NCBI GenBank assembly: GCA_029881725.1
Contig: JAOUMB010000006.1
Coordinates: 29,016 to 93,015, forward strand
From: Nitrospirota bacterium
GTDB taxonomy: Bacteria > Nitrospirota > JACRHL01
DNA length: 64,000 nucleotides
Direction: 5' to 3'
Shown: piece by piece, positions 1 to 64,000 of the stretch
Layout of the letters: each line of letters opens with the position of its first letter
Position numbering within the stretch: position 1 is the stretch's first letter
Translations under genes and position numbers: made by a program
Notes under the pieces: model-generated
Told to the model about the DNA's origin: nothing
Database searches by the model: none
Seen by the model: only the letters and a program-made list of their open reading frames with translations

Positions 1-1346
1 AAGGTGTCCTCCAGCTTGCCGCACAGCAGCGACAGTGCCTCCGGGGTGCCTTCCAGCCGCTTGCGCAATTCCGAAAACACCAGCATCTCGCCGAACACGC
101 TGGCGGTTTCGGCGGTGGTCAGCGGGGTGTCGGAGCCGAAGTAGCCCCGTTCCCGCGCCGCCCACTGGTGTACCCCGTGTCCCAGTTCGTGGGCCAGCAC
201 CATCACGTCCCGCGGGCGTCCCAGGTAATTGAGCATCACGTAGGGGTGGGCGGATGGCGCGACCGGATGGGCGAATGCGCCACCGCGCTTGCCGGGGCGG
301 ATTTCCGCGTCGATCCACCGCCGCTCGAAGAACATGGCGGCGGTATCGGCCATTTCCGGCGAGAATTTCCGGTAGCTGTCCAGCACCATCCGCTTCGCCT
401 CGTCGAACGGGATCATGCCCGCGTCGCCAATGGGCGCGTAGCGGTCATAGTCCATCAACTGCGGGATGCCCAGCAGCTTTCCCTTGAGCCGGTAATAGTC
501 GTGCACCATGCCCGTGTGCCGCTCGCAGGCGTCCAGCAGGGCGTCCACGGCGGGGCCGGAGATCTCGTTGCCCAGGTTGCGGGACGCCATGGGGCCGTCA
601 TAGGCGCGGATTTCGGTTTCCGACGCATGGTCGGCAATCAGCGTGTTGTAGATGAAGGTGAGCAGGGGCGACAGTTCCTTCAGGCCGGCGGTGAGGGCGT
701 CGGCGGCGGCCTTGCGGGTATCCCGGTCGGCATCGGAGAGCAGTCCCAGCACTTCCTCCTCGGACAGTTGGCGGGTTTCCCCCTTGTCGGTGAAGGGGAA
801 CCGGGCCCGGGACAGGGTTTCGTCGAACAGGCGGGCAAAGGCGCGGGCGCCGGTGTTGGCCTTGCGGTCCAGAATCACTTCCTCCCCCTCGGTGCGCCGG
901 TGGGGCGTGAAATCGCGCTCGCGGATCAGGTGGTGGCGGTAGTGGGCCAGATCCGCATGCTCGATCAGCGGGCGGGCCTGCGCCTCGGGCAGGGCGGCCC
1001 ACTCCAGTTCCACGAACACCAGATCGGCGCGCATGGCGGTGAGCCGCTCGCGCACGCGGGTCAGCAGGGCGCCGTGGGCGGGAGCGGTGGTGTCGCCGGA
1101 GAAGGTCAGAAAGGCGAAGGCGGACAACACCCCGGCGTCCTGCCAGATGTCCTCCAGTTCACGCAGCATGGCGGCCAGATCGGCGGCCTTGGGCGGGCCG
1201 TTGGAAATGGCGCCCCGGTGGGCCTTCTCGAAGGCGCGGGCACGTTCCGCCAGGCGCTTCAGATCGGTTTCGATGGTGGGGTCGTCGATCCCCGCGTACA
1301 GGTCGGTCAGGTCCCAGGTTATGCCGTGGGCGGCGGTATCGGTCAT
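1..1346 (-). CDS. pepF: M3-family oligoendopeptidase (PepF-like), 3' end truncated by the window edge
   Basis: Reverse-strand reading from ATG at 1346 (MTDTAAHGITWDLTDLYAGIDDPTIETDLKRL...) stays open to base 1 and contains HELGHGVHQ (HExxH zinc site). Absent from the ORF track because it runs off the window. Confidence 0.88.
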   Translation of the reverse strand, partial: MTDTAAHGITWDLTDLYAGIDDPTIETDLKRLAERARAFEKAHRGAISNGPPKAADLAAMLRELEDIWQDAGVLSAFAFLTFSGDTTAPAHGALLTRVRERLTAMRADLVFVELEWAALPEAQARPLIEHADLAHYRHHLIRERDFTPHRRTEGEEVILDRKANTGARAFARLFDETLSRARFPFTDKGETRQLSEEEVLGLLSDADRDTRKAAADALTAGLKELSPLLTFIYNTLIADHASETEIRAYDGPMASRNLGNEISGPAVDALLDACERHTGMVHDYYRLKGKLLGIPQLMDYDRYAPIGDAGMIPFDEAKRMVLDSYRKFSPEMADTAAMFFERRWIDAEIRPGKRGGAFAHPVAPSAHPYVMLNYLGRPRDVMVLAHELGHGVHQWAARERGYFGSDTPLTTAETASVFGEMLVFSELRKRLEGTPEALSLLCGKLEDT

Positions 1347-1511
1347 TGGTTGGCTCCGTTGGGGTGGATGCGGGCGGGCATCCGGTTGCCCACGCCCATC
1401 CACCCCACTATACTGCGGGACGGGGGTCGTGGGCAGCCGCTTTTTCATAGGGTTGCGCGTTCCCGGGTTTGACTTTGGTTTTTATCCATCTTCGGGTTAC
1501 GGGGGCCTTCC

Positions 1512-2015
1512 ATGTCGCATGTGCACCATAAACAGCAGGCGAAAGCGCCGGTGGGGGCCTGGGTGGTGACCTGCTCCGACACCCGCACCGAGGCCACCGA
1601 CGAGAGCGGCAGGCTGGTGCGCGAACTGCTCGACAAGGACGGCCACACCCTGACCGGCTATTCCCTGGTGCCGGACGAACCGGCGGTGATCCGGCAGGCG
1701 CTGGCGGACGCGGCGGCCCACGATGGCACCCAGGTGGTGCTGATCAACGGCGGCACCGGCATCTCGCCGCGCGACTCCACCTATGAAGTGGTGGCCGGGA
1801 TGATCAACAAGCGCATCGACGGCTTTGGCGAGTTGTTCCGCTATCTGAGCTACAAGGAAATCGGCTCCTCCGCCATGATGAGCCGCGCCGTGGCCGGTGT
1901 GGCGGGACGGGTGGTGATCGTGGCCATGCCGGGCTCCCGCGCCGCCGTGCGGCTGGCCATGGAGGAGCTGGTTTTGCCGGAGTTGCGCCACATGGCGTGG
2001 CTGTTGAAACCATGA
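1512..2015 (+). CDS. moaB: Molybdenum cofactor biosynthesis protein B (MoaB/MogA family)
   Basis: VVTCSDTRTEATDESGRL...VVLINGGTGISPRDSTYEVV, typical MoaB signatures; about 167 aa. Confidence 0.92.
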   Translation: MSHVHHKQQAKAPVGAWVVTCSDTRTEATDESGRLVRELLDKDGHTLTGYSLVPDEPAVIRQALADAAAHDGTQVVLINGGTGISPRDSTYEVVAGMINKRIDGFGELFRYLSYKEIGSSAMMSRAVAGVAGRVVIVAMPGSRAAVRLAMEELVLPELRHMAWLLKP

Positions 2016-2055
2016 ACCTGCAACGGTGACAACCGTACCCATACAGAAGGGCGAT

Positions 2056-2382
2056 ATGAGAGAGATTCAACGCAGCTGCCAGCAGATCAAGGAGCGCATC
2101 GATCAGGGGGACGAGTTCCTGCTTCTGGACGTGCGCGAGGTGCCGGAACGGGCCTTCTGCAACATTGATGGCAGCCTGCACATTCCCATGAACCAGGTGC
2201 CGGCGCGCATGGCCGAACTGGACCGGGACAAGGACATCGTGGTGTTCTGCCACCACGGCGTGCGCAGCTTCCAGGTGGCCGCATACCTCAAGGCCAACGG
2301 ATTTGAGAACGTATACAATCTGGACGGCGGCATCGACCAGTGGTCGCTTACCGTCGATCCACAGGTGCCGCGCTACAATTGA
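2056..2382 (+). CDS. Rhodanese-like domain protein
   Basis: FLLLDVREVPERAFCNIDGSLHIPM...DIVVFCHHGVRSFQVAAYL; active-site Cys loop CHHGVRS. ATG 2056 preferred over GTG 2026. Confidence 0.9.
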   Translation: MREIQRSCQQIKERIDQGDEFLLLDVREVPERAFCNIDGSLHIPMNQVPARMAELDRDKDIVVFCHHGVRSFQVAAYLKANGFENVYNLDGGIDQWSLTVDPQVPRYN

Positions 2383-2477
2383 TCCGCAGCCGGACGTTTT
2401 TGTTTTTGTTTTTTTGAACTCCAGCACAACACGGGGTGGATTCGGGGCCGTGTCCTGATATGGTTGGGCCGGACACC

Positions 2478-3629
2478 ATGCGCATCTGTTATTTTGGCAC
2501 CTATTCCGACCAGTCCGGCTACCCCATGAACCGGGTGCTGCTGGCGGGCCTCGAGGCCGCTGGCGCCACGGTGATTCCGTGCCATGTGCGGGTGTGGGCC
2601 GACGCCGCCGACAAGATGGCGGCCAACGGGGCGCTGGGCATGCTGGCGCGGGCCGCGCGCATGGCGCTGGCGTGGCTGCGGCTGGGGATCAAATTTTATC
2701 ACCTGCCGGATTACGACGTGCTGGTGGTGGGCTACCTGGGCCATTTCGACCTGTTTCTGGCCAAGGCCCTGTCCCGCTTCCGGCCCCGCCCGGTGGTGCT
2801 CAACGCCCTCATCTCCCTGTACGACACGGTGGTGGTGGACCGGGGCATGATCTCCGCGCGCAACCCCCTGGCGCGCCTGCTGTGGCACCTGGATCGGGCG
2901 GCCTTCTCCATGGCCGACGCGGTGCTGATCGACACCACCACCCACGCCCGCCATCTGGCGGAAACCTTCGGCATCCCCCGGGAAAAGTGGATCACCGTGC
3001 GGGTGGGGTCCGATCCGGCGGGACTGCCGGATTTCCCGTCCCCGCCGCCGGTGGAAAAGCCGGTCACCGTGCTCTATTTCGGCACCTACATCGCCCTGCA
3101 CGGGGTGCCGGTGATTCTGCGCGCGGCGCGCAAGCTGGCCGGAGAGCGGGACATCGTGTTCCGCATGGTGGGACGCGGGCAGGAGGTGGCCAGCGCCCGC
3201 GACATGGCCCGCGACCTGCCCAACGTCACCTTTGTGGAACGGTGGGTGGACCGCCCGGAACTGCTGGCGGAAATTGCCGCCGCCCACATGTGCCTGGGGG
3301 TGTTCGGCACCGGCAGCAAAACCGCCCGGGTGATCCCGTGCAAGGTGTTCGACGCCCTGGCCATGGGCCGCCCGGTGATTACCGCCGACAACGAGGCGGT
3401 GCGCGAATTGCTCACCGGCGCGGGGGACGCGGTGCTGGTGCCCGCCGGGGATTCCGACGCGCTGGCGCGGGCCATTCGCGGGCTGGCCTTCGATCCGCCC
3501 CGGCGGGCGTCGCTGGGGGAAACCGGCTTTCGCCGTTTCCGCGCCGGGTGCACCCCGGAGGCCATTGGCGCCGGGGTGATCGCCGGGTTGGCGTCCCGCT
3601 TTCCGCACGCGGCCGGGGAGCGTTCGTGA
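2478..3629 (+). CDS. Glycosyltransferase family 4-like protein
   Basis: MRICYFGTYSDQSGYPMNRVLLAGLEAAGA...VFGTGSKTARVIPCKVFDALAMGRPVITAD; GT-B C-terminal signature. Start set at ATG 2478. Confidence 0.8.
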   Translation: MRICYFGTYSDQSGYPMNRVLLAGLEAAGATVIPCHVRVWADAADKMAANGALGMLARAARMALAWLRLGIKFYHLPDYDVLVVGYLGHFDLFLAKALSRFRPRPVVLNALISLYDTVVVDRGMISARNPLARLLWHLDRAAFSMADAVLIDTTTHARHLAETFGIPREKWITVRVGSDPAGLPDFPSPPPVEKPVTVLYFGTYIALHGVPVILRAARKLAGERDIVFRMVGRGQEVASARDMARDLPNVTFVERWVDRPELLAEIAAAHMCLGVFGTGSKTARVIPCKVFDALAMGRPVITADNEAVRELLTGAGDAVLVPAGDSDALARAIRGLAFDPPRRASLGETGFRRFRAGCTPEAIGAGVIAGLASRFPHAAGERS

Positions 3630-4834
3630 ACCGCATCATCCACCGGCTGGTGGCCCGCGGCGTGGCCCGCGCCATCGCCCCGGCGTTGCGCTATGCGGCG
3701 CGTCTGGAGGAGGTGGACCGGCTGCCGGAGGACGACGGCCTGCTCAAGGCGTTGCTGGAGGGGGAGGCGGCCGGGGAGGGGCCGGTCCATTACCTGCTCA
3801 ACGGCCATTTCAACCACGATACCGATCTGGTGACGCGCCTGAAGGGGCTGCACGCGCGCATGGCGCGGGGCGACCGGGTGGTGGCGGTCTGCTACGGCAC
3901 CCTGCTGCGCGGAGTGGCCGCCCGCTTCGGACTGACGGTGGTGGCCGCCAGCCGGGAGAACACCGTCACCCGCTACGACGTGGCCGACATCGCGCGGCTG
4001 GCCGGGTTTGAGATGGTCCTGCTGCGCCGCCCGAGGGTGCTGGGCTTTTGCGTGGCGTGGGTGGTCTATCTGCGCCCGGTAAAGCCCGACCCCATGCCCC
4101 CGTCCGTGAGCGTGATCGTCCCGGCGCGCAACGAGGCGGGCAATATTCCCCGCCTGTTCGACGAGATGCCGCGCTTTCCCGGCCCGACGGAGATCATTCT
4201 GGTGGAGGGACACTCCACCGACGGCACCGCCGACGCCATCCGGGGCGAAATGGAACGCCGCCAGCCGTTGCCCGGCACCACCTGGCACGCACTGACCCAG
4301 CCCGGCAGTGGCAAGGATGACGCGGTCTGCCACGGCCTGCGGCACGCCACGGGGGAACTGTGCGTGATTCTGGACGCGGACCTGACCGTGCCCCCGGCCA
4401 TGCTGCTGCGTTTTTACGAAACCTGCCGCGACGGGCTGGCGGATTTCGTCAACGGCTCCCGCCTGCTGTATCCGGTGGCGGGGGAGGAAATGCGGTTTTT
4501 CAACCGGGTGGGCAATGTGCTGTTCGTGCATCTGCTGTCCCGCGTGCTGGGCATGCGCGTGACCGATGCCCTGTGCGGCACCAAGCTGTTCCGGCGCGAC
4601 GACTGGCTGCGCATGCGCCGCTGGCGGGAGCGCTTCGGAAGCGGTGACCCGTTCGGCGATTTTGACCTGCTGTTCGCCTGCGCCGACCTGGCCATCGGTT
4701 GCGTCAACCTGCCGGTGCAGTACGCAACCCGCACTTACGGCAGCACCAACATCCACCGCTTTCGCTCCGGGTGGAGCCTGCTGCGCATGACCCTGCGGGG
4801 GGTGGTCTGGTTCCGTCTGAAGGGGCCGGCATGA
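3626..4834 (+). CDS. GT2 glycosyltransferase with a methyltransferase-like N-terminal extension
   Basis: GTG 3626 overlaps the upstream stop. PSVSVIVPARNEAGNIPRLFDEMPRF...EIILVEGHSTDGTADAI is GT2; the first ~150 aa (YLLNGHFNHDTDLVTRL...GDRVVAVCYGTLLRGVA) resemble the C-terminal half of a SAM methyltransferase. Confidence 0.78.
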   Translation: MNRIIHRLVARGVARAIAPALRYAARLEEVDRLPEDDGLLKALLEGEAAGEGPVHYLLNGHFNHDTDLVTRLKGLHARMARGDRVVAVCYGTLLRGVAARFGLTVVAASRENTVTRYDVADIARLAGFEMVLLRRPRVLGFCVAWVVYLRPVKPDPMPPSVSVIVPARNEAGNIPRLFDEMPRFPGPTEIILVEGHSTDGTADAIRGEMERRQPLPGTTWHALTQPGSGKDDAVCHGLRHATGELCVILDADLTVPPAMLLRFYETCRDGLADFVNGSRLLYPVAGEEMRFFNRVGNVLFVHLLSRVLGMRVTDALCGTKLFRRDDWLRMRRWRERFGSGDPFGDFDLLFACADLAIGCVNLPVQYATRTYGSTNIHRFRSGWSLLRMTLRGVVWFRLKGPA

Positions 4835-5682
4835 AGCCCTTGGTTTCCGTCATCATCCCGGTGCGCAACGGGGCCGCCACGGTGGGCGAGGTGCTGGATG
4901 CCCTGGCGGCGCAGGAGTGGCCAACGGACCGGATGCAGGTGATCGTGGCCGATAACGGCTCCACCGACGGCACCGGGGAGGTGGCCCGCGCCCGGGGTGC
5001 CACGGTGGTGGTGGAGGATCAGGTGTTCAGTGCCGCCGCCGCCCGCAACCGGGGCATCGACGCCGCCGAGGGCGACATCCTGCTGTTCGTGGACTGCGAT
5101 TGCGTGATGGAGCCGGGGTGGGTTTCGGCGCTGGTGGCGGCCCTGGAAGGGGAGAATGCCGATCTGGCGGGGGGCGCGGTGCGCAGCCGGCTGGGGCGGC
5201 GTCCGTTGCTGGGGCACTACGAGGATTTGAGTTATGCCCGGCAGGAGGCGCGCATCCGGGAGCACGGGGTGTCCGGCACCGGCAATCTGGCGGTGCGCCG
5301 GGCGGTGTTCGACGCGGTGGGGCCGTTTCGCGCCGACCTGCGCCAGGGGGAGGATGACGAGTTTTGCCAGCGCGTGGTGGCCGCCGGGTTTGTCATTGCC
5401 TTCGCGCCGGGGGCAGTTGTGTACCGGGCGCCGGTGGAGAGTGTGGCCGCCCTGCTGCGCCGCCAGTACCGATCCGGGCGGACGGAGGTGGCCCTGCTGG
5501 CGGCAGGGGGGCAACTGGTGCGCGCTCCGGGAAGCTCCTACCTGTCGCGCAAGCGGGCCTATGTGGCGCGGGTGCTGAGGGCGCAAGGGGTGCCGTGGTT
5601 CCACCGGATCGGGGTGATCGTCCTCAACCTGGCCGCCAGTGTGGCCCAGTGGCTTGGCCGCCGTTCGGGTGGAAACCGGTAA
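4831..5682 (+). CDS. GT2 glycosyltransferase
   Basis: [25 protein letters not shown]...[21 protein letters not shown]...ILLFVDCDC; overlaps the upstream stop by 4 nt. Confidence 0.88.
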
Positions 5683-6488
5683 TGCCCGAACTTCCCGAGG
5701 TGGAAACCACCCGCCGGGGGATCGAACCCCACGTGGCGGGCGCGCGCATTCTGCGCGTGGCGGTGCGTGAGGCGCGCCTGCGCTGGCCGGTGCCGCCGGA
5801 GGTGAACCGCGCGGCCGGGCAGCTGGTGCGCCGGGTGGCCCGCCGCGCCAAATACCTGTTGCTGGAACTGGAATCCGGCTGCCTGATCGTGCATCTGGGC
5901 ATGTCCGGCAGTCTGCGCCTGGTGGCCGCGGACGCCCCGCCGGGCAAACACGACCATGTGGATCTGGTGCTGGAAGGGGGAAGCTCCCTGCGCCTGACCG
6001 ATCCGCGCCGGTTCGGATGCCTGTTGTGGAGCGACGACGGTCACCACCCCCTGCTGGAGAAACTGGGGCCGGAACCGCTGGAAGCGGACTTTTCCGCCGG
6101 GTATCTGCACGCCCGCTCCCGTGGGCGGCGGGTGGCGGTTAAGCATTTTCTGATGGACGGGCAGGTGGTGGTGGGGGTGGGCAACATCTACGCCAACGAG
6201 GCCCTGTTTCTGGCCGGAATCGCGCCGACCCGGCCCGCCGGACGGGTATCCCTGGCCCGCTATACGGCGCTGGCCGAGGCCGTGCGCACCGTGCTGGCGC
6301 GGGCCATCGAGGCCGGCGGTACCACCCTGCGGGACTTTGTGGGGGGCGATGGCAAGCCGGGCTATTTTGCCCAGGAACTGCGGGTGTATGGACGCACCGG
6401 GCAGCCGTGCCCCCGCTGCGGAACCGCCGTCAGGGGCGGTCAGTTGGGGCAGCGCTCGGCGTTCTGGTGCCCCCAATGCCAGCGCTAG
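5682..6488 (+). CDS. mutM: Formamidopyrimidine-DNA glycosylase
   Basis: [21 protein letters not shown]-terminus with catalytic Pro, and C-terminal zinc finger [26 protein letters not shown]. Confidence 0.95.
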
Positions 6489-8298
6489 GGGGCAGGGAGC
6501 GGTAAATTTGCTCCAACGGCGGGGACACCGCGCCGTTGGCTTCCGCCCGCCGGTAGAGCGCACGCGCGTCGTCAAAACGGCCCGCGGCCCGGTAGGCGAT
6601 GATCAGGTTGGCGTATATCGTCGGGGAGCCGGGATCGAAGTTCAGGGCCTGTTCCATGCGGACAATGCCCGCGGGCAGATCGCCGCCACGGGCCAGGGTG
6701 ATTCCCAGATTGGTCAGCGCCTCCGGGTAGCGGGGACGCAGTTCGATGGCCCGCTGGTAGGAGGCGCGGGCCGCGTTCAGGTCGCCCTCGATCTCCTGGA
6801 CCACCCCCAGGTTGAAGTGGGCCGGGGCGTAGCGGGGATACAGGCGGATGGCCTCGGCAAGCGCCTGTCGGGCGCCGGTCATGTCGCCAAGCCGTTCCAG
6901 GGCGCTGCCCAGGTCCGAATGCACCGAGGCCTCATTGGGATAGATGGCGATGGATTTGCGGTATTCCGCCACCGCGCCGGGCAGGTCACCCCCCTCTTGC
7001 AGGGCGGTGCCCAGGTTGGCGTGGGCGCGGAAATCCCCCGGCGCCTTGGCCACCGCATCCCGCCACAGGGAAAGGTTGCTGCCCCACACCGGGTTGCGCA
7101 GCACGGTGCCCGTGCCGAGTACCGCCACCACCACCGCCACCGCCACCAGCGAGCGGCGCTCCGGCAGCAATGGCCGCCAGGCGGCCAGAATCGCCCCCAC
7201 CGCCAGCAGGATTCCGGCCGCGGCCAGATACCCACGGCTCTCCTGCAACGGGGTGTTCATGGGCAACAGGGTGGTGGGGGCCAGGGCGATCAGAAACAGT
7301 CCCCAGCCGAAGGCGGCCGCTGGAATCTTCCGCCATACGGCCACCGCCCCGGCGGTGATGCCCAGCAGCAGCAGACCGCACACGGCGGCCGTCAGCGACG
7401 GGCCCGCGGCGGGGAAGGCGTGCACCACGCTCAGTCCCACCGGCACCAGCATCAGCCACAGGAATTTGGCCAGCACCATGGCCTGAAGCCACAGATTCTC
7501 GCCGATGCCGCGCGGTCCCACACCGCCGCCCGCCACCTTGAGCAGGTAGGCCAGGTGCCCCTGCCAGACCAGAAACCCCAATGCCAACCCCAGCGCCGCC
7601 GCGTGCAGTCCGTAGCCGTGCAGGCCGTAGCGGCGCGCGGCGGGCGGCGGGTAGAGCAGGTCGTAAAGCAGGAACAGGGCGGGAGTGACCACCGCCACCT
7701 CCTTGGTCAGCACCGCCGCCAGGGTGCAGGCGAAGGCGCCGCCCAACCGGGCGTAACGCCCGGCGCCCCGCCCCTGCCGGGCGGCGATGAACAGCAGCAG
7801 CGCCCCCAGCATGAAGGTGGCGCTCAGCACCGAGGAGCGGGCGGTGATGTAGTTCACCGCTTCCGTGTGAAACGGGGTGACCAGAAAGACGGCCCCGGTG
7901 GCCACCGCCCACGGCCCCGGCACCCCCAGGCGCCGGCTCAGGGCCACCAGCATCAGCGCGCAGGCCACATGCAGCAGCAGGTTGACCAGGTGAAACCCGG
8001 CCACCCCGTCGCCGGTGACCATGAAGTTGAACAGGTAGCTCACCAGCAGCATGGGCCGGTAGTGGGTGGCCGTGGGTTCGGTGGGGGCGAAATAGTGGCG
8101 CCCGGCGCTGGGCACGAACACGTCCTTCAGGATGCCGGGGTCGTGCAGGTAATGGTTCTGGGCGATGCCGTGGGCATCGTCGAAGTGAAACGGGTTGTGC
8201 AGGGCGTTGGCATACAGCCCCAGCGCGGCCACCAGAAACACCAGGGGCAGCAGCAGGCGGCGCGCGCCCGGCCGTTGGATCAGGGGGACAGCGCTCAC
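6430..8298 (-). CDS. TMTC-like membrane protein with C-terminal TPR repeats
   Basis: GTG start at 8298 ([45 protein letters not shown]...), many TM segments, then TPRs ([37 protein letters not shown]...). Confidence 0.75.
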
Positions 8299-9191
8299 GC
8301 GGCGGCGCGCACCCGGTCCAGGCCACGGGCCGCGGCCCAGCACCAGATCAGTTTGGCCAGCAGCACCACCGGAAACGCGGCCGCATCCCGCACCAGTTCC
8401 GGGTGGCGGAACCAGATGCGCAGGGTGGCCCCCAGCGCCAGCAGGGGCGAGAACAGGCGCAGGGTCCAGGCGCTTTTCAGATACCACGGGGTGCCCAGCA
8501 GGTCCGCATGGCGGCCGCGCACCACAATGGAGTCCGGCGCCCAGGCGGCGGCGTGGCGCAGGAACCCGCCGAAATCGGCGCGCCCGTGGTGATGGGCGGC
8601 GGGCGCCGTGGGCTCGAAGTACATGGGATACCCCTTGCGGGACAGGCGCATCATCAGGTCGAAGTCCTCCCCGCACACCAGGGTTTCGTCAAACCCGTTG
8701 ACCTCCTGCAGCAGCAGTTTGGGCAGACACAGGTTGGCGGCGGACAGGTGAAACCCGCGCGGGGGGCCCGCCGGGGTGGAGGGCAGAAACCCGTGGGCGG
8801 CGGAGATGTTGTCCGCCACCCGCCAGAAGCCTTCGCGGGGGAAGGTGAGCGCGCCGCCCACGATCGGGTGCCCCTGGGCGTGGGTGGCCAGCATGCGCGC
8901 CATCCAGTGCGGCTCGGGGATGCAGTCCGCATCCAGAAACAGCACGGTTTCGCCGCGCGCCTCGCGAATGGCCAGGTTGCGGGCCTCGGAAGGGGTGTAG
9001 TCGCGTTCGGTTTCCAGAAAGCGCACCCGGGGATCGACGGGAATCACCCCGTGCCGGTCCCTTCCGGCCACGATCACCTCGAAGGATTGATCCACCCCCT
9101 GCTGGGCCAGAACCGCATTTACGGTGTCGCCCACACGGGGACAGTGCAGGTTCGGAATCAGGACCGACAGGGTGGGATTATCTACAAACAT
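8295..9191 (-). CDS. GT2 glycosyltransferase
   Basis: MFVDNPTLSVLIPNLHCPRVGDTVNAVLAQQG...DYTPSEARNLAIREARGETVLFLDADCIPEPHWMARML; stop overlaps the downstream GTG. Confidence 0.85.
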   Translation of the reverse strand: MFVDNPTLSVLIPNLHCPRVGDTVNAVLAQQGVDQSFEVIVAGRDRHGVIPVDPRVRFLETERDYTPSEARNLAIREARGETVLFLDADCIPEPHWMARMLATHAQGHPIVGGALTFPREGFWRVADNISAAHGFLPSTPAGPPRGFHLSAANLCLPKLLLQEVNGFDETLVCGEDFDLMMRLSRKGYPMYFEPTAPAAHHHGRADFGGFLRHAAAWAPDSIVVRGRHADLLGTPWYLKSAWTLRLFSPLLALGATLRIWFRHPELVRDAAAFPVVLLAKLIWCWAAARGLDRVRAAA

Positions 9192-9305
9192 ATGCGATTC
9201 ATGGCCTTTTGGAGGGGCGCCGCCCCGCGACAAATGTAGCATATTCACCGCAAACCGCTTGCACGATGGCCGTTGGCGCTGTGGTATGATTCCGGCCTTT
9301 CGACG

Positions 9306-11642
9306 ATGCCCACCATGTGCCGACCCATATTAAAATCCACCTTCGGGGTTATGTTGCTGTTGCTGTGCGGCCTGCTGCCGCCGTTGCCCGCCCTTGCGGA
9401 GGGGCCGGAGGAGTTGCTGGGCCGCACCGTGACCCGCATCGAGGTGGTGGGTGTGCGTCAGATCGCCCCCGGCACCGTGTCCGGGCAGCTCGATACCGAG
9501 CCGGGTTCGCCGCTCTCCGCCGCCACCGTGCGGCGGGACATCGAGGCCGTGTTCGGGCTTGGCTTTTTTTCGGACGTGGTGATCGAGGGGGAGCCGGAGG
9601 GGAGCAACGGCGTGGTGGTCACCGTGCGCGTGACCGAGTTGCCCGCGCTGGCCGGCGAGGTGCAGGTCAAGGGCAACCGCAAGGTGCTCAAGGACACCCT
9701 GCTGGGGCACGCCACCGGCATGGATTCCGGGGCATTTCTGACCCCGGCGGACGTTCTGCGCGCCCGGCGCGGCATGCTGGCGGACTATTTTGACGAAGGG
9801 TACCTGCAGGCCACGGTGGTTCCGGTGGAGGTGGAGTCCACCGATGAAGCGACCGGCGCCCCCATCGTGGATCTGGCCTTCGTGGTGGAAGAGGGCAAAA
9901 AGACCCGGGTCCGCCACATCGGGTTTTCCGGGAACACCGCCTTTTCCAACCGCACCCTGCGCGGAAAGCTGAAAAGCAAACGGCGCTTCTGGGCCACCAG
10001 TTGGCTGACCGGTTCCGGCATCTACCGCGAGAGCCACGTGGAAGAGGACGTGCTGCGGCTGGAGGATTTTTACCAGAACCAGGGGTTCATGGACGTGTCG
10101 GTCAGTCCGCCGAACGTGGAACTGTCCGACGACCGGCAGTGGTATTCGCTCACCTACCCGATTGTGGAGGGGCCGGTGTACCGCATCGGCGAGGTGTCCG
10201 TGGCCCACGGCGACAAGCTTCCCGAAGCGGATCTGATGAAGGGGCTGGAACTGGCCACCGGCAGCGTCTACAGCCGGGACGCCATGCGCCGCAACCTGGG
10301 CATGCTGACCGACCGGCTGGGTGAAGTGGGGTACGCGCTGGCACGGGTGGAGCCGGAGTTCGACCGCGACCCCGAAACCGGCACCGTGGACGTTCGCTAT
10401 ATGGTGACCGAGGGGGACCAGATCACCATCCGCCGCATCAATGTTCGGGGCAACACCAAGACCCGCGACAAGGTGATCCGGCGCGAGGTGCGCCAGCAGG
10501 AGGGCGAGGTGATCAACACCTCCCTGTTGCGGCGCACCTACCAGCGCATTCTCAATCTCCAGTATTTCGGGTCGGTGGATATTGATACCAAGGAGGCGGG
10601 CCCCGGTCTGCTGGATCTGGACATCACGGTGGAGGAAAAATCCACCGGGCAGTTTTCCATCGGTGGCGGCTATAGCTCCAACGACGGGCTGGTGGGGCTG
10701 ATGGAAATCACCCAGGGCAACCTGGGCGGGCGCGGCCAGACCCTGAGCGGCAGGCTGGAGCGCAGCGGACGGCGCACGGTGTATAACCTGCGCTTTGCCG
10801 AGCCGTACCTGTTCGACACCAACCGCTCCTTCGGTTTCGACCTGTACCGTTCCGAGCGCGATTTCGAGTCCTACGATGAAAAACGCATTGGCGGCGGGGT
10901 GAACCTGGGCCGTTCCTACGGCGAATACCTGTCGGCCTCCCTGGCTTATCGCTACGAGGTGCTGGACCTGAAGTCGCCGACCGGAACCATACCCGGCAGC
11001 CCGCTGCTGGAGGCGCAGTTGGGAAGGTCGCGCTCCAGTTCCGTGGGCGCCAACATGGCCTGGGACAGCCGCGACAACTATCTTGACCCGCGTCGGGGCA
11101 TGCGCCACACCCTGCGCACCGAGGTGGGCGGCGGCTATCTGGCGGGCACCAACGACTACGTGAAGGGCGTGCTCGACAATTCGGTGTTCTTTCCGCTGCT
11201 GCGCAGCATGGCCTTCGCGGTACGCTCCCAACTGGGATATGGCGCGGGCTACAGCAAGAGTGAACTGCCGGCCGGTGAGCGGTTCTTTGTGGGTGGCATC
11301 CGCACGGTGCGCGGCTTCAACTGGGGCGAGGCGGGACCTCTTGGCACCACCGGCGACCCCATTGGCGCGGACAAGATGTGGGTGATGACCGGCGAGATCA
11401 CCTTCCCGCTGGTGACCGAGGCCAACATCAAGGGTGCCCTGTTCACGGACTGGGGAGCGGGCTTTGACACCGGCAGGGATATTGCCGCCGGCCGGATGAA
11501 CCTGAGCGTCGGCTGGGAAATCCGCTGGATGAGCCCGGTGGGGCCCCTGCGCTTCGGTTATGGCCGGGTGCTGGTTGACAAGCGGCATCCCGATTTTCAA
11601 CGCCGGGGTGACCAGTTCTTCGATTTCGGAACGTTTTTCTAG
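9306..11642 (+). CDS. bamA: Outer membrane protein assembly factor BamA
   Basis: Signal peptide (FGVMLLLLCGLLPPLPALA), POTRA-like repeats, beta-barrel (RFFVGGIRTVRGFNWGEAGPLG...), C-terminal Phe. Start could also be 9315. Confidence 0.95.
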   Translation: MPTMCRPILKSTFGVMLLLLCGLLPPLPALAEGPEELLGRTVTRIEVVGVRQIAPGTVSGQLDTEPGSPLSAATVRRDIEAVFGLGFFSDVVIEGEPEGSNGVVVTVRVTELPALAGEVQVKGNRKVLKDTLLGHATGMDSGAFLTPADVLRARRGMLADYFDEGYLQATVVPVEVESTDEATGAPIVDLAFVVEEGKKTRVRHIGFSGNTAFSNRTLRGKLKSKRRFWATSWLTGSGIYRESHVEEDVLRLEDFYQNQGFMDVSVSPPNVELSDDRQWYSLTYPIVEGPVYRIGEVSVAHGDKLPEADLMKGLELATGSVYSRDAMRRNLGMLTDRLGEVGYALARVEPEFDRDPETGTVDVRYMVTEGDQITIRRINVRGNTKTRDKVIRREVRQQEGEVINTSLLRRTYQRILNLQYFGSVDIDTKEAGPGLLDLDITVEEKSTGQFSIGGGYSSNDGLVGLMEITQGNLGGRGQTLSGRLERSGRRTVYNLRFAEPYLFDTNRSFGFDLYRSERDFESYDEKRIGGGVNLGRSYGEYLSASLAYRYEVLDLKSPTGTIPGSPLLEAQLGRSRSSSVGANMAWDSRDNYLDPRRGMRHTLRTEVGGGYLAGTNDYVKGVLDNSVFFPLLRSMAFAVRSQLGYGAGYSKSELPAGERFFVGGIRTVRGFNWGEAGPLGTTGDPIGADKMWVMTGEITFPLVTEANIKGALFTDWGAGFDTGRDIAAGRMNLSVGWEIRWMSPVGPLRFGYGRVLVDKRHPDFQRRGDQFFDFGTFF

Positions 11643-11744
11643 CCTGCTGCCGCCGCCCGGGGTTTCAAGCGGCCGGGCAACCCATGTATTCTTTTAAGCC
11701 GGTCGCCACACGTGGTGGCGCCGGGATGGAGAGGAAGGCCGATC

Positions 11745-12275
11745 ATGCGTGTTTTCGGAATGCTGGCCCTGCTGCTGGCCGGGCTGCTGGCGTCCCCTGC
11801 GGCCCATGCCGCCGACGCGGTGAAAATGGGGTGGGTTCGGGCCCAGGTGGTGCTTGAGAGCACCGATGCCGGGGGAAAAATCCGTTCCCAGAGCGATGAA
11901 TACATTGCCGCCCGCCAGAAGATCATCGATCTGGAGCAGGGTGAGCTGGAAGCAATGGAAAAGAAGCTCAAGGCGCAGGCGTCGCTGCTCAGCGAACAGG
12001 CCCTGGCCGAGAAAGAGGGCGAGTTCCGCAAGAAGCTGGAGCGGTACCGGGAAAAGGTTACCGAACTGGCCATGGAGATCGAGCACAAGCAGGCGGAACT
12101 GCTGGCCGAGTTCAGCGGTATCCTGAAGGCGACGGTGGCCAGCGTGGCCCGGCGGGAGGGGTATGCGTTTGTGTTCGATTCCCCGGAGGACGGCATGCTG
12201 GTGTATGCCGATCCGGCCCACGATCTGACCGACAAGGTGATCGCGGAACTCAATGCCGCATCCAAGTCCGAGTAA
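11745..12275 (+). CDS. ompH: OmpH/Skp-family periplasmic chaperone
   Basis: Signal peptide MRVFGMLALLLAGLLASPAAHAAD, charged helical body (ELEAMEKKLKAQASLLSEQALAEKEGEFRKKLERYREKV), directly after bamA. Confidence 0.88.
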   Translation: MRVFGMLALLLAGLLASPAAHAADAVKMGWVRAQVVLESTDAGGKIRSQSDEYIAARQKIIDLEQGELEAMEKKLKAQASLLSEQALAEKEGEFRKKLERYREKVTELAMEIEHKQAELLAEFSGILKATVASVARREGYAFVFDSPEDGMLVYADPAHDLTDKVIAELNAASKSE

Positions 12276-13305
12276 GCGCCACACCCTGGCGGAGCTTGCC
12301 GAACTGGTCGGCGCGCGCCTGATCGGTGACGGGCGGGTGGAAGTGGACGGCATCGCGCCCATTGCCGAGGCCGGTCCCACCCAGCTCACCTTCGTGGCCA
12401 ACCCCCGCTACCTCAAGGAACTGGCCACCACCCGCGCCGCAGCGGTACTGGTGGCGGAGGAAAGCGGGATTTCCGCCGGGCAACTGGTGGTGCGCTCACC
12501 CTACGCCGCCTATGCGCGGCTGATGAACCATTTTTATGCCGTTCCCCGCCAGGCGCGGGGGGTAAGCGCCGATGCCCGGGTGGATGCCTCGGCCAAAGTC
12601 GGTGTGGAGCCGGACATTGGCGCGTTCGTCACCGTCGGCCCCGGCGCGGTGCTGGGCGACCGGGTGACCCTGCATCCCGGCGTGCGCGTGGGCGAAGGGG
12701 TGGTGGTGGGCGACGACGTGACCCTGCACCCCAATGTGGTGCTCTACCCCGGTTGCCGCATCGGCCACCGGGTGATCGTGCACGCGGGCACCGTGGTGGG
12801 CAGCGATGGATTCGGATATGCCACCGACGGCGGCGTGCATCACAAAATTCCCCATGTGGGCGGTGTGGTGGTGGGGGACGATGTGGAAATCGGCGCCTGC
12901 TGCACCATCGATCGCGGGGTGCTGGGCGACACGGAAATCGGGCCCGGCAGCAAGCTGGACAACCTGATTCAACTGGCCCACAACGTGCGGATCGGTCGCG
13001 GCTGCCTGCTGGCGGCGCAAACCGGTATCGCCGGCAGCACCCACCTGGGTGACTATGTGGCCACGGGCGGGCAGGCCGGGTTTTCCGGCCATCTGTCGGT
13101 GGGCAGCCAGGTGCAGGTGGCGGGCAAGGCGGGCGTCACCAAGGACGTGGGCGACCGCGAGGTGGTTTCCGGATTTCCCGCTCTGCCGCACCGGGAGGCG
13201 CTTCGCGCCCAGGCGGCGCAGGCCCGTATTCCCGAACTGCGGGAACGGGTGAAGAAGCTGGAACAGCAACTTTCCGGGCGGAAATCGCCCGAAACCAACG
13301 ATTGA
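12253..13305 (+). CDS. lpxD: UDP-3-O-(3-hydroxyacyl)glucosamine N-acyltransferase
   Basis: Hexapeptide-repeat left-handed beta helix; HKIPHVGGVVVGDDVEIGACCTIDRGVLGDTEIGPGSKLDNLIQLAHNVRIG; position between ompH and fabZ. Confidence 0.95.
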   Translation: MPHPSPSKRHTLAELAELVGARLIGDGRVEVDGIAPIAEAGPTQLTFVANPRYLKELATTRAAAVLVAEESGISAGQLVVRSPYAAYARLMNHFYAVPRQARGVSADARVDASAKVGVEPDIGAFVTVGPGAVLGDRVTLHPGVRVGEGVVVGDDVTLHPNVVLYPGCRIGHRVIVHAGTVVGSDGFGYATDGGVHHKIPHVGGVVVGDDVEIGACCTIDRGVLGDTEIGPGSKLDNLIQLAHNVRIGRGCLLAAQTGIAGSTHLGDYVATGGQAGFSGHLSVGSQVQVAGKAGVTKDVGDREVVSGFPALPHREALRAQAAQARIPELRERVKKLEQQLSGRKSPETND

Positions 13306-13317
13306 TCGGAAGGGCAG

Positions 13318-13770
13318 ATGGAACTGGATATCAAAGAGATCATGCGCGTGCTGCCGCACCGCTATCCGTTTTTGCTGGTGGACCGGGTGGACGAGGTGGT
13401 CCTTGGCGAGCGCATCGTGGCCACCAAGAACGTGACCATCAACGAGCCGTTTTTTCCGGGCCACTTTCCGGGGCATCCGATCATGCCCGGGGTGTTGCTG
13501 GTGGAGGCCATGGCCCAGGTGGGTGGCATTCTGGCCTATAAAACCGCCGAAGCCGCGGCGGGAGAAGGGGACCTTGGCACCAAGCTGACCTACTTCATGG
13601 GCATCGACAACTGCAAGTTCCGCCACCCGGTGGGGCCGGGGGATACCCTGCGCATGGAACTGACCGTGACCAAGTCCCGCCCCCCATACTGGAAACTGAA
13701 CGGGCGGACCTATGTGGGCGACAAGCTGGTGTGTGAGGCGGACCTGGCGGCAATGCTGACGGATGGCTGA
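13318..13770 (+). CDS. fabZ: 3-hydroxyacyl-[acyl-carrier-protein] dehydratase FabZ
   Basis: [24 protein letters not shown]...[26 protein letters not shown]. Confidence 0.96.
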
Positions 13771-14554
13771 AATGACTGAAACCGCAATTCATCCCACCGC
13801 GTTGGTGGACCCGAAGGCCGAACTGGGCAGCGGCGTATCGGTCGGTCCGTTCACGGTGATCGGGCCGCAGGTGCGGGTGGGGGATGGATGTGAGATCGGC
13901 AGTCACGTGGTGCTGTCCGGAAACACCACCATCGGTCCCGGCAACCGGATTTTTCCTCACAACGCCATTGGTGGAATTCCGCAGGATCTCAAGTATGCGG
14001 GTGAGGACACCCGCCTCGAGATCGGCGAACGCAACACCTTCCGCGAGTTCATGACCGTGAACCTGGGCACCGAGGGCGGCGGCGGGGTCACCCGCATCGG
14101 CAACGGCAACCTGTTCATGGCCTATGTGCACGTGGCCCATGACTGCATCATCGGCGACCGCACCATTTTAGCCAACGCGGTGACCCTGGCGGGCCATGTG
14201 GAAGTGGAGGACGGCGCGGTGGTGGGCGGGCTGTCGGCGGTGCACCAGTTCACCCGTATCGGCTCGCTGGCGATGATCGGCGGCTGCTCGGCGGTGGATC
14301 AGGACGTGGCCCCGTTCTGCATGGCCATTGGCAACCGGATCAGCCTGCGCGGTCTGAATCTGGTGGGTCTGAAGCGTCTGGGGCTGTCCCGCGACGATAT
14401 TCGCATCCTGAAGGACGCCTATGGCGAATTGTTCACCACCGATCGGCCCCTCAAGGAATCGGTGCAGGTGATTCAGAACAAATGGCCGAAGGACATTCGG
14501 GTGGCACGGTTGGCGGCCTTCGTCGAGGCCAGCGAGCGCGGGGTGTGTCGCTGA
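13763..14554 (+). CDS. lpxA: Acyl-ACP--UDP-N-acetylglucosamine O-acyltransferase
   Basis: IHPTALVDPKAELGSGVSVGPFTVIGPQV...GGIPQDLKYAGEDTRLEIGERNTFREFMTVNLGT; overlaps fabZ. Confidence 0.96.
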   Translation: MAEMTETAIHPTALVDPKAELGSGVSVGPFTVIGPQVRVGDGCEIGSHVVLSGNTTIGPGNRIFPHNAIGGIPQDLKYAGEDTRLEIGERNTFREFMTVNLGTEGGGGVTRIGNGNLFMAYVHVAHDCIIGDRTILANAVTLAGHVEVEDGAVVGGLSAVHQFTRIGSLAMIGGCSAVDQDVAPFCMAIGNRISLRGLNLVGLKRLGLSRDDIRILKDAYGELFTTDRPLKESVQVIQNKWPKDIRVARLAAFVEASERGVCR

Positions 14555-15705
14555 GCGATTCCCCCTGTCTGTTCCTGTCCGCCTGCGAAGCGTCGGCGGA
14601 CCTGCATGGCGCCCGGCTGATGGCGGCGATCCGCGCCCTGCGGCCGGGAGTCCGCTTTGTCGGCATCGGCGGCGACCGAATGATCGGCGAAGGGCTGGAG
14701 GCGGTGTTTCATGCCCGCGACCTCAGTGTGATGGGCATTGTGGAGGTCCTCGGCCGTCTACGCACCATCCGCGCGGCCTTTTCGAAGGCGGTGGCGGCGC
14801 TGGGTGCCGGAGTGGACCGGGCGGTGCTGATCGATTCCGCATCGTTTAACCTGCGTCTGGCGGAGCATGCCCTGGGTGCCGGCGTGCCGGTGACCTATTT
14901 CATCGCCCCCAAGGTCTGGGCCTCGCGGGCGGGGCGCATGGCCAAAATCCGCCGGGTGGTGGACCATATGATGGTGATCCTCCCCTTTGAACAAAAACTA
15001 TTTCAGGACGCCGGCGTGCCGGTGACCTACGTGGGCAATCCGCTGGTGGATGAGCAGGCGGAAGCCCTTGCCGCCGCCCCCGCGGGCGGGTGGAAGCCGT
15101 CCAGTTTCGGCCTGGACGACGCTCGCCCCACCGTGGCCCTGCTGCCCGGCAGCCGGCCCGGCGAAATCCGCCACATCCTGCCGGGGCTTCTGGCGTCCGC
15201 TCAATCCCTGCACTCCCGCCTTCCACATGCCCAGTTCCTGCTGCCGGTGGCACCCACCGTGGACGGGCCGGAGCTGCGCGCGCGGGTGGCCGGGGCCGGG
15301 GTGCCGGTGACGGTGGTGGCGGGGCAGGCGGTGCCGGTGCTGAATGCCGCCCATGTGGCCGCGGTGGCGTCGGGAACCGCAACCCTGCAGGCGGCGTTGG
15401 CCGGAACCCCGTCGGTGATTGTGTACCGGGTGAACCCGCTGACCTGGATGATTGCGCGTCCGATGGTCAAGCTGCCGTATGTGGGGCTTTCCAACCTGGT
15501 GGCCGGACGCGAGGTGATGCCGGAACTGTTGCAAGGGGATTTCCGGCCGGATGACGTGGCGGAGCGGCTGCTCCGCTGGCTTTCGGATCCGCAATCCGCC
15601 TCCAGTGCCCGGGAGGAACTGGCCACCGTGCGGGAGGTGATGGGCGATCCGGGTGCGCCGGAACGTGGCGCGCGCGCGGTGATTCAGCGGCTGGAGGCGG
15701 CGTGA
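14545..15705 (+). CDS. lpxB: Lipid-A-disaccharide synthase
   Basis: LFLSACEASADLHGARLMAAI...FIAPKVWASRAGRMAKI...VALLPGSRPGEIRHILP; GTG start overlapping lpxA. Confidence 0.93.
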   Translation: MSLSDSPCLFLSACEASADLHGARLMAAIRALRPGVRFVGIGGDRMIGEGLEAVFHARDLSVMGIVEVLGRLRTIRAAFSKAVAALGAGVDRAVLIDSASFNLRLAEHALGAGVPVTYFIAPKVWASRAGRMAKIRRVVDHMMVILPFEQKLFQDAGVPVTYVGNPLVDEQAEALAAAPAGGWKPSSFGLDDARPTVALLPGSRPGEIRHILPGLLASAQSLHSRLPHAQFLLPVAPTVDGPELRARVAGAGVPVTVVAGQAVPVLNAAHVAAVASGTATLQAALAGTPSVIVYRVNPLTWMIARPMVKLPYVGLSNLVAGREVMPELLQGDFRPDDVAERLLRWLSDPQSASSAREELATVREVMGDPGAPERGARAVIQRLEAA

Positions 15706-17456
15706 ACCCGTACTACCGCAGACTCCTGGCCTACATGCGCCCCTACATGCCGCAGGTGTTCGTGGCCATCCTGCTGTCGCTGATCGTCTCCGGCGCAACC
15801 GCATCGGTGGCCTATCTGGTACAGCCCCTGCTGGACAAGGCGCTGATTGCCGGGGACGCGCACATGCTGGCGATTATTCCGGCCATGGTGGTGGCGGTGG
15901 TGTTTGCCAAGACCAGCGCCAGTTACGCGCAGGTGGTGCTGATGCAGGCGGTGGGGCAACGGGTGCTGCGGGATATCCGCAGGGACCTGAACCATACCGT
16001 GCTGCGGCTTCCGGTCACCCGCTTCACCCAGACCGGAACCGCCGATCTGGTCAGCCGCATGTTCAACGACGTGGGCGCCCTGCAACGGCTTGCGTCCGGA
16101 CTGGTGCGGGACATCATCCAGAACGGGGTGACCGCCCTTGCGCTGGCGGTGGTGGTGGTTCTTCAGGACCCGGTGCTGGCGATCATCGCGCTGGCGGTGT
16201 TTCCCGTTACCATGTATCCCCTTACCCGGTTGGCCAAGCGGCTGCGCCAGCGCAGCCGGATCGGCCAGGAGGCGGCCTCGGAACTGACGCGCACGTTTTC
16301 GGAAGGGATATCCGGCATTCGCGAGGTGAAGGCCTTTGGGGCGGAAGGCCGCGAGGAGGCCCGCTTTGGCGCCGCCAACGCGAGCTACCAGCGCAGTATG
16401 GTGCGCCTGATCCGGATTGTGGCCATTCCGCCCCCCATGATGGAAATGGTCGGCGTTATCGGCATCGTGGGCATCATCGCCTATGGCGGCGCGCGGGTGC
16501 TGGAGGGGGACCTGACCGTTGGCGCCCTGTTCAGCTTCATTACCGCCTGCATGATGCTGTATCAGCCGGTGCGGGCCCTGTCCGGCTCCTACGCGGCGAT
16601 CCAGCAATCCCTGGGGGCGTCGGCGCGGATCTTCGAGCTGATGGACGACGCACGGGAAATCGACCCGCTGGACGCGCAAAAACCGGCGCTTCCGGTGGTG
16701 AGCCAGGGCATCTTCTTCGAGGGGGTGGGCTATGCCTACGAAGGGGGGGATGGCGCCGGGGTCAGCGATATCTCCCTGCGCGCGGGGGTGGGGGAGGTGA
16801 TTGCCCTGGTGGGCTCCTCGGGCGCGGGCAAGACCACCCTGATCAACCTGATCCCGCGCTTTCTCAATGTGCAAACGGGTGCCATCCGCATCGACGGGCA
16901 CGATACGCGGGACGTGTCGCTGGCCTCGCTCCGTGCCCAGATCGCCATGGTCGGTCAGGAGGCCCTGCTGTTCGACGACACGGTGGCGGCCAATATTGCC
17001 TATGGCGCGGGGGAGCGCGAGCCGTCCGAAGCGGAGATCGTTTCCGCCGCCCGGCGGGCCCATGCCCACGATTTCATCGTCCATCTTCCGGACGGGTATG
17101 ACTCCCGGGTGGGAGAGCGCGGCGCCCTGCTGTCCGGCGGCCAGCGGCAACGCATCGCCATTGCGCGGGCCATTCTGAAGGACGCGCCGATCCTGATTCT
17201 GGACGAGGCCACCAGCGCCCTGGATTCGGAGAGCGAGCGGCACGTGCAGGCGGCGCTGTCGGAACTGATGGAGAGCCGCACCACGTTCGTGATTGCCCAC
17301 CGGCTGGCCACGGTGCGCCACGCCACGCAGATTCTGGTCATGGACCAGGGCCGCATTGTGGAGCGCGGTACCCACGACGAACTGATGGCCATCGACGGGA
17401 CCTACCGCCGTCTGCATGACCTGCAGTTTTCCCCATCCGCGGGGCAGGCCGGGTAG
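15702..17456 (+). CDS. msbA: Lipid A export ABC transporter (MsbA family)
   Basis: TM domain plus ATPase with Walker A GSSGAGKTT, LLSGGQRQRIAIARA and LILDEATSALD; within the lipid A operon. Confidence 0.92.
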   Translation: MNPYYRRLLAYMRPYMPQVFVAILLSLIVSGATASVAYLVQPLLDKALIAGDAHMLAIIPAMVVAVVFAKTSASYAQVVLMQAVGQRVLRDIRRDLNHTVLRLPVTRFTQTGTADLVSRMFNDVGALQRLASGLVRDIIQNGVTALALAVVVVLQDPVLAIIALAVFPVTMYPLTRLAKRLRQRSRIGQEAASELTRTFSEGISGIREVKAFGAEGREEARFGAANASYQRSMVRLIRIVAIPPPMMEMVGVIGIVGIIAYGGARVLEGDLTVGALFSFITACMMLYQPVRALSGSYAAIQQSLGASARIFELMDDAREIDPLDAQKPALPVVSQGIFFEGVGYAYEGGDGAGVSDISLRAGVGEVIALVGSSGAGKTTLINLIPRFLNVQTGAIRIDGHDTRDVSLASLRAQIAMVGQEALLFDDTVAANIAYGAGEREPSEAEIVSAARRAHAHDFIVHLPDGYDSRVGERGALLSGGQRQRIAIARAILKDAPILILDEATSALDSESERHVQAALSELMESRTTFVIAHRLATVRHATQILVMDQGRIVERGTHDELMAIDGTYRRLHDLQFSPSAGQAG

Positions 17457-17458
17457 CC

Positions 17459-18727
17459 GTGCGCGCCCTGTACAACCTGGGCCTGCTGCTGCTGTTGCCG
17501 GTGCTGGGGGCGGCGCTGGCCTGGCGGCTGCTGACACGGGCCGAATACCGGCCGCATCTGGCCGAACGCTTCGGGGCCGTGCCCCGCTCTCCGGCGGGCA
17601 AACGGGTGATCTGGGTGCATGCGGTATCGGTGGGTGAGGTGATCTCGCTGGTGCCGCTGGCCCACGCGTTGCGCGAGCGGTTCGCCGACGCCCATCTGGT
17701 GCTCACCTGTGGCACGCCAACCGGCCGCGCCATGGCCGGGGAACGGTTGCAGGCGGTGTTTGACGGCATCGCCTATCTGCCCTACGACCTGCCGCCGCTG
17801 ATGAGGCGTGCCCTGCGGCGTATCCGGCCCGATCTGATGCTGTTGCTGGAAACCGAGCTGTGGCCCAACCTGCTGGCGGCGCTGCGTGCCCGCCGGGTGC
17901 CGGTAGTGCTGGCCAACGGGCGGATTTCGGACCGCTCGTTTCCCCGCTACCGGCGGTTCCGGGCACTGGTCGCACCGCTGCTGTCCGGGTTTTCGTCGCT
18001 GATGATGCAGACCGCCACCGATGCGGAGCGGATAACCGCCCTGGGGGCTCCGGCGGAGCGGGTGGTGGTGGCGGGAAACCTGAAATATGACCAGCCGGTG
18101 CCGGTCCCCGATCCGGCCGCCCGAACGGCCATGCGTGCCGCCCTGGGGCTGGATGAGGACGCACCGGTTCTGGTGGCGGGGAGCACCCACGAAGGGGAGG
18201 AAACCGCCGTGGCCGGGGTGTTCGAGCACCTTGCGCGGCGCTTTTCGGGGCTGCGGCTGGTGCTGGCGGTGCGTCATCCGCACCGGGCGGAGGGGGTCGT
18301 TTCCGCGCTGAAGGGACTGGGAATCGACGCCGGGCGCAAGTCGCTGGGCGATACGGCGGGCAAGCCGGTGGTGCTGCTGGACACGGTGGGGGAACTGGCC
18401 GCCCACTACCGGCTGGCGACGGTGGCCTTTATCGGCGGCAGTCTGGTGCCGGTGGGCGGGCACAACCCACTGGAGGCGTCCGCCTGCGGCGTGCCGGTGG
18501 TGTATGGACCGTACACGGGTAATTTCAGCCAGCCGTGCCAGGCGCTGGAACAGGCCGGGGCCGCCGTGTGCGCTGCGGATGTGGTGGAACTGGAGGCGGT
18601 GCTGGAAAAACTCCTGTCCGATCCGGACGCCCGCCACCGCATGGGCGCGGCCGGTCAGACCGTATTCGCCACCCACCGGGGGGCCGCCGCGCGCATGGTG
18701 GAGCGGATTGCCGGGGTGCTGGAATGA
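17459..18727 (+). CDS. waaA: 3-deoxy-D-manno-octulosonic acid (Kdo) transferase
   Basis: RPHLAERFGAVPRSPAGKRVIWVHAVSVGEV...LMLLLETELWPNLL...FIGGSLVPVGGHNPLEASACGVPVVYGPYTGNF. Confidence 0.94.
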   Translation: MRALYNLGLLLLLPVLGAALAWRLLTRAEYRPHLAERFGAVPRSPAGKRVIWVHAVSVGEVISLVPLAHALRERFADAHLVLTCGTPTGRAMAGERLQAVFDGIAYLPYDLPPLMRRALRRIRPDLMLLLETELWPNLLAALRARRVPVVLANGRISDRSFPRYRRFRALVAPLLSGFSSLMMQTATDAERITALGAPAERVVVAGNLKYDQPVPVPDPAARTAMRAALGLDEDAPVLVAGSTHEGEETAVAGVFEHLARRFSGLRLVLAVRHPHRAEGVVSALKGLGIDAGRKSLGDTAGKPVVLLDTVGELAAHYRLATVAFIGGSLVPVGGHNPLEASACGVPVVYGPYTGNFSQPCQALEQAGAAVCAADVVELEAVLEKLLSDPDARHRMGAAGQTVFATHRGAAARMVERIAGVLE

Positions 18728-19836
18728 CCCCGCCCGGCTGGATTCGGTGGGCGTGGCGCCAGCCGGGCGGTGCGGCGGAACTGCTGCTGTGGCCGCTGTC
18801 CCTGCTGGAACTGCTCTACCGCGCCGGGAGCACGGTGTCCGCCCGGCGCAAGGCGGCATCCGCCCGCTCCCTGCCGGTGCCGGTGATTTCCGTGGGCAAT
18901 CTGGCGGCGGGCGGTACCGGAAAAACGCCGTTGACCATCCATCTGGCCGAGACGCTGCACCGTCTTGGTTACCGTCCCGGCATCCTGTCCCGTGGATATG
19001 GGGGGAGCAATGAGGGGCATGGGCCGCAACTGGTGGCCGACGGGAACGGCATTCTGCTGACCCCGGCGGTGGCGGGGGACGAGCCGGTGCTGATGGCCCA
19101 GTGTCTGCCCGGAGTGCCGGTGGCCGTGTGCGCGCGTCGGATCCTGGCCGGTCAGCTGTTGCTGGAACGGGCCGGCGCCGACGTGCTGCTGCTTGACGAC
19201 GGGTTTCAGCACCGGGAGCTGATCCGGGATGCGGACGTGGTGGTGGTGGACGGGGAGATGCCGGTGGCCAACGGGCGCCTGCTGCCCCGTGGTCCCCTGC
19301 GGGAGTCGGCCGGTGCCCTGGCCCGGGCCGATCTGGTGGTGGCGCGGGTGGGGAGCGAGGTTCCCGAGCGGCTCACCACGGTTATCGGCCGTCATACGGA
19401 CGCGGCGGTGGTGGCGCTGCGGAGTGTCGCGGACGGCATTGTGGATGGGGACGGCAACCGGTTGACGCTGCCCGCCGGTTCCCCGGTGGCGGCTTTTTGC
19501 GGCATTGGAGAGCCGGAGCGGTTTCGCGCCACGCTACGGGAGATGCAATTGGACGTGCGCCATTTCGAGGCGTTTGCCGACCACGCGTGCTATCCGCCCC
19601 AGGTGGTGCAGCGGCTGGCGGCGCGGGCACAGGCGTCCGGCGTGAAGGCGGTTCTGGCCACCCGCAAGGACGGCGTGAAGGTGGCTTCCGGGTGGCCGGG
19701 TCCGGTTCCCCTGGGGCTGGTCAGCATTCGTCTCGACCCGCCGGCAGGCGCCGAGGCGGTGGGGGACGTGTGGGTTTCCCGCCTGATGGACCGGGCCGTT
19801 CAGCGCTTTCGAAACCGCACCGCTGCGGGAGCATAA
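18724..19836 (+). CDS. lpxK: Tetraacyldisaccharide 4'-kinase
   Basis: VPVISVGNLAAGGTGKTPLTIHLAETL...PGILSRGYGG...DVLLLDDGFQHRELIRDADVVVVD. Confidence 0.95.
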   Translation: MTPPGWIRWAWRQPGGAAELLLWPLSLLELLYRAGSTVSARRKAASARSLPVPVISVGNLAAGGTGKTPLTIHLAETLHRLGYRPGILSRGYGGSNEGHGPQLVADGNGILLTPAVAGDEPVLMAQCLPGVPVAVCARRILAGQLLLERAGADVLLLDDGFQHRELIRDADVVVVDGEMPVANGRLLPRGPLRESAGALARADLVVARVGSEVPERLTTVIGRHTDAAVVALRSVADGIVDGDGNRLTLPAGSPVAAFCGIGEPERFRATLREMQLDVRHFEAFADHACYPPQVVQRLAARAQASGVKAVLATRKDGVKVASGWPGPVPLGLVSIRLDPPAGAEAVGDVWVSRLMDRAVQRFRNRTAAGA

Positions 19837-19886
19837 CGGGGGAATTCTCCGGGTGGGGGTGCGGTACATGGTAAAAGCCATGTAAA

Positions 19887-20717
19887 ATGGGGCGTTCCAA
19901 AAAATTTATAAGCGGGAGACAGCTGTTGAGCGGATTTGAAGGAATCTTGAGTGGTCCGATCCAGTGGATGCGCGACGTACGGCTCGCCAACCGGACCGGC
20001 CTGGGCGCCATCGTGGCGGGCCTGGGGCTGGCGATGGCGGCCAAGCCGAGCCCGGCCCTGTTCGGAGTTGCGGCGCTTCTGGCGCTGACCGGCGCGGTCA
20101 TTCGTTTCTGGGCCGCCGGGATCATTTCCAAGAACCGCGAACTGGCCACGGGCGGACCCTATGCCTACGTGCGCAACCCGCTTTATTCCGGCAGCTTCCT
20201 GATCATGGTGGCCTTCCTGATGCTGGTCGGGAACCCGTGGTTTGTGGTTCCGGCGGTTATCGGCACGGGGATTATCTACGTGCGTACCATCCGCTCCGAG
20301 CAGGAAATGCTCGAGAGCCTGTTTGGCGCCGCCTATCGGGATTACTGCGAGCAGGTGCCGTCCATCATCCCGTGGAAGGGGCGGGTGGAGGTAGCCGGCG
20401 CGGAGGTGACCTACTCCCTGGAGCAGAGCCTGTTCAACAAGGAATATGCGGGAACCCTGGGCGTGGTGGCGATGCTCTCGGTGTTCTATGCCTACACCCA
20501 CTGGATTCCGCAGGATGCGTTCCGCATCACCTTTGGCGTGGGCCTGACGGCGTTCGTGGTGATTCGCGCGGTGCGCGTTTCCCTGCGCAACGCCCGGGTG
20601 CGCAAGCAGATGATGGTCGAGGCCGCCCGCGCCGCCGAAGAAGCCCGCCAGCGGGGTGATGCGGAGCCCGCCGCCCGCGCCGGGTCGGAGGAAAAACCGC
20701 AGGCGCCGGTTGGCTGA
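19887..20717 (+). CDS. Isoprenylcysteine carboxyl methyltransferase-family membrane methyltransferase
   Basis: NRELATGGPYAYVRNPLYSGSFLIMVAFLML...IRSEQEMLESLFGAAYRDYCEQVPSIIPW, an ICMT/PEMT-type motif. Start uncertain: ATG 19887 or an in-frame TTG near 19926 with a better RBS. Confidence 0.8.
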   Translation: MGRSKKFISGRQLLSGFEGILSGPIQWMRDVRLANRTGLGAIVAGLGLAMAAKPSPALFGVAALLALTGAVIRFWAAGIISKNRELATGGPYAYVRNPLYSGSFLIMVAFLMLVGNPWFVVPAVIGTGIIYVRTIRSEQEMLESLFGAAYRDYCEQVPSIIPWKGRVEVAGAEVTYSLEQSLFNKEYAGTLGVVAMLSVFYAYTHWIPQDAFRITFGVGLTAFVVIRAVRVSLRNARVRKQMMVEAARAAEEARQRGDAEPAARAGSEEKPQAPVG

Positions 20718-20730
20718 CCCGGCCCGGCCC

Positions 20731-21834
20731 GTGAAGGACCGCCTGACCATCGTCCAACTCCTGCCGGAACTGAACGTGGGCGGGGTGGAGCAAGGGGTGG
20801 TGGATTCCTCCCGCGAATACGTGCAGCGCGGCCACCGTTCCATCGTGATTTCCAACGGCGGCCGCCGGGTGCCGGAAATCGAGGGCGATGGGGGGGAGCA
20901 CATTACGCTGCCGATCCATAAAAAGAGCCTTCTCAATGCGTTCCGCATGGTGCCGCGCCTGGCCGCCGTGCTGCGGGATGTGGATGCCGACGTGGTGCAC
21001 GCCCGCTCCCGGGTGCCCGCCTGGATCGGTTTTTTTGCCGCCCGGCGTGCCGGGGTGCCGTTCGTGACCACGGTGCACGGCTGCTATACCCACCCCTGGT
21101 ATTCCCAGGTGATGGTCAAGGGGGAGCGGGTAATCGCCATCAGCCAGATGGTTGCCGACTACGCGGTACGCTCCCTGGGAGCGGATCGCCGACGCCTGCG
21201 CCTCGTGTACCGCGGGCTGTCGCGGGAACGGTATCCCTATGGGTTCAAACCGGATCCGCAATGGCTGGAGGCGTGGTACCGGGACTATCCCGACACCCGG
21301 GGCCGTTTTGTGGTCACCCTGCCGGCGCGCCTGACCCGGTGGAAGGGGCAACTGGATTTTCTGACCGTCATGGAGCACCTGATCCGCGCCGGGGTTCCCG
21401 CCGTGGGGCTGATCGTGGGCGGGCCACACCCCCGGCGCACTGCCTTCCGGGACGAAGTCGCCGGAGAGATCGTCCGGCGCGGCCTCGACAAGCAGGTGTT
21501 CATGACCGGAAACCGCACCGACGTGCGGGAGATCATGGCCATTTCAAACGTGGTGCTGTCCCTGTCCACCGATCCGGAGGCGTTCGGACGCACCAACGTC
21601 GAGGCCGCCTCGCTGGGCATTCCGGTGGCCGGGTACGGCCACGGCGGGGTGGGGGAGACCCTGGCCCACCTGTTGCCCGAGGGGAGTGTGCCGCTGGGCG
21701 ACACCCAGGGCATCGCCGACCGGTTGGTCGAATGGTCCCGGACGCCGCCGGTGGTGGCGCGGGAACATCCGTTCACGCTGGAAAACATGGTGGAGCACAC
21801 CCTGGCCGTTTACCGCGAGGTGGTGCGTGGCTGA
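20731..21834 (+). CDS. GT4 glycosyltransferase
   Basis: DRLTIVQLLPELNVGGVEQGVVDSSREYVQRGHRSIVISNGGR...SLSTDPEAFGRTNVEAASLGIPVAGYGHGGVGE. Start ambiguous (GTG 20731 or upstream TTG). Confidence 0.87.
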   Translation: MKDRLTIVQLLPELNVGGVEQGVVDSSREYVQRGHRSIVISNGGRRVPEIEGDGGEHITLPIHKKSLLNAFRMVPRLAAVLRDVDADVVHARSRVPAWIGFFAARRAGVPFVTTVHGCYTHPWYSQVMVKGERVIAISQMVADYAVRSLGADRRRLRLVYRGLSRERYPYGFKPDPQWLEAWYRDYPDTRGRFVVTLPARLTRWKGQLDFLTVMEHLIRAGVPAVGLIVGGPHPRRTAFRDEVAGEIVRRGLDKQVFMTGNRTDVREIMAISNVVLSLSTDPEAFGRTNVEAASLGIPVAGYGHGGVGETLAHLLPEGSVPLGDTQGIADRLVEWSRTPPVVAREHPFTLENMVEHTLAVYREVVRG

Positions 21835-23653
21835 ACGGCTTCCGATCTCCGTTTTCATCATTGCCCTGAACGAGGCGGACCGCATCCCGCTCACCATCCG
21901 CAGCGTGTGCGACTGGGTGGACGAGGTCATCGTGATCGACTCCGGCAGCACGGACGATACGGTGCAGGTGGCGGAACAGCTCGGGGCCCGCGTGGTGCAC
22001 AATGATTGGCGGGGGTACGGCCCGCAAAAGGTGTTCGGCGAGTCCCTGTGCAAACACGACTGGGTGCTGAACCTGGACGCGGACGAGGAGGTGACCGACA
22101 CCCTGGCCGGGCAGATCCGCTCGGCCGTAACCGGTCCCCTCGCGTACACCGCCTACCGGCTGGCGATTCTGCCGGTGCACGCCTTCCAGGACCGGGGGCA
22201 TCCGTGGACCGTCAACAACCGCCCCGTGCGCCTGTACCGCAAGAGCAAGGCCGGATTCAAGGACAGCACCGTGCACGATTCGGTGGTGGTGCACGAAGGG
22301 CCCGTGGGTCGGCTGTCCGGCATGGTGAATCACCGCTCGTTCCGCTCCCTGGAACACCACGTGGAGAAGGTGAACAGCTATTCCAGCGCCCAGGCGGACG
22401 ACCTGTTCCGCAAGGGCCGCAACCCCATGCGCCTGGAACTGGCGCTGGTGCCGGTGCTGGCATTCGTCAAGCAGTACCTCCTGCGGCGGGAATTTGTTAA
22501 CGGCATCGACGGCGTCATGGTCAGCTACATGTATGCCTTTCAGCGCTTCATCCGGCTGGCCAAAGCACGCGAGCGCTTTCAGGTGGCCAGGCGCAACCCG
22601 GGTAAAACGGTGCTGTGGTGGGGACGGTTCGACCCGGACTATTCCCGCAACCGCATCCTGCGCCAGCGGTTTGAGGAACTCGGGTGGCGGGTGGTCGATT
22701 TCCGCCCCCGCTTCGGGGCGCTGGGGGACGTGGAGGCAATGGCCCGGCGCCTGAAGGCTCCGGATCTGGTGTGGGTGCCCTGTTTCCGTCAACGGGACAT
22801 GGGTGCGGCCACGCGCTGGGCGCGGAGCCGGGGGGTTCCGCTGGTATTCGACCCGTTGATCAGCGCCTATGACAAGCAGGTGTCCGAACGCGCCAAATTC
22901 TCCGCCAGCAGCCTGCGCGGCAAGCGCCTGCTGGCACGGGAGGGGCGGCAGTTCAGGGCCGGGGACGTACTGGTGGCCGATACCGCCGCCCACGCGGATT
23001 ACTTTGCCTCCACCTTCGGCGTGCCGAGCGAACGGCTGGCGGTGATTCCGGTGGGGGCCGAAGAGCCGTTGTTTCATTCGGTCCCGCTCCAGCCCAAGGG
23101 GGCGGAGCCGCTGGAGGTTTTGTTCTACGGCAGTTTTATCGGCCTGCACGGTCCGGAGTGGATCGTCGAGGCCGCCCGCATCTACGAAGGGCCCCCGGTA
23201 ATCTGGACGCTGCTCGGCGCCGGGCCGCAAGTGGCGGAGTGCAAGCGGCGGGCGGCAACGGTTCCCACCGTGCGCTTCGAGCCATGGGATCCGTATACGC
23301 ACCGTCCGGTGCGTGTGCATCAGGCGGACATCCTGCTTGGCGTGTTCGGCACCGGACCCAAGGCGGGGCGGGTGATTCCCAACAAGGTCTATCAATCGCT
23401 GGCGTGTGGCCGCCCGGTGATCACCCGGCATTCAGCCGCATATCCGGAACCGTTGCTGGATGGCACCGGAGGCATGGCCTTCGTGCCGCCGGGAGACCCC
23501 AAGGCACTGGCGCGGGCAGTGGCGGAATGGGCCGCGCAACCGGACCGGTTGGCAGAGATGGGCGTGGCCGCCCGCGCAACCTACGATCGGTATTTCTCCA
23601 ATCGCGCCGTGGGCGATGCCCTGGCGGAGGTGCTGGCCCGGGTGAGCGCTTGA
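21827..23653 (+). CDS. Two-domain glycosyltransferase: N-terminal GT2 (WaaE/KdtX-like) fused to C-terminal GT4-like domain
   Basis: N-term: LPISVFIIALNEADRIPLTIRSVCDWVDEVIVIDSGSTDDTVQVAEQLGARVV...WVLNLDADEEV. C-term: KTVLWWGRFDPDYSRNRILRQRF...VFGTGPKAGRVIPNKVYQSLACGRPVITRHS. One uninterrupted ORF. Confidence 0.82.
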   Translation: MAERLPISVFIIALNEADRIPLTIRSVCDWVDEVIVIDSGSTDDTVQVAEQLGARVVHNDWRGYGPQKVFGESLCKHDWVLNLDADEEVTDTLAGQIRSAVTGPLAYTAYRLAILPVHAFQDRGHPWTVNNRPVRLYRKSKAGFKDSTVHDSVVVHEGPVGRLSGMVNHRSFRSLEHHVEKVNSYSSAQADDLFRKGRNPMRLELALVPVLAFVKQYLLRREFVNGIDGVMVSYMYAFQRFIRLAKARERFQVARRNPGKTVLWWGRFDPDYSRNRILRQRFEELGWRVVDFRPRFGALGDVEAMARRLKAPDLVWVPCFRQRDMGAATRWARSRGVPLVFDPLISAYDKQVSERAKFSASSLRGKRLLAREGRQFRAGDVLVADTAAHADYFASTFGVPSERLAVIPVGAEEPLFHSVPLQPKGAEPLEVLFYGSFIGLHGPEWIVEAARIYEGPPVIWTLLGAGPQVAECKRRAATVPTVRFEPWDPYTHRPVRVHQADILLGVFGTGPKAGRVIPNKVYQSLACGRPVITRHSAAYPEPLLDGTGGMAFVPPGDPKALARAVAEWAAQPDRLAEMGVAARATYDRYFSNRAVGDALAEVLARVSA

Positions 23654-23707
23654 CGTTTCCGGCGATCGGGATGTGGTAACATTTTCGCCTAATCTCGAGG
23701 GGTGAGC

Positions 23708-24475
23708 ATGAAAGCAGTCATTCTGGCCGGCGGTCTGGGTACCCGGTTGGCCGAGGAAACCGAAACCCGCCCCAAGCCGATGGTCGAGGTCGGCGGCAAA
23801 CCCATCCTGTGGCACATCATGAACATCTATGCGGCACACGGTGTCACCGAGTTCATCATCTGCCTGGGTTACAAGGGGTATGTCATCAAGGAGTATTTTG
23901 CCAATTACTTCCTGCACATGTCGGACGTGACCTTCGACCTGTCCGACAACTCCATGGAAGTGCATGAGAATTACTCCCCGCCGTGGAAGGTGACACTGGT
24001 GGACACCGGTGCCGAATCCATGACCGGAGGCCGTCTGCGCCGGGTCCGGCGATATCTGGGTGACGAGGACTTCTGTTTCACCTACGGCGACGGCGTGGCC
24101 GACGTGAATATTGGCGCCGCCATCGATTTTCATCGCGCGCAGGGGCGTCTGGCGACCGTCACCGCCGCCCAGCCGCCCGGCCGCTTCGGGGTGTTGCAGA
24201 CCGAGGGGGACGCAATCGTCGGGTTTCAGGAAAAGCCCCAGGGGGAAAGCGGTTGGGTAAACGCCGGGTTCTTTGTGCTGTCTCCCCGGGTGATCGACTA
24301 CATTGAAGGGGATGCCACCATCTGGGAGCGTGAACCGATGGAACGTCTGGCCAAGGACGGACAGTTGTCCGCCTTCCGCCACAACGGGTTCTGGCAGCCG
24401 ATGGACACCCTGCGCGACAAACAGTTGTTGGAACACCTGTGGGAAACCGGGAAAGCACCGTGGAAGGTATGGTGA
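23708..24475 (+). CDS. rfbF: Glucose-1-phosphate cytidylyltransferase
   Basis: [45 protein letters not shown]...[15 protein letters not shown]. Confidence 0.95.
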
Positions 24476-25539
24476 TCGACACCGCGTTCTGGACCGGAAA
24501 GCGGGTGCTGGTGACCGGCCACACCGGCTTCAAGGGGGCGTGGCTGAGCCTGTGGCTGACGGAAATGGGCGCCGTGGTGTCCGGTTATGCGCTGGACCCG
24601 CCCACCACGCCAAACCTGTTCACCCACCTGCGGCTGGACAAGCGCGTTGCCTCGGTGATCGGCGACCTGCGGGACCCGGCCCATGTGCGCCGGGCGGTGG
24701 CGGAACACCGCCCCGACGTGGTGTTCCATCTGGCCGCGCAGCCGCTGGTGCGCGAATCCTATCGGGACCCGGTGGGAACCTATGCCACCAACGTCATGGG
24801 GCTGGTGCACCTGTTCGAAGCGTTGCGAGAGACGGCGACGGCGCGGGTGATGGTCAACGTCACCAGCGACAAGTGCTACGAAAACCGCGAGTGGGTGTGG
24901 GGCTATCGCGAAACCGACGCCATGGGCGGCTATGACCCGTACAGCAGCAGCAAGGGGTGCGCGGAACTGGTTACCGCCGCCTACCGCCGTTCCTTTTTTC
25001 AGGATGGTGGGATGACCCTGGCCTCGGCACGGGCCGGCAATGTGATCGGCGGTGGCGACTGGGCGGACGACCGCCTGGTGCCGGACGCCATCCGGGCCTT
25101 TGGCGCCGCCAGGCCGCTTCGGATTCGCAACCCCCACGCGGTGCGCCCGTGGCAGCACGTGCTCGACCCCTTGAACGGCTACATGATGCTGGCCCGCCGG
25201 TTGTGGGACGATCCGGGGTGCGCCGAGGGGTGGAATTTTGGTCCCCCCGCCGAAGACGCCCGCAACGTGGCCTGGGTGGTGGACCGCCTTTGCAGTGCCT
25301 GGGGGGAGGGAGCCGCATGGGAACGGGATGGCGACGACCATCCCCACGAGGCGTCCCTGTTGTCGCTGGATTGCGCCAAGGCCCGCAACGGCCTTGGGTG
25401 GCATCCGGTCTGGCACACGGAGCAGGCCCTGGAGGAGACCATTCGTTGGTACCGCGCCGCGTCCGATGGGGAGTCCATGGTCGATTTCAGCCTGCAACAG
25501 ATCACCCGTTTTTCCACCCAGGCGGCTTCCGCCGCGTAA
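24469..25539 (+). CDS. rfbG: CDP-glucose 4,6-dehydratase
   Basis: [36 protein letters not shown]...[38 protein letters not shown]...[19 protein letters not shown]. Confidence 0.94.
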
Positions 25540-25552
25540 CCCGTTGAGACCC

Positions 25553-26875
25553 ATGTTGAGCCCCGAACAGGACGCCGCCCTGCGCAAGGAAATTCTGGAT
25601 CTGGTGGCGCGGTATGCGCAGCAGGCCCACGGACCGAAGGCGTTTACCGCCGGAGAGAGCATGGTGCCGCCCTCCGGAAAGGTTTACGGTGCGGAGGAAA
25701 TGACCGCACTGGTGGACGCGTCGCTGGACTTCTGGCTCACCACGGGCCGCTATAACGACCGGTTTGAATCGCAGTTGGCCACCTTTCTGGGGGTCCGTTA
25801 TGCATTGACGGTCAATTCCGGGTCATCCGCCAACCTGCTGGCGGTGGCGGCGCTCAATTCACCGCTCCTCGGTGACCGGGCGCTTAAGCCGGGCGATGAG
25901 GTGATTACCGCCGCCGCCGGGTTCCCCACCACCCTCAATCCGCTCATCCAGCACGGGCAGGTGCCGGTGTTCGTGGATGTGGACCTGGCCACCTGCAACG
26001 CCACGGCCGCCGCGGTGCGCCAGGCGGTGAGCCCGCGTACCCGGGGCATCATGCTGGCGCACACCCTGGGCAACCCGTTCGATATTGCCGGAATCATGGA
26101 AATCGCCCGCGAGCACGACCTGTGGGTGGTCGAGGATTGCTGTGACGCGCTGGGGGCCACCTTTGGCGGGCAGAAGGTGGGTACCTTCGGCCACATCGGC
26201 ACGCTCAGCTTCTATCCGGCGCACCATATCACCATGGGCGAGGGCGGAGCCGTGTTCACTCGCGAGGCCCCGCTCAAGCGGGAACTGGAGTCCATTCGCG
26301 ATTGGGGGCGCCACTGTTATTGCCCGCCGGGCAAGGACAACACCTGTGGCAAGCGCTACGACTGGAAACTGGGCGGGCTGCCCGAGGGATACGACCACAA
26401 GTACATCTATTCCAACCTGGGCTACAACCTGAAGATTTCCGACATGCAGGCCGCGGTGGGGGTGGCGCAGATGGATCGCCTGGACGGCTTCATCCGGCGC
26501 CGCAACGAGAATTTTGCCTATCTGCACGAACGCCTGACGCCGCTCTCCGACCGGCTGATCCTTCCCCGCGCCACGCCGGGCAGCGAGCCGTCCTGGTTCG
26601 GCTTCCCCATTACCCTGGATGGCGATGCACGCGGTACCCGCACCGATCTGTTGCGCTTTCTGGACGGGCGCAAGGTGGGGACGCGCCTGCTGTTCGCCGG
26701 AAACCTGACCCGGCAACCGTACATGCAGGGGCGTGAATTCCGGGTTTCCGGAGAGCTGACCAACACCGACCGGATCATGCACGACACTTTCTGGGTGGGG
26801 ATCTACCCCGGTTTGGACAAGTCCATGCTCGATTACACGGCGGACTCCATCGCGGCCTTTTACGGGGGCGCCTGA
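25553..26875 (+). CDS. rfbH: CDP-4-dehydro-6-deoxyglucose 3-dehydrase (RfbH/DdhC/AscC, E1)
   Basis: [17 protein letters not shown]-type PLP fold; [40 protein letters not shown] (His in place of PLP Lys); [41 protein letters not shown]. Confidence 0.94.
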
Positions 26876-27423
26876 TGGAGGTGCGTTCCACCGCCATTCC
26901 CGGTTGCCGGGAGTTGCAGCCCGTGGTGCGCGGCGATGCGCGGGGCCGCTTTATAAAAGTCTTTCACCGGGATGATTTTATAACGCATGGAATGAGCGGC
27001 GATTTTGCCGAGGCGTATTACTCGGTGTCGGAGCGCGGCGTGGTGCGCGGGCTGCATTTTATGCTGCCGCCCCAGGATCAGGACAAGCTGGTCTACTGCA
27101 CCTCCGGAACCGTTCTGGACGCGGTGGTCGATCTGCGGCGTGGGTCACCTGCCTTCGGCAAATTTGAAACGTTCGACCTGTCCGCGGAGCGCGCCAACAT
27201 GGTTTACATCCCCAAGGGGTGTGCTCACGGCTTTTGTGTCACATCGGCGCAAGCCACCATGGCCTACCACGTGACCACGGTCTATTCGGCGGAGCACGAC
27301 GCGGGCATCCTGTGGAACTCCGCCGGGATTCCCTGGCCCACCGATGCACCGTTGTTGTCCCCGCGGGACCGGGAATTCCCCACGCTGGATGCTTTCGACT
27401 CACCCTTTGTGTTCGAGGGGTGA
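26875..27423 (+). CDS. dTDP-4-dehydrorhamnose 3,5-epimerase-family protein (possible CDP-sugar 5-epimerase)
   Basis: RGRFIKVFHRDDFITHG...AEAYYSVSERGVVRGLHFMLPPQDQDKLVYCTSGTVLDAVVDLR...VYIPKGCAHGFCV, RmlC-like cupin signatures. Confidence 0.88.
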   Translation: MEVRSTAIPGCRELQPVVRGDARGRFIKVFHRDDFITHGMSGDFAEAYYSVSERGVVRGLHFMLPPQDQDKLVYCTSGTVLDAVVDLRRGSPAFGKFETFDLSAERANMVYIPKGCAHGFCVTSAQATMAYHVTTVYSAEHDAGILWNSAGIPWPTDAPLLSPRDREFPTLDAFDSPFVFEG

Positions 27424-28334
27424 TGGCGGTGGGCGAGCCTCGCCGTTTTCTGATTACCGGCGCGACCGGCTTTGTCGGCTCCCGCCTGACCCGGCGGCTG
27501 GTGGCGGACGGGCACGACTGCCACGTGGTGGTGCGGCCCGACTCGGCACTGGATGAACTGTCCCCGGTGCGGGACCGCCTGACCGTGCACGTGCACGACG
27601 GCACCACCGGCGGCATGTCTCAATTGATGGAGGCGGCGGCGCCGGAGGTGGTGTTCCATTTGGCCGCGTATTTCGTGGCCGAACACCGGTCGGACGACAT
27701 CGACCGGCTGATCGAGGCCAATCTCCGCTTTGGCGCCCAGTTGGTGGATGCGCTGTGCGCGCGGGAGCGGCCGCTGCTGGTGAATACCGGCACCTCCTGG
27801 CAGCACTTTCATATGGCGGCATACCGCCCGGTATCGCTGTATGCGGCCACCAAACAGGCGTTCGAGGACCTGCTCGCCTATTACGCCGACGCGACCCGGT
27901 TGCAGGTGATCACGCTCAAACTGTTCGATACCTACGGCCCTGGCGATCCCCGTAAAAAGCTGCTGTTCGCCTTGGCGAATGCGGCACAGAGTGGTGAACA
28001 AATGGCGCTTTCCGGCGGTGAGCAGCACATCGATATGGTGCATGTGGACGACGCCGTTGAGGCGTTTGTGCTGGCGGGACAACGCCTGCTGGCAGGGGAG
28101 GTGACCGAACCGGAAAGCTACGCGGTGTCGTCCGGGACGGCCCCGACACTGCGGGAACTGGTCGCCCTGTTCGAGCGGGCGTCCGGGGGGCGGTTGAATG
28201 TGGCGTGGGGGGCCAGAGCGTACCGTGCCCGCGAGGTGATGCACCCCTGGCGGGGAGGAACCCCGGTGCCGGGGTGGGCGCCGAAGGTGGGGCTGGAGCA
28301 AGGGCTTCGTGATATGGTGACGGCCAATGGCTGA
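27423..28334 (+). CDS. NAD-dependent epimerase/dehydratase-family sugar nucleotide reductase
   Basis: RFLITGATGFVGSRLTRRLVADGHDCHVVVRP...VVFHLAAYFVAEH; terminal position in the CDP-deoxysugar gene set. Confidence 0.85.
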   Translation: MAVGEPRRFLITGATGFVGSRLTRRLVADGHDCHVVVRPDSALDELSPVRDRLTVHVHDGTTGGMSQLMEAAAPEVVFHLAAYFVAEHRSDDIDRLIEANLRFGAQLVDALCARERPLLVNTGTSWQHFHMAAYRPVSLYAATKQAFEDLLAYYADATRLQVITLKLFDTYGPGDPRKKLLFALANAAQSGEQMALSGGEQHIDMVHVDDAVEAFVLAGQRLLAGEVTEPESYAVSSGTAPTLRELVALFERASGGRLNVAWGARAYRAREVMHPWRGGTPVPGWAPKVGLEQGLRDMVTANG

Positions 28335-29298
28335 ACGGTTTTCCATCGTGATTGTGCACCGCAACGGCGCGGAAATCCTGTTGCACACCCTGGATGCCCT
28401 GGGAAAGGCCGTCGACCCCGCGCGGGACCGGGTGTTTCTGGTGGACAACGGCAGCACTGACGACTCCTTGTCGCGGGTGCGCCTGTCCCATCCGCACGTG
28501 ACGGTGATCGAAAACGGCTGCAACCTGGGGTATGCCGCTGCAATCAACCGGGCGATTTCCGAGACGCAATCTGAATTCGTGCTGCTGCTGAACAACGACG
28601 CCTTCGTGCCGCCCCATCTGCTGACCCGCATGGAAACGCTGTTCCGGGAACGCCCGCAGGCGGCGATTATCGGCCCGCAACTGGTGTCTCCGGAGGGGGC
28701 CACCCAGCGATCCTTTGGCACCGAGCCCACCGTACGTGGCGAACTGGGCATTCGCCTGCTCCAGCAGCGCCGTCCCAAGGCGCCGTCGGAGCCGGTGGCA
28801 GCGGTGGACTGGATCAGCGGCGCCTGCATGGCGGTGCGGCGGAAGGCGTTCGAGCAGGCCGGGACGATCGACAGCGGGTTCTTTTTCTATTTTGAGGATG
28901 TGGAGTGGTGTGTGCGGCTTCGGCGCGCGGGCTGGCAGGCGTTGTTTGACCGCGAGACCGAGGTGGTGCACATCATGGGCAGCAGCACCAAGCGGGTGCG
29001 CCGCGAGGCCCAGGTGGAAATGTTGCGCTCGCGGCTGCGTTTTTACCGCAAGGTGTTTTCGCCGGGGGCGGCAGCCCTGCTATTGACGGTCCGGTGGTTG
29101 CGGCTGCTCCTGAACACTGCCTCCTACCTGTTGCTGACCGCGTTGACGCTGGGAATGGCAGGAAAGGTGCGGGGCAAGTTCCTGGACTACGGATACCAGC
29201 TAGTCTGGTGGATGTCCGGCTGCCCGGAGTCCTGGGGGTTGCCGGGAAAACGGGCTTCGGATGGCGGTCAATCGATACCCAGTAACGTCCAATCGTAA
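28327..29298 (+). CDS. GT2 glycosyltransferase (rhamnosyltransferase-like)
   Basis: FSIVIVHRNGAEILLHTLDALGKA...FLVDNGSTDDSLSRV...NLGYAAAINRAI...VLLLNNDAFVPP...VDWISGACMAVRRKAFEQAG. Confidence 0.88.
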   Translation: MAERFSIVIVHRNGAEILLHTLDALGKAVDPARDRVFLVDNGSTDDSLSRVRLSHPHVTVIENGCNLGYAAAINRAISETQSEFVLLLNNDAFVPPHLLTRMETLFRERPQAAIIGPQLVSPEGATQRSFGTEPTVRGELGIRLLQQRRPKAPSEPVAAVDWISGACMAVRRKAFEQAGTIDSGFFFYFEDVEWCVRLRRAGWQALFDRETEVVHIMGSSTKRVRREAQVEMLRSRLRFYRKVFSPGAAALLLTVRWLRLLLNTASYLLLTALTLGMAGKVRGKFLDYGYQLVWWMSGCPESWGLPGKRASDGGQSIPSNVQS

Positions 29299-30068
29299 TG
29301 GACGTTAAGAGCCTGACGGACCCGCTGGACATCTTTTGGCCTGCTCCGACCGCGGTGGCCCCAGATGAGCGAGGCCTTGATGTATGGCATGCCCTGGCTC
29401 ACCAACTCCGGTGCCGCAAAGATTGTAAGGTCCGCTTCATTGCGATCGATCCGTTTCCAGCGTGGGAGCCACGTGGCACGTCGTTTCCACACATAGCGGC
29501 TTTCTTCCGGAAAAGGGAAGCGATGGATGAGGGTGTCTCCCTTCAGACCATGCGCGGTCAAGTGGGTGGTCAGGCCGACTTCGTAATCGCGAATCACTTC
29601 GCCCTTCGTAGGTATATCAACCACGCCGCTCCAAAAGGATTTCCACGCCGGGGATGCCAAAACTGTCTGGCGGAAACACAGAAAATAACTCTGGACGTGC
29701 GGGGCCATTTCCTCATGAGCCGTCAGGCCCCAGAAATCACAGGGCCGGCCCGCCATGGTGGAAAATACGGATTCCAGAGAAAACAGTGGGCCGACGATGC
29801 TGGAATTGGTTAACAGGACTTCGTCAAAATCGGACAGTTTTTCGTTGGCAAGGCCCAATTTCCAAGCTGCGAAATCAAACCCTTTGTTGGGACGCGTGAC
29901 AAGTTCATCACAATGCTGCCTTACCCTCCCCGCGCTCTGATCGTCTAGGGGAGAGTTGGAGACAAACACAAGGCGCGCCACATGCGGGCGCAGAGCGGAC
30001 AGGTGATAAATGATCCAGGGGTCAACAGTGCCGCGGGCATTGAAGTGGGCGAATATACAAAGGCGCAT
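29268..30068 (-). CDS. Rhamnan synthesis protein F (RgpF)-like protein
   Basis: MRLCIFAHFNARGTVDPWIIYHLSALRPHVARLVFVSNSPL...ITRPNKGFDFAAWKLGL-type motif (LVTRPNKGFDFAAWKLGLANE...EVLLTNSSIVGPLF). Confidence 0.75.
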   Translation of the reverse strand: MRLCIFAHFNARGTVDPWIIYHLSALRPHVARLVFVSNSPLDDQSAGRVRQHCDELVTRPNKGFDFAAWKLGLANEKLSDFDEVLLTNSSIVGPLFSLESVFSTMAGRPCDFWGLTAHEEMAPHVQSYFLCFRQTVLASPAWKSFWSGVVDIPTKGEVIRDYEVGLTTHLTAHGLKGDTLIHRFPFPEESRYVWKRRATWLPRWKRIDRNEADLTIFAAPELVSQGMPYIKASLIWGHRGRSRPKDVQRVRQALNVHYDWTLLGID

Positions 30069-30199
30069 GGCGAATCACTCTCTAATCAAGAGGGTGGTGG
30101 CAAGTTCCTGCTGGCAGCAAACTTTTCCAAGGCCTATAATAGGGGTTTCTGCAGCTCGGCTCCAGTGGTATAGGGGGGAACCTGTCTACTCGACCGTTA

Positions 30200-31210
30200 G
30201 TGAGAGGCTTTTCGATGGTGAAATCTGCCGTGTCTACGGAATATAAATGTCGGATATGTGGGCACGTGGGGGGAAATGAAACCTATCAAGTTAGGGAAAT
30301 GCTATATGGCACCCGGGAGTTATTTGACTATTTCCAGTGTTCAGATTGTGGATGCGTGCAGATATCTGAAGTCCCGGATGACCTCCAACGCCACTATCCA
30401 GAAAATTATGTGTCGTTCAAAAATTATCATCGACGGGCCGCAAGCCGCGCCCAGCGATTTATCAATCGCGCGCGAGTGTCGCATGCAATTAATGGGTCCG
30501 GGCTACTGGGAGGGGTTCTCAATGCATTTCTGCCGGAGCCAGACTACCTTTTGTGGTGTCGAGAGGCCGGGATAAAACGGGATTCTCGCATTGTTGATAT
30601 CGGGTGTGGAAATGGAAAGCTATTGATTCGGATGATGCAGGGAGGGTTTTCCAATCTCTGTGGCGCTGATCCATTTATTGCAGAGGATTTACATTACGGC
30701 GACTTGGTGATCCACAAAATCGGAATGGAGGCGTTGGTTCAACGTTATCCTGGCGCGTTTGACCTAGTTATGCTGCATCACTCTTTCGAGCACATGGACG
30801 AGCCGGTTCAGGTGTTGAAAAATATTGCACGTCTTCTGTCACCAGGAGGTACGGCGCTAATTCGCATTCCCGTGGCCGACAGCTATTGTTGGGAACATTA
30901 TCGAGAGAATTGGTTTGCCTTGGATCCGCCCCGCCATCTTTATTTACATACTCGCTCCAGCATGGAACTGGTTGCACGTGAGTCGGGCATGGAGGTCGTC
31001 GCGGTACACGATGACGCTACGGCCACGCAATTTACGGGAAGTGAGCTTTATCAAAGAAACATTGCCGCAAACGCTCCCAAGGAAACCCGCGACATCTTTC
31101 GACGGTCTGAGCTTCAAGCATTTAGTGCGAGAGCAAAAGAACTGAATGCGGCTGGGCGTGGTGATCAGTCCGCCTATTACTTACGCGTCAGTTCAAATGC
31201 GAACGGGTAG
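30200..31210 (+). CDS. Class I SAM-dependent methyltransferase with N-terminal zinc-ribbon-like Cys motif
   Basis: YKCRICGH...FQCSDCGCVQ then SRIVDIGCGNGKLLIRMMQGGFSNLCGADPF...VMLHHSFEHMDEPVQVLKNIARLLSPGGTALIRIP. Start may be 30215. Confidence 0.88.
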   Translation: MRGFSMVKSAVSTEYKCRICGHVGGNETYQVREMLYGTRELFDYFQCSDCGCVQISEVPDDLQRHYPENYVSFKNYHRRAASRAQRFINRARVSHAINGSGLLGGVLNAFLPEPDYLLWCREAGIKRDSRIVDIGCGNGKLLIRMMQGGFSNLCGADPFIAEDLHYGDLVIHKIGMEALVQRYPGAFDLVMLHHSFEHMDEPVQVLKNIARLLSPGGTALIRIPVADSYCWEHYRENWFALDPPRHLYLHTRSSMELVARESGMEVVAVHDDATATQFTGSELYQRNIAANAPKETRDIFRRSELQAFSARAKELNAAGRGDQSAYYLRVSSNANG

Positions 31211-31521
31211 CGTGAAATCTGGTCTGCAGGCAGTGTTTTAGCGATCAGTCTGGCGTATCGCAACAGGTCGTCACTGTGTTTCCGGCGCACTCCAAAGGTG
31301 ATCAAATCCAGTTCCAGTAAAGCATTTGGGGGATACCCGTGCCCCCATTGGGTAATCCGTAGTGGGTTCTTTCGGTATACGTCCCTTTGGGCCTGACCGG
31401 CGGGTGGAGGGGGCAAGCATCGACAATCGTTTCATAATAACTCTTTTTTCCGAACCTTTCGCCATGCCTGAGTGGGATTGCGGAAGCGGAAAGTGAAAAA
31501 ACCTCAACCACCGTTGGAATT

Positions 31522-32679
31522 TTGCACTCCCCAATTCATTCAACTGTCCGGGCCGTACGAGGCATTGAATCGGTGCTGGCTTGTGCGGCGCTGTTGCTTG
31601 TTGCATGCAGTGGAGATCCGGCTCCGTTCACCATAACCCCCGAACGCCGGATCCCTGTCGAAGTCATCACTGCCGCTTCGGCTCCGTTTATCGAAAGCTA
31701 CCGTGTCACCGCCGTGGCGGCGCCGGATCAGGTGTGGCACTTGTCCGCTGAGGTGGCCGGGACGCTGGCTGAACTGGTGGCGGATCAGGGGGATCGGGTG
31801 GCCAAGGGGGACGTGCTGGCGCGGTTCGACCCGGTGCCGTTCGAACTGGCGCGGGATATCCGCACCGCTGAGCGCGACCGCGCCCGGGTTCGGCTGGCAC
31901 TGGCCAGGAAGACTTTCAAGCGTCAACAGGGGTTGCACAATCAGGGCTCCGTGTCCGACTCCATTCTGGAGGAGGCCGAACTGGCCGTGAAACTGGCCGA
32001 AGCCGACCTGAAGCTGGCGGAACTTGCCCTCACCAACGCCGGGCGCGATCTGGAAAACAGCGTGATCACCGCCCCGGCGGACGGGGAGGTTACCCGGCGG
32101 TTTCCCGAGGTGGGAGCCGTGGTGGCACCGGGGCAACCCCTGTTCCATCTGGCGCGTACCGATCGCATTCGCCTTCAGGCCGGCCTGTCCGAAAACCAGG
32201 TGGTGCATGTGCGCGCGGGCGGAGAGGCGCGGGTGGCCTTTGACGCCCTGCCGGGGGAAACCTTCACTGGCAGCATTCTCAGCGTCGGTTCCGTGGATCA
32301 GCCGGGGGAGGCCACGTTCCCGGTGGAGGTGGATCTGGACAATCCGGAAGGGCGCATCCGGCCCGGCATGGTGGCGCGGGTGACCACCGGGGGGCGCGCA
32401 CTGGCCGAGGCGGTGCGGGTTCCGGCGCTGGCCGTGCGCACCACCGCCGACGGCCCGGTGGTGTTTATGCTGTCGGAGGGTGCCGCCCGCCGGGTGCCGG
32501 TGACCGTGGCCGCGCTGGTGGATGAATCCGCCGTGCTTACCTCTGGCGTCCAATCCGGAGACCGGGTGGTCGTGGTGGGGCAGGCGGCCCTCAAGGGGGG
32601 CGAAAAGCTCGAGGTGGCGGCGCAGGACGGCAAACTGGTCGGACAACGGGGTGTCCCCGCTGTGGACAGCCTGCCCTAG
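31522..32679 (+). CDS. RND efflux periplasmic adaptor (membrane fusion protein), probable lipoprotein
   Basis: LACAALLLVACSG (lipobox-like), PDQVWHLSAEVAGTLAELVADQGDRVAKGDVLARFDPVPFE, ENSVITAPADGEVTRRFPEVGAVV. Start codon uncertain (TTG 31522 or downstream GTG). Confidence 0.9.
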   Translation: MHSPIHSTVRAVRGIESVLACAALLLVACSGDPAPFTITPERRIPVEVITAASAPFIESYRVTAVAAPDQVWHLSAEVAGTLAELVADQGDRVAKGDVLARFDPVPFELARDIRTAERDRARVRLALARKTFKRQQGLHNQGSVSDSILEEAELAVKLAEADLKLAELALTNAGRDLENSVITAPADGEVTRRFPEVGAVVAPGQPLFHLARTDRIRLQAGLSENQVVHVRAGGEARVAFDALPGETFTGSILSVGSVDQPGEATFPVEVDLDNPEGRIRPGMVARVTTGGRALAEAVRVPALAVRTTADGPVVFMLSEGAARRVPVTVAALVDESAVLTSGVQSGDRVVVVGQAALKGGEKLEVAAQDGKLVGQRGVPAVDSLP

Positions 32680-32694
32680 GGCGGATTTCTCCCC

Positions 32695-35600
32695 ATGCGT
32701 TTGATCCTGTTCGCGGTCAACAACCCGGTTTTCGTCAACCTGGCGCTGTTCCTTTCCATCCTGTCCGGCGGCTATTTCTACGCCACCATGACCCGCGAGG
32801 TATTTCCCGAAATCCCCCTCGACATGATTGCCGTGTCCACCGCCTATCCCGGCATCAGCCCGGAGGAGGTGGAAAAGGAAATCACCATCCCGCTGGAGGA
32901 CGCGGTCCATGCCATCAGCGGCATCGACGAGGTTAACTCCCGCTCCGTCGAGGGGCTGTCCATGCTGGAGCTGAAGCTGGAGCAGGACGTGTCCATGGCC
33001 AAGGTGGCCCAGGACGTGCGCAGCGAGATCGAACGGCTGGTGGATCTGCCCGAGGACGCGGAAGATCCGGTGGTGGTGGAAATCGAGAGCCAGTTTCCGG
33101 TGATCAGCGTCACCGTGCACGGGGACGTGCCGGAGGATGCCCTGCGCGCCACGGCCCGCGATCTGGAGAGCGCCATCGACGGCATTCGCGGGGTGGCGGC
33201 GGTAACCCTGACCGGCTACCGGGACCAGGAAGTGGCTGTGGCGCTGGACCCGTTGCGCATGGCCGCCTTCGGGGTGGGGGCCGCCCAGGTGGCGGAAGCC
33301 ATCCGCGCCCGCAACCAGAACCTGCCCGCCGGGGTGATTCGCGGCAGCCGCAGCGAGTTTCTGGTGCGCACCAAGGGGCAGTATGACAACCCGGAGCGGC
33401 TGGCCGAAGTGGTGGTCCGGCGCGGCGCCGATGGACGTCACGTGCGCCTGCGCGATGTGGGCACCGTTACCGTCGGGTACGAGGATGTGGCGGATTTCGG
33501 CAAAATGAACGGGGAGCGGGCCATCACCCTGGACGTTTCCAAGAAACGCGCGGGCGACACCATCGCCATCGTCAGCGAGATCAGCCGGATCATCGAGCGG
33601 GTCGACCTGTCGACGGCGCCGGGCCTGTCCATAACCACCACCCGCGACGGTTCGGTCTGGATCGCGTCGCGCCTGCGCACCCTCTATATAAATGGCGCCA
33701 TCGGTTTTGTGCTGGTCTGCCTCACCCTGTTTGCGCTACTCGACTGGCGCATGGCGTTCTGGGCGGCGGTGGGCATCCCCACGTCGTTTTTGATCGCCTT
33801 TATTTTTATGAAAATTTTCGGGATGAGCGTGAACATGTTGTCCCTGTTCGCGCTCATCGTGGTGCTGGGGCTGATCGTGGACGATGCCATCATCGTGACC
33901 GAAAACGTGTACCGGTATCTGTTGAAGGGGATGCCCCCGCGGGTGGCCGCGGTGGTGGGCACGGCGGAGGTGATGGTGCCGGTGCTGGCCGCCACCACGA
34001 CCACCATGGCGGCGTTTCTCCCCATGATGCTGATGACCGGCATCATGGGCAAGTTCATGAAGGTGATTCCCATCGTGGTGGTGTTCTGCCTGATGGCCAC
34101 CATGATCGAGTCACTGATGATGCTGCCCAGCCATCTGGCCGACTTCAGTAAAGGGTTGAAATCCGGTGTGCGCCGGGAGGGGCGGCACTTCGTGGGCCTG
34201 CGCAAGCGGTATACGCGGCTGATCGTCACCGCCCTCCGCCACCGCTACGTGGCCGTGGCCCTGCTGATTGGCGGCGCCCTGCTGTGCGGGGTGGTGATGG
34301 TCTTCCACATGAAATTTGTCATGTTCAACACCAAGGACCTGCCGGGGTTCGCGGTGATGGTGGAGACCCCGGAGGGGTCGAGCCTGATCGAAATGGAGCG
34401 GGTGCTGGCCCAGGTGGAGGCGGCGGGCAGCCGCATTCCGCCCACGGATCTGAATGCCATGGTGTCGATGATCGGCAGCCAGTTCGATATTTCCACCGGA
34501 CGCCAGAGCCTTGGCAGCAACCTGGGCATGATCTATTTCGAACTCGCCCACTTCGACGATCCGCAGCGGCGCAATGGCTATGTGGTGCTGAGCGATTTCC
34601 GCAAGCACCTCACCGGCATCTCCGGTTATGAGTCGCTGCGGGTGGTGGAGACCCAGGGCGGACCGCCGGTGGGGCGGGCGGTGGAGGTGAAGGTGCGTGG
34701 CGAGCGTCCGGAAACCCTGCGGGTGATTGCCCGGGAAGTGGAGGATTATCTGAAAGGCGTGCCGGGCGTGAACGACGTGGTCAATGACGACGTGCTGGGC
34801 AAGCCGGAACTGACCGTGGTGGTGGATGAGGACCGGGCCGCCCTGTATGGCCTGAACGCGACCGCCATTGCGCGGGCGGTGCGCATTGCCTTCGAGGGGG
34901 AAAAGGTATCGGAAATCCGGCGCGGAAACGACACCCTGGACGTGGTGGTGCGCTACGCCGACGACTTCTCGGATCGCCCCCAGCGGCTGGACGAGGTTCG
35001 GGTGCACAGCCCGGTTTCCGGGTGGGTGCCCCTGTCCAGCGTGACCCGCGTGGAGATGACCCAGGGGGCGTCCGCCGTGGTGCGCAAGGACCGCAAGCGC
35101 ACCATTCTGGTGTCGGCGGCGGTGGACAAGGAAGTCATCACGTCCACCGAGGCCAACCGGCAGGTCCGGGACGCCTTTGCCGACGTGCCGGTCCGTTATC
35201 CCGGCTATGAACTGCTGTACGGCGGCGAAAACGAGCAGCAGATGGAGTCGCTGGCCTCCCTGGGGCGGGCCACGGCGCTGGCGGTGCTGCTGATCTACCT
35301 GATCCTGGGCACCCTGTTCCGTTCCTTCGTGCAGCCGTTGGTCATTATGTGCACGGTGCCGTTTGCCATCGTCGGCGTGGTGGTGGGCCATATGGTAATG
35401 ATGCAGCCGCTGGGGTTGCTGTCGCTGATCGGTCTGGCTGGACTCACCGGCGTGGTGGTCAACGACTCACTGGTGCTGGTGGCGTTCGTCAACAGCGCAC
35501 GCCGGGCCGGAACCAACCGCTGGTATTCGGTGGTGCGGGCGGCCCGGTACCGTCTGCGGCCGATTCTGCTTACCTCCATCACCACCATTCTTGGGCTGCT

Positions 35601-35865
35601 CACCCTCTCGTTCCAGACCCGGGGGCAAGCGGCCTATCTGGCGCCAATGGCCATTTCCATCGTCTGGGGACTGGCCTTCGCCACCATTCTCACCCTGGTG
35701 ATGGTGCCGTGCGTGCTGTCCATTCTGGATGACATCGGCGCCAGGCTCGGACGCCGGATCGGCCCGGCCACACGGGGAGAGCCACTGGAGGTCCAGGTCA
35801 TGCGGGCCATGCGGGCATTACCGGGCGAGGAGAACAGGGCGGGCAGGCGGGGAGGGGAAGGCTGA
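32695..35865 (+). CDS. RND efflux transporter permease (AcrB/MMPL-like)
   Basis: 1056 aa; VFPEIPLDMIAVSTAYPGISPEEVEKEITIPLEDAV, LFALIVVLGLIVDDAIIVTENVYR, GLTGVVVNDSLVLVAFVN; directly after the adaptor gene. Confidence 0.95.
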   Translation: MRLILFAVNNPVFVNLALFLSILSGGYFYATMTREVFPEIPLDMIAVSTAYPGISPEEVEKEITIPLEDAVHAISGIDEVNSRSVEGLSMLELKLEQDVSMAKVAQDVRSEIERLVDLPEDAEDPVVVEIESQFPVISVTVHGDVPEDALRATARDLESAIDGIRGVAAVTLTGYRDQEVAVALDPLRMAAFGVGAAQVAEAIRARNQNLPAGVIRGSRSEFLVRTKGQYDNPERLAEVVVRRGADGRHVRLRDVGTVTVGYEDVADFGKMNGERAITLDVSKKRAGDTIAIVSEISRIIERVDLSTAPGLSITTTRDGSVWIASRLRTLYINGAIGFVLVCLTLFALLDWRMAFWAAVGIPTSFLIAFIFMKIFGMSVNMLSLFALIVVLGLIVDDAIIVTENVYRYLLKGMPPRVAAVVGTAEVMVPVLAATTTTMAAFLPMMLMTGIMGKFMKVIPIVVVFCLMATMIESLMMLPSHLADFSKGLKSGVRREGRHFVGLRKRYTRLIVTALRHRYVAVALLIGGALLCGVVMVFHMKFVMFNTKDLPGFAVMVETPEGSSLIEMERVLAQVEAAGSRIPPTDLNAMVSMIGSQFDISTGRQSLGSNLGMIYFELAHFDDPQRRNGYVVLSDFRKHLTGISGYESLRVVETQGGPPVGRAVEVKVRGERPETLRVIAREVEDYLKGVPGVNDVVNDDVLGKPELTVVVDEDRAALYGLNATAIARAVRIAFEGEKVSEIRRGNDTLDVVVRYADDFSDRPQRLDEVRVHSPVSGWVPLSSVTRVEMTQGASAVVRKDRKRTILVSAAVDKEVITSTEANRQVRDAFADVPVRYPGYELLYGGENEQQMESLASLGRATALAVLLIYLILGTLFRSFVQPLVIMCTVPFAIVGVVVGHMVMMQPLGLLSLIGLAGLTGVVVNDSLVLVAFVNSARRAGTNRWYSVVRAARYRLRPILLTSITTILGLLTLSFQTRGQAAYLAPMAISIVWGLAFATILTLVMVPCVLSILDDIGARLGRRIGPATRGEPLEVQVMRAMRALPGEENRAGRRGGEG

Positions 35866-35930
35866 GGGCAAGCCGGTCTTTGCCCGCGACGCCTCCTCCG
35901 GAAAAATACGTACTGTTCACCGGTTTCCGG

Positions 35931-35960
35931 TTGACCGGCCCGGAACGGGTTCCTTACAAT
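35931..35960 (+). promoter_or_regulatory. Candidate sigma70-type promoter upstream of the ACL/rTCA operon
   Basis: TTGACC (35931-35936), 18-nt spacer, TACAAT (35955-35960); about 130 bp upstream of GTG 36091. Confidence 0.5.
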
Positions 35961-36090
35961 TCAGGGGTTCCAGAACGAGGGGGACGGGTGTGCCCCAAAT
36001 GGCCTGCTGGCGGAGTGTGTCTGCCGGGGCACTGTTCCGGCCGTTCGTCGGCCGTACGTTATTCAAACGGATCGAACCGAGGAGTCGGGT

Positions 36091-37395
36091 GTGAATCTTT
36101 ACGAACACGAAGCGGTCTCGAGCATTTACAAAAAGTACAAGGTTCCCCACGCCAATTTTGTGGTGGCAACCGAGCCGAACGATGAAGTGGCTCAGTTCGT
36201 CAAGGACAACGGCGGCGCCGTGGTCAAGGCGATGGTACTGGTCGGAAAGCGCGGCAAGGCCGGGGCAGTGAAGCTGGTCAACACCCCGGAAGAGGCTGCC
36301 AAGGCGGTTTCCGACATCATGGGGATGCTGGTGTGGGGCGAGAAACCGGTAGCGGTGATGGTGTGCGAAAAAGCCAGTATCGTGGCCGAGCTGTACTGCG
36401 CCATTACCTATTCCACTGAAACCCGCAGCCCAGTGATCACCCTGAGCATGCAGGGCGGCATGGACGTGGAGGACATTGATCCGGCCGACATCCAGACCTT
36501 CCCGGTGAAGGCCCAGGCCGAGGTGGAGCCATACGAGATCCGCAACATGCTGGTCAAGATCGGGTTCACCAAGCAGTATGGCGAAATCCTGCGTCAGGCC
36601 TCCATGGCCATCGCCAACGTCTACCAGGCGTTCTGGGGTGCCGAATGCCGCATGCTGGAGATCAACCCGCTGGCGGTGGTGAAGGTTTCCAAGAAGGACA
36701 AGAAGACCGGCGAGATGGTCGAAGCCCTGGACATTCGCGCACTGGACGCGGTGATCACTCTGGATGACGACGCCAGCATCCCGCCCCAGAAGATTTACGG
36801 TGAGCGTTCAGCTTACATGCGCGAGCCGACCCAGCGCGAGGTGGACGCCCTGCTCATCGACCGTGACGACCATCGCGGCAAGGCCGGTTCCTATGTGGAG
36901 CCGGAAGACCTGAGCGGTGACATCGCCATGATGACCTTCGGTGGCGGCGGCTCTGCCGTGACCATCGAAACCTGCTACGACGTGGGTCTGCGTCCGGCCA
37001 ATTTCACCGACATCGGCGGCAACCCGCCGGCGGAGAAGATGTACCGCATCGGTCGCATCATCCTGTCCAAGCCGGGCCTGAAGGGCGTGCTGGTGTGTGG
37101 TGGTACCGCCTCCAACACCCGCATCGACGTGACCCTGGGCGAGGGCCTGGTGAACGCCATCGACGATCTGGCCAAGGAAGGGAAGCTGGACCGCGACCTG
37201 ATCTGGGTGGTGCGCCGGGGCGGACCCGAGGTGGAAAAGGGCCTGAAACTGCTGGCCGAGTGCTTTGAGCGCAATGGCATCAAGGGCAAAATCTACGACT
37301 CCGAACTGCCGATCACCGAGGCGCCGCTGATCCTGCGCGACCTGCTGGTGGAGCACCGCGGCTACAAGCCGGGTGAGCAGGCCAAGGAAGCGTAA
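36091..37395 (+). CDS. ATP-grasp SucC-like protein; likely type II ATP-citrate lyase / citryl-CoA synthetase beta-like subunit
   Basis: LYEHEAVSSIYKKYKVPHANFVVA...AECRMLEINPLAVVKV...GGGGSAVTIETCYDVGLRPANFTDIGGNPPAEKMYRIGRIILSKPGLKGVLVCGG; neighbours are a citryl-CoA-lyase-like gene and aconitase. Confidence 0.8.
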   Translation: MNLYEHEAVSSIYKKYKVPHANFVVATEPNDEVAQFVKDNGGAVVKAMVLVGKRGKAGAVKLVNTPEEAAKAVSDIMGMLVWGEKPVAVMVCEKASIVAELYCAITYSTETRSPVITLSMQGGMDVEDIDPADIQTFPVKAQAEVEPYEIRNMLVKIGFTKQYGEILRQASMAIANVYQAFWGAECRMLEINPLAVVKVSKKDKKTGEMVEALDIRALDAVITLDDDASIPPQKIYGERSAYMREPTQREVDALLIDRDDHRGKAGSYVEPEDLSGDIAMMTFGGGGSAVTIETCYDVGLRPANFTDIGGNPPAEKMYRIGRIILSKPGLKGVLVCGGTASNTRIDVTLGEGLVNAIDDLAKEGKLDRDLIWVVRRGGPEVEKGLKLLAECFERNGIKGKIYDSELPITEAPLILRDLLVEHRGYKPGEQAKEA

Positions 37396-37444
37396 GCGCG
37401 AAATCGCACACACGGACCTTTAGGAAGCGACAAGAAGGAGAGTC

Positions 37445-38413
37445 ATGAAGGGCACCTCACTCCTCAACAAGAACACCCGTCTGGTGGTGATCGGCGCCAC
37501 CGGCCGCGAGGCCTCTCAGGTGGTACGCGAGTCCGAGGCACTGTTCCCCGGCATCATTCTGGCCGGTGTGACCCCGGGCAAGGGCGGCACCACCATCGAG
37601 CCGAACGTTCCCATCTTCAACACCATCGAAGAGGCGGTGGCGGAACATGGCGCAATCGATACCGCGCTGATCTACGTTCCGCCCGCATCGGTGAAGGACG
37701 CCGCGCTGGAGGCCATCGCCGCCGGGTTGAAGACCGTGTTCGTGATTACCGAGCACACCCCGATCCGCGATGCCGCGTTCATCTACCGGGTGGCCACCGA
37801 GAACGGTGTCCGCGTGGTGGGCGGCACCAGTCTGGGCTGCTTTGTTCCGGCCGTGGGGCGCATCGCGGCCATCGGCGGCAAGGCCCCCGAAGGCGCCCTG
37901 GCCGACGGCGGCCTGGTGGTGATTTCCAAGTCCGGCGGCCTGACCGTGACCACCGCCGAGATGCTCAAGCGCCGTGGCCACGGTGTGCTGATGGCGATGG
38001 GTATGGGCGGCGACATCATCGCCGGCACCATCTACTCCGACCTGATGGAAGAGCTTCAGGCCAACCCGGACTGCACCGGCCTGGTCATGCTGGGTGAAGT
38101 GGGCGGCACCTACGAGGAGCAGGCTGCCGAGGCCATTCAGGCGGGAAAATTCACCAAGCCGGTGGCGGCGTTCATCGGTGGCGAATTTCAGGAAGAGCAG
38201 GAAGGCGTGGCCTTCGGGCACGCGGGTGCGGTGGTGGAGCGCGGCAAGGGCAAGGCTTCGGACAAGAAGCGTTTGCTGGCGGCTGCCGGGCCCAACGTGC
38301 GCGTGGCCCGCTACTACCACGATCTTCCGGACTGCATCGAGGAACTGGGCGTGAAGCCGAATCTCGATAACCCGGCCTCCCGCGAGGTTCCGGCCAAGTA
38401 CGCGACCATTTAA
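37445..38413 (+). CDS. SucD-like protein; likely type II ATP-citrate lyase / citryl-CoA synthetase alpha-like subunit
   Basis: TRLVVIGATGREASQVVRESEALFPGIILAGVTPGKGG...GHAGAVVERGKGKASDKKRLLAAAG, with the active-site His context of CoA ligases. Confidence 0.8.
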   Translation: MKGTSLLNKNTRLVVIGATGREASQVVRESEALFPGIILAGVTPGKGGTTIEPNVPIFNTIEEAVAEHGAIDTALIYVPPASVKDAALEAIAAGLKTVFVITEHTPIRDAAFIYRVATENGVRVVGGTSLGCFVPAVGRIAAIGGKAPEGALADGGLVVISKSGGLTVTTAEMLKRRGHGVLMAMGMGGDIIAGTIYSDLMEELQANPDCTGLVMLGEVGGTYEEQAAEAIQAGKFTKPVAAFIGGEFQEEQEGVAFGHAGAVVERGKGKASDKKRLLAAAGPNVRVARYYHDLPDCIEELGVKPNLDNPASREVPAKYATI

Positions 38414-38453
38414 CGTCCTTTCGACCCCAGGCGCATCACCGCCAGGTTTTTGA

Positions 38454-40700
<2,247 letters not shown>

Positions 40701-40765
40701 TCGCGGATCGACGTGACCTGAGGATTAAGAGGGGTATAAACCCCATGGGATGATTCACCTGCATT

Positions 40766-40806
40766 AAAGGGGTGTGCTTTCTCCGCGAGGAGGGGGGCAC
40801 CCCTTT
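40766..40806 (+). other. Intercistronic stem-loop (AAAGGGGTG / CACCCCTTT)
   Basis: Perfect 9-bp arms 40766-40774 and 40798-40806; no following U-tract; lies between icd and the citryl-CoA-lyase-like gene. Confidence 0.6.
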
Positions 40807-40853
40807 CTTGCGGAAGCGGTGGCGGGGCCACCCCGAGAGGACTGGAGGAGAGA

Positions 40854-41630
40854 ATGTCGGACGTGCTTTGGAAAACCGGTGTTGCCGGTCAGATTGACGG
40901 CAAGACCGTCGTGCGTGGCTATCCGCTGCAGGAGCTGATTGGCAACGTCAGTTTTGCCGAGTCCATCTATCTGGTGCTGAAGGGGGAACTGCCCTCCGCG
41001 CCGGAAGCCAAGATGATGAACGCCATGCTCACCGCGTGCATCGATCACGGCATCGCCCCGCCCAGCGTGGTGGCCGCGCGCACCGTGTTCTCGGGCGGAA
41101 ACTCGCTGAATTCCGCCGTGGCTGCCGGTGCCCTGACCCTGGGCGACTTTCACGGCGGCGCCATCGAGCAGTGCATGAAGCTGTTCGAAGAACTGATCGA
41201 CGATTCCGTCACCGACATGAAGCAGCTTGCCAAGGACAAGGTGGCCGAGATGCGGGCCGCAAAGCGCCGCTTTCCGGGCTTTGGCCACAAGCTGTACAAG
41301 CGCGACCCGCGCACCGTGCGCATGCTGGAGTTGGCCAAGGAATACGGATTCGGCGGCAACTACATCAACTTTGCGGTGGCGGTGCAGGATTCACTGGAGG
41401 AAACCATGGGGCGTGACATGCCCCTGAATGTGGACGGCGCCATCGCCGCCATCCTGTGCGACATGGGCTTCGACTGGAAGGTCGGAAAAGGGTTCTTCAT
41501 TATCGCCCGCATCCCCGGTGTGGTGGCCCACATCGTCGAGGAGTGGTCGCGCGAGAAACCGTTCCGCCGCCTGCCGGAAGGGGCATATGCCTACGACGGG
41601 GCCGCCCTGCGGCGCGTTCCGGGCGCCTAG
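40854..41630 (+). CDS. Citryl-CoA lyase / citrate synthase-like subunit
   Basis: 258 aa; LWKTGVAGQIDGKTVVRGYPLQELIGNVSFAESIYLVLKGELPS...RFPGFGHKLYKRDPRTVRMLELA; much shorter than canonical citrate synthase. Confidence 0.85.
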   Translation: MSDVLWKTGVAGQIDGKTVVRGYPLQELIGNVSFAESIYLVLKGELPSAPEAKMMNAMLTACIDHGIAPPSVVAARTVFSGGNSLNSAVAAGALTLGDFHGGAIEQCMKLFEELIDDSVTDMKQLAKDKVAEMRAAKRRFPGFGHKLYKRDPRTVRMLELAKEYGFGGNYINFAVAVQDSLEETMGRDMPLNVDGAIAAILCDMGFDWKVGKGFFIIARIPGVVAHIVEEWSREKPFRRLPEGAYAYDGAALRRVPGA

Positions 41631-41662
41631 CCGCCTCACGTTTTATCAGAGGGATTTAAACA

Positions 41663-43927
41663 ATGCTCATCGATATCAACGACGTAAAAAAACTGTATGC
41701 GCGCCTGGATGCGGTGCACGCCGCCGCCCGCAAGCGCACCGGCAAGCCGCTCACCGCCGCCGAGAAGATTCTGTTCTCGCACATGGATGATGCTGACAGC
41801 TGCGGCATTTCCCGCGGCAAGGACGACGTGTGGCTGCGCCCGGACCGGGTGGCCATGCAGGACGCCACCGCGCAGATGGCGATCCTCCAGTTCATGACCG
41901 CCGGCATGCCCAAGGCCGCCGTGCCGTCCACGGTGCACTGCGATCACCTGATCCAGGCCTACAAGGGTTCCCAGCAGGATCTTCTGGTGGCCGAGGACAC
42001 CAACAAGGAGGTCTACGACTTCCTGCGTTCGGCGGCCCAGCGCTACGGCATGGGTTTCTGGAAACCGGGCAGCGGCATCATCCACCAGGTGGTGCTGGAG
42101 AACTATGCGGTTCCGGGCATGATGATGATCGGTACCGATTCCCACACCCCCAACGCGGGCGGCATGGGCATGATCGCCATCGGCGTGGGTGGTGCGGATG
42201 CCGTGGACGTGATGACCGGCCAGGCACTTTCCACCCGCATGCCGAAGCTGGTGGGCATCAAGCTGACCGGCGAACTGTCCGGCTGGACCTCGGCCAAGGA
42301 CGTGATTCTGCGGGTGGCCCAGATCATGACCGTGAAGGGCGGCACCGGAAAGATCGTCGAATACTTCGGCCCCGGCGCCCGTTCCATCTCGGCCACCGGC
42401 AAGGGCACCATCACCAACATGGGTGCCGAGATCGGCGCCACCACCAGCCTGTTCGGCTATGACGAGTCCATGGCCCGCTACCTGCGCGCCACCGAGCGCG
42501 GCGCAGTGGCCGACCTGTGCGACCAGTACGCCAGCTACCTGACCGCCGATCCGGAAGTGGAAGCCAACCCGGAGCAGTTCTACGATGAGGTCATCGAGAT
42601 CAACCTGTCGGAGCTGGAGCCGCACGTGGTGGGGCCGCACACCCCGGACCTGGCGCGCAAGATCTCCGATCTGGCCGCCGAGACCGACCGCGAGGGATAC
42701 CCGGAGGCGTTGACCGCCGCCCTCATCGGCTCCTGCACCAACTCCTCCTACGAGGATCTGACCCGTGCCGTGGACGTGGCCCGTCAGGCCGCCGCCAAGG
42801 GGCTGAAGGCCAAGGCGTCGTTCATGATCAGCCCGGGTTCCGAGCGGGTTCAGGAGACCATCATCCGGGACGGCATCCTGGAAGGGTTCGAGCAGGTGGG
42901 CGGCATCGTGCTGTCCAACTCCTGCGGCCCCTGCATCGGCCAGTGGAAGCGGGACGACATCAAGAAGGGGGATGCCAACAGCATCATCACTTCGTTCAAC
43001 CGCAATTTCCGCGCCCGCAACGACTCCAACCCGGAGACCCGCGGCTTCATCGCCAGCCCGGAGATCGTGGTGGCCATGGGTCTGGCCGGCTCGCTGAAGT
43101 TCAACCCGCTGACCGACAGCCTGACCGCCGCCGACGGCACCAAGTTCAAGCTGGAAGCCCCCAAGGGCACCGAGTTGCCCGCTGGCGGCTTTGCGTCCAA
43201 GGATGCGGGTTACCTGGCGCCCATCGACAACGCCCCTCCGGTGCAGGTGGACCCGAACAGCGACCGCATTGCGCTGCTGGATCCGTTCCCCAAGCTGGAC
43301 CCGAAGGCCGACTATCAGGACATGCCAGTGCTGGTGAAGGCGCTGGGCAAGTGCACCACCGACCACGTGTCTCCGGCCGGTCCGTGGCTGAAGTACCGGG
43401 GGCACCTGGATAATATCAGCGGCAACATGTACATCGGCGCCACCAACGCCTTCACCCAGGAAGCGGGCAAGGGCACCAACGTGCTGACCGGCGAAAAAGG
43501 CTTGGACTACAACCTGGTGGCCCGTGACTACAAGGCCAAGGGCATCGGCTGGGTGGTGATCGCGGACGAGAATTACGGGGAGGGTTCCTCCCGTGAGCAC
43601 GCCGCCATGGAGCCGCGCCACCTGAACGGCCGCGCGGTGATCGCCCGCTCGTTTGCGCGCATCGCCGAGGCGAACCTCAAGAAGCAGGGTATTCTGCCGC
43701 TGACCTTCGCCAACGCCGCCGACTACGACAAGGTGAAGGAGGATGACCGCATCACCCTCACCGGTCTGGACTCCATCGCCCCCGGCAAGCCGGTGACCAT
43801 GGAGATCAAACACGCCGACGGTTCCGTGGATACCGCCACCCTGAATCACTCCCTGAACGACACCCACATCGGGTGGTTCCAGGCCGGTTCCGCGCTGAAC
43901 AAGATCCGCGAGGAGCAGAACGCGTAA
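41663..43927 (+). CDS. acnA: Aconitate hydratase
   Basis: 754 aa; [89 protein letters not shown]. Confidence 0.95.
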
Positions 43928-43953
43928 GCGTTCCGTCTCCACGGCTCGCAAAA

Positions 43954-43998
43954 CAAAGGTCCCCCGGTCCGCCACAGGCCGGGGGACCTTTGTTTTTT
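43954..43998 (+). terminator. Rho-independent terminator after the aconitase gene
   Basis: CAAAGGTCCCCCGG (43954-43967) / CCGGGGGACCTTTG (43979-43992), perfect 14-bp stem followed by TTTTTT. Confidence 0.92.
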
Positions 43999-44068
43999 GC
44001 GCGGCGCCATGCTGCCGGGTATGATCGGACGTGCGAGGGTGCGGGAGATATCTCAGGGGGAAGAATCG

Positions 44069-44608
44069 ATGGACAAAAAACCATTTCTGACCGACGTGAA
44101 AACCTTGCGGGAACGCGCCCGCATGCACATTGAGCAGGGGGCCGTCACCGACAGTTACGGTGCCGACCGCCAGGTGGTCGTCCGTCTGCTCAACGAGGCC
44201 CTGGCCACCGAGATCGTCTGCGTGCTGCGCTACCGGCGGCACCACTTCATGGCGGCGGGCATCAACGCCCAGAGCGTGGCCGCCGAGTTCCTGCTGCACG
44301 CCAACGAGGAGCAGGCACACGCGGACCAGATCGCCGCGCGCATCGTGCAACTGGGGGGAGAACCGGATTTCTCGCCGGAAGGCCTGCTGGCCCGCAGCCA
44401 CGCGGAATACGTGGAGGGGAATTCCCTCACCGACATGATCCGCGAGGACCTGGTGGCGGAGCGGGTGGCCATCGACAGCTACCGGGAGATGATCAACTAC
44501 CTCGGGAACGGTGATTCCACCACCCGGCGCATGCTGGAAGGGATCCTCGCCATGGAGGAGGAGCACGCCGACGACCTGGCAAGCCTGCTGGCGGAGATGG
44601 GGGGCTAG
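44069..44608 (+). CDS. Ferritin-like / bacterioferritin-type four-helix protein
   Basis: RQVVVRLLNEALATEIVCVLRYRRHHFMAAGINAQSVAAEFLLHANEEQAHADQIAARIVQLGGEPDF...MLEGILAMEEEHADDLASLL. Confidence 0.85.
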   Translation: MDKKPFLTDVKTLRERARMHIEQGAVTDSYGADRQVVVRLLNEALATEIVCVLRYRRHHFMAAGINAQSVAAEFLLHANEEQAHADQIAARIVQLGGEPDFSPEGLLARSHAEYVEGNSLTDMIREDLVAERVAIDSYREMINYLGNGDSTTRRMLEGILAMEEEHADDLASLLAEMGG

Positions 44609-44753
44609 GGTAAGGTCCAGATCTGTTCTATGACCCTCGTCATATCCCTCCCGCCGCCGCGATCTGGTATCATTCTCCCCGCATTTACAAAAACTTGTTT
44701 GTAACGCCCGGCGGCCGGGATGGGTGGCCTCGGGTTGAAATATCGGAATCGCC

Positions 44754-45488
44754 ATGCAATCAACACCCATGAACCGCGCCAAGGCCATCGTGCTGGTGGC
44801 AGCGGGCACCATCGGCGGGGGTACCGCCGGGATACCGGTCTGGCAGTCGGTGGTTCAGGCCGCTTCCCTCGGATTTCTGATCTCGCTGGCGCTGGTCTAC
44901 GGCCAGTTCCGCATTCAGGCCAAGGGCATTCAGGGACGCGGCAGCTGGGAACGCACCAAGTGGCTCACCTTGGCGGGCGTGGTGTGGGGCGGTATTATCG
45001 GCTGGCTCACCAGCAGCGGGATTCTCGCCTTCGAATACGGCGTCAAGAGCGTCACCCACGGCTCCCACTATCCGCGCAACAACACCTTCGGCCTGCTGGT
45101 GGAGGGGGTGTCCCCGGAAATTCTGCCCACCATCTGTACCGGCGTGTTCGTGAGCGTGGCCCTGGGGCTGGCCTTCAGCCTGCTCAAGGAAGAGGACGCC
45201 ATGTGGTTCCTGCTGCCGTGGTGCGTGCCGCTGGGGTGGTGGACCGGCGCCGAGTCACTGGCCATCGGGCAGGCATTGGGGTACCTGAATTGGGAGTTCA
45301 TCGGTCCCGCCCAGACCCAGGGCATGCGCTTCGGAATTCCGTGGGTGGAATTCATGGTCATTTCCCGCTGGGCATTTATGAAGTCGGATGGTTCCCTGAA
45401 CGCCCTGCGCGCCCGCATCAAGGCCGAAGATGACGCCAAATGGGCTGCCGCCGCAGCCGGTTCCGGTGGCACTTCCTCCACATCCTGA
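44754..45488 (+). CDS. Multi-pass membrane protein of unknown function
   Basis: 244 aa with several hydrophobic spans (AIVLVAAGTIGGGTAGIP, LGFLISLALVYG, WLTLAGVVWGGIIGWL, TICTGVFVSVALGLAFSLL). Confidence 0.7.
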   Translation: MQSTPMNRAKAIVLVAAGTIGGGTAGIPVWQSVVQAASLGFLISLALVYGQFRIQAKGIQGRGSWERTKWLTLAGVVWGGIIGWLTSSGILAFEYGVKSVTHGSHYPRNNTFGLLVEGVSPEILPTICTGVFVSVALGLAFSLLKEEDAMWFLLPWCVPLGWWTGAESLAIGQALGYLNWEFIGPAQTQGMRFGIPWVEFMVISRWAFMKSDGSLNALRARIKAEDDAKWAAAAAGSGGTSSTS

Positions 45489-46183
45489 TGAAGCGGAACA
45501 CCATGCGTGTGCTGATTACCGCGGTGGCGGTGGCCCTGTCCGTGGCCACCCTGGGGGCGGGTGGTTGCCGGGAGGAGAGTCCGGCCATGAAAAAAGCCAA
45601 CCTGGGGCGGGCGTTCACCGAGCGCGGCGATACCGAACGCGCCATCCGCACCCTGAACGAGGCCATCCGGCTGGATCCTGAACTGGTCATGTCCTACGAA
45701 CTGCTGGGCGAAGCCCAACTGGCGGCGGGCAACCACGAGGAGGCCATCAAGAGCTTCCGCGAAACCGTGCGCCGCGATCCGGTACGAGACACCGCCCATA
45801 CCTCCCTTGGCTGCCTGCTACTGGCCACCGGCGGTGATCTGAACGAGGCCGAAACGGCCCTGGACGCGGCCATGCAGGTAAACCAGGCCGACAGCCGTTC
45901 CCTGGCTTGCATGGGCGCCCTGCGTCTGGAGCAGCGCGACATGACGCAGGCGGTGGCGATGAGCGAAAAGGCCATCTCCCTCAACCCGCAAAGCGTGCAG
46001 GCGCGGCTTAATCTGGGGCTGGCATTTATGGAAATGGGGCGCACCGAGGAGGCACGCACCCAGGTGGAGCAGGTCATCTCCCTGGCACGGGATAACGAGG
46101 CCGTGAAATCACAGGCCCGGATGCTGCTCGATGTGCTGTCCCACCCGTCCGTGCAGGGAGGCCCTGCGGACCCCTCCGGCTAG
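45488..46183 (+). CDS. TPR-repeat protein with N-terminal signal/lipoprotein-like sequence
   Basis: MRVLITAVAVALSVATLGAGGC then TPRs (AFTERGDTERAIRTLNEAIRLDPELVMSYELLGEAQLAAGNHEEAIKSFRETVRRDP). Confidence 0.82.
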   Translation: MKRNTMRVLITAVAVALSVATLGAGGCREESPAMKKANLGRAFTERGDTERAIRTLNEAIRLDPELVMSYELLGEAQLAAGNHEEAIKSFRETVRRDPVRDTAHTSLGCLLLATGGDLNEAETALDAAMQVNQADSRSLACMGALRLEQRDMTQAVAMSEKAISLNPQSVQARLNLGLAFMEMGRTEEARTQVEQVISLARDNEAVKSQARMLLDVLSHPSVQGGPADPSG

Positions 46184-46187
46184 CCGG

Positions 46188-46532
46188 TCACTCGTTGGCA
46201 ACACGCTCGCACAGGGCATCCAGATACCCGGCGCGGTCGCCAAACGGGCCTTCCCAGAACATGCGGTAGTTCTCCAGCCACTCCGCCGCTTCCGACAGCG
46301 GATTGGCCTTGAGACTGCAACGATGCACCCGGCCCTGGACGCGGCGCTGCATCAGACCGCATTCCTCCAGCACCTTCAGGTGCTTGGTGACGGCGGGCAG
46401 GCTCATGTTGAGCGGCGCGGCAAGCTCCCCCACGGAGCACTCGCCGGCCATCAGGCGGGCCAGGATCACACGGCGCGGCGGAGCCGACAGGGCGTGAAAC
46501 AGGCGATTCAGTGTTTGGTTTCGTTCGACCAT
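46188..46532 (-). CDS. ArsR/SmtB-family HTH transcriptional regulator
   Basis: LFHALSAPPRRVILARLMAGECSVGELAAPLNMSLPAVTKHLKVLEECGLMQRRVQGRVHRCSL, typical winged helix. Confidence 0.92.
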   Translation of the reverse strand: MVERNQTLNRLFHALSAPPRRVILARLMAGECSVGELAAPLNMSLPAVTKHLKVLEECGLMQRRVQGRVHRCSLKANPLSEAAEWLENYRMFWEGPFGDRAGYLDALCERVANE

Positions 46533-46648
46533 AGCGGGACTAAATGTAGCCGTTTCCCGCCACCTGTCAAATCAACGGGTTAAAGGTTACGTGTTGCACA
46601 ATTTCAAACAGATGCCCAATCCCTGCCGAATGGCGTAAACTGGTGGGC

Positions 46649-48160
46649 ATGACCGCACCGCTTACCGCCCTGAAGGCGGCCCTTAGTGAAATTCATGCCC
46701 TTGAAGGCGCTTCCCACCTGCTGGTGTGGGACCAGCACACCCACATGCCGCCGGGCGGGGAGGGTGCCCGGGGCGGACATCTGGCCGCGCTGAAAAATGT
46801 CATTCACCAGCGGGCCACCTCGCCGGAGCTGGGGCGCCTTCTGGAGGCGGCCGAGCGGCACCTGCCGGAACTGGACCCGGACGGGGACGATTCCTGCCTG
46901 ATCCGCGTGGCGCGGCGCGATTTTGAGCGTCAAACCCGCATCCCGTCCGATTACGTGGGGCGCTTTGCCGAGCACTCCGCCGATGGCTTTGCCGCATGGT
47001 CTAGGGCACGAGAGGCCAATGATTTTCAACTGGTGCGGCCGTTCCTGGAGCGCACGGTGGACCTGAGCCGGGAGTATTCCGGGTTTTTTCCGGCGGCCCA
47101 CGTGGCGGACCCGCTGATCGACCATTCCGATCCCGGCTGGACGGTGGCCACCATTACCCCGCTGTTTTCCGCCTTGCGTGAAGGGCTGGTGCCGCTGGTG
47201 GCGGCCATCGGTGAGCGCCCGCAACCGGAGTGCGGTTTTCTGTTTGGGGACTTTCCGGAACGGCAGCAGATGGCGCTCAGTCTGAAGTTGGCCGAGCGCA
47301 TCGGCTACGACACCGCCCGTGGCCGTCTGGACCTGTCCCTGCACCCGTTTTCCATCAGTTTTGCCGTGGACGACGTGCGCATCACCACGCGGGTAAAGAC
47401 CGACGACCTGACCGAGTGCCTGTTTTCCACCCTGCACGAGGCCGGGCACGGCATGTACGAGCAGGGAATCGGTGCGGCGCTGGACGGCACGCCGCTGGCC
47501 TCGGGCGCCTCCTCCGGTGTGCATGAAAGCCAGTCCCGCCTGTGGGAGAATCTGGTGGGCCGCTCCCGCCCCTTCTGGGATTTTGCCTGGGACGAACTGA
47601 CCACCGCCTTTCCGGCCCAGTTGTCGGGCGTGGGCGCGGATGAATTCCACCGGGCCATCAACCGCGTGCAGCCGTCCCTGATCCGCACCGATGCCGACGA
47701 GGTGACCTACAACCTGCACGTGATGATGCGCTTTGACCTGGAAATCGCCCTGCTGGATGGCAGCTTGAAGGTGTCCGATCTGCCCCGGGCGTGGGCGGAG
47801 CGCATCCAGTCCGACCTGGGGGTGAGTCCCACCGGCGACGCCGACGGCGCGCTTCAGGACGTGCACTGGTTTTGCGATCACGTGGGCGGGGCGTTCCAGG
47901 GATACACCCTGGGCAACCTGATGAGCGCCCAGTTTTTTGCGGCGGCACAGGCGGCCCATCCGAACCTGGCGGAGCGGATCGCTGAGGGCGATTTTGCCCC
48001 GCTGCTTGGTTGGCTGCGTGAACACCTGCACCGGCACGGCCGCAAGTTCGACGATCATCGCCTGATCCGGGATGCCACCGGCGGCGACCTGGCGGTCACC
48101 CCGTTTCTGGACTACCTGCGCGCCAAATACACCCCGCTGTATGGGCTTTCCGGCGCATGA
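46649..48160 (+). CDS. M32-family metallocarboxypeptidase (Taq-type)
   Basis: LLVWDQHTHMPPGGEGARGGHLAAL, FSTLHEAGHGMYEQGI (HExxH), SGVHESQSRLWENLVGRS. Confidence 0.94.
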   Translation: MTAPLTALKAALSEIHALEGASHLLVWDQHTHMPPGGEGARGGHLAALKNVIHQRATSPELGRLLEAAERHLPELDPDGDDSCLIRVARRDFERQTRIPSDYVGRFAEHSADGFAAWSRAREANDFQLVRPFLERTVDLSREYSGFFPAAHVADPLIDHSDPGWTVATITPLFSALREGLVPLVAAIGERPQPECGFLFGDFPERQQMALSLKLAERIGYDTARGRLDLSLHPFSISFAVDDVRITTRVKTDDLTECLFSTLHEAGHGMYEQGIGAALDGTPLASGASSGVHESQSRLWENLVGRSRPFWDFAWDELTTAFPAQLSGVGADEFHRAINRVQPSLIRTDADEVTYNLHVMMRFDLEIALLDGSLKVSDLPRAWAERIQSDLGVSPTGDADGALQDVHWFCDHVGGAFQGYTLGNLMSAQFFAAAQAAHPNLAERIAEGDFAPLLGWLREHLHRHGRKFDDHRLIRDATGGDLAVTPFLDYLRAKYTPLYGLSGA

Positions 48161-49137
48161 AACAAAACCGTCCCGACTGCTGGGTGCTGACCGACGGCCG
48201 TGCCAGCATGCGCAACCAGTGCCTGGGGTTGGCCGAGGCGCTGGGCATGGAGGCCATCCACAAACGGGCTGATCCCAAGGGGCTGCACCGCATCCTGCCA
48301 CCGGGTCTGTGGCCGCCATCGCTGGCCACCCAGGGAAAAAACGGGGACGTGCTCGCCCCGCCGTGGCCGCGTCTGCTGATCGCCTGCGGCCAGAACACGG
48401 TGCACCTGTCCATTGCCGTGCGCCGCGCCAGCCGGGGGCAGACGTTCACCGTGCAACTGGAGTCCCCCGGCGTTTCGCCACGTCATTTCGATCTGGTGGT
48501 GCCCCCCCTGCACGACGGGCTTACCGGGCGCAACGTGGTGCCCACCACCGGCACCATGCACCGGGTGACCGAATCCCGCCTGGCCGAGGCACGGATTCAT
48601 TTCGCCCCAAATTACGCCACGTTGCCCAGGCCGCTGGTGGGCGTGCTGGTGGGGGGCGACAGCCGCCGTTTCAAACTGACCGAAGCGGTTGCCAAGGCGC
48701 TGGCGGCGGGACTGAAAACGATGGTGGCGGCTGGGGCGGGGCTGCTGATTACCACCTCCCGCCGCACCGGCCCGAAGGCCGAGGCCATTCTGCGCGCCGC
48801 CTTCGGGCCCGATGACCCCGTAGCGTTCTGGGACGGGGAGGGTGAAAATCCCTACTACGGCTATCTGGCCCTGGCTGACATGCTGGTGGTCACCTGCGAC
48901 TCGGTGATGATGCTGTGTGAGGCCGTGGCCACCGGCAAACCAGTGCAGATGGTGACCCTGGAGGGGGGCGGCGGAAAATTCGCCCGCTTCCATCAGGCCC
49001 TGATGGAGCATGGCGCGGTGCGGCCGTTTGACGGCACCCTGGCCGGATGGAAATATGCCCCGATAAACGACGTTTTACGGGTTGCCGCAGAGGTGCGCAC
49101 CCGGCTAGAATCGCGAGGTCTTGTGGCTTCCGGTTAA
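48157..49137 (+). CDS. Mitochondrial-fission ELM1-family (DUF1022-like) protein
   Basis: WVLTDGRASMRNQCLGLAEALG...VQLESPGVSPRHFDLVVPPLHDGLTGRNVVPTTGTMHRVT...YYGYLALADMLVVTCDSVMMLCEAVATGKPV. Confidence 0.85.
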   Translation: MKQNRPDCWVLTDGRASMRNQCLGLAEALGMEAIHKRADPKGLHRILPPGLWPPSLATQGKNGDVLAPPWPRLLIACGQNTVHLSIAVRRASRGQTFTVQLESPGVSPRHFDLVVPPLHDGLTGRNVVPTTGTMHRVTESRLAEARIHFAPNYATLPRPLVGVLVGGDSRRFKLTEAVAKALAAGLKTMVAAGAGLLITTSRRTGPKAEAILRAAFGPDDPVAFWDGEGENPYYGYLALADMLVVTCDSVMMLCEAVATGKPVQMVTLEGGGGKFARFHQALMEHGAVRPFDGTLAGWKYAPINDVLRVAAEVRTRLESRGLVASG

Positions 49138-49193
49138 ACCCGGAACGCGTCCGGCCGGGCAGGGGGCACACCTTCAAGCAAAGGGGCGAATCG

Positions 49194-49820
49194 ATGGCGT
49201 ACATGAATCTGGATGTGCTGAAAAACGCCGAACGGGTGACCGATCCGTTCGACTTCGTGGTGGCCCCCGGTTTCTTGAACCCTGAATACGCCGAGGAGAT
49301 CTACCGGGATTTTCCGGCCATTGACCGGGGCGGCAGCTTTCCGGTCAGCGAACTGGACTATGGTCCCGCCTTTGCCCGGCTTCTGGACGAGGTGCAGGGA
49401 CCTGAATTCTGGGCCGTGATGTCGGAAATCTACGGCATCGACCTGTTCAAGTACCCGCAAATGATCACCGTGCGCGGGCGTTGCGTAAAGAAAGACGGGC
49501 GCATCCACCCGGATACCGAAACCAAGATCGTCACCTGCCTGATCTACCTGAACAAGCCCGGATGGCAGAGCCCCGACGGACGTCTGCGCATGCTGCGCAG
49601 CGCCACCGACCTGGAGGATTACGTGGCCGAGGCGCCGCCGGAATTCGGCACCCTGCTCACCTTCCGCCGGGCGGACAATTCCTATCACGGCCACACCCCG
49701 TTTGAGGGGGAGCGGCGCTCGATCCAGATCAACTGGGTGGTCAGCCAGGAGGTGGTGGACAAGGAACTGTCCCGGCACCGCATGTCGGCGCGCCTGAAAA
49801 AACTGGTTCCGTTCGCGTAA
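49194..49820 (+). CDS. 2OG-Fe(II) oxygenase-like protein
   Basis: RIHPDTETKIVTCLIYLNKPGWQ...GTLLTFRRADNSYHGHTPFEGERRSIQINWV; HxD...H arrangement of a double-stranded beta helix. Confidence 0.78.
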   Translation: MAYMNLDVLKNAERVTDPFDFVVAPGFLNPEYAEEIYRDFPAIDRGGSFPVSELDYGPAFARLLDEVQGPEFWAVMSEIYGIDLFKYPQMITVRGRCVKKDGRIHPDTETKIVTCLIYLNKPGWQSPDGRLRMLRSATDLEDYVAEAPPEFGTLLTFRRADNSYHGHTPFEGERRSIQINWVVSQEVVDKELSRHRMSARLKKLVPFA

Positions 49821-49917
49821 TCCGCCGCCGGATCCGGCGGTTCGCGGTACAATTTCCTGCCGGGAAGCTTAATGTCAGGCGCCGGGAAGCGCCGATAAGG
49901 GCTTCAGGGAGAGGGAA

Positions 49918-51321
49918 ATGCGAAAAGCCAAGATCATCTGCACCATCGGGCCCGCCTCTGCGTCGGAGGAGGCCATCACCCAACTGATACGCGCCGGCAT
50001 GGACGTGGCGCGCCTCAATTTTTCCCACGGGGACCATGCTTCGCACCGCGAGGTGATCGAGCGGGTGCGCCAGGTGGCGGAAAAGGAGGGCAGGCCGGTG
50101 GCCATTCTGCAGGATCTGCAGGGCCCCAAGATCCGCATCAGCCGGTTTGCCAATGGCCCGGTAACGGTGCACCGGGGCGGCACCTTCACCATTACCACCC
50201 GTGACGTGCCGGGGGATGAAACCATCGTCTCCACCCCGTACAAAAGCATGCCGCACGACGTGAAGCAGGGCGACCACGTGCTGCTGCACGACGGCCTGAT
50301 CCGCATGCAGGTGGAACAGACCACCGATACGGACACGGTTTGCACCGTGGTGGACGGCGGCCAGTTGTACGACCGCAGCGGCATAACCCTTCCGGGGGTG
50401 CGCATCAGCGAGCCGTCGCTGACCGACAAGGACCGCGACGACCTGGAGTTCGGCCTTGCAATGGGAGTGGATTTTGTGGCCCTGTCCTTCGTGCGCGAGG
50501 CGGACGACCTGAACGGCATTCGCGCCGCCATGGGGGATCATCAGGTGCCGGTGGTGGCCAAGCTGGAAACCACCCAGGCCCTGGATCATCTGGCCGAGAT
50601 CGTGGCCCGCTCCGATGCCATCATGGTGGCGCGGGGCGACCTGGGCGCGCAGATTTCCGCCGCACGGGTGCCGGTGGTGCAGAAGCACATCATCGAAACC
50701 TGCCACAACGCGGGCATCCCGGTGATTACCGCCACCCAGATGCTGGAATCCATGAGCAGCAACCCGATGCCCACCCGCGCCGAGGCGTCGGACGTGGCCA
50801 ACGCGGTGTTCGACGGCTCCGACGCAGTGATGCTCAGCGTGGAAACCGCCTTCGGGGACTATCCGATCAAAAGCTGCGAGACCATGGCCGACATCATTCG
50901 CGAGGCGGAAAAAAGCGATTATTTCCGCCTCGGGGAGCCGGCGGCGGTGGAGGGCGAGCTATCCGGCGCCCAGAGCATCTGCCGTGCGGCCTGGTATCTG
51001 GCCGAGCGGGGCAATGCGCGGGTGATGGTGGCGTTTACCACCACCGGCCTGACCGCCCGGCTGCTGGCCAAGTACCGCCCCTCCGCGCCGATCGTGGCGT
51101 TTACGCCATTTCCCCACGTCATGCGCCAGTTGGCCCTGTTGTGGGGGGTCATTCCCATGCAGATGGACTTCCAGCAGGAGCCGGAGAAGGCGGTGGCCGA
51201 AATGGCCGTGCGCCTGACCGCCTGCGGCATGCTCGGCTCCGGCGACCGGGCGGTGGTGACCGCCGGATCGTCGTTGCAGGAGGGCGGCACCAATCTGGTG
51301 CGGCTGTACACCCACCCCTGA
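49918..51321 (+). CDS. pyk: Pyruvate kinase
   Basis: MRKAKIICTIGPASASEEAITQLIRAGMDVARLNFSHGDHASH...MVARGDLGAQI...VITATQMLESMSSNPMPTRAEASDVANAVFDGSDAVMLSVETAFGDYP. Confidence 0.97.
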   Translation: MRKAKIICTIGPASASEEAITQLIRAGMDVARLNFSHGDHASHREVIERVRQVAEKEGRPVAILQDLQGPKIRISRFANGPVTVHRGGTFTITTRDVPGDETIVSTPYKSMPHDVKQGDHVLLHDGLIRMQVEQTTDTDTVCTVVDGGQLYDRSGITLPGVRISEPSLTDKDRDDLEFGLAMGVDFVALSFVREADDLNGIRAAMGDHQVPVVAKLETTQALDHLAEIVARSDAIMVARGDLGAQISAARVPVVQKHIIETCHNAGIPVITATQMLESMSSNPMPTRAEASDVANAVFDGSDAVMLSVETAFGDYPIKSCETMADIIREAEKSDYFRLGEPAAVEGELSGAQSICRAAWYLAERGNARVMVAFTTTGLTARLLAKYRPSAPIVAFTPFPHVMRQLALLWGVIPMQMDFQQEPEKAVAEMAVRLTACGMLGSGDRAVVTAGSSLQEGGTNLVRLYTHP

Positions 51322-51480
51322 TTGTGGGGAAAGGCCCCCTGCCCCGCCATCAAGGTGGCCTCCACTCCCAGGACCTTCCATTCCGCGCCGGACCCTTGGG
51401 ACTTGTCTCCGGTCTCCAATCAGGCCATCATCGGCCTGAGCCGCTCTGAGGTGGGGCGGCGCCAATCCGGGGGAGTTTCC

Positions 51481-52482
51481 ATGCCCATCCACGCCCACGC
51501 CGCTTCCGCCGCCAGACAGCAACTCGCCCCCTTCGACTACGAGCCGGCCCCTCTTGGCCCACACGATGTTGAAGTAACCATCACCCACTGCGGCATCTGC
51601 CACAGCGATGTACATCTGGTGGACAACGACTGGGGCGTGTCGTCCTATCCGCTGGTGCCGGGGCACGAGATCGTCGGTACGGTTTCCGCCGCCGGGGAAC
51701 GGGTCACCCACCTGCAAAACGGGCAGCGTGTGGGCATCGGCTGGCAGCGCGGCGCCTGCCTCACCTGCCGCTACTGCACCACCGGCCGGGAGCCCCTGTG
51801 CAAGGACAATCAGGCCACCTGTGCCGGGCATTACGGCGGGTTTGCCGACCGCATCCGGGTCGACTCGCGCTTTGCCTTTCCGATTCCCGATCGCCTGGCT
51901 TCGGAAAATGCCGCGCCCCTGCTGTGCGGCGGGATCACCGTCTATTCGCCGTTGCGGGACTTTGGCGTCACGCCGGACATGCGGGTGGGGGTGGTGGGGG
52001 TAGGCGGGTTGGGGCACCTGGCCCTGCAGTACGCGCGCGCCTGGGGGTGCGAGGTGACCGCATTTTCGCACAGCCCGGACAAGGAGCAGGCCGCACTCGC
52101 CTTTGGCGCCCACCGGTTTGTGACCTCCACCGACGCCGGGGCGGTGCGCCGCGCCGGAGGGCTGGATTTCATCCTGTCCACGGTCAGCGCCGATCTGGAC
52201 TGGAATGCCTATCTGGATGCCCTGGCCCCCGGCGGAACCCTGTGCGTGGTGGGGGTGCCGCAGTCCGCAATCTCCGTGCCGGCCTTTGCACTCATCGGGG
52301 GACAGAAGCGCGTGGTTGGAAGCCCCATTGGCGGACGGGCCGCGATCATGGAAATGTTGGACTTTTCCGCCCGGCACGGTATTGTTGCAACCACCGAAGC
52401 GGTGCCGTTTTCCGAGGTGAACCCGGCGCTTGAAAAGGTGCGCAACAACACCGTTCGTTACCGGATGGTGCTCACCGGTTGA
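51481..52482 (+). CDS. Zinc-dependent NAD(P) alcohol dehydrogenase (CAD/YahK-like)
   Basis: ITHCGICHSDVHLVDNDWGVSSYPLVPGHEIVGTV, CLTCRYCTTGREPLCKDNQATC, GVGGLGHLALQYARAWGCEV. Confidence 0.92.
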   Translation: MPIHAHAASAARQQLAPFDYEPAPLGPHDVEVTITHCGICHSDVHLVDNDWGVSSYPLVPGHEIVGTVSAAGERVTHLQNGQRVGIGWQRGACLTCRYCTTGREPLCKDNQATCAGHYGGFADRIRVDSRFAFPIPDRLASENAAPLLCGGITVYSPLRDFGVTPDMRVGVVGVGGLGHLALQYARAWGCEVTAFSHSPDKEQAALAFGAHRFVTSTDAGAVRRAGGLDFILSTVSADLDWNAYLDALAPGGTLCVVGVPQSAISVPAFALIGGQKRVVGSPIGGRAAIMEMLDFSARHGIVATTEAVPFSEVNPALEKVRNNTVRYRMVLTG

Positions 52483-52486
52483 GAAA

Positions 52487-52804
52487 ATGACATCGAACGA
52501 TGGCAAGGGGTCGTGGGCGGTGGTGTTCACCAGCCGCCTCAAGGCCAATGCAGACGGGTATGCGGCGGCGGCCCGACGCATGGTGGAACTGGCCCGCGCG
52601 CAGCCCGGCTTTGTTGGCGTGGAAAGCGCGCGCGGCGAAGACGGGGTTGGAATTACCGTCTCCTGGTGGGAAACCCGGGAGGCCATTGCCCGGTGGCGTG
52701 ATCACCCTGAGCATGTGGCGGTGCGGGCGCGCGCGGGGGAATGGTACGAATCCTGGCAGGTCCGGGTATTGAAAATGGAGGATGGAAATGGGGTTCCGCG
52801 TTAA
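52487..52804 (+). CDS. Antibiotic biosynthesis monooxygenase (ABM)-domain protein
   Basis: WAVVFTSRLKANADGYAAAARRMVELARAQPGFVGVESARGEDGVGITVSWWETREAIARWRDHPEH. Confidence 0.85.
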   Translation: MTSNDGKGSWAVVFTSRLKANADGYAAAARRMVELARAQPGFVGVESARGEDGVGITVSWWETREAIARWRDHPEHVAVRARAGEWYESWQVRVLKMEDGNGVPR

Positions 52805-53174
52805 CGAGATCGATCACCTGGTGCTGACGGTGACCGACATTGAGGCCACCCACCGGTTTTATTCCCGTGCCCTGGGCATGAAATTGATCACCTTTGGCGA
52901 CAACCGCACCGCGCTTGTTTTCGGTAGGCGCAAGATCAATCTGCACGAGATGGGCAGTTCCTTCTCGCCCCATGCCAACACCCCGACCCCGGGTTCCGGA
53001 GACATGTGCCTGCTCACCCCTTCCTCCATTGACGAGGTGGTGGCGCACCTCAATGAGATGGGGATCCCCATTGAGGCGGGCCCGGTCACCCGTGCCGGGG
53101 CCACCGGCCCGATCCGCTCCGTCTACGTGCGCGACCCGGACGGCAACCTGGTGGAAATCGGTCATCCGGAATAG
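52782..53174 (+). CDS. VOC-superfamily (glyoxalase-like) protein
   Basis: VNEIDHLVLTVTDIEATHRFYSRALGMKLITFGDNRTALVFGRRKINLHE...VYVRDPDGNLVEIG. Confidence 0.9.
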   Translation: MEMGFRVNEIDHLVLTVTDIEATHRFYSRALGMKLITFGDNRTALVFGRRKINLHEMGSSFSPHANTPTPGSGDMCLLTPSSIDEVVAHLNEMGIPIEAGPVTRAGATGPIRSVYVRDPDGNLVEIGHPE

Positions 53175-53192
53175 CTTGCCCGGGCGTGGAAA

Positions 53193-55142
53193 TCAGGGCG
53201 GGGACGGGCGCACGGCGTCCAGGTCGAACAGGTACATCCGGCCGGACCTGTGCACGGCGTATCCGGCGTCGCCCATCTCTTCCAGCCCGTCCAGCCAGTT
53301 CAGGTAGTGTTTCCCAAGGCGGCGCTGGGCCGGAAGATCGGATTGCGCCATGGCCGCTACGGAATCCCTTCTGCGCATTCCGAGGCCTGTCACCTCCCAC
53401 AGCACGTACCGCACCCCCTCGCCGCGCAGGAAATCTAGGGTCGGGCGCATGCCGCCTTCGGGGGGAAACGGCAACCACGGGTGCGAAACCCGGCTTGGCT
53501 GCGACGCTACCCACACCGGATTGCGGGCGTGATCGAGCAGAAACGGTACCGACATCACCACAACTATCGGCGCGCCGGGAGCGGTTTTTTCCTGCATGTC
53601 CCGCACCATTTTCCGGCTTGCGGGGCTGAGCGCCCCTTGGCTGTATTTAACGTCATATACGGGGTGGACCCGGTGGGCCACTTGGGTGCCGTATTCTGCA
53701 GCCAATTCGATGCGCCATGCCAGCGATCGCTCCGGGAACACCCCGGCGGCAAGGATTACCGTCACCGCCGCCAGCATGTGCTCGGCACGCGGCGCGAGGG
53801 TGCCTTCGCGCATCAGCAGCCCCAGCAGCGCAAGCGCCACCACCGGTGCGGTCATGACAAACGGGGCGGAATAGCGCACCGCATGGGGCGGGTCAAACAC
53901 CAGCCAGTTGGTCAGATAGGCCAGGGTGACGGAAAGCCCGCACAGGGTCAAGCCAGCCAGCGCCCCGCGCGTTTCCTCCGGGCGGGATTTCAGCAATACC
54001 ACAGCGGCCACTCCCGCGGCCAGCCCGAGGGCCGCCAGCACCAGATCGCTCAACGGGGCGACGCCCCACGCTAGGGCCTCCGGCGAGGCGATCAGTCGCA
54101 GGGTCCCAGGCAGCGCCAGATAGGAGGCACCCTCCGCAGCGCCTCTTCCTCCCAGCGCCACCAGGTATTTTGGAATTACCGGAAGCGCCCACGGAAGCAG
54201 CCCCGCGATGCCCAGTCCGGCGGGAAGCAGTCCCAGGCGCACCGCGGATGGCCGGTCCCGCGAAAAACGGAACACAACCAGGAACCACAGGGCGCAAAAT
54301 AGCGTTGAAAAGCCCGCCTGGGTCAGCTTAAGGGCCGGGAGGACCGCCAGGAACAGCGACGCTGGAATCAGCGCCCTGACGCGGAGAGGCCCCGATGTGG
54401 TGGTGAATGCATACTGGATCGCCAGGGTGGCGCCCAGAATCATCACCGTGGACGAGTACACGGAGGAGGTGTTGACGATCACCGGATTGACCGCCAGCAC
54501 CGAAAACGTGGCGGCGGGCGCCAGCCATCCCTTGCCACCGCAGGCGCGCACCAGTTCCGCCGCCAGCAGCATGACCACCATCAGGCAGAACACCGAATCG
54601 AACCCGCTCAGAAATTCAGTGGGCCAGAACAGCAGGGTGGCGGCGTGGAACAGGGACTGGGTGCCGAGGCTGTCGATCCCCAGCAGTTCGAAGCGGTCGC
54701 CACCCAGGGTGCCGGTCTCCAGCAGCCGGTAGGCGCGGTCGAAATAGGTGTGGAGGTCGTCGTGAAGGTTGAACGTCTTCGACGGCAGCAGAGTGGCGGC
54801 AAAGTAAAGTGTGGTCACCAGCGTCAGCACGCCGGGCAGTATGGTTTCGATCCAGGTGCCTCCCGGACGAAGGGGGGAGGATCGCCACACCCGCAAGCTA
54901 GGAGCGGCGTGGACAGCGGCCAGCACCAGCCCCACCACCAACGTGGCCCACAACACCGGCGGACGGGCCAGGGCGGCGGCGTTCAGAACGCCGCCCGCTA
55001 CGCCCAGCGCCGCGATTCCCAATGCCGCATGAAACGCGGGGCCCGGTTTTTCCAGTCCGCAGGCGCGGGAAACCGCTACCCCGTAGCCCCACACGGCACC
55101 CCCCAGGATTCCCAACCCCAGACACGCTAATAACAAATTCAT
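53193..55142 (-). CDS. Polytopic membrane protein, possibly GT-C/GT39-like
   Basis: ATG at 55142 (MNLLLACLGLGILGGAVWGYGVAVSRACGL...); many TM spans with TFNLHDDLHTYFDRAYRLLETGTLGGDRFELLGIDSLGTQSLFHA near the N-terminus. Confidence 0.65.
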   Translation of the reverse strand: MNLLLACLGLGILGGAVWGYGVAVSRACGLEKPGPAFHAALGIAALGVAGGVLNAAALARPPVLWATLVVGLVLAAVHAAPSLRVWRSSPLRPGGTWIETILPGVLTLVTTLYFAATLLPSKTFNLHDDLHTYFDRAYRLLETGTLGGDRFELLGIDSLGTQSLFHAATLLFWPTEFLSGFDSVFCLMVVMLLAAELVRACGGKGWLAPAATFSVLAVNPVIVNTSSVYSSTVMILGATLAIQYAFTTTSGPLRVRALIPASLFLAVLPALKLTQAGFSTLFCALWFLVVFRFSRDRPSAVRLGLLPAGLGIAGLLPWALPVIPKYLVALGGRGAAEGASYLALPGTLRLIASPEALAWGVAPLSDLVLAALGLAAGVAAVVLLKSRPEETRGALAGLTLCGLSVTLAYLTNWLVFDPPHAVRYSAPFVMTAPVVALALLGLLMREGTLAPRAEHMLAAVTVILAAGVFPERSLAWRIELAAEYGTQVAHRVHPVYDVKYSQGALSPASRKMVRDMQEKTAPGAPIVVVMSVPFLLDHARNPVWVASQPSRVSHPWLPFPPEGGMRPTLDFLRGEGVRYVLWEVTGLGMRRRDSVAAMAQSDLPAQRRLGKHYLNWLDGLEEMGDAGYAVHRSGRMYLFDLDAVRPSPP

Positions 55143-55353
55143 CGTTCCGTTCCGCCCAGTGCGGCGGATGCCCTTCCAAAAAAACGGGTATAGTGGTGCC
55201 ACCCGGTTGGTGCAGGGAAACGATAGCAGAATTGACACCGGTTTCGGATGTTCCATTGTGGGCCGGGAAGATGGCCGGGCAAGGGGAGGGAACGGCATCC
55301 CGCATGTACCGTTTTGTGCAAATGACACTGGACGCCCCGACCGATAAGGGGTG

Positions 55354-56130
55354 ATGGAAACCCTCACCCCCGCCACGGATCGGCCCTGGGTGATCGCCCA
55401 TCGGGGCGCATCGGCCGATTATCCGGAAAATACCCTTCCGGCGTTTGACGCCGCCGCCGCCCTGCCGTTGGATGCCATCGAGCTGGATTTGCAGCGCTCC
55501 AGGGACGGCGTGGCGGTGGTTTATCACGATCGGACATTAAGAAAGCTGGGCTTGCCGCGCAAACGGGTGGCCGGTCGTACCTGGGAGGCGTTGCGGCAAC
55601 TGGACGCCGGGGCGCACTTTTCACCGCGTTTTGAGGGAACCCGCCTGACCACCCTGGATCAGGTGCTGGATCGCTATTCGGCACAGGTGCCGCTGATGCT
55701 CGAAATCAAGCGGCGCGGCGCGCCGCCATCGGTGGCGAACCATCAGGCCCTTGTCCGCACCATCCTCGACGGGGTGCGGGCGCGGGGAGTGGAAAACCGT
55801 GTGTTTTTGCTCTCCTTCTGGCCGGAACTGCTGGAATACGCCATGCACTGCGCCCCCGGCATCCGCTGCGTGTGGAACCTGGAGCACCCAGAACGCCCCT
55901 CCGTCGCTGTCGGGCGGCGGATCGAAGCCATGTTCGGGGTTTGCGTGAACCTGAAAACCGTCACCCGTGACTTTGCCGACTACATGCACGGCCTCAGCCG
56001 CCCCCTGCTATGCTGGGCAGTGAACACCTCCGCCGACCTGAAACGGGCACGGGAAATCGGTGTGGATGGACTGATCAGCGACCGGCCGGAATGGCTGTGC
56101 GGGCAACTGAACCGGGTGGAGACCGCCTGA
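55354..56130 (+). CDS. ugpQ: Glycerophosphodiester phosphodiesterase
   Basis: WVIAHRGASADYPENTLPAFDAAAALPLDAIELDLQRSRDGVAVVYHDRTLRK...CWAVNTSADLKRAREIGVDGLISDRPE. Confidence 0.93.
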   Translation: METLTPATDRPWVIAHRGASADYPENTLPAFDAAAALPLDAIELDLQRSRDGVAVVYHDRTLRKLGLPRKRVAGRTWEALRQLDAGAHFSPRFEGTRLTTLDQVLDRYSAQVPLMLEIKRRGAPPSVANHQALVRTILDGVRARGVENRVFLLSFWPELLEYAMHCAPGIRCVWNLEHPERPSVAVGRRIEAMFGVCVNLKTVTRDFADYMHGLSRPLLCWAVNTSADLKRAREIGVDGLISDRPEWLCGQLNRVETA

Positions 56131-57722
56131 TGGAGCGCGATTTCGGTCAACTGGAAAGCGGACCCTTCGACCTGCTGGTGATCGGTGGCGGCATCTACGG
56201 GGCGTGGATTGCCCAGGATGCGGCCCTGCGTGGCCTTTCGGTGGCGCTGGTGGAGGCGAACGACTGGGGTTCCGGCACCAGCCAGTCGTCATCCAAACTG
56301 CTGCACGGCGGGCTGCGCTATCTGGAGCATTTCAAGTTCGGTCTGGTGCAGCGGGCCCTGCGCGAACGGCGTCGGCTGGCCTGGCTGGCACCACACCGGG
56401 TCCACCCGCTGCGCTTTGCCATTCCCATGTACAAGGGAGATCGGGTCGGCAAGCTGAAGATGGAGGCCGGGCTGTGGCTTTACGACCGGCTTGCCGCCAG
56501 CCGCCAGCCGGTGCCGCCCCATCGCATGTTCAGCCGCAAACAGACGCTGGAGACCTGGCCGTTTCTGTTCCCGGAGGGGGTGCGCGGCGGCTTTACCTAT
56601 GGCGATTGTGGTACCGATGATGCCCGCTTCACCCTGGAGGTGGTGGCGGGTGCCATGGCGGCGGGAGCGGTGTGCGTGAACCACGCCCGCGCCGTTGAAC
56701 TGACCCGCGAGGCGGGCAGAATCGGCGGGGCGGAGGTGGAGGATGTTCTCACCGGCGACAGCGTGCGTATCCGTGCGCGGGTAACGGTGAACGCGGCGGG
56801 GCCTTGGGGCAGCCGCATTGGAGGCCTGCCCGACACCGCCCGCGATCTGGTGCGGCTGGTGAAGGGAGTGCACCTGGTGCTTCCCGCCCTGCCCACCGAG
56901 GATGCGTTTTTGCTCACCGCGCGGCGGGACGGGCGGGTGTTTTTCATCATCCCCTGGTACGGACGCAGTCTGGTGGGCACCACCGACACCGACTGGCCCG
57001 GCCCCGCCGAACGCGTGGACGTGACCGATGCGGACGTGGAGTACCTTCTTTCCGAGTGCGCCCGTGTGCTGGGGGATCGGGCGTGGAGCGCCGCTGACAT
57101 TGTGGGCCGCTTTGCCGGCGTGCGCACCCTGATCAACGCCCCGGACGCCTCCCCCACCGACGTGACCCGGGAATGGTCATTGGAGGCCCCGGAAGCGGGC
57201 CTGCTGATGCCTATCGGTGGAAAATTCACCTCCTCCCGCGCCGAGGCCGCCATGACGGTGGAGGCTGCCTGTGGTCTGCTCGATCGCTCCCACGGGCCGT
57301 GCCCCACCCGGCGTCGGCCGTTTCCGTGGGCGCCGAACCTGGACAGCTTTGACGCGTGGCGGGAATCTGCCGCCGCCACCGGGGCGGCGCGGGGGCTGGA
57401 CCCGGAAACGGCGCGGCTTTCCACCCGCCGTCTGGGAACTACCGTCACCCAACTGCACGAGCGGCTGAAATCCGTTCCCCAGTTGGCAGCTCGCATTCAC
57501 CCGGAGGTGCCCATGTGCCTGGGGGAGGCGGTGCATGCGGTGCATCACGAGATGGCTCTTTCGTTGGATGACGTCCTGCGGAGGCGCGTGCCGCTGGCCA
57601 TTCTGGCGCGGCTGGGGTCCGATCAGGTCACCGCCGTGGCCTACGCCCTGGCGGGGGCGCTGGGGTGGAACACCGAACAGGCCGAGGCCAAGGCCCGGGA
57701 CTGGATGAAGGGGGGGCTCTGA
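56130..57722 (+). CDS. glpD: FAD-dependent glycerol-3-phosphate dehydrogenase
   Basis: FDLLVIGGGIYGAWIAQDAALRGLSVALVEANDWGSGTSQSSSKLLHGGLRYLEHFKFGLVQRALRERRRL...IIPWYGRSLVGTTDTDWPG. Confidence 0.94.
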   Translation: MERDFGQLESGPFDLLVIGGGIYGAWIAQDAALRGLSVALVEANDWGSGTSQSSSKLLHGGLRYLEHFKFGLVQRALRERRRLAWLAPHRVHPLRFAIPMYKGDRVGKLKMEAGLWLYDRLAASRQPVPPHRMFSRKQTLETWPFLFPEGVRGGFTYGDCGTDDARFTLEVVAGAMAAGAVCVNHARAVELTREAGRIGGAEVEDVLTGDSVRIRARVTVNAAGPWGSRIGGLPDTARDLVRLVKGVHLVLPALPTEDAFLLTARRDGRVFFIIPWYGRSLVGTTDTDWPGPAERVDVTDADVEYLLSECARVLGDRAWSAADIVGRFAGVRTLINAPDASPTDVTREWSLEAPEAGLLMPIGGKFTSSRAEAAMTVEAACGLLDRSHGPCPTRRRPFPWAPNLDSFDAWRESAAATGAARGLDPETARLSTRRLGTTVTQLHERLKSVPQLAARIHPEVPMCLGEAVHAVHHEMALSLDDVLRRRVPLAILARLGSDQVTAVAYALAGALGWNTEQAEAKARDWMKGGL

Positions 57723-59089
57723 TGGCGCTCGCCGTGGCGCTGGATCTGGGCAGCACCAGCCTCAAGTGCGCCCGTTTGGACCGCAGGGGTCACCTGCACA
57801 CCATCGCCGCCGAACCGGCCCCGCCAGTGTTCGGCCAGCGCCTGGTGCGTGAGGCGGATGCCGAGGAGTTTTTTGAAATCGCCGAGCGCCTGCTGGCCCG
57901 TGCCGCAGCCGAATGCCCCGGCGCGCCGCTGGGGATCGCCAGCCAGCGTTCATCGTTTCTGCTGTGGCGCGCCCGTGGTGGGGAACCGGTTACGCCGATC
58001 ATCAGCTGGCAGGATCGCAGCGCCGAAAAATGGTGCCGGGAGCACGCGGAGCGGGCCCCGGAGATCATCCGCCGCACCGGGCTGGTGCTGTCACCCCACT
58101 ATGCGGGCCCCAAGCTGGCCAACATTTTGCTCAAAAATCCGGAGTTCCGCACCGGGCTGGAAACCGGAGAATTGCGTTTCGGCACCCTGGAAAGCTGGTT
58201 GATCTATCGACTGACCGGCGGCCGGGTGCACCGCACCGACCCCTCCATGGCCGCGCGCACGGCCATGGTCGATCTGGATTCCGGCGGCTGGTGCGACGAA
58301 CTGCTGTCGGTCTATGGCGTGCCCCGGCGGGCCCTGCCGGCCATTGGCCCCACCGAAGGAAACGACATCCCGCTTTCCAACGGCCTGACCGTCACTGCCA
58401 CCATCAGCGATCAGGCCGCGGGCGCCTTGGCGGTGCTCGCGCCGGACGGCAGTGAGGCGCTGGTCAATTTGGGCACCGGCGGCTTTGTGTTGCGGCTCAC
58501 CCCCACCCGGGCGGCGGCGCCCACCGGCTACCTGCTGGGACCCGCCCTGGGCGACGGGGTGTGGCATTACGCAATGGAGGGCACCATCAACGCCATTGGA
58601 CCGTTTGTGGATGGCTTCGGCAAGGGGCCGACCCGGTTGCCGCCCATCGACCCGGCACCGGGGGCCTTTTGCCTGCCGGACAGCGCCGGGGTGGGCGCGC
58701 CCCACTGGAAAGCGGGGATCGGCCCGGAATTTTCCCCGCAGGCCCGCCGCCTGATGGGTCCGGACCTGCGTCGGGTGGCGCTGGAGGGGGTGATCTTTCG
58801 TGTGGTGGAGATTCTGCACGGGCTGGCCTCGCTGGGCCCCCTGCGGGGCATCCGGCTGGCCGGGGGCATGTCCAACGACCCGTTCGTGTCCGCTGCGCTG
58901 GCTTCGGCCTCCGGCCTTCCGGTCCACCTGTTGGAGGAGACCGAGGCCACCCTGTTGGGAGCCGCGCGGCTGGCCGCCGGTTTGCCCCCGTTTGCCGCCC
59001 CCTCCGGTGCCGAGGCCGCCCCCGAGGGGCCCTGGCTGGAGGAAAAATACCGCCGCTGGAAGGCCTGGTCCGGCTCCCTGCTCCGATGA
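57722..59089 (+). CDS. FGGY-family carbohydrate kinase
   Basis: MALAVALDLGSTSLKCARLD...PIISWQDRSAEKWCREH...LSPHYAGPKLANILLKNPE...LVNLGTGGFVLRLTP...GIRLAGGMSNDPFVSAALASASGLPVHLLEETEATLLGAA. Confidence 0.88.
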   Translation: MALAVALDLGSTSLKCARLDRRGHLHTIAAEPAPPVFGQRLVREADAEEFFEIAERLLARAAAECPGAPLGIASQRSSFLLWRARGGEPVTPIISWQDRSAEKWCREHAERAPEIIRRTGLVLSPHYAGPKLANILLKNPEFRTGLETGELRFGTLESWLIYRLTGGRVHRTDPSMAARTAMVDLDSGGWCDELLSVYGVPRRALPAIGPTEGNDIPLSNGLTVTATISDQAAGALAVLAPDGSEALVNLGTGGFVLRLTPTRAAAPTGYLLGPALGDGVWHYAMEGTINAIGPFVDGFGKGPTRLPPIDPAPGAFCLPDSAGVGAPHWKAGIGPEFSPQARRLMGPDLRRVALEGVIFRVVEILHGLASLGPLRGIRLAGGMSNDPFVSAALASASGLPVHLLEETEATLLGAARLAAGLPPFAAPSGAEAAPEGPWLEEKYRRWKAWSGSLLR

Positions 59090-59442
59090 AACAGACCTAC
59101 CGTTTGTTTATCCGCCTGGAGCACCCGCAACGCATCCGGGTCGGCCGGTTGGGAACGTTCGATTTTGCGGCCGGGTTGTATGTCTATACCGGCAGCGCCC
59201 GAGGCGGAATCGGCTCCCGCGTGCTGCGGCACATGGGGCTTTCCGCCCGGCCCCGCAGGGTGCGCTGGCACATTGATTACCTGCTGACCGCACCCGGCTG
59301 CCGGGTGGAGCGGGTGGATCTGCACGAGGGGATCGAATGCGCCATTAACCGCGCGGGTGGAGGCTCATCCCCGGTGCCTGGCTTCGGCGCCAGCGATTGC
59401 ACCGCCGGGTGTGGCAGTCATCTGCGGTTTTTGGGGCCGTAA
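59086..59442 (+). CDS. DUF123 (GIY-YIG-like) domain protein
   Basis: FDFAAGLYVYTGSARGGIGSRVLRHMGLSARPRRVRWHIDYLL...GIECAINRAGGGSSPVPGFGASDCTAGCGSHLRFLG. Confidence 0.88.
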   Translation: MKQTYRLFIRLEHPQRIRVGRLGTFDFAAGLYVYTGSARGGIGSRVLRHMGLSARPRRVRWHIDYLLTAPGCRVERVDLHEGIECAINRAGGGSSPVPGFGASDCTAGCGSHLRFLGP

Positions 59443-59453
59443 CAGCCGGGAAA

Positions 59454-59846
59454 TCAGCGCGACATGCACCCTTGCAGCGCCTTGCGCCAGCCGCTGCGTA
59501 GCTCGGGGCTCAGGCGGTGAAACGCGTGCACGGTGTCGATCAGGCAGTCGATCCAGATTGGAAACAGTTCATGCCGGGTCCATATCTGCGCTTCACACAG
59601 GTCCATTTTTTCCGACATGGAACACGCATTCAGGGCCCCGCTGGCACACAGCATGGTGGTGGTGATGCACTTGCGCGCGCTGAACACGAACTCAAAATCC
59701 TGCAACTTGGACCGCATGCTGGCAAACTCCGGGTGAGCCGCACATAACGCGGTGGACAGCTTGGCCAGAAACTTCGGATCGTCCAGGCACTTCTGGAGGA
59801 TCGGGGTGATTTCGGTTAGCCTGAATTCGGAGATCGCCTGCTTCAT
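59454..59846 (-). CDS. Small globin-like protein, tentative
   Basis: MKQAISEFRLTEITPILQKCLDDPKFLAKLSTALCAAHPEFASM...ELFPIWIDCLIDTVHAFHRLSPELRSGWRKALQGCMSR; the C-terminal pattern resembles bacterial globins. Confidence 0.5.
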   Translation of the reverse strand: MKQAISEFRLTEITPILQKCLDDPKFLAKLSTALCAAHPEFASMRSKLQDFEFVFSARKCITTTMLCASGALNACSMSEKMDLCEAQIWTRHELFPIWIDCLIDTVHAFHRLSPELRSGWRKALQGCMSR

Positions 59847-59912
59847 CGGATTCTTATCGGTAAATAGGCATATTGTCTGCACGATATTTATCAAAATCGA
59901 AATGGTGCAAGC

Positions 59913-60254
59913 GTGCTGGTGTTTGTGTATGGCACCCTCAAGCGGGGCCGCTCCAACCACCGCCTGATGCGCGGTGCGCGCCTGCTGGGAACCCACGTGA
60001 CCGACCCGCGGTTCACCCTGATTGATCTGGGCGGCTACCCCGGCGCGGTGGAGGGCGGCGAAACCGCCGTGCATGGCGAGGTATACCGCATTTCCACGCC
60101 GTTGCTGGCGCGTCTGGACCGGCTGGAGGACGTGCCGGTGGAATACACCCGCCAGCCCATTGCCTCCCCTTGGGGGCCAGCATGGATGTATCTGTACGGG
60201 GGCCGGCGGCGCGGGCGGGTGGTGCCATCCGGCATGTGGCCGCGGACCGGCTGA
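59913..60254 (+). CDS. Gamma-glutamylcyclotransferase (AIG2)-like protein
   Basis: VLVFVYGTLKRGRSNHRLMRGARLLG...DLGGYPGAVEGGETAVHGEVYRISTPLLARLDRLEDVPVEYTR; GTG start. Confidence 0.9.
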   Translation: MLVFVYGTLKRGRSNHRLMRGARLLGTHVTDPRFTLIDLGGYPGAVEGGETAVHGEVYRISTPLLARLDRLEDVPVEYTRQPIASPWGPAWMYLYGGRRRGRVVPSGMWPRTG

Positions 60255-60423
60255 TTTTACGCGTGTGTACAGTTGAACCGATACGCCCCGCTTCGCTAGG
60301 GTACCCCCCGTCACGTTACAAGACCGTGTGTCTTGGGTTTGCCGCGCTTTGGTAGGGTGCGGCAGCAATTCTCATTGCCCTCCGGCGGCCGTCGGACGGG
60401 TTTGTAAAATAAGGGGTAGACCC

Positions 60424-60597
60424 ATGCAAGAGTGGATGATTGTGCTTGCCGTTCTGTCCGGCGTTCTGGTTACCGTTGGCTACATGGTTACCCGTGCCCT
60501 GAGCATGGAGACCGGTGGTTACGGTGCTGGCGGTTACGGCAAGCTCGGCGAGGGCGACCGTCAGGCCAAGTGGCTGGCTGAACAGCAGAACAAATAG
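60424..60597 (+). CDS. Small single-TM protein of 57 aa with GGYGAGGYG motif
   Basis: MQEWMIVLAVLSGVLVTVGYMVTRALSMETGGYGAGGYGKLGEGDRQAKWLAEQQNK; purine-rich RBS (AAGGGG) upstream and a terminator downstream. Confidence 0.7.
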   Translation: MQEWMIVLAVLSGVLVTVGYMVTRALSMETGGYGAGGYGKLGEGDRQAKWLAEQQNK

Positions 60598-60631
60598 CCC
60601 CACGTCCGGGAAAATTCCCGGAACCGCATAT

Positions 60632-60667
60632 AAACCGTCAGGCCCCACCGGGCCTGGCGGTTTTTTT
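60632..60667 (+). terminator. Rho-independent terminator after the small membrane protein
   Basis: AAACCGTCAGGCCC ... GGGCCTGGCGGTTTTTTT stem (one G-U type position) followed by a T-run. Confidence 0.88.
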
Positions 60668-60837
60668 GGTTTTGAAGGGGCAACCGGCCACGCGGAGAGC
60701 AAAATGCAGAAGCTGCGGGGAGGGGGAGAAAACCTGTTGCATGTGGCATGCATTCAGGCGGAAACTCTGGCTGTTTCCAAGGCGAGGCTTCGCTTGGGGG
60801 AAACGCTTGGCAAAGGCGGATTACGAGGAGGTGGGTG

Positions 60838-61170
60838 ATGAATCGGTTTTGTGTGGCGACGGCGGTGGGCGTCCTGATGGGACTGTCCGGGGGCACATTC
60901 GCCCTGGCGGGGGAGCCGGATGCGGAACGGCAGGCGGTGATTCTGGAAATGGTGACCGGCGTGTGCGGCATGTGCCACGGCGCCGACCTGAGCGGCGGCC
61001 TGGGTCCGGCGCTCACCCCGGAAGCCCTGAAGGGCAAGGACGCCGCCGCCGTGGCGGAAATCATCCTGAACGGCCGGCCGGACACGCCCATGGCCCCGTT
61101 TGCGGGGGTGCTCAATACCGACGACGCCGCCTGGCTGGCCCGGAAGCTGAAAAGCGGGATCGGGCACTGA
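60838..61170 (+). CDS. Small secreted c-type cytochrome
   Basis: Signal peptide (MNRFCVATAVGVLMGLSGGTFALAGE), one CGMCH haem site, and TPMAPFAGVLNTDDAAWLARKL near the Met ligand region. Confidence 0.88.
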   Translation: MNRFCVATAVGVLMGLSGGTFALAGEPDAERQAVILEMVTGVCGMCHGADLSGGLGPALTPEALKGKDAAAVAEIILNGRPDTPMAPFAGVLNTDDAAWLARKLKSGIGH

Positions 61171-61191
61171 CGGAAGGGGCCTTAAAGGGGC

Positions 61192-62448
61192 CTACCGGGA
61201 GTCGAAGCGCTCCCGGTAGCGCCCGTAATACCATTTCATGACAAATGGCGGCAGCAGGGTGGTCAGGGCGATGACCATCACCATTCCGGCGTAAACCTCG
61301 TTGGAAAAAATATCGCTTTCCAGCCCGAGTTCGGCAAAGATCAGCCCCACTTCGCCACGGGGAATCATGGCCATGCCGATGGCGATGCGCGCATGCCACG
61401 GTTCGTTGATCGCGAACACCCCCGCGTATTTGCCCGCCACCGCCGCCACAAACAGCAGGGCCGAAAAGGTCCAGATAAAGCCGGAGCCCCAATCGATGTC
61501 GCGCAGGTTGAGGGACAGGCCGACCATTACGAAAAAGATCGGCGAAAACAGATGAATGATCGGCTTCATCTGCTCTTCGATGCGTTCTGAAAACACCTCG
61601 TCGGTCCTGAACGCGGCCCCGAACGGGAAGAAAAACCGCCGCGACAGGGCGATTCCGGCGGCAAACCCGCCCAGCAGTTCCGGGGCACCCACCCAGTGGG
61701 CCAGCCACGCGAAAAACAGCACCAGCGAAATGATGGTGGTGGGAATCAGCCCCGGCGTTTGCGTCACCGCGTCGAAGTGGCGGATCACCAGCGACATCAA
61801 CTTGGCGATCAGCGGCGCCAGGGCAAAGAAGATGGCAATGAACACCAGCACCTTGCCGGTGTTGACGAAGCTGATGCCGCCACCGGTGGCAAATTCATAC
61901 AGCAGCGCCAGCAGCACCACCCCCATCACGTCGTCCAGCACCGCCGCCCCGAGCACGATCTGCCCTTCGGGCGACTTGTGTCGCTTCAGGTCCGACAGCA
62001 CCCGGATGGTGATGCCGATGCTGGTGGCGGTGAGGGTGCCGCCAACAAACAGGGAGACCAGCAGCGACAGGCCAAAGCCCCAGTAGCAAAGGGCAAATCC
62101 CAGCGCAAATGGAAACACGAACCCGCCCATGGCCACGGTAATGGCCTTGCGCCCGGCCTGAATCAACCGTTTGGCATCGGTTTCCAGCCCCACTTCGAAC
62201 AGCAGCAGGATAATGCCGATCTCGGCGAGAAGCTGGATGGCCTGGCTGGGTTGGATCCACCCCAGCAGGCTGGGGCCCAGCAGCACCCCGGCGAACAGTT
62301 CACCAATAACGGATGGCGCCCGCAGACGGGTGGCGACCTCGGCGAAGACCCTGGCGGTCAGCAGGATAATCAGCAGGGCGAGAATCTGGGTGTGAAGGTC
62401 CGGCATGGATTGCTGGATCGACAGGATCCCTCCGGGCATAGGGTGCAA
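61192..62448 (-). CDS. CPA2-family cation:proton antiporter (KefB/NapA-like)
   Basis: ARVFAEVATRLRAPSVIGELFAGVLLGPSLLGWI...LLLFEVGLETD...VLDDVMGVVLLALL...AMIPRGEVGLIFAELGLE. Confidence 0.93.
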   Translation of the reverse strand: MHPMPGGILSIQQSMPDLHTQILALLIILLTARVFAEVATRLRAPSVIGELFAGVLLGPSLLGWIQPSQAIQLLAEIGIILLLFEVGLETDAKRLIQAGRKAITVAMGGFVFPFALGFALCYWGFGLSLLVSLFVGGTLTATSIGITIRVLSDLKRHKSPEGQIVLGAAVLDDVMGVVLLALLYEFATGGGISFVNTGKVLVFIAIFFALAPLIAKLMSLVIRHFDAVTQTPGLIPTTIISLVLFFAWLAHWVGAPELLGGFAAGIALSRRFFFPFGAAFRTDEVFSERIEEQMKPIIHLFSPIFFVMVGLSLNLRDIDWGSGFIWTFSALLFVAAVAGKYAGVFAINEPWHARIAIGMAMIPRGEVGLIFAELGLESDIFSNEVYAGMVMVIALTTLLPPFVMKWYYGRYRERFDSR

Positions 62449-63251
62449 ACACCCTGACTATAAGTACATTCACATTCACCCCGCAAGTGCGGTGCGGCGT
62501 TGGGGGTGGTTCCGGCACACGATTCCCGGGGTATTGTGGCGCGGGGGGCGTTTTTCGCCATGGCGCACGTGGCGCATGTGGTGTTTTTCGCCTCGGGGAA
62601 TTAAAAAAGGAACGTAAAACCAATGGGTTATGAATGGCCGGTCCGGGCGCCCTGGCGGCTCCCGGTGGGGCCATTCGTAACACTTCATACCGCAAATGGC
62701 GAAGCTAAACCGTTGGCTCCGGCCACACCAACGGCATAACCCGTTGGAAAACGGATGTTTTTTGCCGTTTGTGGAGGGGCGGCATCCGGTTATCCGGTGG
62801 CGAAGCAGGAAATTTGACACCGAACGGTTAACCATTTGGGATGTAATGGAAAAAACGAGGCGGGTGGGGGAGGGGGGTGCGAAATGATTCACGGTGAAAT
62901 TAACGGTTCCGGCGTTCAGAAGCGACTGAAAATGCGGAAAAAAATGCCGTTTGTGGGGGTGTTTCGCAGGGGTGATTTAGCGGTTTCACGGTGGTGGTGA
63001 AACGGAATATCAATGGGTTCTGAAGGCCGGTAGCACGATTTGGGTATTTCCAAGGGGGTTTTTGGGGAGGATTTGCAGAACCCATTGAAACGATACGAAA
63101 AAATGGGCCTTATGGATGGGCCGCAACGGTGCAATGGAAATTGCATAACCGATTGGTTTTATTGGCGTAAAATGCAATGTGGCAATGGATTGCACGGTGC
63201 CGGGGCGGGAACGCGCCGCCTGGTGGATGCGGGGAGGGGGGCGCGGAGGGG

Positions 63252-63287
63252 GAATTCATTTAATGTTACGGAAAATTAAATGAATTC
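63252..63287. repeat. AT-rich perfect inverted repeat (13-bp arms)
   Basis: GAATTCATTTAAT (63252-63264) / ATTAAATGAATTC (63275-63287), 10-nt loop. Confidence 0.9.
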
Positions 63288-63657
63288 GGGCGGCGCGGGT
63301 TTGGCCACCCGCCACCGCATCGGGGGGGCGGGAATGAGTTTTTTTATTCTTTTTATTCAAATGGTTGGGCGGGTTTCAGGGGGAAGCCGCCCGCCTCGCT
63401 CCCCGCCCGGCGGAGCGGGGATCACCAGACGCGGGGGCCAGGCCGTCCGCCGCCAAATGGCGTCCAACGGGGCGGGTCCGCCCGTAGCGGGAGGCTAAAT
63501 TACCGGAGCGTTAACGGTTAAAACGCCCGATTGTTTCCATTCGATCACACATCCGCCCGGTGCCGGGGCAGGCGGCTTCCATTCCTATAGGACTCCGTGG
63601 CTCACGGATGCCATGGGGGTGTGCGGGGTGGATGGTGATGCGAAAGGCATTTGCGGT

Positions 63658-64000
63658 ATGCTGAGGGCGTTTGGTGGGGGGTGGATGGAGGTGAGGATGG
63701 AAGGGCCGGAGCAGAAAGGGGGGAGCGGGGGGGAGCAGGATCGCCGTCCGCTGACCAAGAAGGAATTTCGGGAACTATCCCCGAGTGCGGCGGTGGTGCT
63801 GGCGGCACGGTGCGCGATGCGGGTGCTGCCGCTGGTGTGGGATCGCGAGTTGTTTGCGGCCGGCGATGGCTGGGACACACACGTCCGGGCCATTGAAGCC
63901 GCGACACTGGTGGCGGCGTGGGGGCCGTTAAGGATTATCGCCTACGCCGCCAAAGCCGACGCCGCCAAAGCCGACGCCAGAGCCGACGCCGCCGACGCCG
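63658..64000 (+). CDS. Uncharacterised protein with C-terminal Ala/Asp/Lys-rich repeats, truncated by the window end
   Basis: Open frame from ATG 63658 to the end: MLRAFGGGWMEVRMEGPEQKGGSGGEQDRRPLTKKEFRELSPSAAVVLAARCAMRVLPLVWDRELFAAGDGWDTHVRAIEAATLVAAWGPLRIIAYAAKADAAKADARADAADA... Absent from the ORF track because it has no stop in the window. Confidence 0.65.
   Translation, partial: MLRAFGGGWMEVRMEGPEQKGGSGGEQDRRPLTKKEFRELSPSAAVVLAARCAMRVLPLVWDRELFAAGDGWDTHVRAIEAATLVAAWGPLRIIAYAAKADAAKADARADAADA
63946..64000 (+). repeat. 15-bp coding tandem repeat (gccgccaaagccgac), exact twice then degenerate
   Basis: 63946-63960 and 63961-63975 are identical; shortened variants follow to the window end. 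Confidence 0.85.

Follow-up and report, generated by a model that had tools for sequence, protein, structure and literature searches.

A predicted reductive TCA cycle operon with a two-enzyme citrate-cleavage route in an uncultured Nitrospirota family

In Leptospirillum ferriphilum, reductive TCA (rTCA) cluster 1, described in 2008, has the order ccsA-ccsB-acnA-ccl-orf1-frdAB-sucCD and was assigned to citrate cleavage by citryl-CoA synthetase (CCS) and citryl-CoA lyase (CCL), with no aclAB (PMC2607301). The isocitrate dehydrogenase (IDH) of this organism is noted to be E. coli-like, and a monomeric IDH favouring carboxylation is reported for Chlorobium limicola (PMC2607301). The Aquificaceae variant of the rTCA cycle carboxylates 2-oxoglutarate in two steps (PMC5441870). 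Type II ATP-citrate lyase (ACL) has been described as heterodimeric, its ccsB and ccl being joined in a single gene (PMC5459899), and in the clusters of tubeworm symbionts acn and idh adjoin aclAB (PMC6315080).

Here, we analysed a 64,000-nt stretch of DNA (the window) from a Nitrospirota genome. It contains a five-gene locus that is very probably an rTCA operon with CCS/CCL citrate cleavage, belonging to an uncultured family of this phylum.

Organisation and conservation of the operon

Open reading frames and family scans bore out the five co-directional genes in the order proposed by the initial annotation (Table 1), with intergenic gaps of 49, 55, 153 and 32 nt, in gene order. The GHAGAVV motif that had been read in the SucD-like protein is present and aligns with that of CCS small subunits. 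The third and fifth genes scored well above the cut-offs of their family models (icd, 1244 bits against 950 for TIGR00178; aconitase, 1076 bits against 825 for TIGR01340). The strong terminator said to close the operon is also real: it is a near-perfect hairpin with a T run at its end, and the segment 43925-44000 folds at -47 kcal/mol (z = -8.8). A consensus terminator scan made no call at this position, and the hairpin was seen by folding instead.

Table 1 Predicted genes and terminator of the operon (positions in the window)
Feature	Position	Strand	Remarks
ccs large (beta) subunit, citryl-CoA synthetase, ATP-grasp and citrate-binding domain	36091..37395	+	GTG start, 434 aa
ccs small (alpha) subunit, citryl-CoA synthetase, CoA-binding, phosphohistidine motif GHAGAVV	37445..38413	+	322 aa
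icd, monomeric NADP-dependent isocitrate dehydrogenase	38469..40700	+	743 aa; TIGR00178; solved relative 1itw
ccl, stand-alone citryl-CoA lyase, citrate-synthase fold	40854..41630	+	258 aa; NF004869, 6hxp, tree
acn, aconitase (mitochondrial type)	41663..43927	+	754 aa; TIGR01340
Strong intrinsic terminator hairpin, possibly bidirectional	43949..43999	.	A run before, T run after

All four genera of the family that were sampled, that of the window and three more, share the order ccsL-ccsS-idh-ccl-acn, the contig of one of the three ending within acn. Since three further genera share the five-gene order, the arrangement is not due to chance; the operon is real, functional-looking and conserved.

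On its 5' side, the operon is preceded by genes for an RND efflux pump and its membrane-fusion protein. Directly past the terminator lies a ferritin-like gene (PF00210) at 43997-44608. Its open reading frame begins with a TTG within the T run of the terminator, and its true start is probably further in.

Identity of the predicted citrate-cleaving enzymes

Family scans described the products of the first two genes as an ATP-grasp/citrate-binding protein and a SucD-like CoA ligase. Among solved structures, the large subunit matched the H. thermophilus citryl-CoA synthetase best (6hxq_B, E 5.5e-158), followed by Thermus SucC (7.3e-32), and the small subunit matched the partner chain (6hxq_A, E 2.4e-113) ahead of SucD (5.8e-53); identities to 6hxq are 60% and 58%, respectively. 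The large subunit carries the citrate-binding domain PF16114 (57 bits, cut-off 26.8) and lacks Ligase_CoA, the reverse of the genome's own SucC, which has Ligase_CoA and no PF16114 match. In quickly built trees, for which SH-aLRT is the sole support measure and some outgroup branches are long, the large subunits of the window and the three other family members formed a clade (SH-aLRT 100) within the CCS set, joining Leptospirillum and one Nitrospinota sequence (SH-aLRT 95), away from SucC and type I ACL-B. The small subunit likewise fell within the CCS set, away from SucD and AclA. On the basis of best match, family models and trees, we assign the SucC-like protein as the large and the SucD-like protein as the small subunit of citryl-CoA synthetase. 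A plasmid search with the large subunit returned only matches below 60% identity, the best of which (28-32%) lie in the range of succinyl-CoA synthetase.

The 258-aa protein scored 318 bits against the citryl-CoA lyase model NF004869 (cut-off 212). Its best solved match is the H. thermophilus citryl-CoA lyase 6hxp (E 1.2e-77, 52% identity), with citrate synthase second (3.3e-22); across the three proteins, the E-value lead of H. thermophilus CCS/CCL over the next family spans 55 to 126 orders of magnitude. The catalytic His, His and Asp of the citrate-synthase fold are kept (HGG, GHK and NVDG aligned). In a tree of the same quick kind, it is sister to the Leptospirillum CCL (SH-aLRT 95), within a wider set (SH-aLRT 97) that also includes SZUA-79-type bacteria and H. 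thermophilus. By sequence, it is assigned as a stand-alone citryl-CoA lyase.

The initial annotation had named the three proteins a three-subunit, type II-like ATP-citrate lyase. Best matches, family models and trees point instead to two CCS subunits and a separate CCL, and trees of the kind that it had suggested, which covered succinyl-CoA synthetase (SCS) and type I ACL, set all three proteins apart from these two and grouped them with CCS/CCL from Aquificae and Leptospirillum. Even though ACL is made of the same modules, all three genes share one operon, and a Planctomycetes bin is reported to hold separate CCS/CCL genes that fall between Aquificae/Leptospirillum CCS-CCL and type II ACL (PMC5459899), we consider a three-subunit type II-like enzyme unlikely. 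The ccsB-ccl fusion reported for type II ACL is missing here, as the ccs small-subunit and ccl genes are unfused with idh between them, and on this architecture, compared with the published description, we reject type II ACL; moreover, the nearest relatives, in Leptospirillum and Hydrogenobacter, are two enzymes, as annotated or shown. Type I ACL was rejected as well, its AclA being a SucD-CCL fusion of ~610-650 aa where the operon has separate genes for 322 and 258 aa, and no fused ACL-type protein was matched elsewhere in the genome. It is extremely improbable that the SucC/SucD-like pair is simply a succinyl-CoA or malate-CoA synthetase of the usual kind. The pair does give distant matches to the SucC and SucD families, but it stays far under the cut-offs for SCS (170 against 370 bits and 216 against 336 bits) and for malate-CoA ligase, has citrate-binding in place of Ligase_CoA in its large subunit, stands apart from sucCD in the trees and coexists with a separate sucCD elsewhere in the genome; we reject this identity by the family scores and by the place of the pair in the trees.

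A further set of lyase-like genes was seen outside the window. In two Nitrospirota families (L045, G000:C103, 3034-6564; L133, G006:C14, 7223-10685), a conserved three-gene set encodes two tandem citryl-CoA-lyase-like proteins of 273-297 aa without the catalytic His/His/Asp, adjoining an acetolactate-synthase-like thiamine-diphosphate enzyme. The tandem proteins form two separate paralogous branches in the tree and may be a pair of pseudoenzymes that act as partners of the TPP enzyme.

Remaining genes of the cycle and its likely direction

The genome (2.96 Mb, 98.35% complete) contains most of the other genes of the cycle, including genes like all those that had been suggested as checks, namely 2-oxoglutarate:ferredoxin oxidoreductase, fumarate reductase and canonical sucCD and gltA. 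Contig C106 encodes a fused gamma-alpha 2-oxoacid:acceptor oxidoreductase (KOR-like, 621 bits to TIGR03710) together with the beta subunit, and a pair of genes resembling pyruvate:ferredoxin oxidoreductase (POR-like) runs divergently from these; a TIGR03710 KOR-like gene is present in 4/4 family members. A type-E succinate dehydrogenase/fumarate reductase on C89 (L153, 6273-9827) comprises SdhA, SdhB and an HdrB-like SdhE and resembles the type-E fumarate reductase proposed for Leptospirillum. C25 carries a FrdA/TfrA-like gene followed by sucC-sucD and a 4Fe-4S protein gene, and C97 a full-length citrate synthase gene. KOR-like, POR-like, fumarate reductase-type and citrate-cleaving genes thus occur in one genome, with 2-oxoglutarate and pyruvate as putative substrates of the ferredoxin oxidoreductases, taken from family models only. 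Searches of this genome (98% complete) gave no match for RuBisCO, the N-terminal domain of 2-oxoglutarate dehydrogenase (OGDH), CdhC of CODH/ACS or PEP carboxylase; because the last was not found, another anaplerotic carboxylase would be needed.

In the proposed pathway, the monomeric NADP-IDH would carboxylate 2-oxoglutarate to isocitrate, which aconitase would convert to citrate. The two subunits of citryl-CoA synthetase would then form citryl-CoA from citrate, ATP and CoA through a phosphohistidine of the small subunit, and the separate lyase would split it into acetyl-CoA and oxaloacetate. The earlier reading of the operon as a route from 2-oxoglutarate to acetyl-CoA and oxaloacetate, implying rTCA carbon fixation or reverse cleavage of citrate, is upheld in its rTCA part by this genome context at the level of predicted function. 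From the genes, we infer the enzymatic activities, the reductive direction, autotrophy and physiology.

An alternative reading is a heterotroph that uses the operon mainly oxidatively or to supply citrate, or that takes up citrate and cleaves it. Both IDH and aconitase can work in either direction, and because the genome has a citrate synthase gene as well, the cycle may at times be oxidative. However, cleavage by CCS/CCL consumes ATP and would be superfluous in a cycle run oxidatively, the search of the genome for OGDH gave no match, genes resembling KOR and POR occur, and all four genera keep CCS/CCL, a KOR-like gene and a monomeric IDH. We therefore consider a mainly oxidative or heterotrophic role improbable; the gene set agrees with a reductive TCA cycle that could optionally be run oxidatively.

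A different carbon-fixation gene was observed in another member of the same family (G002), a metagenome-assembled genome of 540 contigs and 91% completeness. Its locus L152 (G002:C241, 357-4280) encodes a RuBisCO large subunit (793 bits to PRK04208), a class 1 fructose-bisphosphatase and, divergently, a LysR-type protein nearest CbbR (237 bits, under the model cut-off of 450). This member may hold both the Calvin and the reverse TCA cycles. Contamination may be an alternative source of the contig, though its G+C content (58%) is near that of other contigs of this genome.

Comparison with known citrate-cleavage systems

By these gene assignments, the range of the two-enzyme citrate-cleavage route now includes one more uncultured family of Nitrospirota; no carbon-fixation enzyme is added to those known. 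The linkage of CCS/CCL with a monomeric IDH in one operon helps to trace how CCS/CCL and ACL replaced each other. Judged from the open-access literature, which is weak evidence on this point, such a family-conserved operon may be unreported. The initial annotation had singled out both the monomeric IDH and the separate lyase gene after icd. The arrangement stands, with ccl separate and idh between; a monomeric IDH is not unusual among rTCA organisms, being reported for Chlorobium limicola and standing beside aclBA in Nitrospira-type genomes.

The closest relatives are those of Leptospirillum, in the same phylum (ccl 67-70%, ccs 58-62% identity). Leptospirillum-type loci (ccsL-ccsS-acn-ccl-...-sucC-sucD) have the same citrate-cleavage genes and an aconitase within the cluster. 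However, that aconitase belongs to another subfamily (~35% identity) and precedes ccl, and frd and suc genes follow in the cluster; a monomeric IDH was not found in two Leptospirillum-type genomes. SZUA-79-type loci consist of ccsL-ccsS-ccl.

Nitrospira-type genomes (L144, L146) have the order aclB-aclA-acn, directly followed by a monomeric NADP-IDH gene. As in the window, an aconitase of the same subfamily (61%) and a monomeric IDH (67-69%) thus stand beside a citrate-cleaving enzyme, but this is a fused type I ACL (AclA) where the window has CCS/CCL. An ancestral acn-idh cluster shared with Nitrospira was not supported: the Nitrospira-type IDH shares 72% identity with its Azotobacter counterpart but 68% with the one in the window, which gives no indication that the whole cluster descends from a common ancestor. 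We only tentatively entertain a hybrid operon, in which the two-enzyme cleavage of Aquificae and Leptospirillum would be joined to two components that stand beside ACL in Nitrospira, the monomeric IDH with its one-step reaction and this type of aconitase. If true, citrate cleavage would be the step at which modules were exchanged within one phylum.

In Hydrogenobacter thermophilus, as in the window, the large subunit of CCS, its small subunit and CCL are three separate proteins, with the same catalytic residues. The Aquificae loci that we fetched have ccsL alone or with ccsS, and their lyase and aconitase genes lie away from the synthetase gene, unlike in the window, where a monomeric IDH also takes the place of the two-step carboxylation of Aquificaceae. 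Type II ACL of Magnetococcus and tubeworm symbionts is built of CCS- and CCL-like modules too, but its ccsB and ccl are reported to be fused (PMC5459899). The window therefore departs from the type II description in the defining feature and matches CCS/CCL in every feature tested, and its combination of CCS/CCL with a monomeric IDH is a modest variation on known citrate-cleavage systems.
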